64,000 bases of DNA. Source: Paludibaculum fermentans. Its GTDB lineage: Bacteria > Acidobacteriota > Terriglobia > Bryobacterales > Bryobacteraceae. The stretch is from the NCBI RefSeq assembly GCF_015277775.1, contig NZ_CP063849.1:620001-684000 (forward strand), read 5' to 3'. A program made the translations under genes and the position numbers. Under the pieces are notes generated by a model. It ran no database searches, had not been told where the DNA came from, and worked only from the letters and a program-made list of their open reading frames with translations. Shown here piece after piece: positions 1 through 64,000 of the stretch (within the stretch, counting starts at the first letter, position 1; each line of letters begins with the position of its first letter).

Positions 1-118
1 GGCGGTCCGCGAATTCATCCATAACAATGAGTGCCGATAAAGACATGCTTTGTTTTTCGATTCATTTCTCTATCGCAGTCCGTTCGGAAGAGTTGAGCGA
101 ATCTCGACGAATCCGTCC

Positions 119-1177
119 CTAGTACATGGAATTCCGCACGCGGTGAACGTAAGCCAGCACCTCGGCGACCGCGCGGTAGAGTGCCGGGGGGATTTCCTGG
201 CTGATTTTCACAGCTTTGTAGATGGTACGGGCCAGGGGCGGATTCTCGACGATGGGCACACCGTGCTCCTTGGCGATCGCCTTGATCTTCAAGGCTATGA
301 AACCACGTCCTTTAGCCACCACGCGAGGAGCTGAGGACTTGCCGTGCTCGTACAGCAGCGCGACGGCGTAGTGCGTCGGATTGACGACCACGGCGGTGGC
401 GGTTTCGACATCCTTCATCATGCGATTGCGCCGCAATTCGCGCTGCAGGCGGCGGATGCGCATCTTAATGAGCGGATTGCCGTCCGTTTCCTTCATTTCG
501 TCCTTTATTTCCTGCTTGCTCATGCGCAGCGATTGCACGTGGCGCTTGAATTGGCGGGCGAAATCAATCACCCCCATGACGAAGAGGATGGACGCGCCTT
601 TCCACAGGAGATCGAGCGACATCTTGGCCACGGCGCTGAGGCCGGCCTCGAAATCGGTCATGGAGAGCAGGATGACGGACTGCAGGCGGGTGTCGATCAG
701 CCAGTAGAGGGCGCCGATGAAGACGATCAGCAAGGCCAGCGCGCTGAGGGCCGACATGAACGATTGCGAGTAGGTGTCCTTGAGCTTCTTGGCCGGATTG
801 AACTTGCTGGCGCTGGGCGCCATGCGCTTGAAGCTGAAGCCTCCGCCGGTGGAGGCCATGTGGAAGCCGACCGTGGCAAGCACCATCGCCCCGCCCATCA
901 CCAGCAGCGGCTTCACGTTGCGGGCCATCAGGAAGATGAAGATGTTCTGGACCGTCTCGATGGTGATCGCCTGCTGGGCGACGCCGGAGAGGTGCTGGGC
1001 GAGGGTTTCGCGGCATTCCCGGAACCAGACCGCGCCGTAAGCGCCGGTCAGCATGAGGAAGGCGACGAACTGCAGGCTGCTGATGAAGTCGCGGGAACTG
1101 ACCCACTGGCCCTCCTCGCGAGCCTTTACCTTGCGCCGCTGCGTCGGTTGTTCAGTTTGTTGTGACTTGTCCGCCAT
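119..1177 (-). CDS. flhB: Flagellar export apparatus protein FlhB
   Basis: FlhB is the inner-membrane export-gate subunit that switches substrate specificity from rod/hook to filament proteins. The 352-residue length is typical. A charged N-terminus is followed by four hydrophobic segments and a cytoplasmic domain. The autocleavage motif NPTH is at about residue 266, inside VVVNPTHYAVAL. It is the last gene of the minus-strand operon that starts at fliK, 12 nt downstream of fliR. No clear terminator is visible in the remaining 118 nt to the window edge. Confidence 0.97.
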   Translation of the reverse strand: MADKSQQTEQPTQRRKVKAREEGQWVSSRDFISSLQFVAFLMLTGAYGAVWFRECRETLAQHLSGVAQQAITIETVQNIFIFLMARNVKPLLVMGGAMVLATVGFHMASTGGGFSFKRMAPSASKFNPAKKLKDTYSQSFMSALSALALLIVFIGALYWLIDTRLQSVILLSMTDFEAGLSAVAKMSLDLLWKGASILFVMGVIDFARQFKRHVQSLRMSKQEIKDEMKETDGNPLIKMRIRRLQRELRRNRMMKDVETATAVVVNPTHYAVALLYEHGKSSAPRVVAKGRGFIALKIKAIAKEHGVPIVENPPLARTIYKAVKISQEIPPALYRAVAEVLAYVHRVRNSMY

Positions 1178-1189
1178 GAGTCACCGGGC

Positions 1190-1969
1190 TCACATGCCGC
1201 CGGGCAGCAGGCGGTAGATGTGCGTCATGCAACTGCCGGCCAGGCGTTCAAAGACGCGCGGGAACAGCGCCAGCACCTGGGAATAGATGAAGAGCGTCAG
1301 GAAGATCTTGGCCGGGAACGAGAGGCTGAAGAGCTGCAGGCCGGGATTGATGCGGCCCAGCAGCGAGAGCGCCATGTCGAGCATGAACAGGAACGCCATG
1401 ACGGGCAGGGCGAGGCGCAGGCCGGTGGAGAAGATGGCTCCGGAGTATTGCAGCAGGTCGAGCAGGGTGGCGCGCTGGATGACGAAGGTACCGGGCGGCA
1501 GCACTTCCAGGCTGCGGGCGAGCGCCATGATGATCTGGCGGTGCAGGCCGGTGGCGAAGAGCAGCAGGCCGGCGGTGAGGTTGGCGGTGAGGGTGAGGGC
1601 GCCGGAATCGGCCAGAGAATTGGGATCGACGGAGGAGGCGTAGCTGAGGCCGGACTGCAGGCTGAGCACCTGCGCGGTGAGCAGGAACACTTCCATGACC
1701 ACGGCCAGGCAGAGGCCGACGGCGATGCCGAAGGCGGCCTCCGAGGCGATCCAGCCGAAGTAGACGCCCGTGGTCAATGAACCGGGCGGCATGGCGGGCC
1801 ACATGGGCATGAGGGCCAGGGTAAAGCTGAGGGCGAAGAAGGCCTTGATGGGCTCCGGCCCTTCCTTGAGTCCTGGCAGCGAAAGAAAGGCAAAGACGCC
1901 GCTGACGCGCACGAGGACGGCCAGGAAACTGAGCAGGGTCGAAGTGCCGATCGCAAACTCAACGGGCAT
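1190..1969 (-). CDS. fliR: Flagellar export apparatus protein FliR
   Basis: FliR is an inner-membrane core component of the flagellar type III export gate, assembled with FliP and FliQ. The 259 residues are strongly hydrophobic with about six membrane segments, the usual length and pattern for the family. The ATG lies inside the end of fliQ (11-nt overlap), which suggests translational coupling in the order fliO-fliP-fliQ-fliR-flhB. Confidence 0.95.
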   Translation of the reverse strand: MPVEFAIGTSTLLSFLAVLVRVSGVFAFLSLPGLKEGPEPIKAFFALSFTLALMPMWPAMPPGSLTTGVYFGWIASEAAFGIAVGLCLAVVMEVFLLTAQVLSLQSGLSYASSVDPNSLADSGALTLTANLTAGLLLFATGLHRQIIMALARSLEVLPPGTFVIQRATLLDLLQYSGAIFSTGLRLALPVMAFLFMLDMALSLLGRINPGLQLFSLSFPAKIFLTLFIYSQVLALFPRVFERLAGSCMTHIYRLLPGGM

Positions 1970-2228
1970 ACTTGCCGAGGTCTCCGAAGATGGACGCGGC
2001 GTAGGTGATCATGCGGCTGAGCATCCAGGGCAGGATAGCGAGGAAGGTCCCCAGGATGGCGGCGAGGCGCGGCACGGTGCCGACGGCGTTGTCCTGGATG
2101 GAGGTGGCGACCTGAAAGAGGCTGACGGCGGCGCCGACCACAAAGCCGACCATCAGCAGGGGCGCGCCCAGCAGCAGGGCGAGCAGGAGGGCTTCACGAA
2201 TGATGTTGACTACGGATTCTGGCGTCAT
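1959..2228 (-). CDS. fliQ: Flagellar export apparatus protein FliQ
   Basis: FliQ is a small two-helix membrane subunit of the export gate. The 89-residue product has two hydrophobic hairpin segments (about residues 12-38 and 52-75) joined by a polar loop containing FQVATSIQD, as in the FliQ/SctS family. It sits 3 nt after fliP and overlaps the start of fliR. Confidence 0.96.
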   Translation of the reverse strand: MTPESVVNIIREALLLALLLGAPLLMVGFVVGAAVSLFQVATSIQDNAVGTVPRLAAILGTFLAILPWMLSRMITYAASIFGDLGKYAR

Positions 2229-2231
2229 GTT

Positions 2232-2972
2232 TTAAACCTGAAGACTTTTGAGCAGGGAGCCGATCACGAGGCTCCAACCGTCGACCAAGACAAACAGCAG
2301 GAGCTTGAAGGGCGCGGAGATCATCACGGGCGGCAGTTGCACCATGCCCAATGAGAGCGTCACCGAGGAGACGAGCAGATCGATCACGAGGAAAGGCAGA
2401 AAGAGCACCGCCCCGATCTGGAAAGCGGCTTTGAGCTCGGACAATATGTAGGCCGGGATGAGAATGCGGAGTTCGACGTCCTGCGGGTTGCGCGGGCTGG
2501 GGGAATGGGTGGCGTCGAGGAACAGCCGGACATCAGCTTCGCGGACGAATTTCACGAGGAACTGCTTCAGTGGGATGGCGCCGGCGTCCATTGCCTGGCT
2601 GGTGGTGATGCGTCCTTCCTCCAGGGGCTGCCAGCCGTCCTTGTACATCTGTACGGCGACGGGTTGCATGACCAGCATGGCGAGGAAGAGCGAGAGCCCG
2701 ATGATGATCTGGTTGGACGGAGTGGACTGCGTGCCCAGGGCCTGGCGCAGGAAGTGGAGCACGACGACCACGCGCAGGAAAGGCGTGACGGACATGATGA
2801 GCGCGGGCAGCAGGGTCATCAGCGTGAGCATGATGACGATCTGCATGGGGGTGCTCAGCGTGGCTCCGCCGGAGGCGTTCACACCGAAGGGCGAGAGGAC
2901 GGGCGCGGCCGGAGCCGCGATGCAGGCCTGGGCCACGAACAGCCAGGGCAGGGTACGGAGGAGGCTGCGCAT
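2232..2972 (-). CDS. fliP: Flagellar export apparatus protein FliP
   Basis: FliP forms the pentameric core of the export gate. I set the start at the ATG at 2972, giving 246 residues with a signal-like hydrophobic N-terminus. The reading frame stays open further upstream, but that extension is arginine/proline-rich and overlaps fliO and the fliN-like gene. Family hallmarks include FLRVVVVLHFLRQALGTQ and a C-terminal hydrophobic hairpin. The ATG overlaps the fliO stop codon (TGATG). Confidence 0.96.
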   Translation of the reverse strand: MRSLLRTLPWLFVAQACIAAPAAPVLSPFGVNASGGATLSTPMQIVIMLTLMTLLPALIMSVTPFLRVVVVLHFLRQALGTQSTPSNQIIIGLSLFLAMLVMQPVAVQMYKDGWQPLEEGRITTSQAMDAGAIPLKQFLVKFVREADVRLFLDATHSPSPRNPQDVELRILIPAYILSELKAAFQIGAVLFLPFLVIDLLVSSVTLSLGMVQLPPVMISAPFKLLLFVLVDGWSLVIGSLLKSLQV

Positions 2973-3247
2973 CAGCGTTGCTCCCGCGGTTGGCCGGTAT
3001 GGGGCTGGAGATTGCTGCCGCCGGGGCTGAAGGAGAGTAAGTATTGCTGGTCGTCGATGCGAACGATGGCGATGCCCTGTTGGGCGGAGATCATCAGGCG
3101 TTCGAGCACTTCCATGCGGCGTCGCTTGGAAGAGCCCAGGGAGAGGTCCGGCATGGAGATGGCCCCGCGTCCACGCAGCAGCTTCAAGGTAAGGTAAAGC
3201 GCGGCGATGACGAGCAGGCCGAGGAAGAGCCGGATGGAGAGATCCAT
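2972..3247 (-). CDS. fliO: Flagellar biosynthetic protein FliO (short)
   Basis: FliO helps assemble the FliP ring. The 91-residue product has one N-terminal membrane helix (LFLGLLVIAALYLTLKLL), then a small cytoplasmic part with the typical FliO pattern KRRRMEVLERLMISAQQGIAIVRIDDQQYLLSF split by basic residues (positions about 36-70). The start is the ATG at 3247, because the upstream in-frame extension is low-complexity and arginine-rich. Its position directly before fliP supports the call, although FliO is poorly conserved in sequence. Confidence 0.82.
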   Translation of the reverse strand: MDLSIRLFLGLLVIAALYLTLKLLRGRGAISMPDLSLGSSKRRRMEVLERLMISAQQGIAIVRIDDQQYLLSFSPGGSNLQPHTGQPREQR

Positions 3248-3249
3248 GA

Positions 3250-3522
3250 TTAGCGTTTGCCTCTGGGGTTGGCGTTGTTGACGATGCGCACGGCGAATTT
3301 GCCGCCGCTTTGGGCGAGCTCGGCGGAGGCCAGCCGGCGGCCTCCGGAGCACAGTTCGATGGAGCTGCGTGGTCCGCTGGTGAGACGGAGCACGGTGCCG
3401 GGGCGAAGAGCGACAATCTCGCGCAGGCTCATATCGCGATGGGGCGCGGTGGCCTCCATTTCGATGGAGAGGGCGTGCATGAGATTGGCCGGCATTTGCT
3501 TTTCGTGATCCCGGTTTGCCAT
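3250..3522 (-). CDS. FliN-like SpoA-domain protein (C-ring / export)
   Basis: The 90-residue product is essentially one SpoA (FliN/FliM C-terminal) domain: MSLREIVALRPGTVLRL, then a strand with RRLASAELAQSGGKFAVRIV. FliN proteins form the base of the C-ring and the docking site for FliH. A second FliN-like gene lies at 18245-18625. This copy sits between flgE and fliO, where fliN is often found before fliOPQR, but it lacks the usual NG turn (it has SGGRR). It may be a diverged FliN or a second switch or export docking subunit. Confidence 0.75.
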   Translation of the reverse strand: MANRDHEKQMPANLMHALSIEMEATAPHRDMSLREIVALRPGTVLRLTSGPRSSIELCSGGRRLASAELAQSGGKFAVRIVNNANPRGKR

Positions 3523-3525
3523 GGC

Positions 3526-4776
3526 TTACCTCTTCAGGCTGAGGATTTCCTGGCTGAGTTCATCACCGGCGGTGACGACGCGGGCGTTGGCCTGGTAGCT
3601 GCGCTGGTAGATGATGATGTTGGTCAGCTCCTTGGCCATGTCGACGTTGGAGCTTTCCAGGGCGCTGGCGGTGATGCCGCCGCGCGTACCTGTGCCGGCT
3701 TCGCCGTAGCTGACCGGGCCGGAGGCGGGCGTCGTCGAGTAGTTATTGTTGCCGACGGCCACCAGCGAATCGGGGTTCTGGATGCTGGCGAGCGCAATCA
3801 CCGCCACCAGTTTGCTGGTGCCGTTCGAGTACTTGGCCATCACCTGGCCGCCATCGGCCATCACGACCTGCGTGAGCTGGGCGGCCGTGGAGCCGTCACC
3901 GGAGTTCGAATTGACGGCGGAAGCCTGGCCGTACTGCGTCAGTTCCGGGTTGCCGGCCGTATCAAAGAGCTGCCAGTTGACCGTCTGGCCGTTAGCGCCG
4001 TTGCTGAAGGCGGGAATCGTCACAGCAACATTGGCGGTGGGCGCGGTGAGCTTGCCGGCGGTGTCGAAGGTCAGGGTGCCTTTGGCCAGCGAACTGGGCG
4101 TGCCGGCCGTACCGCCGGTGACTTCGCCGCCGTCGATGGTGAGGTCATACGACCAGTTGTTCGCCGAGGTCTTGGTGAACGAGGCCGTGACCGTGTGGCT
4201 GGCGCCCAGCGAGTCGACCACCTGCACGGGGGCGGTGAAGCTGCCGTTGGCCGCGCCGACAGTGCCCAGCGCGTTGAGGTTCAGGTTCAAGCCAAAGAAG
4301 GAGGAGGGGACGGGCGCATTGGCGGAGCCGGGAGGAATGGTGATGTTCGTCGGCACGCCGCCCGGCGTGGCGACACCGTTGGTGGCCATCCAGCCCTGGA
4401 TCTTCTCGCCGGTGGCGCTGATCAGGTTACCGGTGGAGTCGAGCTTGAAGTTGCCGGCGCGCGTGTAATACGTGTTGCCGTCGGAGGCCTTCACCGTGAA
4501 GAAGCCGTTGCCCGAGATGGCGGCGTCCAGCAGTCCACCGGTCACCTGCACGGAGCCCTGTGTGAACTGGCGCGTGGTGATGGGGGCGCCGATGCCATTG
4601 CCATTGGCCGTGGTGGCGGAGTTCAGGCCCATCGTCTGCGTGACCATCTCCTCGAAGGACACCGTGCCGGCCTTGTAGCCGCTGGTGTTGAGGTTGGCCA
4701 GGTTGTGCCCGGTCACATCGATTGCCGTGTTGTTAGCGTTGAGCGCCGTGAGCGCGGTGTTGAACATGTTGAGCAT
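3526..4776 (-). CDS. flgE: Flagellar hook protein FlgE
   Basis: FlgE polymerises into the hook on the cell surface. The 416 residues carry the conserved rod/hook N-terminus (NTAIDVTGHNLANLNTSGYK at about residues 16-35) and the C-terminal helix that ends near SQEILSLKR. The middle holds the D1/D2 hook domains (SGNGFFTVKASDGNTYYTRAG region). The length is normal. It lies 9 nt after flgD and 3 nt before the fliN-like gene. Confidence 0.97.
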   Translation of the reverse strand: MLNMFNTALTALNANNTAIDVTGHNLANLNTSGYKAGTVSFEEMVTQTMGLNSATTANGNGIGAPITTRQFTQGSVQVTGGLLDAAISGNGFFTVKASDGNTYYTRAGNFKLDSTGNLISATGEKIQGWMATNGVATPGGVPTNITIPPGSANAPVPSSFFGLNLNLNALGTVGAANGSFTAPVQVVDSLGASHTVTASFTKTSANNWSYDLTIDGGEVTGGTAGTPSSLAKGTLTFDTAGKLTAPTANVAVTIPAFSNGANGQTVNWQLFDTAGNPELTQYGQASAVNSNSGDGSTAAQLTQVVMADGGQVMAKYSNGTSKLVAVIALASIQNPDSLVAVGNNNYSTTPASGPVSYGEAGTGTRGGITASALESSNVDMAKELTNIIIYQRSYQANARVVTAGDELSQEILSLKR

Positions 4777-4785
4777 GGTGGATCC

Positions 4786-5100
4786 TCAGTTTCCTGTCGT
4801 TTTGGAGTCGCTGCCGGTGTAGGTGTCGGTCGCCGAGGCGGAGGCCGTGGCGGTGGTGTTCAGTTGGGTGAGCTGGTCGTTGATCTGAGTCAACTGCTCG
4901 AGCTGGCTGAACTGGGCCAGTTGGCCCATGAAAGCGGAACTGTCCTGGGGCTCCAGAGGGTTCTGGTTCTTGATCTGGGCCACCAGGAGTTGCAGAAATA
5001 CGTTTTCGTTGGCGAGATTGCCAGTGCTCGACGTCGAGTTGGACGCCGTGGACGTGCTGTCGGCGCCCCATTGAGAGGTGTTGGAATTGGTGACCTGCAT
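4786..5100 (-). CDS. flgD: Hook assembly scaffold FlgD, minimal form
   Basis: FlgD caps the growing hook. The N-terminal FlgD core is clear: LANENVFLQLLVAQIKNQNP followed by LEPQDSSAFMGQLAQFSQLE (about residues 28-67). The product is only 104 residues from the ATG at 5100, whereas many FlgD proteins exceed 200 residues and carry a C-terminal FlgD Ig-like/Tudor region. That region is missing here. It sits between fliK (2 nt) and flgE (9 nt). Confidence 0.93.
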   Translation of the reverse strand: MQVTNSNTSQWGADSTSTASNSTSSTGNLANENVFLQLLVAQIKNQNPLEPQDSSAFMGQLAQFSQLEQLTQINDQLTQLNTTATASASATDTYTGSDSKTTGN

Positions 5101-5102
5101 GA

Positions 5103-7181
5103 TCAGTTTCCCTCCTTGTTCTGTTTTCGGCCGTGCTGCAACCATTCACGCCATTCGTGCGACGGTTGCCGCTTCTCGCGGTCCTGCCCGTGGGCCGGAC
5201 CATCCTGTTGAGCGTTGCCCTGGGCAAAGGAACCGGACTGACGGTTGTCCGTCGAGGTGGTTCTCACCGGGGCGGAAGTTGTTTCGATGTGATTGGCGGG
5301 CTGGGGCTGGAAGTCGGCCTTGAAGCCGGAGTCTTCCAGACCGCGCAGAAGCTGGGGCAGATTGGCCTGCATCGACTGGCTGAGGGCGGCGTCGGGTGTC
5401 TGGACCGTAATCTGGACACCGCTGGACTGCTGCACCAGGCGCAGCGTGGCGACCGGGTTCGATTCCTGCCCGATGGGGATCGTGATGGAATGCACCGAGC
5501 CGCGGACGGCGGCTTGCGCTGTCTGGAGCGCTTCGATCCGCTGCGTCATTTCCACGCCGGCGGCGGGGCGGAGGGCTTCCTGTCTGACCGGAGACTCCGC
5601 AGTCTGGACGCGGGGCCCTTCCTGGGCGGCGATGGTGGGTTGGGTTGGTTTGGACGGCACTGCTTTCTCGGTGCGTTCTTCAGGGGTGCGGACGGCGGGC
5701 GCGGGTTCGGCGGACTTCGAGGCCGCCATGCGCGTGGGTGCCGGGATAGCGGCCGGATCCGGCTGAATCGGAGCGTCCGGCACGGTGGCGGGCTGGGGCG
5801 TCGATTTCGATGCCGCCTGTGGTTGTGCGGCCGGCTGCTCCGTGTTGGTTTCACTCGAGGCCTGGGCGAAGGAGTAGGCTTCCCCTGTTCCGGTCCGCGG
5901 TGTGGTCTGCGATGGCGCGGACTCCAGCCGGACCGTGTCGAAGGCGCGCCGGTTGATGGCGTCGGATTCGGCGGTCTTCAGCAGGGACAGTAAGGCGCCC
6001 GGCTCGCGAGGCGAAGTCGCGGGCGGCGGATCCATTACCTCGGCGGGCAGGACGGTGAGCATGCCCTGCAGCGCGGTGTGCATCTGCGTCGCGGCTCCGG
6101 CGGGGGTGACTGCCTGAGCGGCGGGCACGGCGGGCTCGGGTTCCACAGGACCGGCCACGTCGAAGGAACCGGTGGTTTCCGGCGGTGCCTGGGCCGTTAG
6201 CGCAGCTTGCGCCAACAGGGATGACGAGGACTGTGAACCGGGCCGAGCGGTTTGTGCAGCGTCACTGCGCTGGGGCGCGGGCGACTGTTGCTGCGTTTGG
6301 GGAGCGGAGATTTCTTCAAAGGTCTGGCTTTCGGTATTGGCTGCCGCAACGGAAGCGGCGGCGGACCCTGCGACGGGTCTGGTTGAGGAGATTTGTGCCG
6401 GCTGGCTCGGCGGCTGCACTTCCAGGACGGAGCCGCTTGGCTCCGGCTGTACGGCCACCGGAGCCGCGACGGCTGGTGTGGGCGCCGGCTGCATCAATAA
6501 GATGGCCGCGCCTGGGGCTTCCGGTTCCGGCTCGGGCGGGGGTTGCGGGATGCGGCTCGACGCCTTGCGCGCGGAGGGGTCCACTGCCTGCTGCTTCTGT
6601 GGTTCTACCTGGAAGGGAACCGGTTGTTCCGGGCTTGCTTGGGCTCCCGCGGCGGCTGTATTCGATGCTACAGGCTGCGGCTGTCCGGTTATTGCAGACA
6701 GGATTGGCGCGGCGGGCTCCGGTTGCTCCAGGCGAAATGCCTTGGATGCCCGCGTTTCCGCCGGCGCGGCCCGTTCAACGAGTCCCTGCGGCAGGGAAAG
6801 CACCGGGTTTTGCTGGGCAGGAGCCTCGTTTTCGGAGGGCGCTTTAATCTTTACGGTGCCGTCCTCGAGCGTTTGATCCGAAGCAAGGCGTCCACCTGTT
6901 TGCGGGTAGAGGCAGATGGGCCTCTCGCTTTGCCCGATCAGCAGGGAGCGGCCCGAAAGAGGCAGGGAAGTCGGCTGCGGGGTGCCGGCGGATTGCCCGG
7001 GCTGGCTTGCCAGGGCGGGCGTAACCACAACGGATTCAGTGGGATCCTGTGCGCCGAGAATGGCGAGGAAGGAAGCGCCGTCTGTACCGGCCGGCTGCAC
7101 CTGAGCGGCAGGCAGACCAGCCGCGGCGGCTGGGGACACTACCTGCGTGTCGAAGATGCCGGCGGCTAGGGTGCAGTTCAT
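5103..7181 (-). CDS. fliK: Flagellar hook-length control protein FliK
   Basis: FliK is the secreted molecular ruler that sets hook length and triggers the FlhB switch. The 692-residue protein is a long Pro/Ala/Gln-rich linker followed by a C-terminal FliK domain near residues 540-640 (VRGSVHSITIPIGQESNPVA, then TLRLVQQSSGVQITVQT). It sits directly upstream of flgD-flgE, the usual order. The ATG at 7181 is chosen because a sigma-54 promoter predicts transcription from 7185. A longer frame would need a TTG at 7217, upstream of that start site. Confidence 0.88.
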   Translation of the reverse strand: MNCTLAAGIFDTQVVSPAAAAGLPAAQVQPAGTDGASFLAILGAQDPTESVVVTPALASQPGQSAGTPQPTSLPLSGRSLLIGQSERPICLYPQTGGRLASDQTLEDGTVKIKAPSENEAPAQQNPVLSLPQGLVERAAPAETRASKAFRLEQPEPAAPILSAITGQPQPVASNTAAAGAQASPEQPVPFQVEPQKQQAVDPSARKASSRIPQPPPEPEPEAPGAAILLMQPAPTPAVAAPVAVQPEPSGSVLEVQPPSQPAQISSTRPVAGSAAASVAAANTESQTFEEISAPQTQQQSPAPQRSDAAQTARPGSQSSSSLLAQAALTAQAPPETTGSFDVAGPVEPEPAVPAAQAVTPAGAATQMHTALQGMLTVLPAEVMDPPPATSPREPGALLSLLKTAESDAINRRAFDTVRLESAPSQTTPRTGTGEAYSFAQASSETNTEQPAAQPQAASKSTPQPATVPDAPIQPDPAAIPAPTRMAASKSAEPAPAVRTPEERTEKAVPSKPTQPTIAAQEGPRVQTAESPVRQEALRPAAGVEMTQRIEALQTAQAAVRGSVHSITIPIGQESNPVATLRLVQQSSGVQITVQTPDAALSQSMQANLPQLLRGLEDSGFKADFQPQPANHIETTSAPVRTTSTDNRQSGSFAQGNAQQDGPAHGQDREKRQPSHEWREWLQHGRKQNKEGN

Positions 7182-7193
7182 TCCTGTCCATGA

Positions 7194-7212
7194 ATTGCAC
7201 TTTGCGCGCCAT
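7194..7212 (-). promoter_or_regulatory. Predicted sigma-54 promoter of the fliK operon
   Basis: On the minus strand TGGCGC is followed by GTGCAA with the diagnostic GG-N10-GC spacing (GG at 7210-7209, GC at 7198-7197). The predicted start site is 7185, leaving a 4-nt leader (AGGA) before the fliK ATG. The -24 box deviates from TGGCAC at its fifth base (G for A). Confidence 0.6.
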
Positions 7213-7254
7213 CTCAAAAAGCCTTGAAAAATGGCGGATCTGGACAGGCCAGGC

Positions 7255-7268
7255 GTCAGAGAACCGAC
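7255..7268. promoter_or_regulatory. Candidate activator box (GTCA-N6-CGAC)
   Basis: GTCAGAGAACCGAC differs by one base from the GTCA-N6-TGAC boxes found at 25842, 25870 and 32516. It lies about 45 bp from the fliK -24 element and about 105 bp upstream of the flgF -24 element. It could serve both divergent sigma-54 promoters. Confidence 0.4.
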
Positions 7269-7271
7269 GGT

Positions 7272-7291
7272 GACGGCAGAATTCTGCCGTC
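7272..7291. repeat. 20-bp perfect palindrome in the fliK/flgF divergent promoter region
   Basis: GACGGCAGAATTCTGCCGTC is a perfect 20-bp inverted repeat without a spacer. It lies midway between the two divergent sigma-54 promoters, 3 nt from the candidate GTCA box. It could be a dimeric regulator site; its binding protein is unknown. Confidence 0.55.
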
Positions 7292-7371
7292 GACATTAAA
7301 GGGTGCTTATCGATTCAGCCCTGTTGTCGAGGGAATCGGCGGCGATTTGAGGAAAAAGTACACGGGGGCGT

Positions 7372-7389
7372 TTGGCATCCGCCGTGCAG
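7372..7389 (+). promoter_or_regulatory. Predicted sigma-54 promoter of flgF operon
   Basis: TTGGCATCC and GTGCAG are arranged with GG at 7374-7375 and GC at 7386-7387, exactly ten bases between. The predicted start site is 7399, 5 nt before the ATG at 7404. The upstream ATG at 7395 would fall before the transcript start. Confidence 0.65.
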
Positions 7390-7403
7390 TATCCATGTTC
7401 GTC

Positions 7404-8144
7404 ATGGATAAGCTGTCAATCTTGGCGGCCAGCGGTCTGCGCGGCCGGTTGGAAGCGCTGGACGTGTTAGCCAATAACCTGGCGAACTCGGCCACCAGCG
7501 GCTTCAAAGCGGATAACGAGCTGTACAGCACCTATGCCGGCGAGGCGTCTGAGTCGATGATGGGCGGCGTAATGTCGGCGCTGCCCGACGTCAAAGGCCG
7601 GTGGACGAACTTTCAACAAGGCACATTGGAACTGACCGGGAATCCGCAGGATGTAGCCATCGCTGGTCAGGGATTCTTCACAGTTAAGTCGCCCACCGGA
7701 CCGCTATATTCGCGCGATGGCCATATGAAGGTTGCCAAGGACGGTTCGCTGACGAACGCCGACGGCTACCCGATGCTGGACTCGAGCGGCAAGGGCATCA
7801 CGCTGGTGGCTTCACAGGCCTTTGAAGTGGCGACCAATGGCCAGGTCCGCCAGGGCGGGCAGGCCGTGGGGCAGTTGGCGGTGGTCAAGTTCGATAAACC
7901 GGATGCCCTGGAAAAGACCGGCTACTCCTACTTCAAGGCCAATGAAACGACTGGTAAGCCTGTGCCGGCCACGGATGCCGACATTCACCAGGGCAAGATC
8001 GAGGCGTCGAATGTGGCGCCGGCGGAATCCGCCGTCCGGTTGGTTTCGCTCATGCGGCAGGCTGAGTTCCTGCAGCGGGCCATCACGATGGGGGCGGACA
8101 TGAGCAAGCGGGCGATTGAAGATGTCGGCCGTGTCGGGAGCTAG
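7404..8144 (+). CDS. flgF: Proximal rod protein FlgF
   Basis: FlgF is a proximal rod subunit. The 246-residue product carries the rod signature LDVLANNLANSATSGFKADN near its N-terminus, the SPTGPLYSRDGHMKVAKDGS block in the middle and a C-terminal helix (VRLVSLMRQAEFLQRAITMG). The start MDKLSILAAS matches FlgF proteins and follows the predicted sigma-54 start site by 5 nt. An ATG nine bases upstream (7395) is the alternative. It is first in the flgF-flgG-flgA-flgH operon. Confidence 0.93.
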   Translation: MDKLSILAASGLRGRLEALDVLANNLANSATSGFKADNELYSTYAGEASESMMGGVMSALPDVKGRWTNFQQGTLELTGNPQDVAIAGQGFFTVKSPTGPLYSRDGHMKVAKDGSLTNADGYPMLDSSGKGITLVASQAFEVATNGQVRQGGQAVGQLAVVKFDKPDALEKTGYSYFKANETTGKPVPATDADIHQGKIEASNVAPAESAVRLVSLMRQAEFLQRAITMGADMSKRAIEDVGRVGS

Positions 8145-8156
8145 AGGAGAAGAAGA

Positions 8157-8951
8157 ATGATCCGTGCACTATTCAGCGCTGCCAGCGGCATGACCGCGCA
8201 ACAGCTCAATGTGGACAACATCGCCCACAATCTGGCGAACGCGAATACAGCCGGTTACAAGACGCGGCGCGCACAGTTCCAGGACCTTCTCTACCAGAGC
8301 ATGATCCAGCCGGGCGCTTCGGCCGGACAGCAGACGTCGATTCCTACTGGACTTCAGCTGGGCCTCGGTACGCGCGCGTCTTCCAATGAGATCCTGTTCA
8401 CGCAAGGCAACTTTGCGGCGACCGAGAATCCCATGGATGTCGTCATCCAGGGCCGCGGCTTCTTCCAGGTGCGCACGACGAACGGCGAACTGGCGTATAC
8501 GCGAGCCGGCTCGTTCCATACGGATCGCGACGGCAACATGGTGACCTCGGACGGCGATCCGCTGGAACCGCAGATCACGATCCCTTCCGACGCGCAGTCC
8601 ATTACCATCGCTCCGGACGGCACCGTGAGCTACAAGCAGCCGAATCAAACCGCTTCCCAGATCGCCGGGCAACTACAGTTAGCGTTGTTCGCCAATCCGG
8701 CCGGCCTGGATGGCCTCGGCAAGAACCTATATAAGCCGACCGACGCCTCGGGCGACCCGCAGGTGGGTCAACCGGGCGGGCAGGAAGGCATCGGCGCGCT
8801 GTTGCAGGGCTACACCGAGCAATCGAACGTCAGCGTGGTGGAAGAGTTCATCAACCTGATCGTGAGCCAGCGCGCGTACGAAGCCAATTCCAAGGTGGTG
8901 AAAGCCGCCGACGAGATGTACCAACAGGTCAACAATCTCTCAACCAGATGA
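8157..8951 (+). CDS. flgG: Distal rod protein FlgG
   Basis: FlgG forms the distal rod. The 264-residue length is typical. The N-terminal motif is NVDNIAHNLANANTAGYKTR, with the FlgG-specific QPGASAGQQTSIPTGLQLGL region after it, and the C-terminus is VSQRAYEANSKVVKAADEMY. An AGAGGAGAAGAAG ribosome-binding site precedes the ATG, and the stop codon overlaps the flgA start (ATGA). Confidence 0.97.
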   Translation: MIRALFSAASGMTAQQLNVDNIAHNLANANTAGYKTRRAQFQDLLYQSMIQPGASAGQQTSIPTGLQLGLGTRASSNEILFTQGNFAATENPMDVVIQGRGFFQVRTTNGELAYTRAGSFHTDRDGNMVTSDGDPLEPQITIPSDAQSITIAPDGTVSYKQPNQTASQIAGQLQLALFANPAGLDGLGKNLYKPTDASGDPQVGQPGGQEGIGALLQGYTEQSNVSVVEEFINLIVSQRAYEANSKVVKAADEMYQQVNNLSTR

Positions 8952-9865
8952 TCACCGCGCTCCTTCTTAGTGTGGTGTTGGGTGCTCCGGAGAGCTGCGC
9001 CATTGTCGACGGCAGCCGCATCGAGATGCGGCATCTCCGGAGCTTCCTCCAGACGGGTGTGGAAATCCCCAACGAGAGCGTGTTCGGAGCCGCACCGCAG
9101 CCTGGGGTTCGCAGAACGGTCAGTGCCGGGGAGTTGGTGCGTTGGGCGAAGGCGCATGGGGCGGAGAATCCGGTCGCGCGCGACGCCTGCTTTGAGTGGG
9201 CCACTCGCCAAGTGACTGAAAACGAAGCAACGGAAGCCATGCAGGCGAGCCTGGAGCTGGGTACTGAACTGAAGATTTTAGAGTTGAGCCGTTTTAATGT
9301 ACCGGCTGGTAAAGTATATTTTCCACGCGCCAGTCTTCGTGAACCAAGCTTAATTTTGCAGGGTCAACCTATTATATGGTTTGGGTACGTACAGTACTCA
9401 CAGAACCAAAGAGCGAAGATTTGGGCCAAAGTAATTCTAAGTGTTTCTTCATCTAAAGTGACGACACTGTCTGATGTAAAGGCCGGCGAGACCATCAAAT
9501 CAGAACAAATTAGTCAGGATAAGATTAAGGGATTTCCATATTTGCGCCAGCGGGACCTGACGACGGCGGACTTCGTGGGGAAGACGGCTCGCCGCAGCCT
9601 GCGGTCGGGCACCGTCCTGACGGATTCCGACGTGGTTGTCGACCCCGATGTGAAGAAGGGCGATGTAGTGGAAGTGGAAGCGCGCATCGGCCAGGGCGTC
9701 CTGCGGACACAGGCCGTGGCGGAGGCCTCGGGCCGGATTGGCGAGCGCATCCTGCTGCGCAACGCAGAGAGCGGAAAAGTGATGCGGGCCACGCTGGTGA
9801 GCGGGAACAAAGCCGTGGTGATTCCGGGGTTGATGCCGGTGGGCACGAAAGGACCAAATCGATGA
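8948..9865 (+). CDS. flgA: P-ring assembly chaperone FlgA
   Basis: FlgA is a periplasmic chaperone for P-ring formation. The 305 residues begin with a short signal peptide (MITALLLSVVLGAPESC). The C-terminal SAF/FlgA domain spans about residues 165-300 and includes TARRSLRSGTVLTDSDVV and VKKGDVVEVEARIGQG. The ATG overlaps the flgG stop and the gene overlaps flgH by 4 nt. Bases about 9270-9540 are conspicuously AT-rich compared with both flanks, although the reading frame is intact. Confidence 0.92.
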   Translation: MITALLLSVVLGAPESCAIVDGSRIEMRHLRSFLQTGVEIPNESVFGAAPQPGVRRTVSAGELVRWAKAHGAENPVARDACFEWATRQVTENEATEAMQASLELGTELKILELSRFNVPAGKVYFPRASLREPSLILQGQPIIWFGYVQYSQNQRAKIWAKVILSVSSSKVTTLSDVKAGETIKSEQISQDKIKGFPYLRQRDLTTADFVGKTARRSLRSGTVLTDSDVVVDPDVKKGDVVEVEARIGQGVLRTQAVAEASGRIGERILLRNAESGKVMRATLVSGNKAVVIPGLMPVGTKGPNR

Positions 9866-10554
9866 GAACCGCAGTAGCCTGGGGCTTGGCGCTGGTGTTG
9901 TTCGCGGCGGGCGCGCCGGCCAAAGACAAGAAGAAGCCGAGCGTCGCCGTCGTGCCCGAGATTGACCGCTATCGCGAGGAAGTTCAGCGTTCTCAACGGT
10001 CTATGGAGGCCCAGCCCGGTTCATTGTGGACGCCGACGGCGCGTCTGCTGGACGCTGGCGCCGACCTGCGTGCGTCTCACACCGGCGACATCCTGACCAT
10101 TGTCGTGCAGGAAGACGCCTCGGCCGTGGCGAAAGGAACTACGAAGACTTCGCGCAGCTCCGCGATCAAAGCGGGCGTGCCTTCGGTGGCCGGAATCAGC
10201 ACTCCAGCCTTGACCGGTTTGGCGCAGGCGAGCATGGATCACAGCCTGAACGGCGACGGCGCGACCAGCCGGGAAAACTCACTGCGCGCCACCCTGACGG
10301 CGCGCGTCAGCGAGGTGCTGCCGAACGGCAACATGATCGTGGAGGGCTCGAAGTCGATCACCGTCAACTCGGAGACACAGGTGGTGACCCTGCGTGGCGT
10401 GGCGCGGCCGTTTGATATAAGCACCAGTAATATGATTGAGTCCAGCCGCCTGGGCCTATTAGAAATAAAAGTTAATGGAAAAGGCGTGGTGAACGATGTC
10501 ATTCGCCGCCCCAACTTCATTTACCGGCTCTTGTTGGGCATCCTTCCTTTTTAG
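9862..10554 (+). CDS. flgH: Flagellar L-ring protein FlgH
   Basis: FlgH forms the outer-membrane L-ring, so the cell has an outer membrane. The 230 residues include the family block GSLWTPTARLLDAGADLRAS, the strand HTGDILTIVVQEDASAVAKG and a C-terminal VRP-type segment ending IYRLLLGILPF. The signal peptide (RTAVAWGLALVLFAAGAPA) has no obvious lipobox cysteine, whereas FlgH is usually a lipoprotein. A short AT-rich patch lies at about 10415-10490. Confidence 0.94.
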   Translation: MRTAVAWGLALVLFAAGAPAKDKKKPSVAVVPEIDRYREEVQRSQRSMEAQPGSLWTPTARLLDAGADLRASHTGDILTIVVQEDASAVAKGTTKTSRSSAIKAGVPSVAGISTPALTGLAQASMDHSLNGDGATSRENSLRATLTARVSEVLPNGNMIVEGSKSITVNSETQVVTLRGVARPFDISTSNMIESSRLGLLEIKVNGKGVVNDVIRRPNFIYRLLLGILPF

Positions 10555-10699
10555 CCGAAGGATAGCTCAAACTTTCCCAAAAATCTTTTTCGGACCTACA
10601 GACCTAGGCTATCCCGTCGATATACCACTTGTACGCCCGAATAGTCCGTGGTCTGGACTGGGCTGTACATGTAGTCGACGGATGCCGTTTGGAGGATGA

Positions 10700-11800
10700 A
10701 TGAGCAGAAGGCTGCTGAGCCTTGGATTCTGCCTATTCGCGGTTCTTGCCCAATCTCTGCTGGCAGGCACGCGGATCAAGGACTTCGCGTCCATCGAAGG
10801 CGTACGCGACAACCAACTGATCGGGTATGGCGTCGTTGTTGGCTTGAATCAGACCGGTGACCGCCGCCAGACGGTCTTCTCCACGCAAACCCTCACCAAC
10901 ATGCTGCAGAAGATGGGCGTTCAGATCTCGCCCACTTCGATCCGCGTCAACAACACGGCTTCCGTCATGGTGACGGCCACGCTGCCGCCGTTCGCGCAGC
11001 CAGGCACCAAAGTGGACCTGACGGTCGCCGCGATCGGCGATGCCTCAAACCTGCAGGGCGGTCTGCTGCTGATCACCAATCTTAGGAGCGCGGACGGGCA
11101 GCCGTACGCGATGGGCCAGGGTGCGGTGGTGACCGGTGGTTTTGTGGCGGGTGGCGGCGGTACGAAACAGACCACGAATCACCCCACGGTAGGACGCGTT
11201 CCCAATGGGGGGACGGTCGAAAAGGCTCCGCCTTCCGTGTCGCCCAAGACCGAGATCAAGCTTCAACTGCACCGCAGCGACTTCAGCAGCGCGAATCGCG
11301 TCACGGAAGCCATCAACAAGAAGTTTGGCGGCGAGGATGTGGCGGTTTCGGAGAATTCTGGACTGGTGCGGGTGAAGATCCCGGCCGCGTTCATCTCCAA
11401 TCCCGTCAGCTTCATCGCCCAGCTCGAGACCATTCAGGTGGAAACCGATGCCGTCTCGAAGGTCGTGATCAACGAGCGCACGGGCACCATCATCATGGGC
11501 AAACAGGTGAAGGTGAGCCCGGTGGCCATCATGCACGGCAATCTCTCGATTCAGATCGAGACGACGATGGAGGTGAGCCAGCCGGCTCCCTTCTCACAAG
11601 GCCAGACGCAGGTAGTGCCCCAGACGGGCGTGGGTGTGAAGGAAGAAAAGGCGCGCAACCTGATGCTGAAGGACGGCGCGACCGTAGAGGAGTTGGTGAA
11701 GGGATTGTCCGCCATCGGATCGACGGCGCGTGACATCATCGCCATCTTACAGAGCCTGCAGGCGGCTGGCGCCCTGGAAGCGGAGATTGAGGTCATTTAA
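10700..11800 (+). CDS. flgI: Flagellar P-ring protein FlgI
   Basis: FlgI assembles the periplasmic P-ring. The 366-residue length is standard. A signal peptide is followed by the hallmark TRIKDFASIEGVRDNQLIGY and GVVVGLNQTGDRRQTVFSTQ, and the C-terminus is typical (LVKGLSAIGSTARDIIAILQ). A strong GGAGG lies 5 nt before the ATG. The 145-nt gap after flgH contains no clear sigma-54 or sigma-28 promoter, so read-through from flgF or an unrecognised promoter is likely. Confidence 0.97.
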   Translation: MSRRLLSLGFCLFAVLAQSLLAGTRIKDFASIEGVRDNQLIGYGVVVGLNQTGDRRQTVFSTQTLTNMLQKMGVQISPTSIRVNNTASVMVTATLPPFAQPGTKVDLTVAAIGDASNLQGGLLLITNLRSADGQPYAMGQGAVVTGGFVAGGGGTKQTTNHPTVGRVPNGGTVEKAPPSVSPKTEIKLQLHRSDFSSANRVTEAINKKFGGEDVAVSENSGLVRVKIPAAFISNPVSFIAQLETIQVETDAVSKVVINERTGTIIMGKQVKVSPVAIMHGNLSIQIETTMEVSQPAPFSQGQTQVVPQTGVGVKEEKARNLMLKDGATVEELVKGLSAIGSTARDIIAILQSLQAAGALEAEIEVI

Positions 11801-11801
11801 T

Positions 11802-12179
11802 ATGAATGTCACTTCACCCAGCCTCGACACCAGCGCTCTCTCTTCCGCGGCCTCAACGTTTGATGGAGCACGCAAGGCCGACGACCCCAAGAAGATTCGT
11901 GACTCCGCCCAGCAGTTCGAGTCCCTGCTGATTGGCCAGATTTTGAAAGAAGTATCCGCCGCCGCTCAATCCTCGGGACTGGGCGAGGAGGACGCGGCGT
12001 CCGGTTCGATGATGGAGATGGCACAGGAGCATCTCGCCCAGGCAATTGCTACCCGGGGCGGGTTTGGCCTGACTGCCATGGTGATGCGCGGCCTGGAGGC
12101 AAAACCCTCCACTGCTACAAAGTCCACGAACGGAGGGCCGGAGCAGCTTCCGGTTGCAGCATCATATGATCGCCCGTGA
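11802..12179 (+). CDS. flgJ: Rod-binding protein FlgJ, N-terminal domain only
   Basis: The 125-residue product contains the FlgJ rod-binding domain (IRDSAQQFESLLIGQILKEV, then MMEMAQEHLAQAIATRGGFG). The C-terminal muramidase domain of enterobacterial FlgJ is absent, as in many bacteria that use a separate lytic enzyme. The ATG lies 1 nt after the flgI stop. Its 3' end overlaps the 3' end of the convergent fliS by 65 nt. Confidence 0.9.
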   Translation: MNVTSPSLDTSALSSAASTFDGARKADDPKKIRDSAQQFESLLIGQILKEVSAAAQSSGLGEEDAASGSMMEMAQEHLAQAIATRGGFGLTAMVMRGLEAKPSTATKSTNGGPEQLPVAASYDRP

Positions 12180-12579
12180 CGCTTTCGTAATCGTGGGCGC
12201 TGACAGCGGGGCGGGTGGCTTCTCTCCAACCGTCCAGCATGTTCAACAGGATGCGCTCTACTTCGATCAGTCCTGCTTCCGTGCCGAAGCGATGGGCTTC
12301 GGTGAGTTTCAGGCTGGAGTATTCGTAGAGCCGCTGCAAATTGATTGCGATCTCGCCGCCCTTTTTGGTGTCGAGCGAGTGGTTCAGTTCGTTGATGATC
12401 GCTTGAACTCTGGAGATCGCCTGCCCGCGTTCCACGACTTCGCCGGCGCGAAGGTGGAATTGCGCGGAGGCCATATGTTCCAGCGCCTTCTCGTACAGGA
12501 TCTCGATGAGGCCAGCTGGAGTCGCGGAGAGCACTCTGCTCTCGATGTATTCGCTATCGGTTCCGACGAAGTTTCTCAC
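12115..12579 (-). CDS. fliS: Flagellin export chaperone FliS
   Basis: FliS binds flagellin and keeps it soluble until export. The N-terminal FliS core is visible (YIESRVLSATPAGLIEILYE) together with the helical body (RGQAISRVQAIINELNHSLD, LQRLYEYSSLKLTEAHRFG). I propose the GTG at 12579, giving 154 residues. A sigma-28 promoter ends only 10 nt upstream, so the transcript probably begins within a few bases of this GTG and no Shine-Dalgarno fits. Convergent with flgJ. Confidence 0.88.
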   Translation of the reverse strand: MRNFVGTDSEYIESRVLSATPAGLIEILYEKALEHMASAQFHLRAGEVVERGQAISRVQAIINELNHSLDTKKGGEIAINLQRLYEYSSLKLTEAHRFGTEAGLIEVERILLNMLDGWREATRPAVSAHDYESVTGDHMMLQPEAAPALRSWTL

Positions 12580-12589
12580 TGCGTATGCT

Positions 12590-12616
12590 TTGTCGACGAT
12601 CCCGGCCTCCGTTTGA
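12590..12616 (-). promoter_or_regulatory. Predicted sigma-28 promoter of fliS
   Basis: On the minus strand TCAA, exactly 15 bases, then GTCGACAA. This matches the T(A/C)AA-N15-NNCGACA(A/G) pattern seen before the flagellins, flgM and flbD. It places fliS in the late, FliA-dependent class. Confidence 0.65.
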
Positions 12617-12674
12617 GGGCTTTTGTTCCCTCGGCGCCGGAGATTACTCGAAATATCACAGGAGCACAGGCTCA

Positions 12675-14009
12675 ATGACTGGGAAGATGTACTGCGTGAT
12701 CGACGAGCTCGCTCACGCCACCGATGACATGTTGCGCATGGTACAGCCTGGAGACACAATCCAGCGGTTCCAGCGGCTGGAAGATGCCGTCAACACGGCA
12801 GTGCGGGAAGACGGCTCGCAATTCCTGATCCACTGGCCGTACCTCGACTGGACAGAGACCCGCCTGCGGGGCCAGTTGCTGAACCTTGCGCGCTCGATCA
12901 ATATCTCCATTTACGATCCTCACGAACTGATTGCGGAACACGAGCAGTGGCAGGCGGCCAATATTCACGTGTTTGGCCGTGGCGGCCAGACTCAAACCCC
13001 GGCTCGGGCTGCCGGCGATCCCTGGGCGGGCTGGCGGCGCTGGCTGATCGGCGAGAGCGACACGATGCGGAAGATCGTGGAAATGATCCGCATTGTGGCC
13101 GACCGGCGGACCACGGTCCTCTTATTGGGCGAGACGGGCACGGGCAAAGAAGCGGCGGCGCGGGCGATTCACGAAGCCAGCGGGCGGCGCGACCAGGAAC
13201 TGGTTCCGGTGAATTGCGCGGCCATTCCGGAATCCTTAATAGAAGCCGAGCTGTTTGGCCACGCCAAGGGCGCCTACACGGGTGCGATCGGCGCGCGGGC
13301 CGGCTATTTTGAACGCGCCCACCGCGGCACGCTGCTGCTGGACGAAATCGGCGAGATGCCGCTGGCGCTGCAGGGTAAACTGCTGCGCGTGCTGCAGGAG
13401 CGCGAGATCCAGCGGGTTGGTGGTGGGGAAACAGTACCGGTGGATTGCCGCATCATCGCGGCCTCGAACGTCGACCTGGCGGAAGAGGCGCGCTTGAAGC
13501 GATTCCGTTCCGACCTGTTTTACCGGCTGAGCGTCGTCGTACTCCGGCTGCCTGCCCTGCGCGAACGGCGCGAGGATATTCCGGTGCTGGTGGATCACTT
13601 CATTGAACGGATCTGCAAGGCCGAGAATCTGGCGCGCTGCCGGGTGACCCCGGATGCGTTGCGGCGGCTGGCCGATTGCGACTGGCCGGGCAATGTGCGG
13701 CAACTGGAACACGCGGTGGAATCGGCCGTGGTGATGTCGGACGGCAGAACCGTTCTGACCGCCTACGACTTCCCCATTGATGTGCCCTTGAATCATGTGG
13801 CTCCGGCGCCTCCGGCCAGCGGCAGCTTCCCGGTTCTGCCCGAAACGGGCCTGGACATGGAAGAGACGGTCCGCCGGTTGGAGATGCACCTGCTGTCCGA
13901 GGCCCTGGGACGGGCCAATGGGAACAAAGCCCGCGCGGCCGACCTGCTGGGGCTGAAACGGACCACCTTGTTATATAAGGCTCGCAGCCTCGGCTTCGCG
14001 ATCGCCTAG
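12675..14009 (+). CDS. Sigma-54-dependent flagellar regulator (FleQ/FlrC type)
   Basis: This is an enhancer-binding AAA+ activator, very likely the flagellar master or mid-level regulator. The Walker A GETGTGKE lies near residue 155, the sigma-54 contact loop GAYTGA near 200, the Walker B LLLDEIGEMP near 220, and a Fis-type helix-turn-helix at the end (NGNKARAADLLGLKRTTLLY). The first ~125 residues are not a recognisable receiver domain and lack an obvious phospho-acceptor pattern. The ATG at 12675 follows AGGAG. The gene is divergent from fliS and upstream of flhA. Confidence 0.9.
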   Translation: MTGKMYCVIDELAHATDDMLRMVQPGDTIQRFQRLEDAVNTAVREDGSQFLIHWPYLDWTETRLRGQLLNLARSINISIYDPHELIAEHEQWQAANIHVFGRGGQTQTPARAAGDPWAGWRRWLIGESDTMRKIVEMIRIVADRRTTVLLLGETGTGKEAAARAIHEASGRRDQELVPVNCAAIPESLIEAELFGHAKGAYTGAIGARAGYFERAHRGTLLLDEIGEMPLALQGKLLRVLQEREIQRVGGGETVPVDCRIIAASNVDLAEEARLKRFRSDLFYRLSVVVLRLPALRERREDIPVLVDHFIERICKAENLARCRVTPDALRRLADCDWPGNVRQLEHAVESAVVMSDGRTVLTAYDFPIDVPLNHVAPAPPASGSFPVLPETGLDMEETVRRLEMHLLSEALGRANGNKARAADLLGLKRTTLLYKARSLGFAIA

Positions 14010-14023
14010 ACCAGAAACAACTC

Positions 14024-16135
14024 ATGGCTAACGACTCCACCAGCACGCCAGCCGTGGCGCCCACCCGGGCTATGCTCCGCCATGCGGAGTGGACCGACAT
14101 GGCAGTACCCGTCGCGGTGCTTTGCATTGTCGTCGCGCTGGTGACTCCGCTGCCCTCGGTGGTGCTCGACTTCCTGCTGGTGCTGGACATCATGACCTCA
14201 GTGATCGTGCTGATGGTCGCGATGTACATCCGCAAGGCGGTGGAGTTTAGTATCTTTCCCAGCGCACTGCTGTTGTTGACCCTCTCCCGGCTGGCGTTGA
14301 ACATCTCGGCTTCGCGGCTGATCCTGTTGAACGGCAATTCGGGCGCGTCGGCGGCCGGCCATGTGATTGAAGCGTTTGGGACTTTCGTCGTCGGCGGCAA
14401 CTACGTGATCGGCACGGTGATCTTCCTGGTGCTGATCGCCATTCAATATGTCGTGATCAACCACGGTGCGGTGCGCATCTCGGAGGTCACGGCTCGTTTC
14501 ACGTTGGACGCCTTGCCGGGCAAGCAGATGTCGATCGACGCGGACATGAATGCCGGGTTGATCACAGAGCAGGAAGCCCGCACGCGCCGCAAGCAACTGG
14601 CGGCGGAAGCGGAGTTCTACGGGGCCATGGACGGCGCGTCACGGTTTACGCAACGCGACGCGGTGGCCAGCATCCTCATTACCGGTATCAATATCATTGC
14701 CGGGTTCCTGATCGGCGTGTTGCAGCATGGCATGGACCTGAAGCACGCGCTGGAAACCTACACCATCCTGACTATTGGCGAAGGCCTGGTCTCGGTGATT
14801 CCGGCGCTGATGATCTCAATTTCGGGCGGTTTGATCGTCACCCGTTCCAGTTCGGAGCAACGGCTGGGCGCCGAGGTGAGCCAGCAGATGTTCTCGAACG
14901 CGCAGCCGCTGCTGTTGTCGAGCGGAGTCCTGGCGGTGCTGGGCATGTTCCCCGGCTTGCCGGCCCTGCCCTTTTTCGCGGCGAGCGCGGGCATCGGGTA
15001 TGCCGGATGGCGGATCCGTCAAAAAGCTGACGCTTCGGCGGCGTTGGTGGCTCCGGTGAAGAAGGAATCGGCGCAAGTGAATGTGGAGTCGCTGCTTAAG
15101 GTGGAACCGCTGGCGCTGGATGTCGGGCTGGGGTTGGTGCAACTGGTGGAGGGCGGGAGTGAATCGCCGCTGTTGCTAAGGATCACGGCGCTGCGCCGGC
15201 AACTGGCCGGACAGAGCGGCTACCTGCTGCCGCCGTTGAAGGTGAGCGACAACCTGTCACTGCGTTCGCGCGAGTACAGGGTGATGCTGCGCGGAGCGGA
15301 AATCGCGCGTTATGAGTTACTTGCCGGGCATTCGCTGGCCATTCCGGGCGTCAATGCGCAGCCGCTGAGAGAGGGTAAGGCGACCCGCGATCCGGCGTTT
15401 GGACAGACGGCCTTCTGGATCGCCGCGGGCCTGTCCGACCAGGCGCGGGCGGCCGGCTACACCGTGGTGGATGCGGTCAGCATCATCGGTGCGCACCTGG
15501 CGGAACTGATCCGGAAGTACGCGTGTGAACTCTTCAGCCGGCAGGATGCGAAGAACTATTGCGACCGTGTGGCGCAGGAGCATCCCAAGGTGGTCGAGGA
15601 TTTGGTCCCCAAACTGCTATCACTCTCAGTGATTCAGAAGGTTCTGCAGAATCTGTTGCGCGAGAGGGTCCCTGTCCGCGACTCGGTTCTCATCCTGGAA
15701 GCCATGAGCGAAGCGGCGGTGACGACGAAGAACCCGATCCTGTTGACCGAGTTCGTGCGGCAGGCCATCCGCCGGGTCCTGGTGGAACCTTACTTGAATT
15801 CCGACAGGGCGTTGGAGGTCTTCCTGCTGGCGCCTGAGACGGAGCATCTGATCGAAAAGGCCATCGAACACCACGAGACCACCAGCAGCCTGGCCTTGGC
15901 GCCGACGCGCATCAGGGAAGTGGTGGAAGAGGTCCGGCGGCGGGTAGGCTCAGGCGACAACAGCGCCGTGCTGTTGACCTCGACGAGCGTACGGTATTTT
16001 GTCCGGCAGATTCTAGAGCAGTACATGCCGGGGGTCGCGGTGCTATCGCACGGCGAGATTCCGGCGGAGGTGAGAATCCATGTCAGCGGTCATCCCGGGG
16101 CGACTGCCCAGCTGGAAGCAAAGGCAGGAGCGTGA
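14024..16135 (+). CDS. flhA: Flagellar export gate protein FlhA
   Basis: FlhA is the large export-gate subunit: about eight membrane helices in the first ~330 residues, then a cytoplasmic substrate-docking domain. The 703-residue length is typical. Hallmarks include LLTLSRLALNISASRLILL, PGKQMSIDADMNAGLI and RDAVASILITGINIIAGFLI. It lies 14 nt after the sigma-54 activator and 4 nt before flhF. Confidence 0.97.
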   Translation: MANDSTSTPAVAPTRAMLRHAEWTDMAVPVAVLCIVVALVTPLPSVVLDFLLVLDIMTSVIVLMVAMYIRKAVEFSIFPSALLLLTLSRLALNISASRLILLNGNSGASAAGHVIEAFGTFVVGGNYVIGTVIFLVLIAIQYVVINHGAVRISEVTARFTLDALPGKQMSIDADMNAGLITEQEARTRRKQLAAEAEFYGAMDGASRFTQRDAVASILITGINIIAGFLIGVLQHGMDLKHALETYTILTIGEGLVSVIPALMISISGGLIVTRSSSEQRLGAEVSQQMFSNAQPLLLSSGVLAVLGMFPGLPALPFFAASAGIGYAGWRIRQKADASAALVAPVKKESAQVNVESLLKVEPLALDVGLGLVQLVEGGSESPLLLRITALRRQLAGQSGYLLPPLKVSDNLSLRSREYRVMLRGAEIARYELLAGHSLAIPGVNAQPLREGKATRDPAFGQTAFWIAAGLSDQARAAGYTVVDAVSIIGAHLAELIRKYACELFSRQDAKNYCDRVAQEHPKVVEDLVPKLLSLSVIQKVLQNLLRERVPVRDSVLILEAMSEAAVTTKNPILLTEFVRQAIRRVLVEPYLNSDRALEVFLLAPETEHLIEKAIEHHETTSSLALAPTRIREVVEEVRRRVGSGDNSAVLLTSTSVRYFVRQILEQYMPGVAVLSHGEIPAEVRIHVSGHPGATAQLEAKAGA

Positions 16136-16139
16136 AGCG

Positions 16140-17459
16140 ATGAAGTCGAAGTCGTTTTTTGCGGACAGGGTCCATGATGCGATGCTCGCGGCGCGGGCGG
16201 AACTCGGATCCGATGCTGTGCTTCTCAGCAGCCATCGTACGCCCGCGGAAGTCCGGCACCTCGGTGAATTCGAAGTCGTTTGCGGTTATACGGAAAAGCC
16301 GGCGGCGCTGGAATTGAGCGCCCCGCCGGCGGCCCGGCGCACCATTCCGACGGTCACGGTACAGGATGTGCCTGTCGTGCAGGAGCGGCTGGCACCGGTT
16401 GCGCCGCGGCAGGCCCGCCCGATGGCGACGCCGCTGGCGCGGAACGGGCGCATGGCCCTGGCCGGCCGTGCCGCCAAGGTGGAGTGGCGGCGCATCCGGC
16501 GCAGCCTCACCGAACAGGGCTTTCCCGGCGCTGTGGCGACCGATATCACCCGCGCGGTGTACCGCCGGCTGACAGGCGAAGAGGCCCCGGATGTCGAATT
16601 CGAACTGTTGATCGATCCTGAGACGGCGCGAGCCCAGGCGCAGATGCACAGCGAACTGGCTTCGATTCTGCCCCTGCTGGACCTTGAGTCGGTGGCGGTG
16701 CTGCGGAACCGGGCCGAAGCGGCGGAAGACGCGATGGCCGAGCTGGAAGAGCAGAACGTGATGGATGCGCCCGATGCGGCGGCGGCCGACGAGGCCCTGG
16801 CGCAGGAGCTGGCCCATCGCCTGCCGATGCTGCGTACGGGCGGCCAGAGCGTGGTTCCGGCCGGGCACGTGGTCGCGTTGATCGGACCGGCTGGCGCTGG
16901 TAAGTCATTGACAGCGGCCAAGATCGCGATGACCGCGATCGCTGAGCGGGAACGGCCGGTACGCATCGTCAGCGTCAGCGGCCGGGCGGCCGGCGCCAGT
17001 GCGCGGCTGGCGGCGCTGGCGGCCATCCTCGAGGTGCCTTTCCAGAGCATCGAATCGCCTGAGGAGCTGGGTCCGTCGCTGACGGAACAGATGGAAGGCG
17101 AGCTGGTGATCGTGGACACCCCGGGCTTCTCGCGGCGCGAGGAAGAGACGACGCGGCGCTGGGCGCGGGAGCTCTCGTGCTCAGAGATCGCCCACATCAG
17201 CCTGGTCCTATCGGCGACGACCAAACCTGCCGATCTATTTGCCACGGCACGGCAATTCAGTCTGTTTCATCCCGACAGTTTGACGTTCACGCATGGGGAC
17301 TGTACGTCGGAGGCCGGGTCATGCCTGGCGCTCGCGATCTCGGCCCGCATGCCGGTGGCGTACTGGAGCGAAGGACAGGAGATTCCCGAAGATCTCGGCG
17401 TGCCCCAAGCGGACGAATTTGTCCGGAAAACTATGCCAGCCCTGTCGGCGGCGGTGTAG
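16140..17459 (+). CDS. flhF: Flagellar SRP-type GTPase FlhF
   Basis: FlhF is an SRP-family GTPase that sets flagellar number and position. The N-terminal B domain starts MKSKSFFADRVHDAMLAARA; the NG domain carries the P-loop LIGPAGAGKSLTAAKIAM (near residue 245) and the DTPGFSRREEE G3 region. AGGAG precedes the ATG at 16140 by about nine bases. A start upstream inside flhA is open but unlikely. The flhA-flhF-fliA order is classical. Confidence 0.92.
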   Translation: MKSKSFFADRVHDAMLAARAELGSDAVLLSSHRTPAEVRHLGEFEVVCGYTEKPAALELSAPPAARRTIPTVTVQDVPVVQERLAPVAPRQARPMATPLARNGRMALAGRAAKVEWRRIRRSLTEQGFPGAVATDITRAVYRRLTGEEAPDVEFELLIDPETARAQAQMHSELASILPLLDLESVAVLRNRAEAAEDAMAELEEQNVMDAPDAAAADEALAQELAHRLPMLRTGGQSVVPAGHVVALIGPAGAGKSLTAAKIAMTAIAERERPVRIVSVSGRAAGASARLAALAAILEVPFQSIESPEELGPSLTEQMEGELVIVDTPGFSRREEETTRRWARELSCSEIAHISLVLSATTKPADLFATARQFSLFHPDSLTFTHGDCTSEAGSCLALAISARMPVAYWSEGQEIPEDLGVPQADEFVRKTMPALSAAV

Positions 17460-17475
17460 GTGAGTGGAGGCGAAG

Positions 17476-18243
17476 ATGGCATCCTCTCAATTCACAGCGT
17501 ACGAAAGTGAAGTGGCCTCGGCTACTTCCTCCCGCGAAACGTTGATCTTAGAACACTTGCCTCTGGTACGGTGGATTGCCCATCGCATTCACGAGCGTCT
17601 GCCGCGCGAGTTTGCCCTGGACGACCTGATCTCGACGGGCATCCTGGGGTTGATCGCGGCGATCGACAGTTACGATCCGATCCACAACGTCAAGCTTTCC
17701 ACCTTTGCCAGTTACCGGATCCGCGGCGCGATCATGGACAGCATCCGCGGCATCGACGGCATCGCTCCGCATCACCGCAAGGTGGTGAAGCAGGTGCAGG
17801 CGGCGATCGGGAAACTGGAGCAGCGGCTGCAGCGGCCGCCGAGCGAAGACGAGATCGCGGCCGAACTGGGCATGGAGCTGGAAGAGTACCAGCAGACGCT
17901 GGTGCAGACGCGAGGCGTCTCCATCGGCAGCCTGGACGCGGCTCCGGTCAATACGGACAAGATGACCTTCCTGTGTTTCTTCGCGGATCGCGAAGACCAG
18001 GAGCCCGGCCGCATTCTGGAACGGGCTGAACTCAAAAAGGTGATCGCCGAGGGTATTTCGCGCATGCCGATGGCGGAGCGCCAGGTGCTGGCCCTGTACT
18101 ACCAGGAGGGCCTGAACCTGAAAGAGATTGCGTCCATCATGAACCTGCATTACAGCCGGATTTCGCAACTGAAAACGCAGGCGATCCTGAGGTTGAAGAC
18201 GCTGATGGACAAGAAATGGCCGACGCCGCGAGGGGACATCTGA
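17476..18243 (+). CDS. fliA: Flagellar sigma factor FliA (sigma-28)
   Basis: FliA directs RNA polymerase to late flagellar promoters and is held by FlgM. The 255 residues contain region 2 (DDLISTGILGLIAAIDSYDP, then FASYRIRGAIMDSIRGID), region 3 (RPPSEDEIAAELGM) and region 4 (LYYQEGLNLKEIASIMNLHY). The ATG at 17476 follows GGAGG by 6 nt; a GTG at 17464 is a weaker alternative. Its likely target promoters are listed throughout this window. Confidence 0.97.
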   Translation: MASSQFTAYESEVASATSSRETLILEHLPLVRWIAHRIHERLPREFALDDLISTGILGLIAAIDSYDPIHNVKLSTFASYRIRGAIMDSIRGIDGIAPHHRKVVKQVQAAIGKLEQRLQRPPSEDEIAAELGMELEEYQQTLVQTRGVSIGSLDAAPVNTDKMTFLCFFADREDQEPGRILERAELKKVIAEGISRMPMAERQVLALYYQEGLNLKEIASIMNLHYSRISQLKTQAILRLKTLMDKKWPTPRGDI

Positions 18244-18244
18244 C

Positions 18245-18625
18245 ATGACACCCACCGGTCAAGCGCTCGATGGACAGATAGCACCGGCGACTGTGCCGGG
18301 ACTTTGGGAGAACGAGGTGGAGCCTTTGCTGGACCTGGATTTGCCGGTGAGCGTGCGATTTGGGAAGGTGCGGATGCCGTTGTCCCAGGCACTCGAACTG
18401 GGCGACGGATCGATTGTGGAACTGGACTCGCGCGTAGACGATCCGGTGGAAGTGCTGGTGCACGGCAAAGTCGTGGCGCTGGGGCAGCTTGTCGTGGTCG
18501 ACGGCTACTACGGCGTGGAAGTGACGTCGCTGGCGGGCAATGGGACGGCGCGGGTGCCCTTGGAAGCCGTTCTGAATGCCGGCAGCGGTGAGGCGGACCG
18601 GGAAGAGGAGATGGTGCAGGAATGA
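18245..18625 (+). CDS. fliN: Flagellar motor switch protein FliN
   Basis: The 126-residue product has one SpoA domain: LDLPVSVRFGKVRMPLSQAL, then ELGDGSIVELDSRVDDPVEV, LVHGKVVALGQLVVVDGYYG. This is the standard FliN C-ring subunit, better conserved than the 90-residue relative at 3250-3522. It starts 1 nt after the fliA stop and overlaps the next gene by 4 nt. Confidence 0.88.
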   Translation: MTPTGQALDGQIAPATVPGLWENEVEPLLDLDLPVSVRFGKVRMPLSQALELGDGSIVELDSRVDDPVEVLVHGKVVALGQLVVVDGYYGVEVTSLAGNGTARVPLEAVLNAGSGEADREEEMVQE

Positions 18626-19068
18626 CACGCTTTTTCGGGTTGGTGACCGTGCGGCGCAGAAAGCCCGGCACGGAAGACGAAGCCGTCGTGGAGCGTACAG
18701 AATCGCGGGCGGAAGATTCGGCTCGGCCTCTGGGCCTGAGCCTGGCGCCCGGACTGTCCGTGCTGCCCGAGATCTCCCGGATGGCGGCCGAGGAATTGAA
18801 GCGGAAGACCGAAGCCCAGCCGGAACCGGTGGCGGCTCGTCCGGCGCCGGCCGAAGTGCCTGAGAAGGTGGTTCGGGCGGAGAAGCCGGCGCGGCCCGAG
18901 ACCCGCTGGGAGCGTGCCGTCCGCCTGCGGGAGTTGGGGATGCGCGAAGAGCGTATCGCCGCGGACCTGGGTGTGCTGCCTTCGGATTTGCGCCTGCGCT
19001 GGAAGCTGGAAAGCCTGCGCGCAGAGCGGCCGGTGGCGGCCGGCGCCCGGCTGCGAATGAATTCCTAA
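18622..19068 (+). CDS. Unknown protein with possible C-terminal helix-turn-helix, in fliA-fliN operon
   Basis: I do not recognise the family. The 148-residue product has a basic N-terminus, a Pro/Glu/Ala-rich linker (residues ~60-90) and a helical C-terminus (WERAVRLRELGMREERIAAD, then LGVLPSDLRLRWKLESLRAE). The C-terminal segment reads like a helix-turn-helix, reminiscent of the small HTH ends of DUF2802/DUF6115-type proteins found in flagellar loci. The start overlaps the fliN stop (ATGA), so it is translationally coupled to the C-ring gene. Confidence 0.7.
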   Translation: MTRFFGLVTVRRRKPGTEDEAVVERTESRAEDSARPLGLSLAPGLSVLPEISRMAAEELKRKTEAQPEPVAARPAPAEVPEKVVRAEKPARPETRWERAVRLRELGMREERIAADLGVLPSDLRLRWKLESLRAERPVAAGARLRMNS

Positions 19069-19092
19069 AAGAGGCTTCAGAAATTGCGACAG
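19066..19092 (+). promoter_or_regulatory. Predicted sigma-28 promoter of flgM
   Basis: TAAA (overlapping the end of the previous gene), 15 bases, TGCGACAG. The box equals the one before flbD-motAB. It lets FliA drive its own anti-sigma factor and the flgM-flgN-flgK-flgL genes. Confidence 0.6.
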
Positions 19093-19129
19093 TAGGAATG
19101 CACTTCACGAGAATTGAGGGGAGCATCAC

Positions 19130-19429
19130 ATGAAAGTCGAAAACAGACCGTTACAAAACACGAGCTCCGGCAAAGTGCAGACGTTGACGTCCTCCGGCAA
19201 ATCTTTGACGGGTAGAGCCGAAAGTAGCGTGGAGACTACTGGATCGCTGGTGGATCAGATCAACGTCGGCGGGCAGCAGGTACTACTGGCGAAAGCGCGG
19301 GAAGCGGGCTCGGTCGCATCGCCGGAACGGTTGCAAGAGCTGTCCGATCTTGTTGCGTCGGGTAAGTATTCGCCTGATCCAGAAGCCGTTAGTGAATCCA
19401 TTATCAACGACTTGGAGCAAGGTGGATGA
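19130..19429 (+). CDS. flgM: Anti-sigma-28 factor FlgM
   Basis: FlgM binds and inhibits FliA until it is exported through the completed hook. The 99-residue product has a Ser/Thr-rich disordered N-terminus and the conserved FlgM C-terminus (RLQELSDLVASGKYSPDPEA, then VSESIINDL). A GAGGGGAG ribosome-binding site precedes the ATG. The stop overlaps the start of the next gene (ATGA). Confidence 0.92.
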   Translation: MKVENRPLQNTSSGKVQTLTSSGKSLTGRAESSVETTGSLVDQINVGGQQVLLAKAREAGSVASPERLQELSDLVASGKYSPDPEAVSESIINDLEQGG

Positions 19430-19791
19430 CTAAGCGTGTGCCGGGAGCCAGTTTCAGCGAGACCACCGGAATCGAGCCTGCCCTGGAGGCGGAGGTAGGA
19501 GAGATTCGCCGGTTGCTGGTGGAGTCTTCGTTGGAATCGCTGGGACTGGCCTCCGGATTGCTGGAAAACCTTACGAGGGAGATCCAGCACGCTGTGGAAA
19601 ACGGAAATATCTACCGAGAAGCGGACTTGCGAGTACTACTGCGCGAGTTGAACTGTTTGCGTGAGCTCACCGATCAGGGCGCAATTCTGACGGCCGGCTA
19701 TCTGCAGACGCTGCTGGGCCCGGCCATGGACTGCTTCGGCGGTCAGGCCGACCTCGAATCAAGAACCTCACGCATTCACGTCCAGGCCTGA
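19426..19791 (+). CDS. FlgN-like flagellar export chaperone
   Basis: The 121-residue helical protein lies between flgM and flgK, the usual place for FlgN, the chaperone of hook-filament junction proteins FlgK and FlgL. Sequence similarity to FlgN is weak by eye: heptad-like helices (LEAEVGEIRRLLVESSLESL; READLRVLLRELNCLRELTD) and a disordered tail. The role is inferred mainly from position and length. Confidence 0.65.
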   Translation: MTKRVPGASFSETTGIEPALEAEVGEIRRLLVESSLESLGLASGLLENLTREIQHAVENGNIYREADLRVLLRELNCLRELTDQGAILTAGYLQTLLGPAMDCFGGQADLESRTSRIHVQA

Positions 19792-19807
19792 GGCGGAGCG
19801 AAGCATT

Positions 19808-21220
19808 ATGTCAGGCCTGCTATCCTCACTGCAGACGTCCGCGCAGGCATTGCGCGTGCTGGATCGCCAGATGGCGACGACCCAGAATAACGTCAACAAC
19901 TCCCAAACCCCAGGCTATGTGAAGCAGACCGCCAGCACGGCGGCGATGCCGTTTGACCTGAGCGCGGGACTGACGGGCGGCGTGACGAGCCTGCCTGAAC
20001 AGTCCAGCCGTAATCAGTTCGCGGAGCAGAGCGTACGCGGGTCGGTTTCCGATTCGGGATCCCAGGACATTCAAAGCCAAATGCTGTCCATGCTGGAAGG
20101 CGTGCTGCCGGCCGATACCACCAAGGGTGTCGGCGCCGCGCTGACGAAGCTATGGGACAGCTTCTCGTCGTGGAGCACGTCGCCCAACTCCGCTACGCAG
20201 CGCGATGCGGTACTGAATGCCGCCAAGAATCTGGCGTCGGCCTTCAACCAGGCGGCCGGCCAGGTGAGCCAACTGCGGCAATCGGCTGACAAGCAGGCGC
20301 AGACGTCGGTGACCGCGATCAACCAGTTGACGACGCGCATCGCGGCGTTGAACCTGAAGCTCCAGAAGGATGGGCCGGATGCCGGCGTCGACGCGCAGTT
20401 GCACGCCGCGCTGGAGGATCTCTCGGGGCTCACCAATATATCGGTGCTGATGCAGTCCAATGGCACGGCTAACGTGTTGATGGACGGGCAGATCCCGCTG
20501 GTGATGGGCTCGGAGAGCAAAGCCCTCAGCGTGAGCATCACGCCGCAGGGGACGAACGCGCCGCCAAAGTTCCAGCTCATGTCGGCCGACGGCCAGGATG
20601 TGACGAGCCACGCGACGGGCGGCACGCTGGGCGGGCTGGTGGCGTTCCGGACGGGCCCGATTGCCGAACTCGAAGGCGACGGTACTCAACCGGGCACGCT
20701 GAACACATTGGCTTCGAACGTCGCGGATCGGATCAATCAATTGCTGACGTCGGGCTACTCGACGCTGGACCCGACTCCGGTGGCGGGTGTGCCGCTGTTT
20801 CAGTACAACTCCGGGCAGAATGCCGCGTCGACGTTGCAGATCGTGTCGGGCTTCCAGTCCAGCGACCTGGCGGCGGCTGACCAGGGCAATCCGCCGTCGG
20901 TGAATGGAATTGCGCTGCAGTTGGCGGGCTTGCGGGATTCGAGTGCGGCGGCCGACCAGATCAACGGGCAGACCTACGGGCAGTTCCTGAGCTCCATGAC
21001 ATCGAGGGTTGGCTTCCTTTCGAGCGACGCGACCACCAAGGCCTCCAGCGCGGCCGATGCCGTGGTGCAGGCGCGCAGCCTGCGGGAGCAGATCTCCGGC
21101 GTGTCGCTGGATGAAGAGGCGGCCAAGCTGGTGGAATACCAGCGCAGTTACCAGGCCAACGCGAAGATGATCCAGGTCCTCAGCGACCTGACACAGACGC
21201 TGTTGAATAGTGTTGCGTAA
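19808..21220 (+). CDS. flgK: Hook-filament junction protein FlgK
   Basis: FlgK (HAP1) joins hook and filament. The 470-residue protein has the rod/hook N-terminus (RQMATTQNNVNNSQTPGYVK) and the C-terminal FlgK block (EEAAKLVEYQRSYQANAKMI, then QVLSDLTQTLLN). It begins 16 nt after the FlgN-like gene and is followed 12 nt later by flgL. Confidence 0.96.
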   Translation: MSGLLSSLQTSAQALRVLDRQMATTQNNVNNSQTPGYVKQTASTAAMPFDLSAGLTGGVTSLPEQSSRNQFAEQSVRGSVSDSGSQDIQSQMLSMLEGVLPADTTKGVGAALTKLWDSFSSWSTSPNSATQRDAVLNAAKNLASAFNQAAGQVSQLRQSADKQAQTSVTAINQLTTRIAALNLKLQKDGPDAGVDAQLHAALEDLSGLTNISVLMQSNGTANVLMDGQIPLVMGSESKALSVSITPQGTNAPPKFQLMSADGQDVTSHATGGTLGGLVAFRTGPIAELEGDGTQPGTLNTLASNVADRINQLLTSGYSTLDPTPVAGVPLFQYNSGQNAASTLQIVSGFQSSDLAAADQGNPPSVNGIALQLAGLRDSSAAADQINGQTYGQFLSSMTSRVGFLSSDATTKASSAADAVVQARSLREQISGVSLDEEAAKLVEYQRSYQANAKMIQVLSDLTQTLLNSVA

Positions 21221-21232
21221 AGGGACTAGCGA

Positions 21233-22132
21233 ATGACCTCCGGAATAAACGCGAACGGGCAGCGCTTCCTGTTGGACATGAAGCGGATGCAGGAGCGCGG
21301 CGACCGCGCGCAGCAGCAGATCTCCAGCACCAAGCGCCTGGTGACGGCATCGGACGACCCGGTGCAACTGGGGTCGATGTTGAGTCTAAAGTCGCAGTTG
21401 GCCAAGAGTGTGCAGGGCAGGGCGAACCTGGGCCGGTTCCAGACCGAGGTGGATACGGCGGAGACGTCGTTGCAGCAGGCGGTGAAATTGCTGGATAAGG
21501 CCGTCACGCTGGGCGCGCAAGGCTCCAGCAGTGCGGCGCCGGTGGACCGGGCGGCCCTGGCGGTGCAAGTAAAGGGCCTGCTGACTCAGATGGTCGGCAT
21601 CGCCAACACCAACGTGGACGGGCGGTACATCTTCAGCGGCGGCATGGACCAGAAGGCGCCCTACGCGGTGAACCTGGGTTCCACGAACGGGGTGGATCCA
21701 ACCAGTCAATTCATACCTGGCCGTGTGGTCCAGGATCCGTCGGGCAACCCCTTGCCGGCGGGTTTGACGGCCGATACTGTTTTCAATGCGGCCGGCAGCG
21801 ATGGAGTGTTCAAGGCGTTGAACGATTTGCGGATGGCGCTGGAGCAGGATAGCGCCAGCGGTACGCAAACCGCGACGGCCGCATTGGATACGGCCTCAGC
21901 CTATTTAAATCAACAGCTTGCGCACTATGGGAATTTGCAGAGCCAGATTACCGATGCCGTGTCGGCGGCGAACAAGTCAGAGCTGACCTGGAAGACGGCC
22001 CTGTCGGGTATAGAAGACACGGACATGGCGGCGGCGGCAGTGGAAGTGACCCAGAACAAGACGGCCAGGGAAGCGGCATATGCCGCCGAATCGAGCAGGC
22101 CGCGGACGAGTCTTTTCGACTTTCTGAAGTAG
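21233..22132 (+). CDS. flgL: Hook-filament junction protein FlgL
   Basis: FlgL (HAP3) is the second junction protein and resembles flagellin at its ends. The 299 residues include STKRLVTASDDPVQLGSMLS near the N-terminus, NTNVDGRYIFSGGMDQKAPY in the middle and a flagellin-like C-terminal helix (SGIEDTDMAAAAVEVTQNKT). The length and position after flgK are typical. Confidence 0.93.
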   Translation: MTSGINANGQRFLLDMKRMQERGDRAQQQISSTKRLVTASDDPVQLGSMLSLKSQLAKSVQGRANLGRFQTEVDTAETSLQQAVKLLDKAVTLGAQGSSSAAPVDRAALAVQVKGLLTQMVGIANTNVDGRYIFSGGMDQKAPYAVNLGSTNGVDPTSQFIPGRVVQDPSGNPLPAGLTADTVFNAAGSDGVFKALNDLRMALEQDSASGTQTATAALDTASAYLNQQLAHYGNLQSQITDAVSAANKSELTWKTALSGIEDTDMAAAAVEVTQNKTAREAAYAAESSRPRTSLFDFLK

Positions 22133-22146
22133 CGAAGAATTTTTCC

Positions 22147-22173
22147 TAAAACTCTTCACTATTCTTTCGATGC
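22147..22173 (+). promoter_or_regulatory. Weak candidate sigma-28 promoter
   Basis: TAAA, 15 bases, TTCGATGC. The -35 context TAAAACTC is the same as before flbD (23470), but the -10 box only shares CGA with the local consensus. It precedes the small gene at 22203. Confidence 0.35.
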
Positions 22174-22202
22174 AATGGTTAGCAAAGACTTGCGCCACTT
22201 CC

Positions 22203-22562
22203 ATGACGAATCGTATACATGATCGCGCGGTAAACCTTCTTGAGGTTTCCCGGAGAAGCTGGACCGGTGCGGCGGGCGCCGCGGCCGGCCTGATGGAGGC
22301 AGACGAAGGCACCATGATGGCTCCCGGCAGCTCGATGGAAGAAGAACAGCTGGAACTGCTGGAGGCGATTGCGGCCAGCATGAACGAGTGCTCAGCCTCG
22401 GGCACTTACACCGCGTCCTCGAAGATCCGCCACATGGCGATCACGGCGTTGCTGGAACAGGTGTGCGCACCGCAGCAAGTGGAGCGGCCGGTTGCGCGTC
22501 AGGAGGACGGTTTCTCGTCCTGGATGCGAAACAACCGCTTGGTGCCGTCCCTCAGGACCTGA
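22203..22562 (+). CDS. Small unknown protein downstream of flgL
   Basis: I do not recognise a family. The 119-residue reading frame starts at the ATG at 22203; an in-frame ATG at 22170 falls in the candidate promoter -10 box. It has an acidic helical middle (EEEQLELLEAIAASMNECSA) and a Cys at about 91. No good ribosome-binding site is visible. Its last 64 nt overlap the convergent 3' end of fliM. It may be a real late flagellar gene or a chance frame. Confidence 0.42.
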   Translation: MTNRIHDRAVNLLEVSRRSWTGAAGAAAGLMEADEGTMMAPGSSMEEEQLELLEAIAASMNECSASGTYTASSKIRHMAITALLEQVCAPQQVERPVARQEDGFSSWMRNNRLVPSLRT

Positions 22563-23425
22563 CCCTTCTTCCGGACCGATTGATTGAAGACGGCTTCGGC
22601 CTGGCGGTCGACTTTGGAGTCGAGCACCAGCAGGCTGCCGGGCTTGATCTTGGCCAAGGCTGCCAGCGGCAGGGAATTGCCGCTGAGGATCACTTCCACT
22701 TCCACATCGCTGCGCAGTAAGGTATCGCGAATCTGCTGCTTAACGGGGTCGATCTCCTGGTGATTGGCCGTCGTCTGGCCGCCACAACCGGAATCCAGCA
22801 TTTTCACGATGGCGCGAACCGGCAGCACGATGCGCATGTCGGACTCGCAGAAGCCCAGTTGGATGCGGCAGGCCATCGTCATGAGATCCTCATCGGCGCC
22901 GAACACGGAGGCCATCTCCGGTTTGGCGTGGATCTCCTCCAGGATCACGGGGTCTGTAATGGCCCGCTCCCAGCAGATTTGGAACTCGGGGACGAGCTTG
23001 GTGAGCAGCGTCTGGAGCAGTTTCACTTCCACGGCCGTCAGGGGACGGGCGGAGGTGTGCTCGCCGGCGGTGCCACCCAGCATGCGCTCGATAATCGACA
23101 GTAAGACGCTGTTTCCAAAGAAGATACCAGCACGCAAGTTGTTGCCGGAGTTGAGTACGACGAGTGTGGAGTCCTCTTCGATGCGGGTGAGGCAGCCGGC
23201 GGAATCGTCGCGCTCCATCTTTTCCAGCCAAACCCGGATGGGTTGACGCAGCAAGGCGCTGAGGCGGGCGGTGAGCGCGGCGGTGAGGGCCTCGTGCAGA
23301 AGTTGAGCCTTCCGCAACTGGTCGGAGCTCAGCTCGTCCAGCACCGGCAAGCCGGCCGGCAGGGTGTATTCGTTCCGTTTAGGGTCAGCTGGATTCTGAT
23401 AGGCCACGCGCTGTCTCGCTCCCAT
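22499..23425 (-). CDS. fliM: Flagellar motor switch protein FliM
   Basis: FliM is the C-ring subunit that binds CheY-P. The 308 residues have a FliM middle domain (NSVLLSIIERMLGGTAG; LTAVEVKLLQTLLTKLVPEF) and a C-terminal SpoA domain (LRSDVEVEVILSGNSLPLAA; LVLDSKVDRQAEAVFN). The N-terminus starts MGARQRVAYQNPADPK and lacks the canonical LSQ(D/E)EIDALL CheY-binding peptide. It is transcribed divergently from flbD-motAB. Confidence 0.9.
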   Translation of the reverse strand: MGARQRVAYQNPADPKRNEYTLPAGLPVLDELSSDQLRKAQLLHEALTAALTARLSALLRQPIRVWLEKMERDDSAGCLTRIEEDSTLVVLNSGNNLRAGIFFGNSVLLSIIERMLGGTAGEHTSARPLTAVEVKLLQTLLTKLVPEFQICWERAITDPVILEEIHAKPEMASVFGADEDLMTMACRIQLGFCESDMRIVLPVRAIVKMLDSGCGGQTTANHQEIDPVKQQIRDTLLRSDVEVEVILSGNSLPLAALAKIKPGSLLVLDSKVDRQAEAVFNQSVRKKGQVLRDGTKRLFRIQDEKPSS

Positions 23426-23469
23426 TCTATCGGCGGAGAATGAGGCCAGGAATAGAGGCTAACTTCCGC

Positions 23470-23496
23470 TAAAACTCACCGGAACTTCTGCGACAG
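23470..23496 (+). promoter_or_regulatory. Predicted sigma-28 promoter of flbD-motA-motB
   Basis: TAAA, 15 bases, TGCGACAG, identical in both boxes to the flgM promoter. The start codon of flbD lies 27 nt after the -10 box. The -35 is embedded in CTAACTTCCGCTAAA, which recurs with one change at 25821-25835. Confidence 0.65.
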
Positions 23497-23522
23497 AAGA
23501 TCGAAGGTATTTGCGCGCAATC

Positions 23523-23777
23523 ATGATCCGACTCACACGCCTGAACCTGGAACCGATCGTGATCAATTCTGACCTGATCGAGTGCGTCGAGTCGACTCCG
23601 GACACGGTGTTGAAGCTGACAAACGGGCAGCGGCTGATGGTTCGGGAATCGCTGGATGAGGTGGTCGCGCGGGTGATTGAGTACAGGCGGGCCATCGCTG
23701 CCGCGCCGCCGGCGAGCGGTCGTGGCGGGACGGCGGCCGCCCTGTTCGCGGGAGAGAGCAAGCATGGCTACCGCTGA
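23523..23777 (+). CDS. flbD: FlbD family flagellar protein
   Basis: The 84-residue product matches the small FlbD family found next to motA in many Gram-positive and Acidobacteria-type loci: MIRLTRLNLEPIVINSDLIE, then VESTPDTVLKLTNGQRLMVR and ESLDEVVARVIEYRR. It is not the Caulobacter response regulator of the same name. It overlaps motA by 14 nt, and its exact role is unknown. Confidence 0.88.
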   Translation: MIRLTRLNLEPIVINSDLIECVESTPDTVLKLTNGQRLMVRESLDEVVARVIEYRRAIAAAPPASGRGGTAAALFAGESKHGYR

Positions 23778-24639
23778 CAACAGCACGGACCAGACGTTAA
23801 AGAAACGGCTGGATTTCTCGAGCCTGCTCGGCGCCTCACTGGCGGTCATCAGCCTGGTGGGCGGCCTAATTCTGGAAGGTGGTCATTTCGCGGACATCCG
23901 CCAGGCCTCGGCTCTGCTGATCGTGCTGGGCGGGACGCTGGGCGCGGTGCTGCTGAATACGCCACTGGAATTGTTCACGCGCTTGATGCGGCGATTGCCG
24001 GAACTCTTTTATTATGTGCCGGATCAGGTGGATCAGCGGATTGAGGACATCGCCCGCCTGGCCCAGAAGGCGCGACGTGAAGGCGTGGTTTCGCTGGAAG
24101 ATGAGCTGGAGAAGATCCAGGACCCGTTCCTGCGCCGGGCCTTGGAGCTAGGCGTGGACGGGATGGCGCAGCAGGAGTACCGCGAGACGCTGGAACTGGA
24201 GATCGAACTGGCTGAACGGCGCGCCGAGGCGGAGGCGCATGTGCTTGAATCCGCAGGTGGTTATGCGCCGACGCTGGGTATCCTGGGGGCCGTGCTGGGC
24301 CTGATCCAGGTGATGAAGCACATCGAGAACATCGACCAGGTGGGGCCGGGCATTGCCGTGGCCTTTGTGGCGACTCTCTATGGCGTGGGCTCGGCCAATC
24401 TGCTGTTCCTGCCGGCGGCTGGCAAGCTGCGCGCCCGGTCCCGGTCGCAACTGGTGTGCAACGAGATGATCATGGAGGGTGTGGCGGCGGTGATGGACGG
24501 TTTGAACCCGAAAATGATCCGCCAGAAGCTCGCCTCGTTCCAGCAGCGGGGTCCGTCCGAGGTGCGGCGCAAGACGGCGAAGTTGAGCGAGACCAACAAG
24601 ATAGCTCCACCGGCCAGCGTGCCGACGGTGCAGGGATAG
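23764..24639 (+). CDS. motA: Flagellar motor stator protein MotA
   Basis: MotA forms the proton- or sodium-driven stator with MotB. The 291-residue protein has four membrane segments (SLLGASLAVISLVGGLILEG; ALLIVLGGTLGAVLLNTPLE; GGYAPTLGILGAVLGLIQVM; GPGIAVAFVATLYGVGSANL) and the MotA cytoplasmic loop between helices 2 and 3. The ATG at 23764 lies inside the end of flbD; AGAGAGCA precedes it. Confidence 0.95.
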   Translation: MATADNSTDQTLKKRLDFSSLLGASLAVISLVGGLILEGGHFADIRQASALLIVLGGTLGAVLLNTPLELFTRLMRRLPELFYYVPDQVDQRIEDIARLAQKARREGVVSLEDELEKIQDPFLRRALELGVDGMAQQEYRETLELEIELAERRAEAEAHVLESAGGYAPTLGILGAVLGLIQVMKHIENIDQVGPGIAVAFVATLYGVGSANLLFLPAAGKLRARSRSQLVCNEMIMEGVAAVMDGLNPKMIRQKLASFQQRGPSEVRRKTAKLSETNKIAPPASVPTVQG

Positions 24640-24651
24640 GCAGGCCAAGCC

Positions 24652-25476
24652 ATGCGGCGCCGCAGGAAAACAGACCATCCCGTCAGTCATGACCGCTGGC
24701 TGATCTCCTACGCCGATTTCATCACCCTACTCTTCGCCCTCTTCGTGGTTATGTTTGCGGCCTCGCAAACGGACAAGACGAAGATGGCCGCCATCCAGGA
24801 ATCCTACCTCCGGGCTGTGCAGCGAGGCGCCGTGCTGGAGGGCCGCAGCGTGGTGGCGCGCATCCTGGGCGGTACGGTGGATGAAAAGGGCATCGGAAAC
24901 GCCATGCTGCGCGGGCCTGGGGGCACGAAGAAGGTTCTTCCGGCGGTCACTCCGCAGATTCCGGCCGAGCTGCTGCCTCCCATGAACGCGCTCACCGAGA
25001 AACTGTCCAAGGAGATTGCGGCAGGGAAGCTGAAGGTGAGCCTGGGGGCGCGCGGGCTGGTGATCAGCTTCCGGCAGACCGCCCTGTTCAAGTCTGGAGA
25101 CGATCAGGTCCAGATGGATGCGATCGAGGTCTTCAAGCCGATCGCGGAAGTGCTGCAGTCCCTTCCGAATCATATAGTTGTGGAAGGTCACACGGATTCC
25201 GTGCCGATTCACAACTCGCGTTTCCGCAGTAACTGGGAGCTCTCCGCCGCGCGTAGCATCGCCGTGATGGACATGCTGATCACCAAGTTCGGGATCGACC
25301 GGACGCGCGTGGCGATCCTTGGCTATGGCGAGAACCAGGCGAATGGCGATAACGAGTCGGAAGAGGGGCGGGCCAAGAACCGCCGTGTCGATCTCGTCAT
25401 CCAGAACCTGGGTATTGAAGCTTCTGACCTGACCGCCGCCGCCACCCCTGCGCCGTCATCGACGAGCCGCCGCTAG
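24652..25476 (+). CDS. motB: Flagellar motor stator protein MotB
   Basis: MotB anchors the stator to peptidoglycan. A single membrane helix contains the ion-binding Asp (WLISYADFITLLFALFVVMF, residue about 22). The C-terminal OmpA-type peptidoglycan-binding domain includes IVVEGHTDSVPIHNSRFRSN and GYGENQANGDNESEEGRAKN. The 274-residue length is normal. It is the last gene of the flbD-motA-motB unit. Confidence 0.95.
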   Translation: MRRRRKTDHPVSHDRWLISYADFITLLFALFVVMFAASQTDKTKMAAIQESYLRAVQRGAVLEGRSVVARILGGTVDEKGIGNAMLRGPGGTKKVLPAVTPQIPAELLPPMNALTEKLSKEIAAGKLKVSLGARGLVISFRQTALFKSGDDQVQMDAIEVFKPIAEVLQSLPNHIVVEGHTDSVPIHNSRFRSNWELSAARSIAVMDMLITKFGIDRTRVAILGYGENQANGDNESEEGRAKNRRVDLVIQNLGIEASDLTAAATPAPSSTSRR

Positions 25477-25841
25477 CTCCCGCCTGCCGCCAATCCTCTA
25501 AAAACCCTCCTCCCCCGGTCCACTGTCCTTATATACAGACCAGCGCTCGGTTTCGATCCGCGGCCGCAACTCCCCCTAACGCTTTTAGGTCACTGGACCG
25601 CAAGGGCCGCTGGGCCTGGCGGGCTTGGCCTGCTGCTGTCCTGTCTGGCCATATCCTCGTGGCCGGGACTCTTTCCTGACCTGGGGGGCATGCTACCGCT
25701 GCGGCTACTACTCTGCCTGCGCGCTGCAATGGCACCGGTCGCTTGGACGCCGGTGGCCGGCCAGCCCGACGAGGCCGCTCTTCAAAGTTTTAGTAAAACT
25801 TTCCTCTAATCATGTACTGTCTAATTTCCGCTAAATATAGC

Positions 25842-25855
25842 GTCAGAATTTTGAC
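25842..25855. promoter_or_regulatory. FleQ-like activator box 1 (GTCA-N6-TGAC)
   Basis: GTCAGAATTTTGAC, flanked by C and G to extend the dyad. It has the spacing of Pseudomonas FleQ sites (GTCA-N6-TGAC) and nearly equals the box upstream of flgB (32516). A second box lies 28 bp further on, centre to centre. Confidence 0.55.
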
Positions 25856-25869
25856 GGTCCTGGCTAAGT

Positions 25870-25883
25870 GTCAAAAAACTGAC
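25870..25883. promoter_or_regulatory. FleQ-like activator box 2 (GTCA-N6-TGAC)
   Basis: GTCAAAAAACTGAC, with the outer T and A extending the dyad to TGTCA-N6-TGACA. It is paired with the box at 25842. No sigma-54 promoter with correct spacing was found between here and fliC1, so the target promoter is uncertain. Confidence 0.5.
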
Positions 25884-26216
25884 AGCCGGAAGGATAGTCC
25901 TGAATGGGCCGGACGGAGTGGGGCAGGGAAGAGACACCTAGGAATGCGGACCGGGGTACCAGTGACCGCACTGAGCCGTGCTGGGTGCCCAGGGCGAGGA
26001 AGTTCTTGTAAGTGGCATAGAAACAGTAATTTGCGGGTTGCATGTCCTTGCGGGAAGCTAGTCCTGAGGCTGTGGTAGCCCCCCTGGCGTAGTGGTTCCA
26101 ACCTAGGGATTCGCTACCTGGTACTGAAGGCGGGGCGAGATCGGGGGGCACAGATATCGCAAGTCTGTGGCCATCTTTGAGGGGAAAGTTTCTGTCAAGT
26201 GATTTAATAAAATCAT

Positions 26217-26243
26217 TCAAGGAATCCGGGGTTGTAACGACAA
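26217..26243 (+). promoter_or_regulatory. Predicted sigma-28 promoter of flagellin 1
   Basis: TCAA, 15 bases, AACGACAA. The element TTTCTGTCAAG lies 28 bp upstream of the -35, exactly as before flagellin 3. Confidence 0.65.
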
Positions 26244-26310
26244 CATGAATGTCCTCGGCGAGTTCAACAAGCTGGACCGAGGGATAGTAAAAAAAGAAGG
26301 AAGAGAATAA
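26244..26310 (+). promoter_or_regulatory. Conserved flagellin leader, copy 1
   Basis: Directly after the -10 box the sequence CATGAATGTCCTCGGCGAG is identical to that before flagellin 3 (29843). An in-frame 21-codon reading frame (26245-26310, MNVLGE then FNKLDRGIVKKEGRE) ends 1 nt before the flagellin ATG; its counterpart at 29844 is MNVLGELKRIDREFKKRN. Its ATG lies where or before transcription should begin, so translation is doubtful. The conserved nucleotides may act as a 5' leader element. Confidence 0.5.
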
Positions 26311-26311
26311 A

Positions 26312-27139
26312 ATGTCGATCTCAATCCAAACCAATAGCGGCAGCCTGATGGCGCTTGACAATCTCCGTGTGAACACCGACTTCCAGTCGAAAACCATCCA
26401 GCGCCTGACCTCGGGCTACCGTATCAACGCTTCCGGCGACGATGCCGCCGGCCTGGCAGTGGCCAACAGCTACCGTTCGCAGGTGGCCGAGCTGAACCAG
26501 GGCATCCGCAACGCGAACGATGGCCTCAGCCAACTCCAGATCGTAGACGGCGGTTTGAACAACATCACGAAGATGGTGGACCGGCTGCGCACTCTGGCGA
26601 CCCAGGCCGCTTCCGACACGTTCAAGGGCGACCTTGCCACACTGGACAACGAGTTCAAGGCGATCCGGACAGAAATCGACCGGCAGGCCGCCAACATCGG
26701 CTTGGTCACCGGCGGCGCCAATGCGCAGTCTGTCGAAGTCTACGTCGGCGGCGGCAGCAGCCAGACGAATTCGATCGTCACGCTCGACCTGACCACGAGC
26801 AGCCTGGTCGACCAGGCCGGTCTCGGGATCGACTCCGACGACCTGCTCTCCAAGGCCGCTGCGAAGACCGCGCTGGACAACCTCACGATCGCCACCGCGA
26901 CCCTTGGCACCATCCAGGGCCAGGTTGGTAGCAGCCAGAACAAGCTGCAGTATGCCGTGAACCTGGCTTCCTCGCAGTCCACCAACATCTCGGCCGCGGA
27001 GTCCCGCATTCGTGATGCTGATGTCGCAGCGGAAGCTTCGAACCTGACCAAGGCGCAGGTCCTGGCGCAGTCCTCCATGGCCGCCCTGGCCCAGGCGAAC
27101 TCCGCCCCCCAGAACGTCCTGACCCTCCTCCGCCAGTAG
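26312..27139 (+). CDS. fliC: Flagellin (paralogue 1)
   Basis: This is a short 275-residue flagellin of the D0-D1-only type. The N-terminal domain contains RLTSGYRINASGDDAAGLAV and LNQGIRNANDGLSQLQIVDG; the C-terminal domain contains AAESRIRDADVAAEASNLTK and SSMAALAQANSAPQNVLTLL. The central variable domain is minimal, about 60 residues. GAAGGAAGAG precedes the ATG. It is one of three close paralogues and carries its own sigma-28 promoter. Confidence 0.97.
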   Translation: MSISIQTNSGSLMALDNLRVNTDFQSKTIQRLTSGYRINASGDDAAGLAVANSYRSQVAELNQGIRNANDGLSQLQIVDGGLNNITKMVDRLRTLATQAASDTFKGDLATLDNEFKAIRTEIDRQAANIGLVTGGANAQSVEVYVGGGSSQTNSIVTLDLTTSSLVDQAGLGIDSDDLLSKAAAKTALDNLTIATATLGTIQGQVGSSQNKLQYAVNLASSQSTNISAAESRIRDADVAAEASNLTKAQVLAQSSMAALAQANSAPQNVLTLLRQ

Positions 27140-27892
27140 TAGGTGCGGGCCGGTCGTTTCCGGTGAGATAAGACCGCCCCGTCCAACTTGCTACGCAGCA
27201 GTCGAGAGAAAAGCTGTTGCGGAGTCCTGAAGGTCCAAACACGATAGGCAACGCTTTGCTCTCCGCGCCTGGAATTTGACGAAGGCGCGGATGGGCCGGA
27301 CGATGCGCGGGACCGAATCAGGGCCGGCAGGTTGGATACGGCCTGAAAGAGCCACGGGGTTGTCTTCCGTACTGAAATCGCAAACCCATTCAGGTTTGTC
27401 TGGGAGATCGTCCGCTTGGACGAGGCCGGGCACGGAGTGTGTCCGGAAGGTTGGTAGAACGCGTCAACCGCTTCCCTACGGGCTGGTGACAGCCTTTCAG
27501 TACATTTACGGCGAGGAAGTTAAGTGCAGAGGATCCCAGATGGCGCGGCCCTCCAGCCGTTCCAAACCGGCAGTCCGATTGGGGTTGCCGATGACGACGG
27601 CCGCGCTCAGGTTCCGGATGATTTCCATATAGCCAGGGTGGGCAACCCGCTCATTCCAGGCTGGGCTTCCTCCAACGTCCTCAACAGATACGGCAAGTGC
27701 GTGAATGACGGGCTGGCGTTGTAGGCCGGTTCCCTCGAGCGAGCACTTGATTCCGGGGGGCTGCTGGCCCTGCTTGCCGCGCCCGTCTACCAGGCAGGAG
27801 CGGCAGGCGAGTTCCGCCGAAGCGCGTGAGTACTTCCGCGACAGCAGCCAGAAGACCAGCCTGGCAGGCATTCCCAGGCACCCAGTCTGGAA

Positions 27893-27910
27893 TTGGCATC
27901 GCATTTGCCA
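27893..27910 (+). promoter_or_regulatory. Predicted sigma-54 promoter upstream of flagellin 2
   Basis: TTGGCATCG and TTTGCCA are spaced with GG at 27895-27896 and GC at 27907-27908 (ten bases between). The same bases form an inverted repeat ATTGGCA-N7-TGCCAAT. The predicted start is 27920, upstream of the sigma-28 promoter. Confidence 0.5.
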
Positions 27911-27936
27911 ATCTTGACTTGATTTAACTGATTTAC

Positions 27937-27963
27937 TAAAGGATTTCCAGGTGGACACGACAA
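27937..27963 (+). promoter_or_regulatory. Predicted sigma-28 promoter of flagellin 2
   Basis: TAAA, 15 bases, CACGACAA. Downstream the leader keeps a diverged TCCTC-GGCG match to the leaders of flagellins 1 and 3 but no ATG. Confidence 0.65.
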
Positions 27964-28030
27964 TTCACTCATCCTCAGGCGCTGACCCGGCAGGGACAGG
28001 CTGGACCGAGAGGATCACGGGGGTAAGGAA

Positions 28031-28858
28031 TTGGCGATCTCAGTCCAAACGAACACCGGCTCTCTGCTGGCCCTGGATAACTTACGTATGAACACTGATT
28101 TTCAGTCCAGGACGATCCAGCGATTGACTTCGGGCTATCGCATCAACGCATCGGGCGACGACGCAGCCGGCTTGGCCGTAGCGAACAGCTACCGCACTGT
28201 AGTGGCTGAACTGAACCAGGGCATCCGCAACGCGAACGACGGGTTGAGTCAACTCCAGATCGTGGACGGGGGTCTCAACAATATCTCCAAGATGGTGGAC
28301 CGTTTGCGCACATTGGCGACCCAGGCCGCCTCGGACACCTTCGTGGGCGATATGAGTAGTCTGAATGACGAATTCAACGCGATTAAGACGGAGATCGACC
28401 GTCAGGCCGCCAACATCGGGCTGACCCCGGAGGGCCCGAACGCCAGGAGTTCGGAAGTGTACGTAGGCGGAGGGAATATCCAGGCGAATTCGATAGTGAC
28501 CCTGGATTTGACCGACACCAGCGTAGTGGATGCCACAGGACTCGGCATCAACGGCGACAACCTCACGAACAAGGCCGCGGCCAAAGCAGCGTTGACACAC
28601 CTCACCAACGCCACCACAACCCTCGGCGTAATCCAAGGCCAAGTAGGCAGCAGCCAGAACAAGCTGCAGTACGCGCTCAACCTGGCCTCATCACAGGCAA
28701 CCAACATCGCGGCGGCCGACTCTCGTATCCGGGACGCGGATATTGCGGCGGAGGCCTCGAATCTGACCAAAGCGCAGGTGTTGCAGCAGTCCTCAATGGC
28801 GGCGCTGGCACAGGCGAATTCCGCACCGCAGTCGATCCTGACGCTGCTCCGGCAGTAG
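28031..28858 (+). CDS. fliC: Flagellin (paralogue 2), TTG start
   Basis: The 275-residue protein is closely similar to the other two flagellins throughout the D0/D1 regions (FQSRTIQRLTSGYRINASGD; AADSRIRDADIAAEASNLTK). The only start that keeps the conserved N-terminus AISVQTNTGS is a TTG at 28031, preceded by GGGGGTAAGGAA. The other two paralogues use ATG. Together with a diverged leader and an extra sigma-54 promoter, this suggests lower or differently timed expression. Confidence 0.94.
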   Translation: MAISVQTNTGSLLALDNLRMNTDFQSRTIQRLTSGYRINASGDDAAGLAVANSYRTVVAELNQGIRNANDGLSQLQIVDGGLNNISKMVDRLRTLATQAASDTFVGDMSSLNDEFNAIKTEIDRQAANIGLTPEGPNARSSEVYVGGGNIQANSIVTLDLTDTSVVDATGLGINGDNLTNKAAAKAALTHLTNATTTLGVIQGQVGSSQNKLQYALNLASSQATNIAAADSRIRDADIAAEASNLTKAQVLQQSSMAALAQANSAPQSILTLLRQ

Positions 28859-29121
28859 GGATCGGATGCTCAGCCCGATGGGTCAAACCACCGGCCAGTC
28901 CAGACCAGCGGTCCCAAGAGACCGGGTATAGAGACGAGTTTGAGTATCGGAATTGGCGATCGCCGGCGCGAGCTGGTGGGTCACCTTGGGCTTTGACAAC
29001 TAGTTTGTTTTCGGCTTCGCAGGGGGAATATCCTGCTGGACCCGGATCCTTGGAATGGCCGTTATTGGCACGTGGGTCCGATAGGAGTCTGGCGCGAGTC
29101 TCCGCGACATTCTGACGAAGC

Positions 29122-29158
29122 CTAGGCCGCGGGCCGGTGATCCGGCTCCGCGGCCTAG
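29122..29158. terminator. Strong stem-loop, possible terminator
   Basis: CTAGGCCGCGG with GCCGG, a 4-nt TGAT loop, then CCGGC, a bulged T and CCGCGGCCTAG: about 16 paired bases. AACTTTTCC follows on the plus strand. It lies 264 nt after the flagellin 2 stop, rather far for a simple terminator of that gene. Confidence 0.55.
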
Positions 29159-29541
29159 AACTTTTCCTTGAAAGGAGAACTGTAGACACCTCGGAGAGGG
29201 GCATTGTGTGGATGGACGCCTGGCGGGTCCCAGAGATCCGGCGGTGCGGCTATTGTCCATGCTTTCCATAAGTTACAGATGGTTGGCGACGGCCCCGGGC
29301 TCGAGTCCGTTCAGCCCTGGGGTGTGTTGCGCCGGCCGGGCGGCGAGCAGGTAGCGGCGGGCGCTTTCCCGAAGCGCTGAGCACTGGCTCGTTGGCCAGA
29401 GCGGAACTACTCGTGTGCCGGGCCTCCGGCGCCTGGCGGGTTCCGGTCCGGTTTGGGATTGGTCTGATTCCGGCGAATCAAAGGATGCGTCCGCATCCAA
29501 CGCTATTTGTGTGCGCGGTCCTCGCGAACACCTAAATTCCC

Positions 29542-29568
29542 TCAAACATAGCCACTCGTGTGCGACAA
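29542..29568 (+). promoter_or_regulatory. Predicted sigma-28 promoter of an orphan small frame
   Basis: TCAA, 15 bases, TGCGACAA. Both boxes match the flagellin promoters. The next start codon is the ATG at 29581, 12 nt after the -10 box, so the transcript would again be nearly leaderless. Confidence 0.55.
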
Positions 29569-29580
29569 AGGACTAAGTAA

Positions 29581-29805
29581 ATGCATAGGCAGTACCACTT
29601 AGGCGGCAGCGGCGGAATCAGGATCCGGATTCGCCGGGTTGGATGGGCCGCGACTGTCCCATATAAAGAAGATGCCGATCCGAACGAACCAGTGAATGCA
29701 GGCGGACGGCAAGGACCGGAGGCGCCGGCTGGAGCGGTGCCCTGGAGCTTTGCCTATCGGATGACGGCGCTGAGCGCCCCCTTCAAATTTCTGTCAAGAG
29801 CCTAA
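29581..29805 (+). CDS. Possible small sigma-28-dependent protein (unknown)
   Basis: A 74-codon frame starts MHRQYHLGGSGGIRIRIRRV and ends just before the flagellin 3 promoter. I do not recognise it. The support is the well-formed sigma-28 promoter 12 nt upstream and AAAGGA eight bases before the ATG (although that AAAGGA may lie upstream of the transcript start). Composition is Gly/Arg/Pro-rich, so a chance frame behind a real promoter is possible. Confidence 0.35.
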   Translation: MHRQYHLGGSGGIRIRIRRVGWAATVPYKEDADPNEPVNAGGRQGPEAPAGAVPWSFAYRMTALSAPFKFLSRA

Positions 29806-29815
29806 AGAAATTTCT

Positions 29816-29842
29816 TAAAGGAAATTGGGTCCCTTGCGACAA
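29816..29842 (+). promoter_or_regulatory. Predicted sigma-28 promoter of flagellin 3
   Basis: TAAA, 15 bases, TGCGACAA, the closest to the local consensus. TTTCTGTCAAG (29788-29798) lies 28 bp upstream of the -35 as in flagellin 1. Confidence 0.7.
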
Positions 29843-29900
29843 CATGAATGTCCTCGGCGAGCTTAAAAGGATCGACCGGGAATTCAAAAAAAGAAATTAA
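29843..29900 (+). promoter_or_regulatory. Conserved flagellin leader, copy 2
   Basis: CATGAATGTCCTCGGCGAG repeats the leader of flagellin 1 exactly. The 18-codon frame 29844-29900 encodes MNVLGELKRIDREFKKRN and ends 14 nt before the flagellin ATG. Differences from copy 1 are mostly conservative (F/L, N/K, K/R, L/I, then invariant DR), but the ATG is at or before the expected transcript start. Confidence 0.5.
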
Positions 29901-29914
29901 AGGGGAGAGTAGAA

Positions 29915-30739
29915 ATGGCGATCTCAGTTCAAACCAATACCGGCTCTTTGATGGCGCTGGACAATCTTCGTACCAACACCGATTTCCAGTCAAAGACCAT
30001 CCAACGGCTGACCTCGGGCTACCGCATCAACGCTTCGGGCGACGACGCGGCTGGTCTTGCCGTGGCCAACAGCTACCGCACGCAGGTTGCCGAACTGAAC
30101 CAGGGCATCCGCAACGCGAACGACGGCCTGAGCCAGCTCCAGATCGTGGACGGCGGCCTGAACAACATTTCCAAGATGGTGGACCGGTTGCGCACTCTGG
30201 CGACCCAGGCCGCTTCCGATACGTTCACGGGCGACCTGACGACGCTGGACGACGAATTCACGGCGATCAAGACGGAAATCGACCGCCAGGCTGCCAACAT
30301 CGGCCTGATCACCGGTGGCGACAATGCCAAGGCCGGCGAAGTGTTCGTGGGCGGCGGCGACACGCAGGCGAACTCGATCGTGACCCTCGATCTGACCGCG
30401 ACCAGTGTGGTTGACTCGGCCGGTCTCGGCGTCGACGGCGATGACCTGACCAGCAAGGCGAACGCCAAGACTGCCCTGACGAACCTGACCGCCGCCACCG
30501 CGACGCTGGGCACGATCCAGGGTCAGGTTGGTAGCAGCCAGAACAAGCTGCAGTATGCCGTCAACCTCGCTTCTTCCCAGTCCACCAACATCTCGGCCGC
30601 TGAGTCCCGCATCCGTGATGCCGATATCGCTGCTGAAGCTTCGAACCTCACCAAGGCTCAGGTTCTGCAGCAGTCCTCGATGGCGGCCCTGGCGCAGGCG
30701 AATTCGGCTCCGCAGTCGGTGCTGACCCTGCTCCGGTAG
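29915..30739 (+). CDS. fliC: Flagellin (paralogue 3)
   Basis: The 274-residue flagellin is nearly identical to paralogue 1 in the N- and C-terminal domains (NANDGLSQLQIVDGGLNNIS; AAESRIRDADIAAEASNLTK) and differs mainly around residues 125-185. AAGGGGAGAG lies before the ATG. It has the best sigma-28 promoter of the three and is probably the main filament subunit. A stem-loop follows 29 nt after the stop codon. Confidence 0.97.
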   Translation: MAISVQTNTGSLMALDNLRTNTDFQSKTIQRLTSGYRINASGDDAAGLAVANSYRTQVAELNQGIRNANDGLSQLQIVDGGLNNISKMVDRLRTLATQAASDTFTGDLTTLDDEFTAIKTEIDRQAANIGLITGGDNAKAGEVFVGGGDTQANSIVTLDLTATSVVDSAGLGVDGDDLTSKANAKTALTNLTAATATLGTIQGQVGSSQNKLQYAVNLASSQSTNISAAESRIRDADIAAEASNLTKAQVLQQSSMAALAQANSAPQSVLTLLR

Positions 30740-30767
30740 TACTTTGGGTTTGTTCTTGACCAATTTT

Positions 30768-30791
30768 GGGGCCGATCTTCGGATCGGCCCC
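30768..30791 (+). terminator. Stem-loop after flagellin 3
   Basis: GGGGCCGATC, a TTCG tetraloop and GATCGGCCCC: ten perfect base pairs with the most stable tetraloop type. It lacks a following T-run, so it may act as a 3'-end stabiliser or attenuator rather than a classical terminator between flagellin 3 and fliD. Confidence 0.65.
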
Positions 30792-30851
30792 ATACGTGCA
30801 TTGTCAGTTGGTTTGGATCGCCGCCCGGCGGGGATGTGAGGAGAGTAAGAT

Positions 30852-32189
30852 ATGTCTTCGAGTAGTGCAATTTTCAGCGGTAACAGCCGCTACGCGAGTG
30901 ACTTTCAGTCAGTGATCGAGAGATCCGTCGCGATCGCGTCGATGCCATTGACACAACTCCAGAATCAGCGGAGCAATACCGCGAGCGAACAAACGGCGAT
31001 CAGCAGCCTGGCCTCCAAGTTCTCGACGCTGCGAACTGCGCTGGACAATATTGATTCGGGAACGACAGCTGCTCCGACGGCGACGCTGAGCAACTCGGCG
31101 GTTGCCCGCGTCACGGCGGCCTCTGGTGCGCAGCCGACGGAAATGAACCTCGAGGTGATCAACCTGGGGTCCTATTCGACATCACTAAGTAATGATGGCC
31201 TGATCAAGGTGACCGATCCCACATCGCAGTCGATCACCAGCGATGAAGTGGCGACGCTCACCATTAATGGCGTGCCGATGGAAATCCATCCGCCGGTGGG
31301 CAGCCTGAACGCGTTGGCGCAGGCGATCAATGAGAAAGGCGCCGGCGTGCAGGCTTCGGTGGTGAACATCGGCGGGCCCGGGGCCGCGGATTACCGTCTG
31401 GCCCTGCGCAGCACCGACCTGGGCGGGGTGACGATCGATCTTTCTGATTCCACAGGCAGCATCGCCACTCAGTACGCCACAGGCACAACCGCGCAATATC
31501 GCGTGAACGGCTTCCCCGCGACCGCGGTGGACAGCACTTCGCGCAAGGTGACGATCGCGCCGGGTGTGACTGCGGAATTGGCAGCGGTGGGTTCGACGGA
31601 CATCTCACTGACACCGAATGCGACCAAGCTTCAGGACTACATCTCCGCCTTCGTGACTGCTTTCAATGCAGCGGGTTCTGAAATCGATACACACCGCGGG
31701 CAGGGGACCGGCGCACTGTCAGGGCAGAGCCTGCCTTCGGAACTGGGCAACACTCTTCGTGAGCTGATGAAGTTCGAAACGACCGGCTCGACGATCAGCA
31801 ATCCGGCTGACCTGGGCTTGTCGCTCGATCGGAACGGCACGCTGCTGTTCAACACTGCCACGTTTGCCACTGCTTTTGCCGACAACAATGATGCTGTTCG
31901 GGGCTTCCTGGGCGGCGAGAGTTCCGGTGGATTCCTGCAGAGCATGAAGGCCACTCTGGACACGGTGGATGGGCTGACGGGCGGGGTATTGACCGATGCC
32001 TCCAGCCAGGTAGCCAAGACGCTCGTGCGGCAAGACGACCAGATCGCCGAGATGCAGAACCGCATTGACGTGATGGAGACCAACCTGAAGGAGCGGATGG
32101 CGGCGTCGGACGCGGCGATCGCCCTTTTGGAACAGCAAGTTACGCTCATTACGGGACTCTTCAGTGCCAACAACAATTCCAACAACTGA
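30852..32189 (+). CDS. fliD: Flagellar filament cap protein FliD
   Basis: FliD (HAP2) caps the filament and guides flagellin polymerisation. The 445 residues carry the FliD N-terminus (SVIERSVAIASMPLTQLQNQ), a central region with FliD C-domain strands, and a C-terminal coiled coil (RQDDQIAEMQNRIDVMETNL, then KERMAASDAAIALLEQQVTL). GAGGAGAGTAAG precedes the ATG. The 3' end overlaps the next gene by 26 nt. Confidence 0.94.
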   Translation: MSSSSAIFSGNSRYASDFQSVIERSVAIASMPLTQLQNQRSNTASEQTAISSLASKFSTLRTALDNIDSGTTAAPTATLSNSAVARVTAASGAQPTEMNLEVINLGSYSTSLSNDGLIKVTDPTSQSITSDEVATLTINGVPMEIHPPVGSLNALAQAINEKGAGVQASVVNIGGPGAADYRLALRSTDLGGVTIDLSDSTGSIATQYATGTTAQYRVNGFPATAVDSTSRKVTIAPGVTAELAAVGSTDISLTPNATKLQDYISAFVTAFNAAGSEIDTHRGQGTGALSGQSLPSELGNTLRELMKFETTGSTISNPADLGLSLDRNGTLLFNTATFATAFADNNDAVRGFLGGESSGGFLQSMKATLDTVDGLTGGVLTDASSQVAKTLVRQDDQIAEMQNRIDVMETNLKERMAASDAAIALLEQQVTLITGLFSANNNSNN

Positions 32190-32508
32190 TGCCGGTGGGG
32201 CCGCGGAAGCTTGCTGGGATGCCTACTATCGGTCCCTGATGGCGATTCTCCAGAGCGAAGACATGCACGCCGCGTTGGCACAGGTTGAGCAGGTTGCGGC
32301 CGCGGTCCAGAAGTATCTTTCGGACGCCCCAACACCCGAGGCACGCGCAAAACGCGCCCAGAGACTCGTGCAGGAATTGGAGGCGGCCCGCCGGTCGGCG
32401 ATCGCTACCCGTGAGCACCTGCGGCAGCAGGTGCAGACAGTCAAACCCACCACCGCATACGCCTCCCAGGGCGGGGGCGAGCACGAACCCTGGTCCACCA
32501 GCCTTTAG
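32164..32508 (+). CDS. FliT-like small helical protein after fliD
   Basis: The 114-residue product follows fliD as FliT-type chaperones commonly do. It is helical (AYYRSLMAILQSEDMHAALA; RLVQELEAARRSAIATREHL), with length like FliT, but the sequence similarity is too weak to be sure. The GTG at 32164 overlaps fliD; a start at the ATG at 32239 would lose the first helix. Confidence 0.6.
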   Translation: MPTTIPTTDAGGAAEACWDAYYRSLMAILQSEDMHAALAQVEQVAAAVQKYLSDAPTPEARAKRAQRLVQELEAARRSAIATREHLRQQVQTVKPTTAYASQGGGEHEPWSTSL

Positions 32509-32515
32509 CGAATTC

Positions 32516-32529
32516 GTCAGAATCTTGAC
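32516..32529. promoter_or_regulatory. FleQ-like activator box upstream of flgB
   Basis: GTCAGAATCTTGAC, one base different from the box at 25842. Its edge lies 65 bp upstream of the flgB -24 element, a plausible distance for an enhancer-binding protein. A half-site CTGACGG follows about 25 bp later. Confidence 0.6.
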
Positions 32530-32592
32530 GGTGATCGTCCGGTTGCTGACGGCGAGCCGGGGATAAAGCCCAGCCGACTTAACAAAACTCAC

Positions 32593-32610
32593 TTGGCATG
32601 CCGATTGCAT
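32593..32610 (+). promoter_or_regulatory. Predicted sigma-54 promoter of flgB-flgC-fliE-fliFGHIJ
   Basis: TTGGCATG-N4-TTGCAT, with GG at 32595-32596 and GC at 32607-32608. It is the best sigma-54 match in the window. The predicted start at 32620 leaves 4 nt before the flgB ATG at 32624. An in-frame ATG at 32609 overlaps the -12 box and can be excluded as a start. Confidence 0.8.
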
Positions 32611-32623
32611 GTCAGCAAGTGTT

Positions 32624-32962
32624 ATGGTCGACAAACTCGCTGAAGGTATCGAGCGATACATGGATCTGGTGGCACTGCGCCAGCGCCTGGTCAGTGCCAA
32701 CATTGCGAACGCGGAGACCCCGAACTACCGGACGAAGGACGTGGATTTCGCGTCCCAAATGCAGTCCGTGCTGGAAGGGGATCAACCCAAAATCTCAGAA
32801 CCCGCGGGTCTTGCGGCCAAGTCCGACGGCAACAACGTCAGCATGGAGCGCGAGATGCGCCTGCTGTCTGAGAACGCGATGCGATTCCAGATCGCCTCGA
32901 CACTCCTGAAGACCGAAGTGCGTCAAATCAAAACGGCCATCCAGGAGGGTAAAGGCGCATGA
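32624..32962 (+). CDS. flgB: Proximal rod protein FlgB
   Basis: FlgB is a proximal rod subunit. The 112 residues contain the rod signature RLVSANIANAETPNYRTKDV and the C-terminal FlgB helix (NAMRFQIASTLLKTEVRQIK). The start MVDKLAEGIE fits other FlgB proteins and is set by the sigma-54 promoter, whose start site is 4 nt upstream. There is no Shine-Dalgarno in such a short leader. The stop overlaps flgC (ATGA). Confidence 0.95.
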   Translation: MVDKLAEGIERYMDLVALRQRLVSANIANAETPNYRTKDVDFASQMQSVLEGDQPKISEPAGLAAKSDGNNVSMEREMRLLSENAMRFQIASTLLKTEVRQIKTAIQEGKGA

Positions 32963-33396
32963 GCCTCTTCACCGCACTCTCCGTCAGCGCCACCGGGCTT
33001 ACGGCGCAACGCCAGCGCGCCGAACTGCTGGTGGAAAACCTGGCAAATTCCGAGACAACCCGTACGGCCGAGGGCGGACCCTACCGCCGCAAGGACGCCG
33101 TCTTTTCCACGGCTTCCGTGGATACCCCTTTTCAGTCGATGTATGCCTCCGAGCTGGGCAACCAGGCGTCGGGGGTGCAGGTGAGCGAGATCGTGACGGA
33201 TACACGCGATCCCGAGCGGCGCTACATGCCGGGTCATCCGGACGCCGACACCGAGGGCTACGTCAAACTCCCCAATGTGAATCCGGCCGAAGACATGGTC
33301 GACCTGATGAGCGCCTCGCGCAACTACCAGGCAAACGTGACGGCGATGAGCGCGGTGAAGGACATGATTCACCGTTCCATCGATCTACTGCGGTGA
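32959..33396 (+). CDS. flgC: Proximal rod protein FlgC
   Basis: FlgC is a rod subunit. The 145-residue protein has the N-terminal signature (RQRAELLVENLANSETTRTA) and the FlgC C-terminus (VNPAEDMVDLMSASRNYQAN, then VTAMSAVKDMIHRSIDLLR). CCAGGAGGGT lies before the overlapping start. The order flgB-flgC-fliE is universal. Confidence 0.97.
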   Translation: MSLFTALSVSATGLTAQRQRAELLVENLANSETTRTAEGGPYRRKDAVFSTASVDTPFQSMYASELGNQASGVQVSEIVTDTRDPERRYMPGHPDADTEGYVKLPNVNPAEDMVDLMSASRNYQANVTAMSAVKDMIHRSIDLLR

Positions 33397-33416
33397 GCGG
33401 CAGGGAGGGAGTCTAG

Positions 33417-33734
33417 ATGATACCGCCCGTGACATCGATGGCGAACATTGCCGGCATCGACAACATCTCCGGATTGGGGTCGCCCAGCCAGGTCACTTCC
33501 ACCGGTCCGGTCAGTCCCGAGTTCGGCAATCTGCTGGAAGCGGCGATCGACCGCGTCGAGTTGTCGCACAATACGGCCGAGACCGCGGTGAACCAGTTTG
33601 TCAGCGGGGAAGAGAACGAGATCCACTCCACCGTGATGGCGGTGCAGCGCGCGGAACTCGACTTCGAGCTGGCCCTGCAAGTGAAGAATAAAGTCGTTTC
33701 GGCCTATCAGGAAATCATGCGGATGCAGATCTGA
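33417..33734 (+). CDS. fliE: Hook-basal body complex protein FliE
   Basis: FliE links the MS-ring to the rod. The 105 residues contain the FliE core (FGNLLEAAIDRVELSHNTAE; FVSGEENEIHSTVMAVQRAE) and the C-terminus LALQVKNKVVSAYQEIMRMQ. GGGAGGGAG precedes the ATG at a good distance. Confidence 0.95.
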   Translation: MIPPVTSMANIAGIDNISGLGSPSQVTSTGPVSPEFGNLLEAAIDRVELSHNTAETAVNQFVSGEENEIHSTVMAVQRAELDFELALQVKNKVVSAYQEIMRMQI

Positions 33735-33751
33735 GGCCTCACTAGGACCCA

Positions 33752-35386
33752 ATGAACCAACTGCGCAGCATTTATGCCTCTCTTACCCCGAAGCAGCGGG
33801 GTTCGATCGTGATCATCTGTCTCGCGATCATCGCCGGATTCTTCTATATCTCCCGGTGGCAGCACGAGCGGGGTTTCGAGCCCCTATATAAGGAGTTGAC
33901 CAGCGAGGATGCTTCGGCTGTCGTGGCCAAGCTCAAGGAGCGGGGTGTTGAATTCCGCCTGGGCGAGGGCGGGACGTCGGTGATGGTGCCGACGGCACAG
34001 GCCGCGGAGATGCGGCTGGAGATGGCCGGCGCGGGTTTGGTGCGCAGCGGGCGGCCCGGCTTCGAACTGTTCGATAAGGTCAACTTTGGCGTGACCGACT
34101 TTGCGGAGCAGGTGAACTACCGTCGTGCGCTGGAAGGCGAGCTGGAACGTTCCGTCGTTTCGCTGGCGGAGGTCGAGAAAGCCCGGATCCACCTGACTTT
34201 CAAGCGCGAGTCAGTGTACACAGAGGCGCGGCAGCCGGCGAAGGCGAGTGTCCTGATTAAGTTGAAACCTTACGCCAAGCTCTCCGCGCAGAATGTACAG
34301 GCCATTGCACACCTTATTTCCAGTGCGGTGGAAGGCCTGAGTCCGGACTCGGTTTCCGTGCTGGATATGAACGGCAATCTGCTGGGCCGTCCGAGGCGGA
34401 CACCCACCCAAAGCGGCGAAGAGCTGAACGATTATGCGCTGGAATACCAGCAGACGGTGGAGAAGCAGTTGCTCTCCAAGATCAACTCGACCCTGGAACC
34501 TCTGTTAGGGCCGGACCGTTTCCGGGCCGGGGTTTCGGCCGATTGCGACCTGACGAGTACGGATGAGAGCGAGGAGATCTTCGATCCCGAGCGCTCCGTC
34601 ATGACGAGCAGCCAGAAGAGCGAGGACAGTTCCAGCCACACGCCGGCCGGCGGAGTGCCCGGTACCGCTTCGTCACTGCCCCGTCCTTCCAATGAGGGGG
34701 CGAAGGGACCGGTGGGGACCTCTCGCAAAACCGAGAATGTGGCCTACCAGACTTCACGGAAAGTGCGGCATCGCAAGACCCCGCAGGGCACGCTGCGGCG
34801 CGTTTCGGTTTCCGTGCTGCTGGACAACGATGTCGAGTGGCAGGGCCAGGGCGCCAGCAGGAAAAAGGTGATTGTGCCGCCGACGCCGGAGCGGGTGAAG
34901 TCGATTCACGACCTGGTGGCGGGGGTGGTGGGTTTCTCGCAGGAACGCGGCGACCAGATTGTCGTGGAAGTGCTGCCGTTTGAGATGAATCTGCACGGCG
35001 ACCCGCTGGCAGACCAGGCGCCCGCGCCGGCGGCCGCCAAGGATTGGAAGTCCAAGATCACGAACGTGGTGCAGGACCAGAAGCAACTGATTCCGCTGAG
35101 CGCAATTTTAGCCGCGGTGTTCGTGCTGGGTGTTGGAGCATGGCAGTTCCGCCGATATAAGAAAGCGAAGCAGGCGCGCAAGTCCACGGTTTTGGAAGCC
35201 ATGCCGGCCCTGCCAGCGGCGTCGAGTACCCCGGGCGCTTTGGCTGAGGCGATGCAGGAGCAGCAGGCGCTGGAAGCCGAGGAGGCAGATCCGGTGGCCC
35301 GGTTGCTGATGCTGGTGGAAGAGAAACCGGAGCAATGCGCGAACGTGCTGAAGCAATGGCTGTCTGAGCAGGAAGCGGGAGCGTAA
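33752..35386 (+). CDS. fliF: Flagellar MS-ring protein FliF
   Basis: FliF forms the MS-ring in the inner membrane. The 544 residues show an N-terminal membrane helix (GSIVIICLAIIAGFFYISRW), the YscJ/FliF ring-building motif region (ALEGELERSVVSLAEVEKAR), the FliF C-terminal part and a second helix (LSAILAAVFVLGVGAWQF). The C-terminal tail that contacts FliG is DPVARLLMLVEEKPEQCANV. The stop overlaps fliG (TAATG). Confidence 0.96.
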   Translation: MNQLRSIYASLTPKQRGSIVIICLAIIAGFFYISRWQHERGFEPLYKELTSEDASAVVAKLKERGVEFRLGEGGTSVMVPTAQAAEMRLEMAGAGLVRSGRPGFELFDKVNFGVTDFAEQVNYRRALEGELERSVVSLAEVEKARIHLTFKRESVYTEARQPAKASVLIKLKPYAKLSAQNVQAIAHLISSAVEGLSPDSVSVLDMNGNLLGRPRRTPTQSGEELNDYALEYQQTVEKQLLSKINSTLEPLLGPDRFRAGVSADCDLTSTDESEEIFDPERSVMTSSQKSEDSSSHTPAGGVPGTASSLPRPSNEGAKGPVGTSRKTENVAYQTSRKVRHRKTPQGTLRRVSVSVLLDNDVEWQGQGASRKKVIVPPTPERVKSIHDLVAGVVGFSQERGDQIVVEVLPFEMNLHGDPLADQAPAPAAAKDWKSKITNVVQDQKQLIPLSAILAAVFVLGVGAWQFRRYKKAKQARKSTVLEAMPALPAASSTPGALAEAMQEQQALEAEEADPVARLLMLVEEKPEQCANVLKQWLSEQEAGA

Positions 35387-36402
35387 TGAAGCCAGCAACG
35401 GAAGCAAGTCCCGGCGCAAGGAAGGTGGCCGTGCTGATGGCCGCCCTGGGTCTGGAAGCCAGTTCCAAGCTTTTGAAGCAGTTGGAGCCGGATGAGATTC
35501 GGATGGTCAGCGCGGCCCTGAATGCCTTGGGGCCCGTGCCGGTGGACGAGGCGCACCAGGTTCTGCAGGAATTCGAAGAGAAGGCGTCGACGCGGCAGAT
35601 CATGGGTCATGGCGGACCCGGCTACACGATGAAACTGCTGTCGGGTACTTTCGGTGAAGAGTTTGCCCGGCAGACCGGGTTGGCGCTGTCGGGTGAGGAA
35701 GTCAAGAAGACCGCGCTCGACCTGCTGGCGGAGGCGGACAGCGAACAACTGGCACGCATCCTGGAACCGGAGCATCCGCAGACCGTCGCCCTGCTGATGT
35801 CGGCCATGGCGCCGGATGCCGGCTCCAAAATCGTCTCCTCGTTCACGCCGGAACGGCAATATGAGGTATTCACCAGGATGGCGGTGATCGACCAGTCGGA
35901 TCCGGCCATGATCGAGCTGATTGCCGAGTCGCTGCTGCAACGGCTGCCGGCGGGCGGCGCTCCGCAGAAGCAGCGGGCCAGCGGCGTGCAACTGGCGGCG
36001 GAACTCATCAACCGGTTGGATCCGGAAGATGGAGTCCGGGTACTGGATTCGGTGGGATCGCAGGCGCCCGAACTGGCGGAGTCGATCCGGCGGCTGTTGT
36101 TTGTCTTCGACGACATCCTGAAGCTGGACGCCAAGGCGATGCGCGAGTTGATCTCGCGTGTGGATCGCAAGCTGCTGGTTCTGGGTTTGAAGGGCACCAG
36201 CGAAGAGATCCGGCAGAAGTTCCTGGGCTCGATGTCGAAGAACGGCGCATCGATGCTGTTGGAAGATATCGATGCGGCGGGTCCGGTGCGGTTGAGAGAA
36301 GTGGAAGGGGCGCAGCAGCAGATCATTTCCGTGGTACGGCAGATGGAAGCCGAGGGGCTGATCGATTTGCGGTCGGCGGGTGCGGAAGAATATGTCGTCT
36401 AG
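35386..36402 (+). CDS. fliG: Flagellar motor switch protein FliG
   Basis: FliG transmits torque between stator and rotor. The 338-residue length is standard. The middle-domain EHPQ motif is present (ILEPEHPQTVALLMSAM), and the C-terminal charged helix contains AMRELISRVDRKLLVLGLKG. It overlaps fliF at its start and fliH at its end (11 nt). Confidence 0.96.
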   Translation: MKPATEASPGARKVAVLMAALGLEASSKLLKQLEPDEIRMVSAALNALGPVPVDEAHQVLQEFEEKASTRQIMGHGGPGYTMKLLSGTFGEEFARQTGLALSGEEVKKTALDLLAEADSEQLARILEPEHPQTVALLMSAMAPDAGSKIVSSFTPERQYEVFTRMAVIDQSDPAMIELIAESLLQRLPAGGAPQKQRASGVQLAAELINRLDPEDGVRVLDSVGSQAPELAESIRRLLFVFDDILKLDAKAMRELISRVDRKLLVLGLKGTSEEIRQKFLGSMSKNGASMLLEDIDAAGPVRLREVEGAQQQIISVVRQMEAEGLIDLRSAGAEEYVV

Positions 36403-37054
36403 GGTTCTGGACAGTTCGGCCGGACGGTCGGTCAGGCCGTGGTTCGAACGGCAGGCGAGCAACGGGCACGGGCCCACGGCGCTATTCGCCACCGAACCGC
36501 AGCCCAAGCCGGAAGTCGAGCGGCGGGCCGAGGCGCGCAAGGAAGTCGACGAGATCCGGCAGCAGGTGGAGGCTGTGAAGGCGCTCGCTTTCCAGGAAGG
36601 CGTGGCGGCGGGCCAGGCGGCGGCGCGGGCCGAGGCGCAGGAAGAGCTGCGGGTGGTGCTGGACCGGTTGGCGGTTTCGGCGGCCCAACTGGCGAGCCTC
36701 AAGCACAAGCTGCGCAAAGAGGCGGAGCACGAGATTCTCAAACTGACTTTCGCGGTGGCGCGGCGCATCGTGCGGCGCGAGCTGTCGATGGATGCCGACA
36801 CCGTGTTGGGTTTGCTGAACGCCGGGCTGTCGAAGATTTCCAAGAAGGACCTGCAGAGTATTCACGTACATCCGGGTCATGTTGAGCAGATCCGGGCGGC
36901 GTTGGAGGAAGAGGGCGTCATGACGGCGGAAGTTGTGGGCGACAACGCCCTGGCACTGGGCGACATTCTCTTTGAAACCAAGCAAGGCGAGTTGGATGCC
37001 CGCCTGGAGACGCAGTTCTCCGAGATTGAGAATGGGTTCGCTGACCGGATGTGA
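36392..37054 (+). CDS. fliH: Flagellar export ATPase regulator FliH
   Basis: FliH binds the ATPase FliI and docks it at the C-ring. The 220-residue protein has an Ala/Glu/Gln-rich helical N-terminal half with AXXXG-like repeats (FQEGVAAGQAAARAEAQEEL) and the FliH C-terminal domain (EILKLTFAVARRIVRRELSM). The ATG at 36392 lies inside the end of fliG; the stop overlaps fliI. Confidence 0.9.
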   Translation: MSSRVLDSSAGRSVRPWFERQASNGHGPTALFATEPQPKPEVERRAEARKEVDEIRQQVEAVKALAFQEGVAAGQAAARAEAQEELRVVLDRLAVSAAQLASLKHKLRKEAEHEILKLTFAVARRIVRRELSMDADTVLGLLNAGLSKISKKDLQSIHVHPGHVEQIRAALEEEGVMTAEVVGDNALALGDILFETKQGELDARLETQFSEIENGFADRM

Positions 37055-38412
37055 TGGGAGTGGGCACGGAAACCATGGTTGCGGAACGCCATCTGCCGGA
37101 GCGGTTTAGCGCGGATCGATACCTGAGTCACCTGGACTCGATTGAGCCTCGCTGCTGGAATGGTACCGTCACGCGCATGACCGGCTTGCTGGTGGAATCG
37201 CGCGGACCGGCCACGGCGGTGGGCGACTTCTGCTGTATTCACACCTCCTCTGGCCGTTCATTCTTGACTCAGGTGATCGGCTTCCGCGAGGGCGCGGTGC
37301 TATCGATGCCCCTGGAGGAGCCGACGGGTTTGCGGCCGGGTGACCGGATTGTGGCGCGCAGCGGACAATCGCTGCTGCACGTCGGGCCGGGCCTGTTGGG
37401 CCGGGTTCTGGACGGGTTGGGACGGCCGATCGACGGCGGGCCGAGCATTGAAGCCGAAGATCACTACAATCTGTACGCGCCTCCCCCGAATCCGCTGCAA
37501 CGGGCGATGATCACCCGACGAGTCACCACCGGCGTGCGCGCCATTGATGGCTTGCTGCCATGCGGGGAAGGGCAGCGCATGGGCATCTTCGGCGGCAGCG
37601 GCGTGGGGAAGAGCACGCTGCTGGGTGTGATGTCACGCGACAATTCGGCCGATGTGACCGTGATCGCGATGGTGGGCGAGCGCAATCGCGAAGTGAAGGC
37701 GTTTCTCGAGCATGAACTGCGGGGGGATGCCCGCAAACGCTCAGTGGTGGTGGCTGCGACAGGTGACCAGCCGGCCCCGGTGCGGATCCGTGCGGCGTAC
37801 TTGGCTTTGACGGTGGCGGAGTATTTCCGGGATCAGGGGGCGAAGGTCCTGCTGATCATGGATTCCGTGACGCGCCTGGCCATGGCCCAGCGCGAGATCG
37901 GCCTGGCGGCGGGCGAACCGCCCAGCCAGCGCGGCTACACGCCGTCGGTCTTTGCGCTGCTTCCGCGGATTCTGGAACGAGTAGGCAACTTTGATCGCGG
38001 CTCGATTACCGGCTTCTTCACCGTGCTGGTGGAAGGTGACGATTTCAACGAGCCGATCTGCGATGCGGTGCGCGGCATTCTGGACGGACACATCATTCTT
38101 TCCCGTGAGATGGCGGCTTCCGGCCACTACCCGGCGATCGATGTCCTGCAGTCGGTGAGCCGGTTGGCGACGGAGATTTCGACGCAGGAGCACCTGGCCG
38201 CGGCGCAGAAGGTGAAAGAGTCGTTGGCGGTATACCGGCGATCGGAGGATCTGATCCTGCTGGGTGCGCACGTCAGCGGGGTGAACGCGAAGCTGGACAC
38301 CTCGATTGCGCGGCGGGAAGAGATTCTGTCTTTCCTGAAGCAGAAGCCGGATGCGCGGGCGCGCGAAGATGAGACATTGAAACGCCTGACCGCGCTGGCG
38401 GCGACGCTCTGA
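37054..38412 (+). CDS. fliI: Flagellum-specific ATPase FliI
   Basis: FliI is the F1-beta-like ATPase of the export apparatus. The 452-residue protein has Walker A GIFGGSGVGKSTLLGVM (about residue 178), Walker B VLLIMDSVTRLAMAQREIGL and the DGHIILSREMAASGHYPAID segment. I use the ATG at 37054, which overlaps the fliH stop (TGATG); GTG at 37051 and ATG at 37075 are alternatives. Confidence 0.96.
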   Translation: MGVGTETMVAERHLPERFSADRYLSHLDSIEPRCWNGTVTRMTGLLVESRGPATAVGDFCCIHTSSGRSFLTQVIGFREGAVLSMPLEEPTGLRPGDRIVARSGQSLLHVGPGLLGRVLDGLGRPIDGGPSIEAEDHYNLYAPPPNPLQRAMITRRVTTGVRAIDGLLPCGEGQRMGIFGGSGVGKSTLLGVMSRDNSADVTVIAMVGERNREVKAFLEHELRGDARKRSVVVAATGDQPAPVRIRAAYLALTVAEYFRDQGAKVLLIMDSVTRLAMAQREIGLAAGEPPSQRGYTPSVFALLPRILERVGNFDRGSITGFFTVLVEGDDFNEPICDAVRGILDGHIILSREMAASGHYPAIDVLQSVSRLATEISTQEHLAAAQKVKESLAVYRRSEDLILLGAHVSGVNAKLDTSIARREEILSFLKQKPDARAREDETLKRLTALAATL

Positions 38413-38419
38413 GGCGCGC

Positions 38420-38872
38420 ATGAAGAAGTTCTCATTCCGCCTGGAATCGGTGCTGCGATACCGGGAGACGCAAACGCGGCAACGCGAGGCGGAACTGCAA
38501 CAGTTGCTGGCTCGACGGGTTCGCCTGGTGGCGTTTTTGAACGAGGTCCGGGCGCAGCGGGCTGAGGCGGAAAAGACCGGTCGCACCGATGGAGTCTCTG
38601 GTGGCGTACTGCAACTGCTGCATGACTACATTCAGGCGTCGAAGCGGCAGGAGCAGACCATCCTCGGACACATCACTGCAGTGGACAGGGAAATTGAAGC
38701 CGCGCGCAAGCGTCACCAGAAAGCGCGGAGCGACGAGAAGCTGCTGGAGACGCTGCGATCGAAGTCTCTGGAATCGTGGCGCTTGGAGAGCCTGAGGGAA
38801 GGCGAGATTGTGGCCGGTGAGAGTTATCTGGCCGGCCTGTACCGCCGCGAGAACGCAAAACTGGAAGAGTGA
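38420..38872 (+). CDS. fliJ: Flagellar export chaperone FliJ
   Basis: FliJ is a coiled-coil general chaperone that couples FliI to the gate. The 150-residue product starts MKKFSFRLESVLRYRETQTR, typical of FliJ, and is a two-helix antiparallel coiled coil throughout (REAELQQLLARRVRLVAFLN). It is the last gene of the flgB operon and ends 8 nt from the convergent haemerythrin gene. Confidence 0.92.
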   Translation: MKKFSFRLESVLRYRETQTRQREAELQQLLARRVRLVAFLNEVRAQRAEAEKTGRTDGVSGGVLQLLHDYIQASKRQEQTILGHITAVDREIEAARKRHQKARSDEKLLETLRSKSLESWRLESLREGEIVAGESYLAGLYRRENAKLEE

Positions 38873-38880
38873 GTGCGCCG

Positions 38881-39351
38881 CTAGGAAGCAACGGACTCGC
38901 ACAGGCGAGGCAGCTCCATCGTATGGGCGGGGCGCATGATGGTGACTCGTTCCTGTGCAGGCCTGACACGCAGGGCCAGGGAGTGATCGAAGCCGCTGAT
39001 GTGCGATTCCAGCCAGTCGCCCAATTCTTCGGTGATGTCGCGCACCTTCGTCCGGTCGGACAGAATCTTCACGTCTTCCAGGATGGCGACGCGGTGCTGG
39101 AACTCGGCATGTTCCATCAAGTGGCTGCGGCCATTGGGATCCTGCGTCAAGGCGATGAAGTTTTCCTCACCGCGGAACAGCAGTGAGGCATAGCAGCAGA
39201 GATCGCCAGCCAGCCCTTTGAGAACGCTGATGTGGGATTCAAAAACGGCTGCTTCGTGGAGGCGCCCGAGGATCTCAAAGAACATGTAGTGCTGCCGGTC
39301 GATGTCTTCAATACCGAGCGACATCTCCTTGCGCCAGTTCAATAAATTCAT
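38881..39351 (-). CDS. Bacteriohaemerythrin-like protein
   Basis: The 156-residue product has the haemerythrin layout: IEDIDRQHYMFFEILGRLHE, then YASLLFRGEENFIA, SHLMEHAEFQHRV and WLESHISGFDHSL. The iron ligands His, Glu, the paired His, His and Asp are recognisable, but the His normally found in Y-x-x-x-H-F is Leu (YASLLF). One iron site may therefore be altered. Haemerythrins bind oxygen and are often coupled to motility or aerotaxis. A sigma-28 promoter upstream makes it part of the flagellar regulon. Confidence 0.85.
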   Translation of the reverse strand: MNLLNWRKEMSLGIEDIDRQHYMFFEILGRLHEAAVFESHISVLKGLAGDLCCYASLLFRGEENFIALTQDPNGRSHLMEHAEFQHRVAILEDVKILSDRTKVRDITEELGDWLESHISGFDHSLALRVRPAQERVTIMRPAHTMELPRLCESVAS

Positions 39352-39376
39352 GGTGTCCTGAGGTTCCTTGTGTGCC

Positions 39377-39403
39377 TTGTCGACAGGGAGTGGCTCAGTT
39401 TGA
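39377..39403 (-). promoter_or_regulatory. Predicted sigma-28 promoter of the haemerythrin gene
   Basis: On the minus strand TCAA, 15 bases, GTCGACAA, the same boxes as the fliS promoter. AAGGAA follows 8-13 nt later and the ATG 25 nt after the -10 box. Confidence 0.65.
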
Positions 39404-39432
39404 GAAAAGTTTGAGAATTTTTTGACGGGCGG

Positions 39433-40380
39433 CTAGCCCAGGCGGATCAGGTTTCCGCCGCCGGCGACCGACTTTGCGGCCAGGCCGCGGGCGCGGAGGA
39501 TGACGGCGCTGGAGGTATCTTCGCCACGGACGAGTGTGGCGCCCATGGAGGCCGTCACGTTAATAGCCCTACCCCACCAGCTAAAACCTGATTTTTCAAT
39601 GAGATCCTTCAGGCGGGTAGCAACCAGTTCAAGGTCCGCGGGCTGCTTGATGTCGACGATGACGACGAAATGGTCGTCCTCCCAGTGGCCTACGAAGTCA
39701 GTGACGCGAAGGCAGTTATCCATAGTCTGGGCCACCATGCGCAGAACACGGTTGCCGCCGTCGGGGCCCAACTGCAGCGTGATCTGATTCAACCCATCAA
39801 TGTCTACATAGATGAGGCCCGTGAGGCGCCGCTTGACCTTGGAGAACTCGATGGCGTCGTCGATGCGGACCTTGGTGAGCACGCGGTTCCGGACTCCGGT
39901 GTCGGCCTGGATGAACTGAGCGTCATTGAAATCGCGGCGGCGGCGTTGGCGGACCGGGCTGTTGCTGCTGCGGTCGAAGACCTCGACGGCGCCGATGCAC
40001 TGCTGTTTTTCGTCGAAGATGGGCGTGCAGGTGATCCAGACAGGCACGCGATGGCCGACTTCATGGAGGAGAAACACCGTTGTACTGCGAGGCTGGCCGG
40101 AGCGGATGGTCGCAATGACCGGGATCTCCTCAATGCCGAATTTGCGCACATTGGGGCCGCAGTATTGCAGGAAGTGGCACTCGCGGCCCATCACGTCCTG
40201 GCGCTTATAGCCGGTAAGCTCCTCGGCTCCCTTGTTCCAGTAGGTGATGACGGCGTTGGCGTTGACGAAGTAGACGCCTTCCGAGATGCCCTCAATGATC
40301 TGAAGCAGGATATCGCGGCTCTGCGTGGGGTTGGAGTCGCGAACCGCCTGGGCCGCGTCGAGGCCCTTGCCTACCTGCAT
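39433..40380 (-). CDS. PAS sensor with degenerate GGDEF domain
   Basis: Residues ~22-135 form a PAS domain (GVYFVNANAVITYWNKGAEE; GHRVPVWITCTPIFDEKQQC) of the type common before GGDEF domains. Residues ~155-310 form a GGDEF-like domain (LTGLIYVDIDGLNQITLQLG; NVTASMGATLVRGEDTSSAV). The active-site loop reads GHWEDDHFVV instead of GGDEF, so cyclase activity is probably lost and it may bind GTP or act as a partner. It lies 81 nt upstream of the haemerythrin gene. Confidence 0.85.
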   Translation of the reverse strand: MQVGKGLDAAQAVRDSNPTQSRDILLQIIEGISEGVYFVNANAVITYWNKGAEELTGYKRQDVMGRECHFLQYCGPNVRKFGIEEIPVIATIRSGQPRSTTVFLLHEVGHRVPVWITCTPIFDEKQQCIGAVEVFDRSSNSPVRQRRRRDFNDAQFIQADTGVRNRVLTKVRIDDAIEFSKVKRRLTGLIYVDIDGLNQITLQLGPDGGNRVLRMVAQTMDNCLRVTDFVGHWEDDHFVVIVDIKQPADLELVATRLKDLIEKSGFSWWGRAINVTASMGATLVRGEDTSSAVILRARGLAAKSVAGGGNLIRLG

Positions 40381-40965
40381 GGCGGCTTCCCCCCATGGAA
40401 GGGGTTGGATTCCAGGGCGAGAACGCGCGTGGCATGGCTGAGGGCCGAGGCATTCAGTGTGGTCAATGGGAAACCGTCAGAAGTGCACATGATTGACCCG
40501 CCTCTCTCCAGCGGCCAAAGCGCGACGCCTTGCCTGGGCGATGCCACACCCTAGCCGAGAATTCCACCCGAATTCCGTCCATCCTCGGAAGCCCCAGAAC
40601 TGTCCTGAATCCGGCACAGGCCTTGAGCCGGTTGCCCTGATCCACACCGACAGGGTAGCAGAATGTAATCCAAATCACCGTAGACCGGCCCAGTGTCGAG
40701 TACCACTCGCGCCGCAGCGTAAATACCGCGCGCACAGGATGTCGGCTGGGACGTGGCCGGCGTAGTCTGAAAGCAGTTATGGAGGGCTCCGCCCAACTGC
40801 CGGAATGGAGCAGGGACGGCGCCGTCGAGTTGCGCGCCGGCACACTGGGTGCCGGAAACCGAAGTACAGATTCAACGCCGCATGGAGGCGACCTCACCGG
40901 GCAGATCGGCCCGAAGGGCCGTCGTGTGTTCTTGATGCGGCTATCCAGATTGGAGGCAGAACGAT
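40381..40965. other. Intergenic region without a recognised gene (585 nt)
   Basis: Frames on both strands here are Arg/Pro-rich and unsupported. The only structures I see are a perfect short hairpin (40907-40921, CGGCCC-GAA-GGGCCG) and a good GGAGG ribosome-binding site for the gene at 40966. Confidence 0.5.
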
Positions 40966-41301
40966 ATGAGAAGAGTACTGATGGTGCTTGCGATATCGGG
41001 ATTGTGTGCCGGGCTGGCCAATGCCGGCGCCAAGACCTACCACGTCAATGTTCCGGAGAAGGTCGTGGTCGGCTCGGCGGAATTGAAGCCGGGCTCCTAC
41101 CGGATGCGGCTTGAGGACAAGACCGCGGTGTTCCTCGACGAGAATGCGAAACAGGCGGCGAAGGCGGAGGTGGAGGTCACCACGGAGAGCAGGAAGTTCG
41201 ATCGCACCGAGGTGAGAATCTCCAGGGAGGCCGGCAATTCCGAAAGGATGGTCGGCATCGATCTCGGTGGAACGAAGTTGAAACTGGTGTTTCCGAACTA
41301 A
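40966..41301 (+). CDS. Small secreted protein, LKPGSYR family
   Basis: The 111-residue product has a signal peptide (MRRVLMVLAISGLCAGLANA, cleavage likely before GAKTY) and a small beta-rich domain (EKVVVGSAELKPGSYRMRLE). Such short secreted proteins are abundant in Acidobacteria and have no known function. GGAGG lies 10 nt before the ATG. It reads toward the diadenylate cyclase gene 38 nt downstream. Confidence 0.75.
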   Translation: MRRVLMVLAISGLCAGLANAGAKTYHVNVPEKVVVGSAELKPGSYRMRLEDKTAVFLDENAKQAAKAEVEVTTESRKFDRTEVRISREAGNSERMVGIDLGGTKLKLVFPN

Positions 41302-41339
41302 CCGGGAAGGCAACGCGACGCCTTGAGAGGATTGCCTGA

Positions 41340-42488
41340 ATGCATCGATGGCAGCCGATGGCCGATCTCGCAATCCTGGCAGTTGTAATCTATCTGTTTC
41401 TCCGCTGGACCGCCGAGAACAGGCTGCGCGTGATGCTGCTGGCGATCAGTGCGATGTTCGGGCTGTCGGCCCTGGCTTCGAGAATGGATCTGCCGCTGGC
41501 CGCCTGGGTACTGGAAGCGTTCGGATTCACGGCCGTGCTCTTCCTGGTGACCATCTTCCAGCCGGAGCTGCGGCACCTGGTGATGCGGACCGAAGGCTGG
41601 TTCCGGCGGCCGTCGAGCCGCGACGACCCGGCGGACGCCTGCCGCGCCGTCACCGAGGCGGTGTTTGCCCTGGCCCGCGAGAAAACCGGAGCCCTGCTGA
41701 TTGTCGTGCGGCAACACTCCATCCGGGAGTTGGCCGGAGGCGGGGTGGAGATCGGAGCCACGCCCTCCTCCGCACTGCTGCAGGCGGTGTTTCAGAAGAG
41801 TTCCCCGATTCACGATGGCGGCGTCGTCATCGAGTTGGACCGCATTACGCGCGCCGGTGTTCTGCTGCCGCTGACGCAACGGACGGATCTGCCGGCGCAG
41901 TTCGGGACGCGCCATCGGGCCGCGCTCGGCATCAGTGAACGGTGTGATGCCAAGGTGGTGGTGGTTTCAGAGGAGCGCGGCGATGTGACGCTGGTGCATC
42001 GCGCGAGTTGGCGGCACGCCGCAGTGGAACGTGAGTTGGTGGACTTCCTCAGTCAGGGTGGCCAGCCCGAGGCCGCCGGGCCGGGGCCAAGTGTGCGCAG
42101 GCTACTGTTCGGGCACATGAAACAGAAGCTCGCCGCACTTTCCATGACGGCCCTGGTGTGGGCTCTCACCCTGGTTTCCTCGGGTACGGCGATCAAGGAT
42201 TTGCAGGTGCCCGTGGAGTTCACGAATCCGCCTGCCGGCATGGATGTCTCGAAGCCGTCGGCGACCCAGTTAGAGATGCGGGTGCGGGGTCCGCGCTGGG
42301 CTGTGGAGGCTTTGCGCCCGGACCAGATGACTGTGCGGTTCGACTTGAGCAGGGGGGGGCTGGGCGGTACGCGGCTGGCGCATCCAAGCGACGTTGTGAA
42401 CCTGCCTCCCGCGGTTTCCGTGGAGTGGCTGCGTCCGGACGAAATCACCGTGAATCTCGTGCCTGCCCGGCGTGCGCGCATGAACTGA
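41340..42488 (+). CDS. Diadenylate cyclase (CdaA-type) fused to a YbbR/CdaR domain
   Basis: The enzyme makes cyclic di-AMP from two ATP. Three N-terminal membrane helices (residues ~7-75) are followed by a DAC domain with the catalytic motifs HDGG (KSSPIHDGGVVIELDRI) and RHR (QFGTRHRAALGISERCDAKV). After a linker a further membrane helix (LAALSMTALVWALTLVSSG) leads into one YbbR domain (TAIKDLQVPVEFTNPPAGMD). In Firmicutes the same parts are separate neighbouring genes, cdaA and the regulator cdaR. Here they form one 382-residue protein. The motif is DGG rather than the common DGA. Confidence 0.88.
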   Translation: MHRWQPMADLAILAVVIYLFLRWTAENRLRVMLLAISAMFGLSALASRMDLPLAAWVLEAFGFTAVLFLVTIFQPELRHLVMRTEGWFRRPSSRDDPADACRAVTEAVFALAREKTGALLIVVRQHSIRELAGGGVEIGATPSSALLQAVFQKSSPIHDGGVVIELDRITRAGVLLPLTQRTDLPAQFGTRHRAALGISERCDAKVVVVSEERGDVTLVHRASWRHAAVERELVDFLSQGGQPEAAGPGPSVRRLLFGHMKQKLAALSMTALVWALTLVSSGTAIKDLQVPVEFTNPPAGMDVSKPSATQLEMRVRGPRWAVEALRPDQMTVRFDLSRGGLGGTRLAHPSDVVNLPPAVSVEWLRPDEITVNLVPARRARMN

Positions 42489-42632
42489 CGGTGCGTACGG
42501 GGTAGGAAGATCCCGGGAAGCCAGGGGTCCAAAATACTGTGAAGACAGGATAGTTCGAGACCGCCCAGGCACCCTAGTATGGGGACAAATCAGAGATGAT
42601 CCACGGCAGTTTCAGTGGAGAAGGATGCTGCG

Positions 42633-43031
42633 ATGAAGACACTGGAGACTCTCCGGCCTAAAGAGATCCTCATGGCGCGGGCGCGCGAACTGGAACGGAT
42701 CGTGCGCAGCCGGGATCTGGCCATCGAACCGGTTGCGGATCCGCTGGATGAGATCCAGCAGGCGGCCGATCGGGAACTGGCCATTGAAACGGCGGACCGC
42801 GCATCGGCCAAGCTGGCTGAGATTCGTATCGCGCTGGACCGGCTGGCGGATGGAAGCTACGGGATCTGCTCCGATTGCGACGATGACATTGCGCCGAACC
42901 GGCTGCGCGCCGTGCCCTGGGCGTCCCGCTGCATACGATGCCAGGAGCGGTTTGAGGACCGGGGCGAAGTGGAAGAGGCCGATTTCGACGACATGCCGGT
43001 GAGGCGCAAGGGCCTGCAGGATGCCGCGTAG
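42633..43031 (+). CDS. DksA/TraR-type zinc-finger protein
   Basis: The 132-residue protein has a coiled-coil N-terminal half (KLAEIRIALDRLADGSYGIC) and a C4 zinc finger (CSDC...CIRC, with C-x2-C-x17-C-x2-C spacing) like DksA, which binds the RNA polymerase secondary channel in the stringent response. The acidic tip of the coiled coil is not obvious. GGAGAAGGA precedes the ATG at 42633; a GTG at 42615 is a weaker start. Confidence 0.85.
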   Translation: MKTLETLRPKEILMARARELERIVRSRDLAIEPVADPLDEIQQAADRELAIETADRASAKLAEIRIALDRLADGSYGICSDCDDDIAPNRLRAVPWASRCIRCQERFEDRGEVEEADFDDMPVRRKGLQDAA

Positions 43032-43240
43032 AGAACGCTCGGCGCGGAGGACGGCCCGGGTGGCCGGAGGCATGGGCGTGCCATCGAACCGGGGTTGCGA
43101 TGAGGCAGCCTGGTTGGATCCGGCCTGCCGCGAAGGGCTCCATCGATCTGCGAGCCGGGGGTGTTCTCGACGGCTTCGCCTGCAGCCGGGCACCCTGCGG
43201 GAGGATGGACCGCGCCGGCTTCCGGAATGAGCGAGGCGGG

Positions 43241-44614
43241 TTACGGGCGGGCGCCCTGCGCGGTGGCCCGCTGCTGATTGGCCTCCAGGCTCGCTTCGAG
43301 GGTGATGTCCTTGTGGCCGAAGGCGACGCCTGCCTGCTTCAGGAAGGCAGTGGGCGGAGTGCCTCCGGCGAAGACCCATACGTAGTCGTTGGCTAAGACC
43401 CGCCTTTCGCCGTTCACTTCCAGGACGACAGAATCAGGCGTGAATTCCACGGGCGCGGAGTTGAAGACGACCTGCACCAGCTTCTTGCGAATGCACTCCT
43501 GCAGGCGCTGCGCATTGCGCTCCTTGATGCGGCTGAAGCTGTCCTTGCGGTAGGAGAGCGTCACCTCATTGCCCGACTGGTGGCCGAGGCCCATGGCGGC
43601 CTCGATGGCGCTATCGCCTCCGCCGACGACCAGGATCCGTTTGTTGATGTAGTGATCGGCCTCGATCAACCGGTACATGACCTTCGGCAGATCCTCGCCC
43701 TTCACGCCCAGCTTGCGAGGAGTGCCGGAGCGGCCCAGCGCCAGGATCACGTGGAGCGCCAGGTACCGCGCCTGGCCGGTGGTGACCTCGAACACGCCGT
43801 CTTCGCGTTTCGTGATGCCTTCCACGGATTCTGAGGTACGCACGTTGAAGTCGGACCGGCCCAGGACCTGATGCCAGAATTCCAGCAGGTTCTCCTTCGA
43901 CAACTCCGTTTTGGTGAACTTGCCGTACATGGGGAATTGGACAGGGCTCGTCATGACGAGCTTCTGGCGAGGGTACTTGGAGACGGTGCCGCCGATCTCG
44001 TCGCGTTCGATGGTGATGTATTTCAGCTTGTTCTCGATGGCCTTGAGCGAAGCACTGATGCCGGCGGGGCCAGCGCCGACGATGAGGACGTCGAGAACAT
44101 TTTCGGGCTTCGGTGTTGTTGAGGACTCCAGGCGGCGGGTGATGGTTTCGACGCAATCGCGGCCCTGGTTGACGGCATTCTTGATCAGCGCGAGTCCGCC
44201 CAGTTCGCCGGCGATGAAGAGGCCGGTGACGCTGGTTTCGTACTCCGCGGTAATGAACGGCATGTCCGCGCCCATGGCCGGCTTGGCCATCACCATCGTA
44301 ATGGCGCCCACTGGGCAGGCGTCGGCGCAAAGGCCGTGGCCGATGCACTTGTACCCATTGACGATCACCGCCTTGCCGCCCAGCATGGCCAGCACGTCGC
44401 CCTCCGGGCAGACGGTTGTGCACGACTGGCAGCCGATGCAATAGGTGGTGTCGATGTGGGGGTGTTGGGCTTTGGGGCCCTCGGAGTAGAGCTCGCCGCG
44501 CTGGATGGCCTCGCGCGCTTTCCGGGCTTTGCTCTTCTGGCGCGTGAGATAGACGGCCAGCGGAACAAGAATCACGATCAGTGTAAAGGCGTAGGTAAGA
44601 ACTGTTTCAGACAT
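43241..44614 (-). CDS. Membrane-anchored Fe-S / FAD-NAD(P) oxidoreductase
   Basis: Residues ~5-25 form a membrane helix (VLTYAFTLIVILVPLAVYL). A ferredoxin-like region follows with CIGCQSCTTVCPEG and CIGHGLCADACPVG; the second cluster has His where a Cys is usual. The rest is a thioredoxin-reductase-like FAD/NAD domain with two dinucleotide motifs (VLIVGAGPAGISASLKAIE and ILVVGGGDSAIEAAMGL) and no CxxC redox pair. The 457 residues probably shuttle electrons from NAD(P)H to an unknown acceptor. The ATG at 44614 is preferred; 44650 is possible. Confidence 0.85.
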   Translation of the reverse strand: MSETVLTYAFTLIVILVPLAVYLTRQKSKARKAREAIQRGELYSEGPKAQHPHIDTTYCIGCQSCTTVCPEGDVLAMLGGKAVIVNGYKCIGHGLCADACPVGAITMVMAKPAMGADMPFITAEYETSVTGLFIAGELGGLALIKNAVNQGRDCVETITRRLESSTTPKPENVLDVLIVGAGPAGISASLKAIENKLKYITIERDEIGGTVSKYPRQKLVMTSPVQFPMYGKFTKTELSKENLLEFWHQVLGRSDFNVRTSESVEGITKREDGVFEVTTGQARYLALHVILALGRSGTPRKLGVKGEDLPKVMYRLIEADHYINKRILVVGGGDSAIEAAMGLGHQSGNEVTLSYRKDSFSRIKERNAQRLQECIRKKLVQVVFNSAPVEFTPDSVVLEVNGERRVLANDYVWVFAGGTPPTAFLKQAGVAFGHKDITLEASLEANQQRATAQGARP

Positions 44615-44833
44615 CTGGCGAGAGAACACACTACGTTCCAACGGCGGCATCCCGATTGCAACCCAACCGCGGCAATCGTATCCACCCGCACTCCGATCCG
44701 CATGACGGGCCGGTTCCGAGAGAAAGAACCGGCTGTCCGATCTGACTGCCCTCAGTATAGCCAGCGAGCCGGGCAGGTCATCAACTGCTGACGCGCCGTA
44801 GGGCGATGTGGTTTCGGATGCCGGAAACGGGAA

Positions 44834-44857
44834 AGGCCACCCTGGGTAGGGCGGCCT
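44834..44857 (-). terminator. Terminator of the RND efflux operon
   Basis: Read on the minus strand: AGGCCGCCCT, loop ACCC, AGGGTGGCCT followed by TTTCCCGTTT. The ten-base stem has one mismatch. It lies 31 nt after the stop codon of the outer-membrane gene. Confidence 0.65.
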
Positions 44858-44888
44858 CTCTTTCTGTTCGCCATCGGGCAGGGAAGGC

Positions 44889-46277
44889 TTACGGCTGCCA
44901 GCCGCCGCCGAGCGCGTTGTACAACTGAACCACGGCGACCCGCTCGTTGAGCTGCGCCTGGGCCAGCCCGATCTCGGCGTCGAACAGATCGGTCTGGCTG
45001 GAGAGGACCTCGAGGTAGCTGCTGGCTCCTCCCTTATAGCGGATGTCGGCGAGCTTGGCGGCTTCGCTGGCTGAGTTGGTGAGGGCTGCCTGGCGTTCAC
45101 GGTACTCGCGGTTCTTCTGCACGGCCACCAACGAGTCCGACACTTCGCGGAATGCCTGCTGGACCGATTGGCGGTAGGTGAGGACCATCTCCTCCTTCTG
45201 CGCTTCACTCAGGCGGACGCCGGAGCGGATGCGGCCGAAGTCGAAGATGGGCGCGGTCATGTTGGCTCCGACGTTGTAGACTTTGGAGTCGAACAGGCCG
45301 GTCATCGAGTAGGCCTGCCAACCGGCGGAACCGGTGAGCGAGATCTGCGGGAAGTACATCGACTTGGCGACGCCGACCTGCGCGTTCGCCGCGACGAGGC
45401 GCATCTCGGCCTGGCGAATGTCGGGGCGGCGCTCCAGCAGCGTCGACGGCAGACCTTCGGGCACGGTCGGCGAGAGCTGCATGGCGAGCAGCGGCTGGCC
45501 GCGGGTAATGGGTCCGGGATTGTTGCCCAGCAGGACGCTGATGAGGTTCTCCTGCCGGGCGATGTTCAGTTCGAGATCGGGGATGCGGCGGGCCGCGGTT
45601 TCCACGAGCTTCTCAGCCTGGCGGACATCGAGCATGGAGGTGGCTCCATTGTGCTCCAGGGTCTGGGTGAGTTTGAGCGATTCCTGGCGGGCGGCCAGCG
45701 TGCGTTTGGCGATGTCGAGTTCGAGATCGAGTTCACGCAGTTGGAAGTAGGCCGAGGCCAGGTTGGCGACCAGCGAGGAGATGACCGCCTTGCGGCCCCA
45801 GTCGCTGGCGGCGAGTGTGGCGCGGGCTGCCTCGTTGGCCTTGCGGTAGCGGCCCCAGAAGTCGAGCTGCCAGATGGACGAGAGGCCCAGTTGGCTCATG
45901 TTCGATTCGAAGCCGGGAAAGAAAGGCGTGCTGGCGCTTTTCTGGCGCGAGGCTGAGCCGGTGGCGCTGATGTTGGGGAACTGCTCGGCGCGCGTTCCGC
46001 CGGCCTGCGCCTGGGCTTGCGCCACGCGGGCGGCGGCGATGCGGATGTCGAGGTTTTGCTCCAGGGCGGTGCGGATGAGGCCCTGGAGTTCGGGGTCCTG
46101 GAACAGGGTGAACCACTTGGCGTCGCCCAGTGATTCGGCGGTGGCCGTGTCGGTGGTGGCTCCGCGATAGGCGCCGGGCACGGGCACGTCCGGCCGTTTG
46201 TACTTCGGGCCGATGCCGCCGGCCTGGATCAGGCTGGCGGAGGCGAGGAAGGCGGGAATGAGGGCGTGATACCTCAT
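44889..46277 (-). CDS. RND efflux outer-membrane factor (OprM/NodT family)
   Basis: The 462-residue TolC-like channel completes the tripartite pump encoded here. It has the repeated helical-barrel architecture (LEQNLDIRIAAARVAQAQAQ; LLERRPDIRQAEMRLVAANA) and the family start GPKYKRPDVPVP. The lipidated Cys that normally precedes this GPxYxRP motif is missing (LIQAGGIGPKYKRP), so the protein may not be a lipoprotein. It overlaps the RND gene by 4 nt. Confidence 0.94.
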   Translation of the reverse strand: MRYHALIPAFLASASLIQAGGIGPKYKRPDVPVPGAYRGATTDTATAESLGDAKWFTLFQDPELQGLIRTALEQNLDIRIAAARVAQAQAQAGGTRAEQFPNISATGSASRQKSASTPFFPGFESNMSQLGLSSIWQLDFWGRYRKANEAARATLAASDWGRKAVISSLVANLASAYFQLRELDLELDIAKRTLAARQESLKLTQTLEHNGATSMLDVRQAEKLVETAARRIPDLELNIARQENLISVLLGNNPGPITRGQPLLAMQLSPTVPEGLPSTLLERRPDIRQAEMRLVAANAQVGVAKSMYFPQISLTGSAGWQAYSMTGLFDSKVYNVGANMTAPIFDFGRIRSGVRLSEAQKEEMVLTYRQSVQQAFREVSDSLVAVQKNREYRERQAALTNSASEAAKLADIRYKGGASSYLEVLSSQTDLFDAEIGLAQAQLNERVAVVQLYNALGGGWQP

Positions 46278-49200
46278 GCGGGTTCTCCTTCGCCTTCGAG
46301 TTGGGCAGGCGCTTTGGCCTTGCCGAACTTGGCGGCGATGTTCTCCACCACCACATAGGTGACGGGGATGAGGAAGATGGCGATGGTGGTGGCGGCGAGC
46401 ATGCCGCCGATGACCACGGTGCCGAGGATGCGGCGCGAGATGGCTCCGGAGCCGGAGGCGGTCCAGAGCGGGACGCAGCCCAGGATGAAGGCGAAAGCCG
46501 TCATCAGGATGGGACGCAGGCGAAGGCGTGCGGCGATGATGGCCGCGTCCATGGCGGAGCGGCCTTTCGAGTACTCGGCCCTGGCGAACTCCACGATCAG
46601 AATCGCGTTCTTGGCGGAGATGCCGATCAGCATGACCAGGCCGATCTGGGCGTAGACGTTGTTCTCATAGCCGCGCAGCCAGAGCGAGAGGTAAGCGCCC
46701 AGGACGGCCACGGGCGTAACGAGCAGGACGCTGAACGGCAGCGACCAGCTTTCATACTGCGCCGCGAGGATCAGGAATACGAAGAAGATGGACATGCCGT
46801 AGATGGCCGACGGGGGGATGCCCTCGGACGCCTTCTTCTCCTGATAAGACATGCCCGTGTAGTCGAACGCCATGGTGGAGGGCATTGTCTGGGCGAAGAC
46901 CTCTTCCAAGGCTTCCATGGCCTGGCCCGAGCTGTAGCCGGGCGCGGCGCCGCCGAAGATCTGCGTCGCGCGGTATTCGTTGTAGCGGAAGTTGAACTCT
47001 GGTCCGGTGCGGCGTTCCATGGTGGTGACCGCGCTGAGTGGGACCATGGTCTTGGCGTTGTTCCGGACGTAGAACTGGCCGATGTCTTCGGGCTTGGTGC
47101 GATAGTCGCCTTCGGCGGCCAGGTAGACCTGCCACTGGCGCCCGAAGCGGTTGAAGTAGTTCACGAGATAGCCGCCCAGGAACGTCTGCATCGTGTTGTA
47201 GACGTCGTTGATGGCAACACCCTGGCGCGCTGTCTTCTCGCGATCGACGTTGGCGTAAAGCTGCGGCACGCTGGGCAGGAAGGTGGAGTTGATGCCCACG
47301 AGTTCCTTGCGCTTGGAGGCCGCGCCGACGAACTTGAAGACGTTCTTGGCGAAGTCTTCGGTGCTGCCGCCGGAGCGGTCTTCCAGGATGAACGTGAAGC
47401 CGCCGGAGTTGCCGACGCCGGGAATGGCGGGCGGCGTGATGGGGAAGGCGAAGGCATCGGGCACCTGGGAGATGGCTCCGGCCAGGTTGGCCTGGATGAC
47501 TTCGAACTGTTCGTTGGCGGCCTTACGCTCGCTCCAGTCCTTCAGCGTGACCCAGAAGATGCCGTTGTAGGTGTTCTGAATGCCGCTGAGCAGGTCGAAG
47601 CCGACGACGGAGAAGACGCTGGCGACGCCAGGGATCTTCATGACGCGCTGCTCGATCTTGCGGGCTGCGTCGTCCGTCCGTTCCAGTGAAGCGGCGTCGG
47701 GCAGCCGCATGGCAACCAGCAGGTAGCCCTGATCCTCGTTCGGCAGGAACGAACTGGGCAGTCGGCCGCCGAGGCCCACGCCCAGGATGGTGACGACAAC
47801 GAGGAAGCCGAGGCTCAGTGCCGACTTGCGGATCATCGACGTGCTGATGCTGATATAGCGGTCCGTGCCGGTCTTGAAGAAGCGGTTGAACCAGTCGAAG
47901 AAGCGGGCCAGGGGGCCACGCGAGGGCTCTTTGTGCCTCAGCAACAGCGCGCAGAGCGCGGGGCTGAGCGAGAGTGCGTTGAAGGCCGAGATGATCACCG
48001 AGATGGCGATGGTGACGGCGAACTGCTGGTAGAGGCGGCCGGTGATGCCCGGGATGAAGGCCGTGGGGATGAACACGGCGGCCAGGATCAGCGCGATGGC
48101 GATGACGGGTCCTGACACTTCCTCCATGGCTTTGAGCGAGGCGTCGCGCGGCGACATGCCCTCTTCAATGTGGTGTTCGACGGCCTCGACCACGACGATG
48201 GCATCGTCGACGACGAGTCCGATGGCGAGCACGAGTCCAAAGAGCGACAGCGTGTTCACCGAGAAGCCCAGCAGCGGGAAGAGCATGAAGGTGCCGACCA
48301 GCGAAACGGGCACGGCCAGCAGTGGGATGAGGGTCGCGCGCCAGCCCTGCAGGAATAAGTAGACGACGAGCACGACCAGCACCAGCGCCTCAAAGAGCGT
48401 GATGGCGATCTCCTTCATGCCCTGGGTGACGACCTTGGTGGTGTCGAGGGTCATGTCGAGCGCGAGGTCCTTGGGGAAGCGCTTCTCGAGCTGGTGCAGG
48501 TGGGCGGTGACGTTCTTGGCGGTTTCGACCGCGTTGGAGCCAGGCAATTGGTAGATGGCCATGCCGGCGGTGGCCCGGCCATTGAATCGGCTGATGATGT
48601 CGTAGGTCTGGGCGCCCATCTCAATGCGGGCGACGTCCTTCAACCGCAGGGTGGAGCCGTCGGGATTCGAGCGGACGATGATGCCGCCGAACTCCTCGGG
48701 CGTATTGAAGCGGCCCTGCGCCATCACGGTGTAGGTGAACTCCTGGCCCTTGGGGGCAGGACGGCCGCCGAGCTTGCCGGCCGGGTTCACGCGATTCTGG
48801 CCCTGGATCGCGGAAAGGATGTCGGGCACGGTCACGTTCAGCTTGGCGAGCTGATCGGGTTTGATCCAGATACGCATGGCGTACTGGCCGCCGCCGAAAG
48901 TTTGGACGCGGGCTACGCCTTTCACGCGCGTCAATTCGTCGACGAGGTTGATGTAGGCGTAGTTCGACAGGAAGATGTCGTCGTAGCTGTTCTTGGGCGA
49001 GTAGAGGCTGACGAACATCAGGGGCGACGCCAGCGACTTCTGCACCGTGAGTCCGGTGGTGTTCACTTCCACAGGCAACTGGGAGGCGGCCTGCGAAGTG
49101 CGGAGCTGGGTCAGCACCTGGTCGACGTTGGGATCCGTCTTGATGTCGAAGTTGACAGTGATCGTCGCCGTTCCGTTGTTGGCGGAAGTCGAGCTCATGT

Positions 49201-49429
49201 ACTCCATGTTGTCGACGCCGCTGATCTGCTGTTCCAGCGGTGTGGTGACCGACTGTTCCAGCGTCTTGGCGTCGGCGCCGGGGTAGATGGCCGTGATGTT
49301 GATTTCCGGCGGAACGATTTCAGGGAACTGCCCGGTGGGCAGGCTGAACAAGGCGACGGTGCCGATGATCACCATGAGGATGGAGATCACCATGGCCACG
49401 ATGGGCCGGCCGATGAAGAACTTTGCCAT
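46274..49429 (-). CDS. RND multidrug efflux transporter (AcrB/HAE1 family)
   Basis: The 1051-residue inner-membrane pump drives drug export with the proton gradient. It has twelve expected helices with large periplasmic loops after helices 1 and 7. The start MAKFFIGRPIVAMVISILMV is typical. Helix 4 contains GLVLAIGLVVDDAIVVVEAV with the two conserved proton-relay Asp residues. The length matches HAE1 members. It lies 3 nt after the membrane-fusion gene. Confidence 0.97.
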   Translation of the reverse strand: MAKFFIGRPIVAMVISILMVIIGTVALFSLPTGQFPEIVPPEINITAIYPGADAKTLEQSVTTPLEQQISGVDNMEYMSSTSANNGTATITVNFDIKTDPNVDQVLTQLRTSQAASQLPVEVNTTGLTVQKSLASPLMFVSLYSPKNSYDDIFLSNYAYINLVDELTRVKGVARVQTFGGGQYAMRIWIKPDQLAKLNVTVPDILSAIQGQNRVNPAGKLGGRPAPKGQEFTYTVMAQGRFNTPEEFGGIIVRSNPDGSTLRLKDVARIEMGAQTYDIISRFNGRATAGMAIYQLPGSNAVETAKNVTAHLHQLEKRFPKDLALDMTLDTTKVVTQGMKEIAITLFEALVLVVLVVYLFLQGWRATLIPLLAVPVSLVGTFMLFPLLGFSVNTLSLFGLVLAIGLVVDDAIVVVEAVEHHIEEGMSPRDASLKAMEEVSGPVIAIALILAAVFIPTAFIPGITGRLYQQFAVTIAISVIISAFNALSLSPALCALLLRHKEPSRGPLARFFDWFNRFFKTGTDRYISISTSMIRKSALSLGFLVVVTILGVGLGGRLPSSFLPNEDQGYLLVAMRLPDAASLERTDDAARKIEQRVMKIPGVASVFSVVGFDLLSGIQNTYNGIFWVTLKDWSERKAANEQFEVIQANLAGAISQVPDAFAFPITPPAIPGVGNSGGFTFILEDRSGGSTEDFAKNVFKFVGAASKRKELVGINSTFLPSVPQLYANVDREKTARQGVAINDVYNTMQTFLGGYLVNYFNRFGRQWQVYLAAEGDYRTKPEDIGQFYVRNNAKTMVPLSAVTTMERRTGPEFNFRYNEYRATQIFGGAAPGYSSGQAMEALEEVFAQTMPSTMAFDYTGMSYQEKKASEGIPPSAIYGMSIFFVFLILAAQYESWSLPFSVLLVTPVAVLGAYLSLWLRGYENNVYAQIGLVMLIGISAKNAILIVEFARAEYSKGRSAMDAAIIAARLRLRPILMTAFAFILGCVPLWTASGSGAISRRILGTVVIGGMLAATTIAIFLIPVTYVVVENIAAKFGKAKAPAQLEGEGEPA

Positions 49430-49432
49430 GGG

Positions 49433-50722
49433 TTAGTGGCTCCCACCGGCGGGGCTGGCGGCCGGTTGCGGGACGACGGTGCCGCCGTCCATGGCCTTGG
49501 CCAGGCCTTCGACCACGACGCTTTCGCCGGCGCGCAGGCCGCTCTCGATGACATAGCGGGAGCCGACCGTGGGGCCCAGGGTGACCTGCCGGATCTGGAC
49601 CTTGTTGCCGGCCAGCACGACAGCGACTTGGTGCTTACCCTGCATCTCGGTGACCGCGCGCTGCGGTACCAACAAGGCGTTCTTGCGGGTGCCGGTGAGC
49701 GCGTGGATGCGGCCGAACTGGCCGGGCCGCAGGACGTTGCCGGGGTTCGGGAAGGATGCGGCGACGCGGATGGTTCCGGTCTGCGAATCCACCTGGCGGT
49801 CAGTGAACGTGACCTTGCCCTTCTGGGCGTAGGTGGTGCCGTTGGAGAGTACGAGTTCCAGCGCGGGCACCTGATTGGGCGAGAGCAGGCTGGCCGGATC
49901 GCCCGGTTTGCGGCCCACGGCGAGGTTCAGGTACTCCTGCTCGCTGATGGGGAAGTAGACACGGATGGGGTCCACTTGCGACACGGTGGTGAGCGTGGTG
50001 TCGGTTTTGACGAGGTTTCCGATCTGCGTCTGTGCCACGCCGGCAATGCCGTCAATGAGGGAGTGGACCTGGGTGAAGCCGAGATTGAGTTCGGCTTGGG
50101 ACTGGGCGGCCTTCGCGGCTTTTACCGCGGCCTGGGCCGTCTTCACCGCGGCCTGGCTGGTGGCCAGGTTCGCCTTGCTCGCCTGGAGGGCGGCGTCGGC
50201 GGCGGCCCTGGCCTGGATCTCCGTGTCGAGTTGGCTTTGGGCGATGGCGCGCGCCTGCGCGAGAGGCGTGTCGCGCTGGACATCGATTTCCGCCTTACGC
50301 AACTGAGCGGCGGCCTGGGCGATCTGGCTTTGCATCTGTTCCACCTGGCTTTGCGCCTGCACCACCTGGCTCTCGGCCTGGGCGAATTGAGCGGCGGCCT
50401 GGTCGACTACCGCCTGGAACGGGCGTGGGTCGATCTCGAACAGAACCTGGCCTTTGCGGACAAAGGAGCCTTCCTGGTAGAGCTGACGGACGAGGTAGCC
50501 GGTGACCTGGGGCTGGATGATGGCGTTGACGCTGCCGTCGATAGTGGCAACCCATTCGCTGTTGACCTGGACATCTTCGGCGACCACGGGGGTGACGTCG
50601 ACGGCGGGCGGCTGCATGGGCGGCGGGCCGCCGGAGGCCTGGCCGCCGCAACCGGTCAGCAGAATGGCGGACGACAACAGGGGTAATGCTACCGCCGCGA
50701 GGCGGAGTGTGCTTCGATTCAT
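49433..50722 (-). CDS. RND efflux membrane fusion protein
   Basis: The periplasmic adaptor joins pump and outer-membrane channel. A lipoprotein signal peptide with lipobox LLTGC (residues ~21-25) is followed by the biotinyl-lipoyl-like halves (GYLVRQLYQEGSFVRKGQVL), a long Ala/Gln-rich helical hairpin and a beta-barrel domain. The 429 residues run from the ATG at 50722. The adaptor-pump-channel order is usual, with tetR 13 nt upstream. Confidence 0.95.
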   Translation of the reverse strand: MNRSTLRLAAVALPLLSSAILLTGCGGQASGGPPPMQPPAVDVTPVVAEDVQVNSEWVATIDGSVNAIIQPQVTGYLVRQLYQEGSFVRKGQVLFEIDPRPFQAVVDQAAAQFAQAESQVVQAQSQVEQMQSQIAQAAAQLRKAEIDVQRDTPLAQARAIAQSQLDTEIQARAAADAALQASKANLATSQAAVKTAQAAVKAAKAAQSQAELNLGFTQVHSLIDGIAGVAQTQIGNLVKTDTTLTTVSQVDPIRVYFPISEQEYLNLAVGRKPGDPASLLSPNQVPALELVLSNGTTYAQKGKVTFTDRQVDSQTGTIRVAASFPNPGNVLRPGQFGRIHALTGTRKNALLVPQRAVTEMQGKHQVAVVLAGNKVQIRQVTLGPTVGSRYVIESGLRAGESVVVEGLAKAMDGGTVVPQPAASPAGGSH

Positions 50723-50735
50723 TGTTTTGTTCTCT

Positions 50736-51305
50736 TTAGACTGTCGACGGGGCCTGGAGGCACTTCGCATCCGCGGCTTGCGTTAACTGCAGGAGTCGCT
50801 CCACAATAGCGTCGTAGTTATCTGGTTTCGGCATCCCCCAAAGGGCGGAAAACATCAGGCCATCGCCGGCATAGCGGACGATGGCTGCCACCACGGGGTC
50901 GATGCCGTCGTTTTCAAGGCGCTGCCTCCACGCGTTGCAGTGCTGTTGGGCCACGGCGAGGGAGGCGGGGATCGTTCGGGATTCAGATAAAAAGGCGATA
51001 CATACTTTGGATGCGTGTTCGTCCGGTTCAAGATTCGCGCGAAGGAAGGCGCGCGTGTAGGCTCCAGGCTCGGCGGGGTCTTCCTGGCGGCGCCGCTCCA
51101 CGTCCTGCTCGAATTCGCTCATCTGGCGCTCGAGGATACCCAGAATCAGCTCATCCTTCCCGGCAAAGTGGTGCAGCAGTCCGCCTTTACTCACGGCTGC
51201 TGCTGCGGCAACTTCTTCGAGCGTCATGCCCCGGAGGCCTTTCTTAATCAGGATCAGTTCTGCGGCCGCGAGAATGGCGGCTTTGGTACGTTCAGGTTGG
51301 CGCAT
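50736..51305 (-). CDS. TetR-family repressor of the efflux operon
   Basis: The 189-residue protein has an N-terminal TetR helix-turn-helix (LEEVAAAAAVSKGGLLHHFA) and a ligand-binding C-terminal domain. It is the first gene of the tetR-adaptor-pump-channel unit. A 26-bp palindrome (51343-51368) lies 38 nt upstream of its start and is its probable operator. It is probably autoregulatory and induced by pump substrates. Confidence 0.92.
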   Translation of the reverse strand: MRQPERTKAAILAAAELILIKKGLRGMTLEEVAAAAAVSKGGLLHHFAGKDELILGILERQMSEFEQDVERRRQEDPAEPGAYTRAFLRANLEPDEHASKVCIAFLSESRTIPASLAVAQQHCNAWRQRLENDGIDPVVAAIVRYAGDGLMFSALWGMPKPDNYDAIVERLLQLTQAADAKCLQAPSTV

Positions 51306-51342
51306 CGATGGGGGTTTAGAGTGGTGAAGTTGCCTTCACTTA

Positions 51343-51368
51343 ATACGTACCGTCCAGACGGTCGGTAT
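51343..51368. promoter_or_regulatory. Probable TetR operator
   Basis: Inverted repeat ATAC-N2-ACCGTC-N2-GACGGT-N2-GTAT: ten matching bases per arm. The arm layout resembles AcrR/TtgR-type operators. It lies between tetR and the yfhO-like gene. Confidence 0.65.
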
Positions 51369-51457
51369 GTCAACCAGAATCCGCACGAAATTATGTAACA
51401 TCAACAAGCGCGGGGTCCGTGTCATCGCCATGAACACCACATTTAGCCAATGATTGG

Positions 51458-53524
51458 CTACGCTTGCGAGCAAACGTCGGGATTCCGGACGGGGCGGCAG
51501 CGGCGGGCTTGGGCGATGGACCGAGCCAGCATCGCGGCGATGAGCAGAGCGGACAACGCGGAGGTGAGGGCCCCCGCTAGGAACCAGGTGGGGCGATAAC
51601 TGACCACCACCTCGTTGGTTCCGGAAGGAAGCAGGATGCCGGTGAGTGCCAGGTCCAATGGGGCGACCGGAACCGGGTGCCCCGAGACAGAGGCTGACCA
51701 GCCTGGGAAGTAGGGGACGGACAGGCGGAGCCATGACGGCGAGGCGGCGGTGTAGCGGATCCGGTAGCTGTCACCTGCATAAGCGGTGATTTCGACTCGC
51801 GCCGCCGGGTCTTGACTCCCCCCGGAGATGGCCGATTCCACCAAGGCGACTTCCGATGGGGCCAGATGGGCGAGTCTTTTGCGCGCCTCTCCGGGAGAGG
51901 TAACCAAGGCCACGGACCGGGGCACCGATACACGGGAAAGCGTTGGCGAAAACACGCCGATTCCGCCGGTGGTGCGATCGATCCGGTGAGTGACCGCAAG
52001 ACCTTCCAGCAGGCGGGGATTTGACGCGGCGGCTGCACGGTAGTCGGCGTAGCGGGCCAGTTCGAGCGGGTTATAGCCGAAGGTGACCTCTGTCCGTGTA
52101 TTTAGCGCGGCGTTCATAGGGCCGAACGAGTTTGTGTCGCGCTCGTACCAGATGCGGTGGAGGGGATTCTGGCGGATGGGTGCGCAGGCACGGCCGAACT
52201 GTTCGTCGGCTGAACCGTATAACTCGCCGTAGGAAGACCGGGCGTAGGCGAGGAGATTCTGGCTGCTGTTCCAATACCAGAGGTCGGCGACGGCAATGAC
52301 GAGCAACGCGGGGATCAGCCAGGGTCGATTCCACCTTTGAGCTGCCTGGACGGCGCCCGCCGAGGCGAGGAGGGCCAAGCCCAGGGCGATGAGAAACCAG
52401 ATGTGGACGGGCGACTGCACAGAGCGGAATCCCGGTAGTCTGGCGATGAGCAGGTAGAGGCCGCCGCCAGGTCCAAAGGCATACCAGAGAGCCGGGATCA
52501 GGAGTGCCAGCGCGACCCGGCGGATTTTGCCGTACAGCAGTCCGGCCATTGCCAGGAAGGGCGCGAGCAGTCCCTGATAGAAGTAGAACTGGGTGATGTC
52601 GCCGGGGCCCTTGTAGGCGCCAGTCACCGCACCGTAGAAGTCAGGGATGAGCAGCGTGAAGAGGGCGCCCGGGGTGAGGACTGCGCTGGTCTGCCGGGCG
52701 AAATCCGCCCTGGCACGAATGGAGTTTGCGGTCAGTTCGAGGCCGGGCAGTATGAGGATTGCGGAGATCAGCGCGGCGCCGACGGCCGTGAAGGCCAGCA
52801 GGAGTGGTGTGCGTTTGCGCCAAGCTGGTTCTCCAGCCACCAACATAACCATAGTGAATAGCGCCAATCCCGTGAACGAGTAGAGTGCAGCTTGGAAGTG
52901 TCCGATCAGCACCATCATTCCGCCGGTCAACGCGGTGGCCGGGCCAAAAATGCGCCAATCCGAGAGGACCGCCCGTTGAAAAAACCAGAGCAGCCACGGC
53001 AAGATGGCGGCTGTTTGGAAGATGCCAATGTGGGAACTGTGACTGGCGAAGAAGCCCGAGAACCCATACAGTACACCGGCTAAAATAGCAGCCGGGCGGC
53101 TGGCTACAAGATCGCGCGTGAGCAGAAATACGCCCACGCAGGCAAGAAGGCAATGCAGCGCCAATTCCCACTGAATCGAGCGAGGGGTGATTCCAGCCAG
53201 GAAGAATGGCCAGTTTAAGGGATACCAGGCACCGGTTTGCGGGTCGGCCAGGAAGGGCATGCCGGAAAAGATCTGTGAGCTCCAGAAGGGCAGCTTGCCG
53301 GCAAGCAAATTATCGGAAAAGTATTTCTGTGCGGAGTAATGGACATCGGCGGCATCCCACTGGATGCTGGCGGAGGAGCTCAGCAAAGGAACTGCATGGA
53401 ATATCAGCGTGAGGGCAAAGTAAAGCGAGGGTACCGCCCACCAGGCGTCCAACCAGGGGGAGCTGGGCTGAGGTGCATCACGATCGGGTGCGCGGCGTTT
53501 GTTCCGAGTTTCTGAAGGACGCAT
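51458..53524 (-). CDS. YfhO-like polytopic membrane protein
   Basis: The 688-residue protein has about a dozen membrane segments and then a C-terminal beta-rich domain (SYRIRYTAASPSWLRLSVPY, then FPGWSASVSGHPVPVAPLDL). This is the architecture of YfhO, a family linked in Firmicutes to glycosylation of cell-envelope polymers. An early loop has DVHYSAQKYFSDNLLAGKLP, like GT-C transferases. The ATG at 53524 follows AAGGTGA; an ATG at 53569 lacks a ribosome-binding site. Function here is unproven. Confidence 0.8.
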   Translation of the reverse strand: MRPSETRNKRRAPDRDAPQPSSPWLDAWWAVPSLYFALTLIFHAVPLLSSSASIQWDAADVHYSAQKYFSDNLLAGKLPFWSSQIFSGMPFLADPQTGAWYPLNWPFFLAGITPRSIQWELALHCLLACVGVFLLTRDLVASRPAAILAGVLYGFSGFFASHSSHIGIFQTAAILPWLLWFFQRAVLSDWRIFGPATALTGGMMVLIGHFQAALYSFTGLALFTMVMLVAGEPAWRKRTPLLLAFTAVGAALISAILILPGLELTANSIRARADFARQTSAVLTPGALFTLLIPDFYGAVTGAYKGPGDITQFYFYQGLLAPFLAMAGLLYGKIRRVALALLIPALWYAFGPGGGLYLLIARLPGFRSVQSPVHIWFLIALGLALLASAGAVQAAQRWNRPWLIPALLVIAVADLWYWNSSQNLLAYARSSYGELYGSADEQFGRACAPIRQNPLHRIWYERDTNSFGPMNAALNTRTEVTFGYNPLELARYADYRAAAASNPRLLEGLAVTHRIDRTTGGIGVFSPTLSRVSVPRSVALVTSPGEARKRLAHLAPSEVALVESAISGGSQDPAARVEITAYAGDSYRIRYTAASPSWLRLSVPYFPGWSASVSGHPVPVAPLDLALTGILLPSGTNEVVVSYRPTWFLAGALTSALSALLIAAMLARSIAQARRCRPVRNPDVCSQA

Positions 53525-53759
53525 CAAGTTCACCTTTGGAACAACCAGCTTACCCGAAGTTTCCAACATGTTGTTGCTCTGTCCCGCGAGTATCTTGATG
53601 GAGTGGTAATGAATAATCGGTGGCGTTCTATCCGCCGCTGGACTGACGGGATGAAGAATCGCAAGGTCATAGTTGATATATTTGGTGATCTGAATATAGG
53701 GGCATCGTGTGGCCGTAAAACCAACAAAGAAGTTAAGAAATCAGGAGGGGGCGAAAGAG

Positions 53760-55400
53760 ATGGAAATGCCCCCCTTCGGACAGCGGCTTGTAGCCTTGTT
53801 GGATCGCCACGCCCGGGCCTCATTCTGGGTGCTTCTGCTGGTTGCGACGGTGCGCGTCGCAGCCACATACGGTGTTTTCAATCACACAATTGATGAACCG
53901 GCACACATCGCCTGCGGCATGCAGTGGGTGGACCAGGGACGCTATGTATACGAACCGCAGCACCCGCCGCTCGCCCGAGTTGCGGCTGCAATTGGGCCTT
54001 ACCTGGCTGGCCGCAGATATGTGGGCCGCCCCACCATTTATCAGGAAGGGGCGGCCATCCTCTACCGCGACAACCACTACGCCAGGAATCTGACATTGGC
54101 CCGATTGGGGATTCTGCCATTCTTCTGGTTGGCTTGTGTGGTGGTCTACTTGTGGGGCAAACGCACCTTGGGACGGGCCGGCGCCGTGATTGCGACGTTT
54201 CTATTCACCTTCTCGCCGTCGATGCTGGCGCACGGCGGGCTGGCTACAACGGACATGGCACTTACCGCGACCCTGGGGGCCGCCTTTTTGGCGACCCTAA
54301 TCTGGTTGGAAGAACCGAGTTGGGGTCACGCCGCGATCCTGGGCGTGAGCTTGGGTGTGGCGGTGTTGTCCAAGTTGTCGGCCCTGGCGTTCTACCCCGC
54401 AGCCTGTGTGGCAGCGCTGGGCTGGTACCTGTGGTCAGCCAGGCCGAATTCGGCTTGGCTGCGCGGGGCGGCTCTGCGACGCCTGCCTGGACTCGGTTTG
54501 GTTGCGCTGACAGGAGCGTTGGTGATCTGGGCCGGATACCGCTTGTCCTTCGGCCCGTCCCCGCTGCTGGGCTTCAATACACCAGCGCCGGAGTTGTTTC
54601 AGGGCCTGAACGAGGTGATCCATCACAACCGCGAAGGCCATACCGCTTATCTACTTGGCCAGCGCAGCATGACGGGCTGGTGGTACTACTACCCGGTAGT
54701 GTTGGCCGTGAAGACGCCTATGGCCATGCTGTTGCTTCTCGCGACCGGCGTATGGCTGCTTGGCGGGAAGGGGAAGCCGGCCAGTGGGGCCGCGCTCGCG
54801 TTGGCTGGCTCCCTGGGCATTCTGGCGATCTCAATGTTCACGCACATCAATATTGGAGTTCGCCACATTCTGCCTGTGTACTTCGGATTCATCCTGGTCG
54901 CGGCCTATGGCAGCGTCCAATTGCTGGAGAGGCCCCGTGGTACCATTTGGCCGCGACTCGCGACTTGACTGCTCCTGTGGATGAGCTTGACCTCGATTCT
55001 CAGCCACCCCGACTATCTACCTTACTTCAACATGCTGGCTGGCAATGAACCGGAGAAGATCCTGGTGGATTCGGACTTGGATTGGGGGCAGGACATGAAT
55101 CGGTTGAGTGCCAGGCTGCACGAACTCGGCGCCCGCGAGGTAACGTTCAACCCGTTCATCATGGCTTATCTGGAAGCGGGGCACGGATTTCCGCCGCTGC
55201 GGGAAACAGACCCGTCGATGCCGGCACCGGGGTGGAATGCAGTGAGCCTGACGGTGCTGCACGCGACTCGGTTAGGACTTTACGATCAATATCCGGAGCT
55301 GACGCTCTGGCCGGACTTACTCAAGCCGACAGAAAGAATTGGGGCGTCGACGCTGCTTTTTTACGTACCCCCCGCTGCCATGCCGCGGCCCGCGAGGTAA
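53760..55400 (+). pseudogene. GT-C glycosyltransferase gene interrupted by an in-frame TGA
   Basis: Residues 1-402 (to 54965) are the membrane part of a phospholipid-carrier-dependent glycosyltransferase: the catalytic Asp-Glu motif NHTIDEPAHIACGMQW, then several hydrophobic helices and INIGVRHILPVYFGFILVAA. A TGA at 54966-54968 stops the frame. Translation then continues in the same frame (LLLWMSLTSILSHPDYLPYF) with the C-terminal part expected in such proteins, including ILVDSDLDWGQDMNRLSARL, to 55400. A single nonsense change or a sequencing error explains it. Start ATG 53760 follows AGGAGG. Confidence 0.8.
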
Positions 55401-55445
55401 CGAACAGGACCGCCGAGGGGATTACCGTGAATTGAGCGCATCGCT

Positions 55446-57800
55446 GTGGGCCCCTGGCTTACCCTGGAAGCAGTGGTTCGAACCACTCTCATCACGCTGA
55501 ACTTTGTCCTGGCTGCCGCCCTCCAGGCGGGGCCGCCGGGCCTGACCATCGATTACCCGGCTGAAGGCTCACTTTTTCCGCCCGACATCGCCCCTCCAAC
55601 TTTGTTATGGCACGATTCAACAAAGGCCAACAGGTGGATGATCGAAATAGACTTCGCCTCCGGTGCGGCCAGAGCGTGGGAAGCTTCCAGCGGGGCCTTG
55701 GCCAGTTTGCCCGAGATCGATCCGGACTGCATCTCCAGCACAAACCAACTTCCTAAGGCGGATGCAACCCAACGCGCATGGGCGCCGACACCTGAACTCT
55801 GGGCACGTGTTAAACGGAATTCGACGGAGGCCGCGGCAACGATTACGATCACTGGATTCAGGGCAGGCCGCCGTGTCTCCATGGCGGTCGTCCACATTGA
55901 AACCTCCAGGGATCCGGTGGGCTCTCCGATCTTTTATCGGGATGTCCCGCTGATGCCGGTGGAGACCGATCCGGGCAACATTCAGCCGTTGTCGCCCTAC
56001 GCTGTCCGGCTGGTGAAGTGGCGGGTACGGGCTGTGAACGAGCCGCGCAGCCGGGTCGTCATGGAAGGACTGCCGGTTTGCGCGAATTGCCATTCGTTCT
56101 CCGCCGATGGGCGCGTGATGGGGATGGACCTGGATGGACTGCGCAAGAACAAAGGCCGCTATTTCCTGGCGGAGGCCGGGCGGGACGTGACGGTTCGCAA
56201 CCAGGACGTCATCCAATGGACTTCGGAGCAGGGCCGGTTGGAGAACGCAATCCGGGTCGGTTTCATGTCCCAGGTGTCGCCGAAAGGCGATGCTGTGGTG
56301 ACTACCATCGATACGCCAGGAGCCACTTCGAGCAACTACTACGTGGCCAACTTCACGGACTACCGGTTCCTGCAGGTGTTCTTTCCGACGAGAGGACGGC
56401 TGGCCTGGTACAGCCGGGCGTCTGGAGTTTTGAAGCCGCTGCCCGGTGCGGATGACCCCGCCTATGTACACTTCGGCGCGGTTTGGAGTCCGGACGGACG
56501 GTCGCTGGTGTTTGCCCGCGCCCGCGCGCAGGATCCGAATCCAGCGGGCCATCCGGTGGCGCGGTTCGCGAATGATCCCAATGAACTGCAGATCCGCTAT
56601 GACTTGTACCGGATCCCGTTCAACGGCGGGCAGGGCGGGGTAGCTGAGCCGGTTGAGGGCGCTTCGAACAATGGGATGAGCAATACGTTTCCGAAGCTGT
56701 CGCCCGATGGGCGCTGGCTGGTGTTTGTGCAGTCGCGCAACGGGCAACTGATGCGGCCCGACAGTCAGCTCTACATCGTGCCCGCCGCCGGTGGGCAGGC
56801 CCGGCGGATGAACTGCAACACCGCGCTCATGAATTCGTGGCACAGCTTTTCGCCGAACGGCCGGTGGATGGTGTTCTCCTCGAAGGCGCGCTCGCCGTAC
56901 ACGCAGATGTACCTGACGCACATCGGCGACGACGGCATGGACACGCCGCCGATCCTGATTGAGAACTCGACAGCGGCCAACCGCGCCGTGAACCTGCCGG
57001 AGTTCGTCAACGGGCAGGCAGGCGGACTGCGCAGCATCGGCGGACCGGCGCTGGAGTACTACCGTCTATACGATCGTGCGGTGTTTTTCGAGAAGGCGAA
57101 GCGGTATGAAGAAGCCGCGGGGAAGTGGCGCGAACTGCTGGAGGTGGCTCCGGCGGATGAGGAGGTCCGGCGGCGGTTGGGCATGATGCTGCTGCTGGCG
57201 GGACGGCGGGCTGAGGCTTCGACCGTATTGGGGGCAGGGAAGAGCGGCGAGAGTCCCCTGGTGCGGGCGATCCGGCTGCTGGAGTCCGGCCAGGATGCCG
57301 GGCCGGTGGCCGTCTCTGCCACGCCCAATGCGCAGGAGCATTACTATCTCGCCCTGGTCGCTCTGCGCCGATCGGAAAAGGAGGCAGCGGAGGCGCACCT
57401 GCGCCAGGCGTTGGTGCTGAATGCGGACTATGCCGAGGCCCACCAGTCCCTGGCCGAAAATATAGCGATTCCCGTGGAGGCGCTGGCTCACTGGCGCGAG
57501 ACGATTCGCCTGCGCCCGAACAATGCCCAAGCCCTGCGGGGAGCGGCGTGGATCCTGGCTACGAATCAGGAGCTGCGCAACGGGCCGGAGGCAGTGGTGC
57601 TCGCGGTGCGAGCCCTGCTGCTCACAAATGCGGAGAATGCCCAGGTGTTGGATACGCTGGCCGCGGCCTATGCCGAAGCGAACCGGTTCGAGGATGCGGC
57701 GGCCACCGTGCGCCGGGCCCTGGCCGCGAAACCGGCGGATGCCGCGCTCCTCCAGAAACGGCTGGAGCGCTACCTCGCCCGGCAACCCTGGCGCGAGTAG
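55446..57800 (+). CDS. PD40/TolB-like protein with haem-c motif and TPR tail
   Basis: The 784-residue protein starts with a hydrophobic signal (TTLITLNFVLAAALQA). Residues ~30-200 are beta-rich; CANCHSF near residue 214 is a c-type haem-binding CxxCH. Then come PD40 beta-propeller repeats (AVWSPDGRSLVFARA; PKLSPDGRWLVFVQS; HSFSPNGRWMVFSSK), and the last ~230 residues are TPR helices. I infer a periplasmic electron-transfer or substrate-scaffold protein; no enzyme activity is visible. The start is uncertain (GTG 55446 or GTG 55473). Confidence 0.8.
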   Translation: MGPWLTLEAVVRTTLITLNFVLAAALQAGPPGLTIDYPAEGSLFPPDIAPPTLLWHDSTKANRWMIEIDFASGAARAWEASSGALASLPEIDPDCISSTNQLPKADATQRAWAPTPELWARVKRNSTEAAATITITGFRAGRRVSMAVVHIETSRDPVGSPIFYRDVPLMPVETDPGNIQPLSPYAVRLVKWRVRAVNEPRSRVVMEGLPVCANCHSFSADGRVMGMDLDGLRKNKGRYFLAEAGRDVTVRNQDVIQWTSEQGRLENAIRVGFMSQVSPKGDAVVTTIDTPGATSSNYYVANFTDYRFLQVFFPTRGRLAWYSRASGVLKPLPGADDPAYVHFGAVWSPDGRSLVFARARAQDPNPAGHPVARFANDPNELQIRYDLYRIPFNGGQGGVAEPVEGASNNGMSNTFPKLSPDGRWLVFVQSRNGQLMRPDSQLYIVPAAGGQARRMNCNTALMNSWHSFSPNGRWMVFSSKARSPYTQMYLTHIGDDGMDTPPILIENSTAANRAVNLPEFVNGQAGGLRSIGGPALEYYRLYDRAVFFEKAKRYEEAAGKWRELLEVAPADEEVRRRLGMMLLLAGRRAEASTVLGAGKSGESPLVRAIRLLESGQDAGPVAVSATPNAQEHYYLALVALRRSEKEAAEAHLRQALVLNADYAEAHQSLAENIAIPVEALAHWRETIRLRPNNAQALRGAAWILATNQELRNGPEAVVLAVRALLLTNAENAQVLDTLAAAYAEANRFEDAAATVRRALAAKPADAALLQKRLERYLARQPWRE

Positions 57801-57801
57801 G

Positions 57802-58884
57802 CTAATCCGCCTGACCGGCGGCGTTCTCGAACAGATAGTGGGCGACGATCCACTCCTGGCCTCCCGCAAAGCCGAACAGCTCCGCGCAGGCCAGGAAGAA
57901 GATGCGCCAGCGGTGGAGCCAGCGGTGGGCCTCGCTCTCGCCGTAGGTCTTCGAGAAGATCGCCAGGACCTCCGATTTGTGTTGATCCATCAGTTGCAGC
58001 CAGGCCTCGGAGGTTTTCTGGTAGTGGACTCCGCTGTGCCGCCAGTGATCGCGAATCCGGAAGTGATCCTGGAAGTTCAACAGCAGATCGTCGCTGGGCA
58101 TGATGCCGCCGGTGAAGAAGTGCTGGGCCATCCAGTCGGAGGCTCCGCGGACTTCAAAGGGATAGGCGACACGGCTGTGCGCAAAGATGTGGACGAAGAG
58201 CAGGGCGTTCGGACGCGACCACGAAGAGATGCGCAGCAGCAGCTCCGCGTAGTTGCGCATGTGCTCGAACATCTCGACGGAGACGATGCGGTCGAAGCCC
58301 CGCGTCGTGGAGAAGTCATTCATGTCCGACGTGACTACTTCCAGGTTGGACAGGCCGCGGCGGGCGGCCTCGCCGTCGATGTAGGCCTTCTGGGAGCGGG
58401 AGTTGGAGACCGCCAGGATGCGGCTGTTCGGATAGCGCGCGGCCATGAAGAGCGACAGTGAGCCCCAGCCGCAGCCGAGTTCCAGCACATCCTGGCCGTC
58501 CTCGAGGCGGGCGCGCTTGCAGGTGAGGGCGAGCATGGCCTGTTCGGCCTGGGCGAGGTCGCGGACCTCATCGGTCCACAGGGCGCAGCTGTACTTCCGG
58601 TGCGGGCCGAGCACCAGGCCGTAGAATTCCGCGGGCACCTCGTAGTGCTGCGCGTTGGCGGCATCGGGGTGGATCGCGATGGGACTCTGGCGAAGCTGGG
58701 CAAGGAAGCGGGCAAGCCGTTCGGCCTGTGCTTCGACGCCGCCCTGGAGTTCGTCCGACAGGCGCTCGGCGACCAGGCGCCGGATGCCGATGCGCAGGAG
58801 CCAGTCGGGCAGCAGACCGGTTTCGAGAATCCGGTTGTAGCCGGCGTCCAGGACGGGGGAAGGATTGACAGCTTGTGTGTGCAC
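57802..58884 (-). CDS. Cyclopropane-fatty-acid-synthase-like SAM methyltransferase
   Basis: The 360-residue enzyme matches CFA synthases, which methylate double bonds of membrane phospholipid acyl chains. The SAM site is QDVLELGCGWGSLSLFMAAR, followed by RIVSVEMFEHMRNYAELLL and FVHIFAHSRVAYPFEVRG. The GTG at 58884 follows AAGGAG by nine bases. It is the last gene of the leftward arm of the LitR-type island, so it may be a UfaM-type methylase for methyl-branched or furan fatty acids, or a plain CFA synthase. Confidence 0.9.
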   Translation of the reverse strand: MHTQAVNPSPVLDAGYNRILETGLLPDWLLRIGIRRLVAERLSDELQGGVEAQAERLARFLAQLRQSPIAIHPDAANAQHYEVPAEFYGLVLGPHRKYSCALWTDEVRDLAQAEQAMLALTCKRARLEDGQDVLELGCGWGSLSLFMAARYPNSRILAVSNSRSQKAYIDGEAARRGLSNLEVVTSDMNDFSTTRGFDRIVSVEMFEHMRNYAELLLRISSWSRPNALLFVHIFAHSRVAYPFEVRGASDWMAQHFFTGGIMPSDDLLLNFQDHFRIRDHWRHSGVHYQKTSEAWLQLMDQHKSEVLAIFSKTYGESEAHRWLHRWRIFFLACAELFGFAGGQEWIVAHYLFENAAGQAD

Positions 58885-58889
58885 TGGAT

Positions 58890-59666
58890 TCAGCTCCTTG
58901 GAAACCACGGGACAAAGGCGCTGGTGGTTTGCTGGTAGCGGCGGTAGTCGTCGCCCTTGGTGCGCAGCGCCTGGGCCTCTGTGGCTGGAATGCCGGTCAC
59001 GCGGAACAGGAAGTAGAGCATCAGCAGCGGGCAGGCGATGGACACAGAGCCGTAGGGAGCATTCCAGGCAAACAGCGCGAAGGCCACCCAGATGAGCCAC
59101 TCGAAGAAGTAGTTGGGATGGCGCGAGTAGCGCCAGAGTCCGGCTCGGCAGGTGGTGCCGCGATTAGCGGCATTGGCCTTGAAGGCGTGGAGTTGCGCGT
59201 CGGCGAGGGTCTCGCCCAGCATGGCTACCAGCCACAAGGCGATGGCCGCGTACTCGGTCCATGCCAGGCTCGGCCTTGGATTCATGGCGGACAACAGGAA
59301 AGGTGTCGCGAGGATGACGGCGAGAAGAGCCTGAAACTGGAAGAACAACAGGAACTTCGCTGGGATGTTGGTGCGCCATTCGCGCCGCAGTTGGACATAG
59401 CGGCCTTCTTCCGGATGTCCGATGACCCGGGTGAACAGCAGATAGAAGGAGAGCCGCAGACCCCAGGTCATGGCGAGTGCGGCCATGATGAGACGGCGGG
59501 TGCTCCAGCCGGCGCCCAGGACGGCGTAGAGGGCCCCGAGCAACGCGAGTCCGCCGGCCCAGCCGGGATCAACGACGGAGGCATTCTTCAAACGCAGGTG
59601 AAGCAGCCAGAGCAGGGTCATCAGCAGGCAGACCGCGCCCGCGCCCAGGAGAATCAGGTGACTCAT
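58890..59666 (-). CDS. DUF1295 / steroid-reductase-like membrane protein
   Basis: The 258-residue protein has about six hydrophobic helices and the family C-terminus GLWRYSRHPNYFFEWLIWV, shared by DUF1295 and 3-oxo-5-alpha-steroid 4-dehydrogenase-like enzymes that may bind NADPH. It lies 5 nt upstream of the methyltransferase gene and overlaps the DUF2062 gene by 4 nt. DUF1295 genes occur regularly beside CFA-synthase genes. A lipid reductase role is a guess. Confidence 0.82.
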   Translation of the reverse strand: MSHLILLGAGAVCLLMTLLWLLHLRLKNASVVDPGWAGGLALLGALYAVLGAGWSTRRLIMAALAMTWGLRLSFYLLFTRVIGHPEEGRYVQLRREWRTNIPAKFLLFFQFQALLAVILATPFLLSAMNPRPSLAWTEYAAIALWLVAMLGETLADAQLHAFKANAANRGTTCRAGLWRYSRHPNYFFEWLIWVAFALFAWNAPYGSVSIACPLLMLYFLFRVTGIPATEAQALRTKGDDYRRYQQTTSAFVPWFPRS

Positions 59667-60151
59667 GCCGCCACCTCTCCGGGACGCGCAGATTCCGTCC
59701 GTACGCGCTTGAGGATCGGCACCAGGGCCAGATAGAGAAGACCGGTGGCCACCAGGCCCGCGGCGAGCCAGACGAGCAGAGCGTGAAGAGTCGCTGTCCA
59801 GAGGAGGCCGATGGCGCGCAGGGCATCCGTGCGGATCAGTTGCAGGATGACGGAGAGCGAGAAGCCGGCGGATTCCTTTCCGAACAGGCGGGCGCCGGCC
59901 TGCAGCAGCGGCACCAGCAGCGCCAGTTGCAGAGGGTAGACCAGCCAGTTGACCAGTTGGATGGCGGGCAGATTCAGGCGGAAGGCCAGTGCGGCCAGGG
60001 TGCAGAGAAGTCCGGTCGAACCCAGGACCGGTGTGACTCCCAACGTGATGCCCAAGGCAATGGTGAGGGCCAGTTTTTCCGGCGACAGGCCTTGCTTCAG
60101 GAGGATCAACAGCGGATTCGCCACTCTGCGCCGCCACCAGGAACTGTTCAT
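59663..60151 (-). CDS. DUF2062 membrane protein
   Basis: The 162-residue product matches DUF2062: SPEKLALTIALGITLGVTPV, LGSTGLLCTLAALAFRLNLP, then IQLVNWLVYPLQLALLVPLL. These are small inner-membrane proteins of unknown function. The ATG at 60151 is inside the end of the preceding gene (4-nt overlap); an upstream extension would duplicate that gene's region. Confidence 0.78.
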   Translation of the reverse strand: MNSSWWRRRVANPLLILLKQGLSPEKLALTIALGITLGVTPVLGSTGLLCTLAALAFRLNLPAIQLVNWLVYPLQLALLVPLLQAGARLFGKESAGFSLSVILQLIRTDALRAIGLLWTATLHALLVWLAAGLVATGLLYLALVPILKRVRTESARPGEVAA

Positions 60152-60483
60152 GCGGGCCGCCTGAGCAGTAAGGACTCCGGGCTTTGGCCCGGCCTCAGCC
60201 GGAAGAGCTGAATGAGGACGTAGAGGGCGGTGGCAATGTTGCCCAGACCCATGATCAACACAAACCACAGAATGCGGACGCCGAGGCCGCGCTCCTTGTA
60301 CAGCACCCAGACATAGAAGGTGAGGAAGCCGCAGTAGGCGTCCCAGAGGGTCGCGATGGCCCAAGGATTTGCCGCGTAGCCGGCCCAGGCGGACCACAGG
60401 CTCAGCTCCATGGACGTGCGGACGGTGACGATTAACATGGCGGCGCAGATCGCGCCGAAGAGCAGTTTGAGAGTAAGGATCAC
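60148..60483 (-). CDS. DUF1475-like small membrane protein
   Basis: The 111-residue product has three membrane helices (LTLKLLFGAICAAMLIVTVR; DAYCGFLTFYVWVLYKERG; ILWFVLIMGLGNIATALYVL) and the WDAYCGF block that I associate with DUF1475. The GTG start overlaps the stop codon of the LitR-type regulator. Function is unknown; its place in the island suggests an envelope-lipid role. Confidence 0.72.
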   Translation of the reverse strand: MILTLKLLFGAICAAMLIVTVRTSMELSLWSAWAGYAANPWAIATLWDAYCGFLTFYVWVLYKERGLGVRILWFVLIMGLGNIATALYVLIQLFRLRPGQSPESLLLRRPA

Positions 60484-61415
60484 AGGCTAGCGCCTTTCAG
60501 ACGGGCCAGGTGCCCCTCGAACTCCTCGAAATTGTGCAAGGCAAACAGGCGAGAGCTGCGCAAGGCGGGCAGCACTTGCCCGGCCTCTCCGCCGCCGATC
60601 CAGAGTTCCGTGTTCATCGGGCGTTGTGAGGCCACCAACCGCAACTCTTCGATGACCTCCTCTGCCGAAGAACTTGTTTTTATTGCGACGACGATGGCGA
60701 GGGGGCAGGTGCGTTCGCTGGCGGCGATAATCTCCCGCGCCGGCAGATTGGGTCCCAGGTAGACCGCTTCGAAGCCGCTGGAGGCGGCGAGCATCGCCGC
60801 GGCCAGGATCCCGAACTCGTGCATCTCACCAGAGGGCGTAGCAAAGAGGATGCGGGCCTGCGGCGCGGAGGGGGTGTTGAGCCGCATGAGTCCGCCCAGC
60901 AAGTTGCGCAGGCTGGAGGAGACCATGTGTTCCTGCGCGATGCTGAGGGTGCCGGCATGCCATCGATCGCCCACCTCGCGCATGAGAGGCAGCACCACGT
61001 GCGTCAACAGTTCCCGGGCTGGTAGCAAGGCGGCCAGGCGGCCCAGCAACGCATTGGCCTGGGTGAAGTCGAAGGCCTCGATGGCGTTCAGGACCGGCTC
61101 CAGCAATTCGGGCGTACCCGCGGCTGCGGCAGTCGGCTGGACCGTGCCCTGGACAGCGGCTGGTGCGGCGAGCAGTGCCTCCAGGGCCGTATCGGTGAGT
61201 GACGCCACCTGGCCGATTGCGTGGCCTCTCTCGATCACATCCCTGAGCAAGCGGAGGCGGCTGATCTGGCCGGCGTCGTAGACTCTGCCGCGCTCGCCCC
61301 GCACGGGCACTACCGCCTGATAACGGCGCTCCCACGCACGCAATGTATCAATACTGATGCCGGTCAGCTTGGCTGCGGCCCGAATGGGGTACTGAACCGG
61401 ACTCTGGGTGCTCAC
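60480..61415 (-). CDS. LitR/CarH-type MerR photoreceptor repressor with B12-binding domain
   Basis: Residues ~8-75 are a MerR helix-turn-helix (YPIRAAAKLTGISIDTLRAW). Residues ~100-185 are the four-helix cap with the WHAGTLSIAQEHMVSS motif, whose W and E-H residues cradle adenosylcobalamin in CarH. Residues ~190-310 are a Rossmann B12-binding domain with E-x-H-x-x-G (GEMHEFGILAA), whose His is the lower cobalt ligand. Known relatives repress in the dark and release DNA on light-driven loss of adenosyl. The GTG start is preceded closely by GGAGAG. Confidence 0.92.
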   Translation of the reverse strand: MSTQSPVQYPIRAAAKLTGISIDTLRAWERRYQAVVPVRGERGRVYDAGQISRLRLLRDVIERGHAIGQVASLTDTALEALLAAPAAVQGTVQPTAAAAGTPELLEPVLNAIEAFDFTQANALLGRLAALLPARELLTHVVLPLMREVGDRWHAGTLSIAQEHMVSSSLRNLLGGLMRLNTPSAPQARILFATPSGEMHEFGILAAAMLAASSGFEAVYLGPNLPAREIIAASERTCPLAIVVAIKTSSSAEEVIEELRLVASQRPMNTELWIGGGEAGQVLPALRSSRLFALHNFEEFEGHLARLKGASL

Positions 61416-61421
61416 CTCTCC

Positions 61422-61450
61422 AGAGTAATGCCGCCGCAGAATCTCGTCAA
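61422..61450 (-). promoter_or_regulatory. Predicted promoter of the LitR-type regulator operon
   Basis: On the minus strand TTGACG, 17 bases, TACTCT. The -35 box lies in the left end of the palindromic operator, and the expected start site is near 61415, the GTG itself, so the message would be almost leaderless. Confidence 0.5.
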
Positions 61451-61476
61451 GTATTTGTCATGGACAAATTCTTGAC
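61446..61476. promoter_or_regulatory. Operator palindrome between the divergent lipid-island arms
   Basis: GTCAAGTATTTGTC, a 3-nt centre, then GACAAATTCTTGAC: 13 of 14 positions pair. Each end carries the -35 box of one divergent promoter. It is the obvious binding site for the adjacent LitR/CarH-type repressor and would block both arms at once. Confidence 0.75.
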
Positions 61477-61500
61477 AGCCTCGACTGGGCACGCTACGCT
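61472..61500 (+). promoter_or_regulatory. Predicted promoter of the desaturase operon
   Basis: TTGACA (perfect -35), 17 bases, TACGCT. The -35 box is the right end of the palindromic operator. The expected start site is about 33 nt before the ATG at 61540. Confidence 0.6.
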
Positions 61501-61539
61501 CAAAGTGCGTTGTGGAAGGGCATCGGGCTGGGAGCACTC

Positions 61540-62364
61540 ATGGCTGGCACTCTGCGCAATTACCAATTCGGCGTGGTCTTTCTCTTCTTTCTGATTCATG
61601 CGGGCGCGCTGGCTGTGTGGTTGGTTCCATTCCATACGAGCCTGCTTTGGTGGCTGGCGGCTACCTATTCGATTCGCATGTTCGGTGTGACGGCCTGGTA
61701 TCACCGCTACTTCAGCCATCGCAGCTACAAGCTGGGGCGGTTCTCGCAGTTCCTGATGGCGCTGCTGGCCGAGACATCGGGGCAGAAGGGTGTTCTGTGG
61801 TGGGCGGCCCATCACCGGCAGCACCACCGCTACGGCGACGAGGAGCAGGATGTGCACTCGCCCTGGCAGCGCGGGGTCTGGTGGTCCCATGTCGGGTGGG
61901 TGTTGTCGAACGAGCACGACGCCTACGATCCGAAGCTGATCGCGGATTTCGCCAGGTTCCCTGAGCTACGCTGGCTGGACCGTTATCATTGGGCCCCGCC
62001 GCTGCTGTTTGCTGCCGCGGTGTTTTTCATGGGCGGCCCCGCGGTCTTTGTCTGGGGGTATCTGGTCTCGACGGTGCTGCTGTACCACGGAACCTTTTCG
62101 ATCAACTCGCTGGGGCATCTGTTCGGCAGCCGCCGCTTCCACACTCCAGATCAGAGCCGCAACAACTGGGTGCTGGCGTTGCTGACCTTCGGGGAGGGCT
62201 GGCACAACAACCATCACTTCTCCATGGCCAGTTGCCGGCAGGGCTTCCGCTGGTGGGAGATCGATATTACGTACGGCGTCCTCAAGCTGCTGAGCCTGGT
62301 GGGGATCGCGAAAAACCTGAGGCCGTTCCGGGCCACCGGGCAGGAACAGCGGAGAGCTGCCTGA
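61540..62364 (+). CDS. Fatty-acid desaturase (acyl-CoA Delta9 type)
   Basis: This di-iron membrane desaturase introduces double bonds into acyl chains. All three His boxes are present: HRYFSH (in WYHRYFSHRSYK), HHRQHH and HNNHH (in GEGWHNNHHFSM). The 274-residue protein starts at the ATG at 61540 after GGGAG. It is the first gene of the rightward arm under the LitR-type operator and overlaps the next gene (TGATG). It would supply the unsaturated acyl substrate for the methyltransferase. Confidence 0.93.
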   Translation: MAGTLRNYQFGVVFLFFLIHAGALAVWLVPFHTSLLWWLAATYSIRMFGVTAWYHRYFSHRSYKLGRFSQFLMALLAETSGQKGVLWWAAHHRQHHRYGDEEQDVHSPWQRGVWWSHVGWVLSNEHDAYDPKLIADFARFPELRWLDRYHWAPPLLFAAAVFFMGGPAVFVWGYLVSTVLLYHGTFSINSLGHLFGSRRFHTPDQSRNNWVLALLTFGEGWHNNHHFSMASCRQGFRWWEIDITYGVLKLLSLVGIAKNLRPFRATGQEQRRAA

Positions 62365-63611
62365 TGCGCATTGCAGTGATCGGTAGCGGTATCTCCGGTC
62401 TGGCCGCGGGATGGTACCTGAGCAAAAAGCACGAGGTCTCTCTCTTCGAGAAGGAGACCCGGCTGGGCGGACACACGAATACGGTGATGGTGGAGTCGAG
62501 CTCCGGGCCTGTGCCCATCGACACCGGCTTCATCGTGCACAACGACCGGACCTATCCCAATCTGTGCCGCCTTCTGGATGAACTGGGCGTGCGGACACAA
62601 CCGAGCGATATGTCCTTCGGGGTGTGCTGCCGCCGCACCGGCTTCGAATACTCCAGCCGCGGGCTGAATGGCTTCTTCGCGCAGCGATCGAATCTCTTCA
62701 GTCCGCGGCACTACCGGCTGTTCCGGGAGATTCTGCGGTTCAACCGGACCGCACCGAAACTGCTGAACGAACCTGGCGCGGGGGAAGCGACCATTGGCGA
62801 ACTGCTCGATGAGGGGCGCTATGACGAGAGCTTCTGCCAGCACTACCTCTATCCCATGGCGGCGGCTGTGTGGTCGATGTCGCTGGATGCCATACGGTCC
62901 TTTCCGGCCCTCACTTTGCTCCGGTTCTTTGACAACCACGGAATGCTCGGCATCGATACGCATCCTCAGTGGAAAGTGATCCGCGGAGGCAGCAACACGT
63001 ACATCCCGTTGCTGGCTGCTCCGTTCAGAGACCGGATCCACTCGGGCGTGACCATTGAATCAATTGGCCGGAGCCACACCGGCGTGACCCTGAAGTTTCG
63101 CGATCGACCTGCCATGGACTTCGACGAGGTGGTGTTCGCCTGCCACGGCGACGAGGTGCTGCCTCTGCTGGAGGCGCCCACTGACACGGAGCGCGAAGTA
63201 TTGGGCAATTTCCGGACCAGCCGCAACGTAGCGGTACTGCATACGGATTCGTCGTTGCTGCCGGCCCGGCCGCAGGCGCGGGCGAGTTGGAACTACAACC
63301 TGGGATTGCAGGCAAAGGACCTCGTCACGCTCACATATCACATGAACCGTCTGCAGTCGCTGCGGACTCCGGAGGAGTACTGCGTCACCCTGAACGGCGA
63401 GGAGGCGATTGATGCTTCCAAGGTCCTGCGCCGCATCGTCTACACCCACCCGCTCTACACCCGGGAAGCCGTGCGCGCCCAGGATCGCTGGAGTGAGATC
63501 AGCGGCCGCAACCACACGCACTTCTGCGGGGCGTACTGGTTCTACGGGTTTCACGAAGACGGCCTGAAGTCGGCCATGCGAGTGGCGCGCACGCTCTCGG
63601 TGGAGTGCTAA
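62364..63611 (+). CDS. FAD amine-oxidase-like protein (COG2907 type)
   Basis: The 415-residue protein has an N-terminal FAD motif (IAVIGSGISGLAAGWYLSK) and ends with the second flavin-contact block (FCGAYWFYGFHEDGLKSAMR). COG2907 proteins are consistently encoded beside CFA-synthase-like genes, and plant cyclopropane synthases carry a related FAD domain. In Rhodobacter an amine-oxidase-like protein of the furan-fatty-acid pathway (UfaD) acts as a desaturase on methylated chains. That assignment here is an inference. It overlaps the desaturase gene. Confidence 0.88.
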   Translation: MRIAVIGSGISGLAAGWYLSKKHEVSLFEKETRLGGHTNTVMVESSSGPVPIDTGFIVHNDRTYPNLCRLLDELGVRTQPSDMSFGVCCRRTGFEYSSRGLNGFFAQRSNLFSPRHYRLFREILRFNRTAPKLLNEPGAGEATIGELLDEGRYDESFCQHYLYPMAAAVWSMSLDAIRSFPALTLLRFFDNHGMLGIDTHPQWKVIRGGSNTYIPLLAAPFRDRIHSGVTIESIGRSHTGVTLKFRDRPAMDFDEVVFACHGDEVLPLLEAPTDTEREVLGNFRTSRNVAVLHTDSSLLPARPQARASWNYNLGLQAKDLVTLTYHMNRLQSLRTPEEYCVTLNGEEAIDASKVLRRIVYTHPLYTREAVRAQDRWSEISGRNHTHFCGAYWFYGFHEDGLKSAMRVARTLSVEC

Positions 63612-63615
63612 CCGC

Positions 63616-64000
63616 ATGGAATCCGCCTTCTATTTCGGCACCGTGCGGCATCGCCGCTTTCGTCCCGTGCCGCACGAGTTTCGCTACGGCCTGTTCATGG
63701 CCTTCCTGGACATCGACCGCATTCCGGAGCTGATGGGGATCTCGCGCCTGCTCAGCTATAACCGTTTCAACTGCGCCAGCTTTGAACAGCGCGATCATTT
63801 TGGCGATCCGCGGCTGACGCTGCGGGAGCGGCTGGCGGCGGAGGCGCGGGAGCGCGGGCTGAGCCTGCCGGATGGCCCCATCTTCCTGCTGACCCATCTG
63901 CGCTACTACGGCTACAACTTCAACCCCGTATCTTTTTTCTACTGCTACGACTCCGGCCTGCATCTCAGTTGCATCGTGGCGGAAGTAAACAGCACGTTTG
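63616..64000 (+). CDS. DUF1365 protein, 3' end outside window
   Basis: The visible 128 codons start MESAFYFGTVRHRRFRPVPH and include the DUF1365 signature THLRYYGYNFNPVSFFYCYD. The gene is 4 nt downstream of the FAD protein and is cut by the window edge. DUF1365 genes nearly always accompany COG2907 and CFA-synthase-like genes. The function is unknown but is expected in the same lipid modification. Confidence 0.9.
   Translation, partial: MESAFYFGTVRHRRFRPVPHEFRYGLFMAFLDIDRIPELMGISRLLSYNRFNCASFEQRDHFGDPRLTLRERLAAEARERGLSLPDGPIFLLTHLRYYGYNFNPVSFFYCYDSGLHLSCIVAEVNSTF

Follow-up and report, generated by a model that had tools for sequence, protein, structure and literature searches.

Photoreceptors based on vitamin B12 are known as switches of carotenoid genes, and in the literature that we examined the targets of CarH in Thermus, Bacillus and the myxobacteria are carotenoid genes. 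The CarH operator motif consists of 11-bp nnnnTnnACAn repeats that overlap promoter elements, according to PMC9304148. For furan fatty acids, PMC7380195 describes that UfaM, UfaD, UfaO and FufM of Rhodopseudomonas give rise to mono- and dimethyl furan fatty acids; there, DUF1365 corresponds to the UfaO family, involved in oxygen insertion, and the FAD protein to the UfaD family, involved in the second desaturation. The same paper describes an R. sphaeroides strain without ufaM, ufaD and ufaO. In Rhodobacter sphaeroides (RSP1091-1087, RSP2144) and Rhodopseudomonas palustris (RPA2569-2571, RPA0924) the Ufa-Fuf genes are distributed over several loci, and the Rhodobacter ufa genes are under the control of sigma-E/ChrR, which is linked to singlet oxygen. 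Another related system is the light regulon of the class II LitR proteins PplR and PmlR in Pseudomonas putida and P. mendocina, which includes ufaM, phrB and folE; a LOV partner serves as the light sensor, and the site bound by the repressor is TGTACA-N12-TGTACA (PMC9758184).

The window analyzed in this work, a stretch of 64,000 nucleotides of Paludibaculum fermentans (contig NZ_CP063849.1, positions 620,001 to 684,000), carries at positions 57802-64000 most of a nine-gene divergent cluster, whose far end lies past the window, at about 65647. We consider it probable that this cluster is a self-contained, light-inducible furan fatty-acid factory under CarH. Like the Ufa-Fuf systems, it encodes enzymes of the UfaM, UfaD, UfaO and FufM types, alike over most of their length, with the methyltransferases in the same clades; unlike them, it gathers everything in one locus, has an extra desaturase, DUF1475 and DUF2062, and contains a CarH regulator, where Rhodobacter uses sigma-E/ChrR. 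It shares with the PplR/PmlR regulon the presence of a CarH/LitR-family repressor beside UfaM-type and FAD-dependent genes, which in Pseudomonas are light-induced (PMC9758184), whereas the regulator found here has the residues of an AdoCbl photoreceptor and an 11-bp TnnACA operator. Domain plan, cofactor residues and nnnnTnnACAn sites overlapping promoter elements are shared with CarH of Thermus, Bacillus and myxobacteria, but here the neighboring genes are fatty-acid genes and two divergent arms flank the repeats, which are arranged as an inverted pair.

Plasmid versions of the cluster are more distant, with 29-49% identity for UfaO and the other proteins. The Acinetobacter plasmid locus L048 presents the order desaturase-FAD-DUF1365-CFA-DUF1295-methyltransferase, as in single-operon relatives, and is linked to a histidine kinase. 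The Burkholderia plasmid locus L047 has the same families in a different order, without the desaturase, and is linked to an ECF sigma/anti-sigma pair. Profile searches found neither CarH nor DUF1475 or DUF2062 on L048 or L047.

Results

The plus arm begins with the membrane fatty-acid desaturase (61540-62364; PF00487, FA_desaturase, 69 bits), followed by the ufaD-like FAD desaturase (62364-63611; PF01593, Amino_oxidase, 77 bits), the ufaO-like DUF1365 oxygenase (63616 to about 64374; PF07103, 263.8 bits over the whole protein) and, past the window, the ufaM-like second CFA-type methyltransferase (about 64364-65647, L003:7365-8648; CMAS, 303.9 bits). In the minus arm, carH (60480-61415; MerR_1 47 bits, B12-binding_2 50 bits), encoding a predicted repressor of the MerR plus AdoCbl-binding photoreceptor type, precedes the genes for a small DUF1475 protein (60148-60483; PF07343, 43 bits), a DUF2062 protein (59663-60151; PF09835, 48 bits), a DUF1295 membrane protein (58890-59666; PF06966, 237 bits) and a fufM-like SAM methyltransferase of the CMAS family (57802-58905; PF02353, 142 bits). 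All the families named in a previous sequence-only reading were found and passed the Pfam curated cut-offs by which domains were judged. The overlapping genes that it described around the regulator were also found: the overlaps are of 4 bases between carH and DUF1475, DUF1475 and DUF2062, and DUF2062 and DUF1295, and of 1 base between the desaturase and the FAD gene. Convergent neighbors bound the cluster at the ends of both arms. Past position 64000, where the earlier reading suggested looking for a photolyase or further genes, lie the end of DUF1365 and the second CFA-type methyltransferase. Inspection by eye of the ORFs in the 10 kb beyond the cluster showed no photolyase; a photolyase profile covered the first 2 kb of that stretch. 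The enzyme set was found again in relatives, with about 37-93% protein identity, and across the phylum, so that the cluster is not the product of chance; the CarH homologues in relatives are 25-85% identical.

Orthologues of UfaD, UfaO and UfaM are all present and match the Rhodopseudomonas proteins along most of their length at 36-40% identity: 38-39% for UfaD (residues 2-412 of 416), 36-37% for UfaO and 39-40% for UfaM. For UfaD and UfaO the assignment rests on sequence identity and on their partners in the operon; trees were made for the two methyltransferases. The Rhodopseudomonas strains compared differ from the strain of PMC7380195, and the gene taken as fufM (the RPA0924 orthologue) was singled out, with the help of that paper, by eliminating the other CFA-family genes in two of the three genomes. 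The methyltransferase of the window is 52-54% identical to the gene so chosen, which also adjoins DUF1295, and forms with the three Rhodopseudomonas genes a single clade with support 100/100. The second methyltransferase of the cluster falls within the UfaM clade (support 96/92), and Cfa and the RPA3082-like genes are outside both clades. The CFA-synthase-like methyltransferase of the sequence-only reading keeps its family, although the trees make the copy in the window FufM type and put UfaM just past it. The proposal of a Ufa-type lipid pathway with desaturation, methylation and a flavin step was right in its direction, with the enzyme roles now corrected to UfaO for DUF1365 and UfaD for the FAD protein.

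As the four enzyme types make mono- and dimethyl furans in Rhodopseudomonas, the pathway looks complete at this locus, with its own substrate desaturase. The membrane desaturase carries three His boxes (HRYFSH, HHRQHH and HNNHH) and is predicted to supply the cis-monoene substrate; FabA gave no match at its cut-off in the genome. The second methylation of the furan ring is predicted to be carried out by the fufM-like enzyme. Action of the first desaturase at C9 is a guess; it would place the furan ring closer to the carboxyl end by two carbons, compared with Rhodobacter, giving 7M5/7D5 from 16:1 and not 9M5/9D5.

The same enzymes could instead yield methyl-branched, methylated conjugated diene or cyclopropane chains, considering that UfaM alone produces methylated monoenes (PMC7380195) and that the family names still read cyclopropane synthase. 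This seems unlikely to us, since the UfaO and UfaD orthologues share an operon and, according to profile searches of 79 homologous loci found through DUF1365, UfaD is present in 78/79 and UfaM in 77/79; furthermore, neither methyltransferase is in the Cfa group. The genome contains only two full-length CMAS-family genes, both in this cluster and neither grouping with Cfa in the trees, and for that reason the cyclopropane chains previously suggested are unlikely products. We therefore rejected a Cfa identity for either gene; the fufM-like one scored 144.6 of 400 bits against the NCBIfam Cfa equivalog, below the cut-off.

Regarding the regulator, a phmmer comparison with Thermus CarH (5c8d) gave an E-value of 1.2e-24, with residues 8-247 aligned. 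Its second B12-binding domain, PF02310, fell just short of its own cut-off (28.5 versus 32.1 bits), and we counted the protein as having both MerR DNA-binding and B12-binding domains. The motifs WHAGTLSIAQEH and GEMHEFG are present, and the four AdoCbl-photoreceptor signatures GxxW, EH, GxxH and GxxxP were all recognized by eye (GDRW-H, EH, GEMH and GPNLP), following the residue roles and definitions of PMC10442372 and PMC11796333. The four signatures and the Thermus match argue for the photoreceptor type of CarH/LitR regulator that had been proposed. With 112.7 bits, far below the 400-bit cut-off of the NCBIfam CarH equivalog NF052513, the protein is a divergent relative and is therefore named CarH-type. 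It was the only full-length CarH found in the genome, in which a corrinoid adenosyltransferase is also encoded.

The signal for a regulator of this type might be B12 status or the oxidative state instead of light, with the pathway switched on when adenosylcobalamin is scarce. Known CarH proteins bind their operators only with AdoCbl (PMC9304148), so that B12 shortage would also derepress, and some relatives, such as those of L038 and L041, have a CarH without the His that takes the cobalt after light. The CarH of P. fermentans, however, retains this upper His and the Trp next to it, and likewise the Glu, the lower His ligand and all four light signatures. In addition, the same module is elsewhere tied to ECF/ChrR pairs, and in Pseudomonas it is linked to light through class II LitR (PMC9758184). 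We consequently regard light as the better candidate signal, and a B12-status or oxidative switch as improbable.

The core of the predicted operator, an inverted repeat TCAAGTATTTGTC-ATG-GACAAATTCTTGA, lies between the arms at 61447-61475. Judged by the published motif, the plus strand has at 61461-61477 two strict direct repeats of the 11-bp CarH type in tandem (TnnACA, here TGGACA and then TTGACA), and the minus strand, on the carH side, has two imperfect ones. The second tandem repeat is the -35 of the probable promoter of the desaturase-ufaDOM arm, recognized by eye on the plus strand at 61472-61500 (TTGACA at 61472-61477, 17 bp, TACGCT at 61495-61500). The sequence suggests a possible weaker divergent promoter for the carH arm (61422-61450, minus strand; TTGACG, 17 bp, TACTCT). 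A consensus promoter scan of the intergenic region called no promoter on either arm; the promoter layout is similar in several relatives. In the 9.5-Mb genome, the extended operator pattern was matched here with 0 and 1 mismatch and elsewhere by two matches with 3 mismatches; as the reversed-pattern control gave just as many of the latter (two), the pattern is nowhere else above background. The location of a CarH-type predicted operator on the shared promoter is consistent with the control of these genes by CarH, as the earlier reading had it. The role of CarH as a carotenoid switch in this organism was considered and rejected: the extended pattern is above background only at the cluster, weaker sites being possible, and the two SQS_PSY genes, which may belong to hopanoid synthesis, are 3 Mb away.

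The operator core is alike in loci of the same family and in distant relatives. Strict repeats upstream of the operon were observed in 16/26 CarH-linked loci, 0/8 ECF-linked loci and 3/43 other usable loci, and in the remaining 10/26 CarH-linked loci the strict tandem predicted operator is absent before the operon. The contrast of 16/26 with 3/51 gave a Fisher p of 2.3e-7, in which kinship is ignored; the kinship-corrected test of operator against CarH, of low power with only 5 independent pairs on well-supported branches, gave a median p of 1. The sequence GTCATGGACAAAnnnTTGACA is common to 9/19 repeat sites, from families f1, f25, f34, f56 and f68. At the threshold used, CarH is present in 26/79 loci; at some others the enzyme module is linked to ECF/ChrR, and 45/79 have neither CarH nor ECF within the stretch examined. 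An accidental neighborhood, in which CarH merely lies beside the lipid genes and governs something else, is very improbable in spite of the 53/79 loci without CarH at that threshold, given that the predicted operator is on the lipid-operon promoter, that similar operators occur in other families, where CarH is not always first in its arm, and that CarH and ECF/ChrR share 0/79 loci (p 0.048, kinship ignored).

Accessory functions in the pathway are probable for DUF1475, DUF2062 and DUF1295. DUF1475 gave 7 matches in 81 genomes, the one of P. fermentans included, and 7/7 are inside this type of cluster; DUF2062 was found in 18/79 loci, in 0 of them with DUF2878 alongside. Both are recurring members of such clusters. 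DUF1295, whose family is related to the steroid 5-alpha-reductase/ICMT families, is at 300 bp or less from the fufM-like gene in 39/47 loci having both, and adjoins the fufM-type gene in the three Rhodopseudomonas genomes too. A single-sequence structure model of DUF1475 is helical and poor (pLDDT 66, pTM 0.39). The homology between DUF1475 and DUF2878 indicated by profile comparison (93% probability) was discarded as an artefact of untrimmed frames, as the trimmed sequences gave 0.7%.

Discussion

From these observations we infer light as the signal, a protective role and each biochemical step in P. fermentans. In the dark, AdoCbl-loaded CarH would sit on the 11-bp repeats between the arms, masking the -35 on the enzyme side and probably also the one on the carH side, so that both arms would be off. 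Light would cleave the Co-C bond of AdoCbl, CarH would leave the DNA and both arms would be transcribed. The membrane desaturase would then introduce a cis double bond into acyl chains, UfaM would methylate the chain, UfaD would introduce a second, conjugated double bond, and UfaO would put in oxygen from O2, closing the monomethyl furan ring, onto which the FufM-like enzyme would add a second methyl. The furan chains would consume singlet oxygen and thus shield the membrane; the photo-oxidative defence put forward by the earlier reading is plausible by analogy.

The enzymes are of known kinds, and what is apparently new is the direct control by B12 and light; the cluster also includes probable new accessory families. 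Among the matches listed in a largely open literature, no paper connects furan fatty acids with a class I CarH, and none ties DUF1475 or DUF2062 to the furan pathway. A broader and rather doubtful proposal is that a light-induced furan-lipid armour, and not only carotenoids, extends over the whole phylum, which we take to be largely non-phototrophic soil bacteria. The cassette would swap its sensors between AdoCbl-CarH and ECF-ChrR, and DUF1475 and DUF2062, or DUF2878 instead, would be the missing membrane partner, for instance the electron donor of UfaO or a substrate handler.

If our reading of the cluster as a light-inducible furan fatty-acid system under CarH is true, DUF1475 and DUF2062, which are tied to the cluster, would make the question of the UfaO reductant approachable, and a new kind of B12-dependent, light-controlled promoter would be available. 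Furthermore, the whole furan fatty-acid synthesis, dimethyl step included, would be contained in one transferable cassette, and membrane furan lipids would be a second class of targets for B12 photoreceptors.

Organization of the cluster and its enzymes

The region at 57802-64000 belongs to a window (620001-684000) within a 9.48-Mb contig of a 9.53-Mb genome. It holds eight genes in two divergent arms, separated by 124 bases, from the start of carH (61415) to the desaturase ATG (61540). The families that the sequence-only reading had named there were all recovered above the Pfam cut-offs. It had also advised continuing past 64000, and there we found the remainder of the DUF1365 gene, together with a further, ufaM-like CFA-type methyltransferase (approximately 64364-65647 in window coordinates, past the window end; CMAS, 303.9 bits). 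As both arms terminate at convergent genes, seemingly unrelated by eye, the whole cluster is composed of nine genes in about 7.8 kb. Past it, on the minus strand (L003:10351-12753), lies what by eye resembles a respiratory-complex set, made up of NrfD-like membrane, 4Fe-4S and cytochrome-like proteins.

In Rhodobacter and Rhodopseudomonas, UfaM is described as methylating cis-vaccenate, the FAD protein UfaD as adding a second double bond, UfaO (DUF1365) as inserting oxygen from O2 to give the furan, and FufM as adding a second methyl group (PMC7380195). The comparison proteins were drawn from three Rhodopseudomonas genomes of strains other than CGA009, with no R. sphaeroides UfaM included. All three genomes group UfaD, UfaO and UfaM at one place and carry, away from this trio, a separate CFA-family gene adjoining a DUF1295 gene; two (G081 and G082) have an additional CFA-type gene. 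Identity to the trio was 38-39% for the cluster UfaD, 36-37% for UfaO and 39-40% for UfaM, and the in-window methyltransferase was 52-54% identical to the DUF1295-linked gene. Three CFA-family genes are named for R. palustris: UfaM (RPA2569), RPA3082 (38% to R. sphaeroides UfaM, its deletion reported to cause no significant change) and RPA0924, or FufM (26% to the same protein) (PMC7380195). Since the DUF1295-linked gene is the less UfaM-like of the two remaining ones (27.7% over 224 aa; the other, 30.9% over 382 aa), by elimination it would be fufM.

In a tree of 55 methyltransferases from 33 hand-chosen loci, all 26 FufM-type sequences formed a single clade (support 100/100) and all 25 UfaM sequences a separate one (96/92), with the four Cfa and RPA3082-like sequences outside both. 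The in-window methyltransferase had been called CFA-synthase-like; it does belong to the CMAS family, but it falls in the FufM-type clade and not with Cfa. The genome has no further full-length CMAS gene, the other 10 of the 12 matches being partial (at most 44 bits). FabA was not found at cut-off (one match, 32.7 of 238 bits), so the cis-monoenes probably come from desaturases. The cluster desaturase has three His boxes and shares 37% identity with another membrane desaturase (L004:5474-6328), which lies about 5 Mb away and, by eye, adjoins an apparent histidine kinase and response regulator.

The CarH regulator and its candidate operator

The presence of a CarH/LitR-type regulator, as first read, was confirmed by alignment to Thermus CarH (E 1.2e-24) and by its photoreceptor residues. 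In CarH, a Trp and a Glu hold the adenosyl group, a His is the lower ligand and another His takes the cobalt after light (PMC10442372); the cluster protein retains all four. The cobalamin photoreceptor signatures GxxW, EH, GxxH and GxxxP (PMC11796333) are likewise all present, as read by eye. Its score on the NCBI CarH equivalog is well below the cut-off (112.7 of 400 bits), which marks it as a divergent relative. No other full-length CarH turned up in the genome, which also encodes a corrinoid adenosyltransferase.

The known operators of CarH consist of 11-bp repeats in tandem (nnnnTnnACAn) that overlap promoter elements (PMC9304148). The inter-arm gap contains two candidate repeats, TGGACA at 61461 and TTGACA at 61472, 11 bases apart; the second is the -35 element of the enzyme arm, with TACGCT 17 bases on. 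The pair makes up the right-hand half of a 13+3+13 inverted repeat, the two arms of which differ by one mismatch; the left-hand half serves the carH arm in a less perfect form. When TTTGTCNNNGACAAANNCTTGACA was searched genome-wide with up to 3 mismatches, its own site matched with 0 mismatches on one strand and 1 on the other; elsewhere matches were at background (two with 3 mismatches, versus two for the reversed control). On the carH side, a possible -10 element, TACTCT (61427-61422), would put the transcript start at or beside the GTG start codon (region 61415-61427), and carH may be leaderless.

Conservation of operator and sensor

In the relatives set, which includes our own genome, 21 of 81 genomes carried DUF1365 (20 loci after dropping one fragment), as did 61 of 396 genomes of a phylum sample (59 loci, as our own and one other were already counted). 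Several of the resulting 79 loci are on short contigs. With our own profiles at 90 bits or more, UfaD was called in 78 loci, UfaM in 77, UfaO in 75, DUF1295 and the FufM type in 53 each, and the desaturase in 41. CarH (at least 200 bits) was found in 26 and an ECF sigma factor or ChrR in at least 8, a lower bound given the few ECF seeds; none had both and 45 had neither (mutual exclusion, p 0.048, kinship ignored).

The published motif, unfitted, was used to scan the roughly 300 bases preceding the operon for at least two strict tandem repeats, 77 of the 79 loci being usable. Such repeats were found in 16/26 CarH-linked loci, with 0.07 expected from shuffles, in 0/8 ECF-linked loci and in 3/43 others (16/26 versus 3/51, Fisher p 2.3e-7; the kinship-corrected version, with only 5 pairs on well-supported branches, gave a median p of 1). 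For each of the three non-CarH loci (L026, L189 and L215) the contig is short or ends nearby, and a CarH gene may lie beyond the sequence covered; the A+T-rich repeat of L026 may also be due to chance. The long form GTCATGGACAAAnnnTTGACA was common to 9 of 19 sites, across five families. The strict site was absent from 10 of the 26 CarH-linked loci, among them L038, which has a near-miss.

Mapping CarH and ECF onto the UfaD tree required a minimum of two changes of label, which suggests exchange of the sensor. Loci L219, L221 and L229 (family f33) have a different sensor inside the operon, an ECF sigma-ChrR pair lying with a lipocalin between ufaD and ufaO. In L223 and L226, from one genus, the DUF1365 frame (G331:C29:2021-2752 and G195:C38:6930-7661) has one internal TAG, possibly an error, decay or another code. 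Plasmid p4 of Acinetobacter haemolyticus (L048) carries a complete desaturase-ufaDOM-DUF1295-fufM-type set flanked by transposase genes, which may represent a mobile photo-oxidative cassette.

Accessory genes

DUF1475 occurs in 7 of the 81 relatives-set genomes, own included, always within 4 kb of a DUF1365 gene. Among the 79 loci, 25 have DUF1475, 18 DUF2062 and 15 both. In other lineages DUF2878 lies between UfaM and DUF1295 (four Pfam-confirmed examples, L030 in a different order), and it is also present in a Cupriavidus cluster. Because DUF2062 and DUF2878 never occurred together (0/79 loci; 0/46 complete clusters, p 0.0007, kinship ignored), the DUF1475-DUF2062 pair may replace DUF2878; DUF1475 and DUF2878 share 4/79 loci (2/46 complete clusters). 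As RSP1087-1089 of Rhodobacter are reported to be dispensable for the furan (PMC7380195), by analogy the accessory genes need not be catalytic.

Comparison with known systems

Control of furan genes by ChrR/sigma-E is established in Rhodobacter, and they are core to the ChrR/sigma-E regulon elsewhere (PMC6852236, PMC7074977). In Pseudomonas the ufaM region is under light control through a LitR-family repressor; that system, however, has a class II LitR, a LOV partner and an operator differing from the one in our cluster (PMC9758184). None of the literature matches listed described an AdoCbl-type CarH directly controlling a unit with a desaturase and a FufM type. Thus, light control of the ufaM region by LitR and furan control by ChrR/sigma-E are known, while an AdoCbl-type CarH over a desaturase and FufM-type unit, as predicted here, is apparently new.
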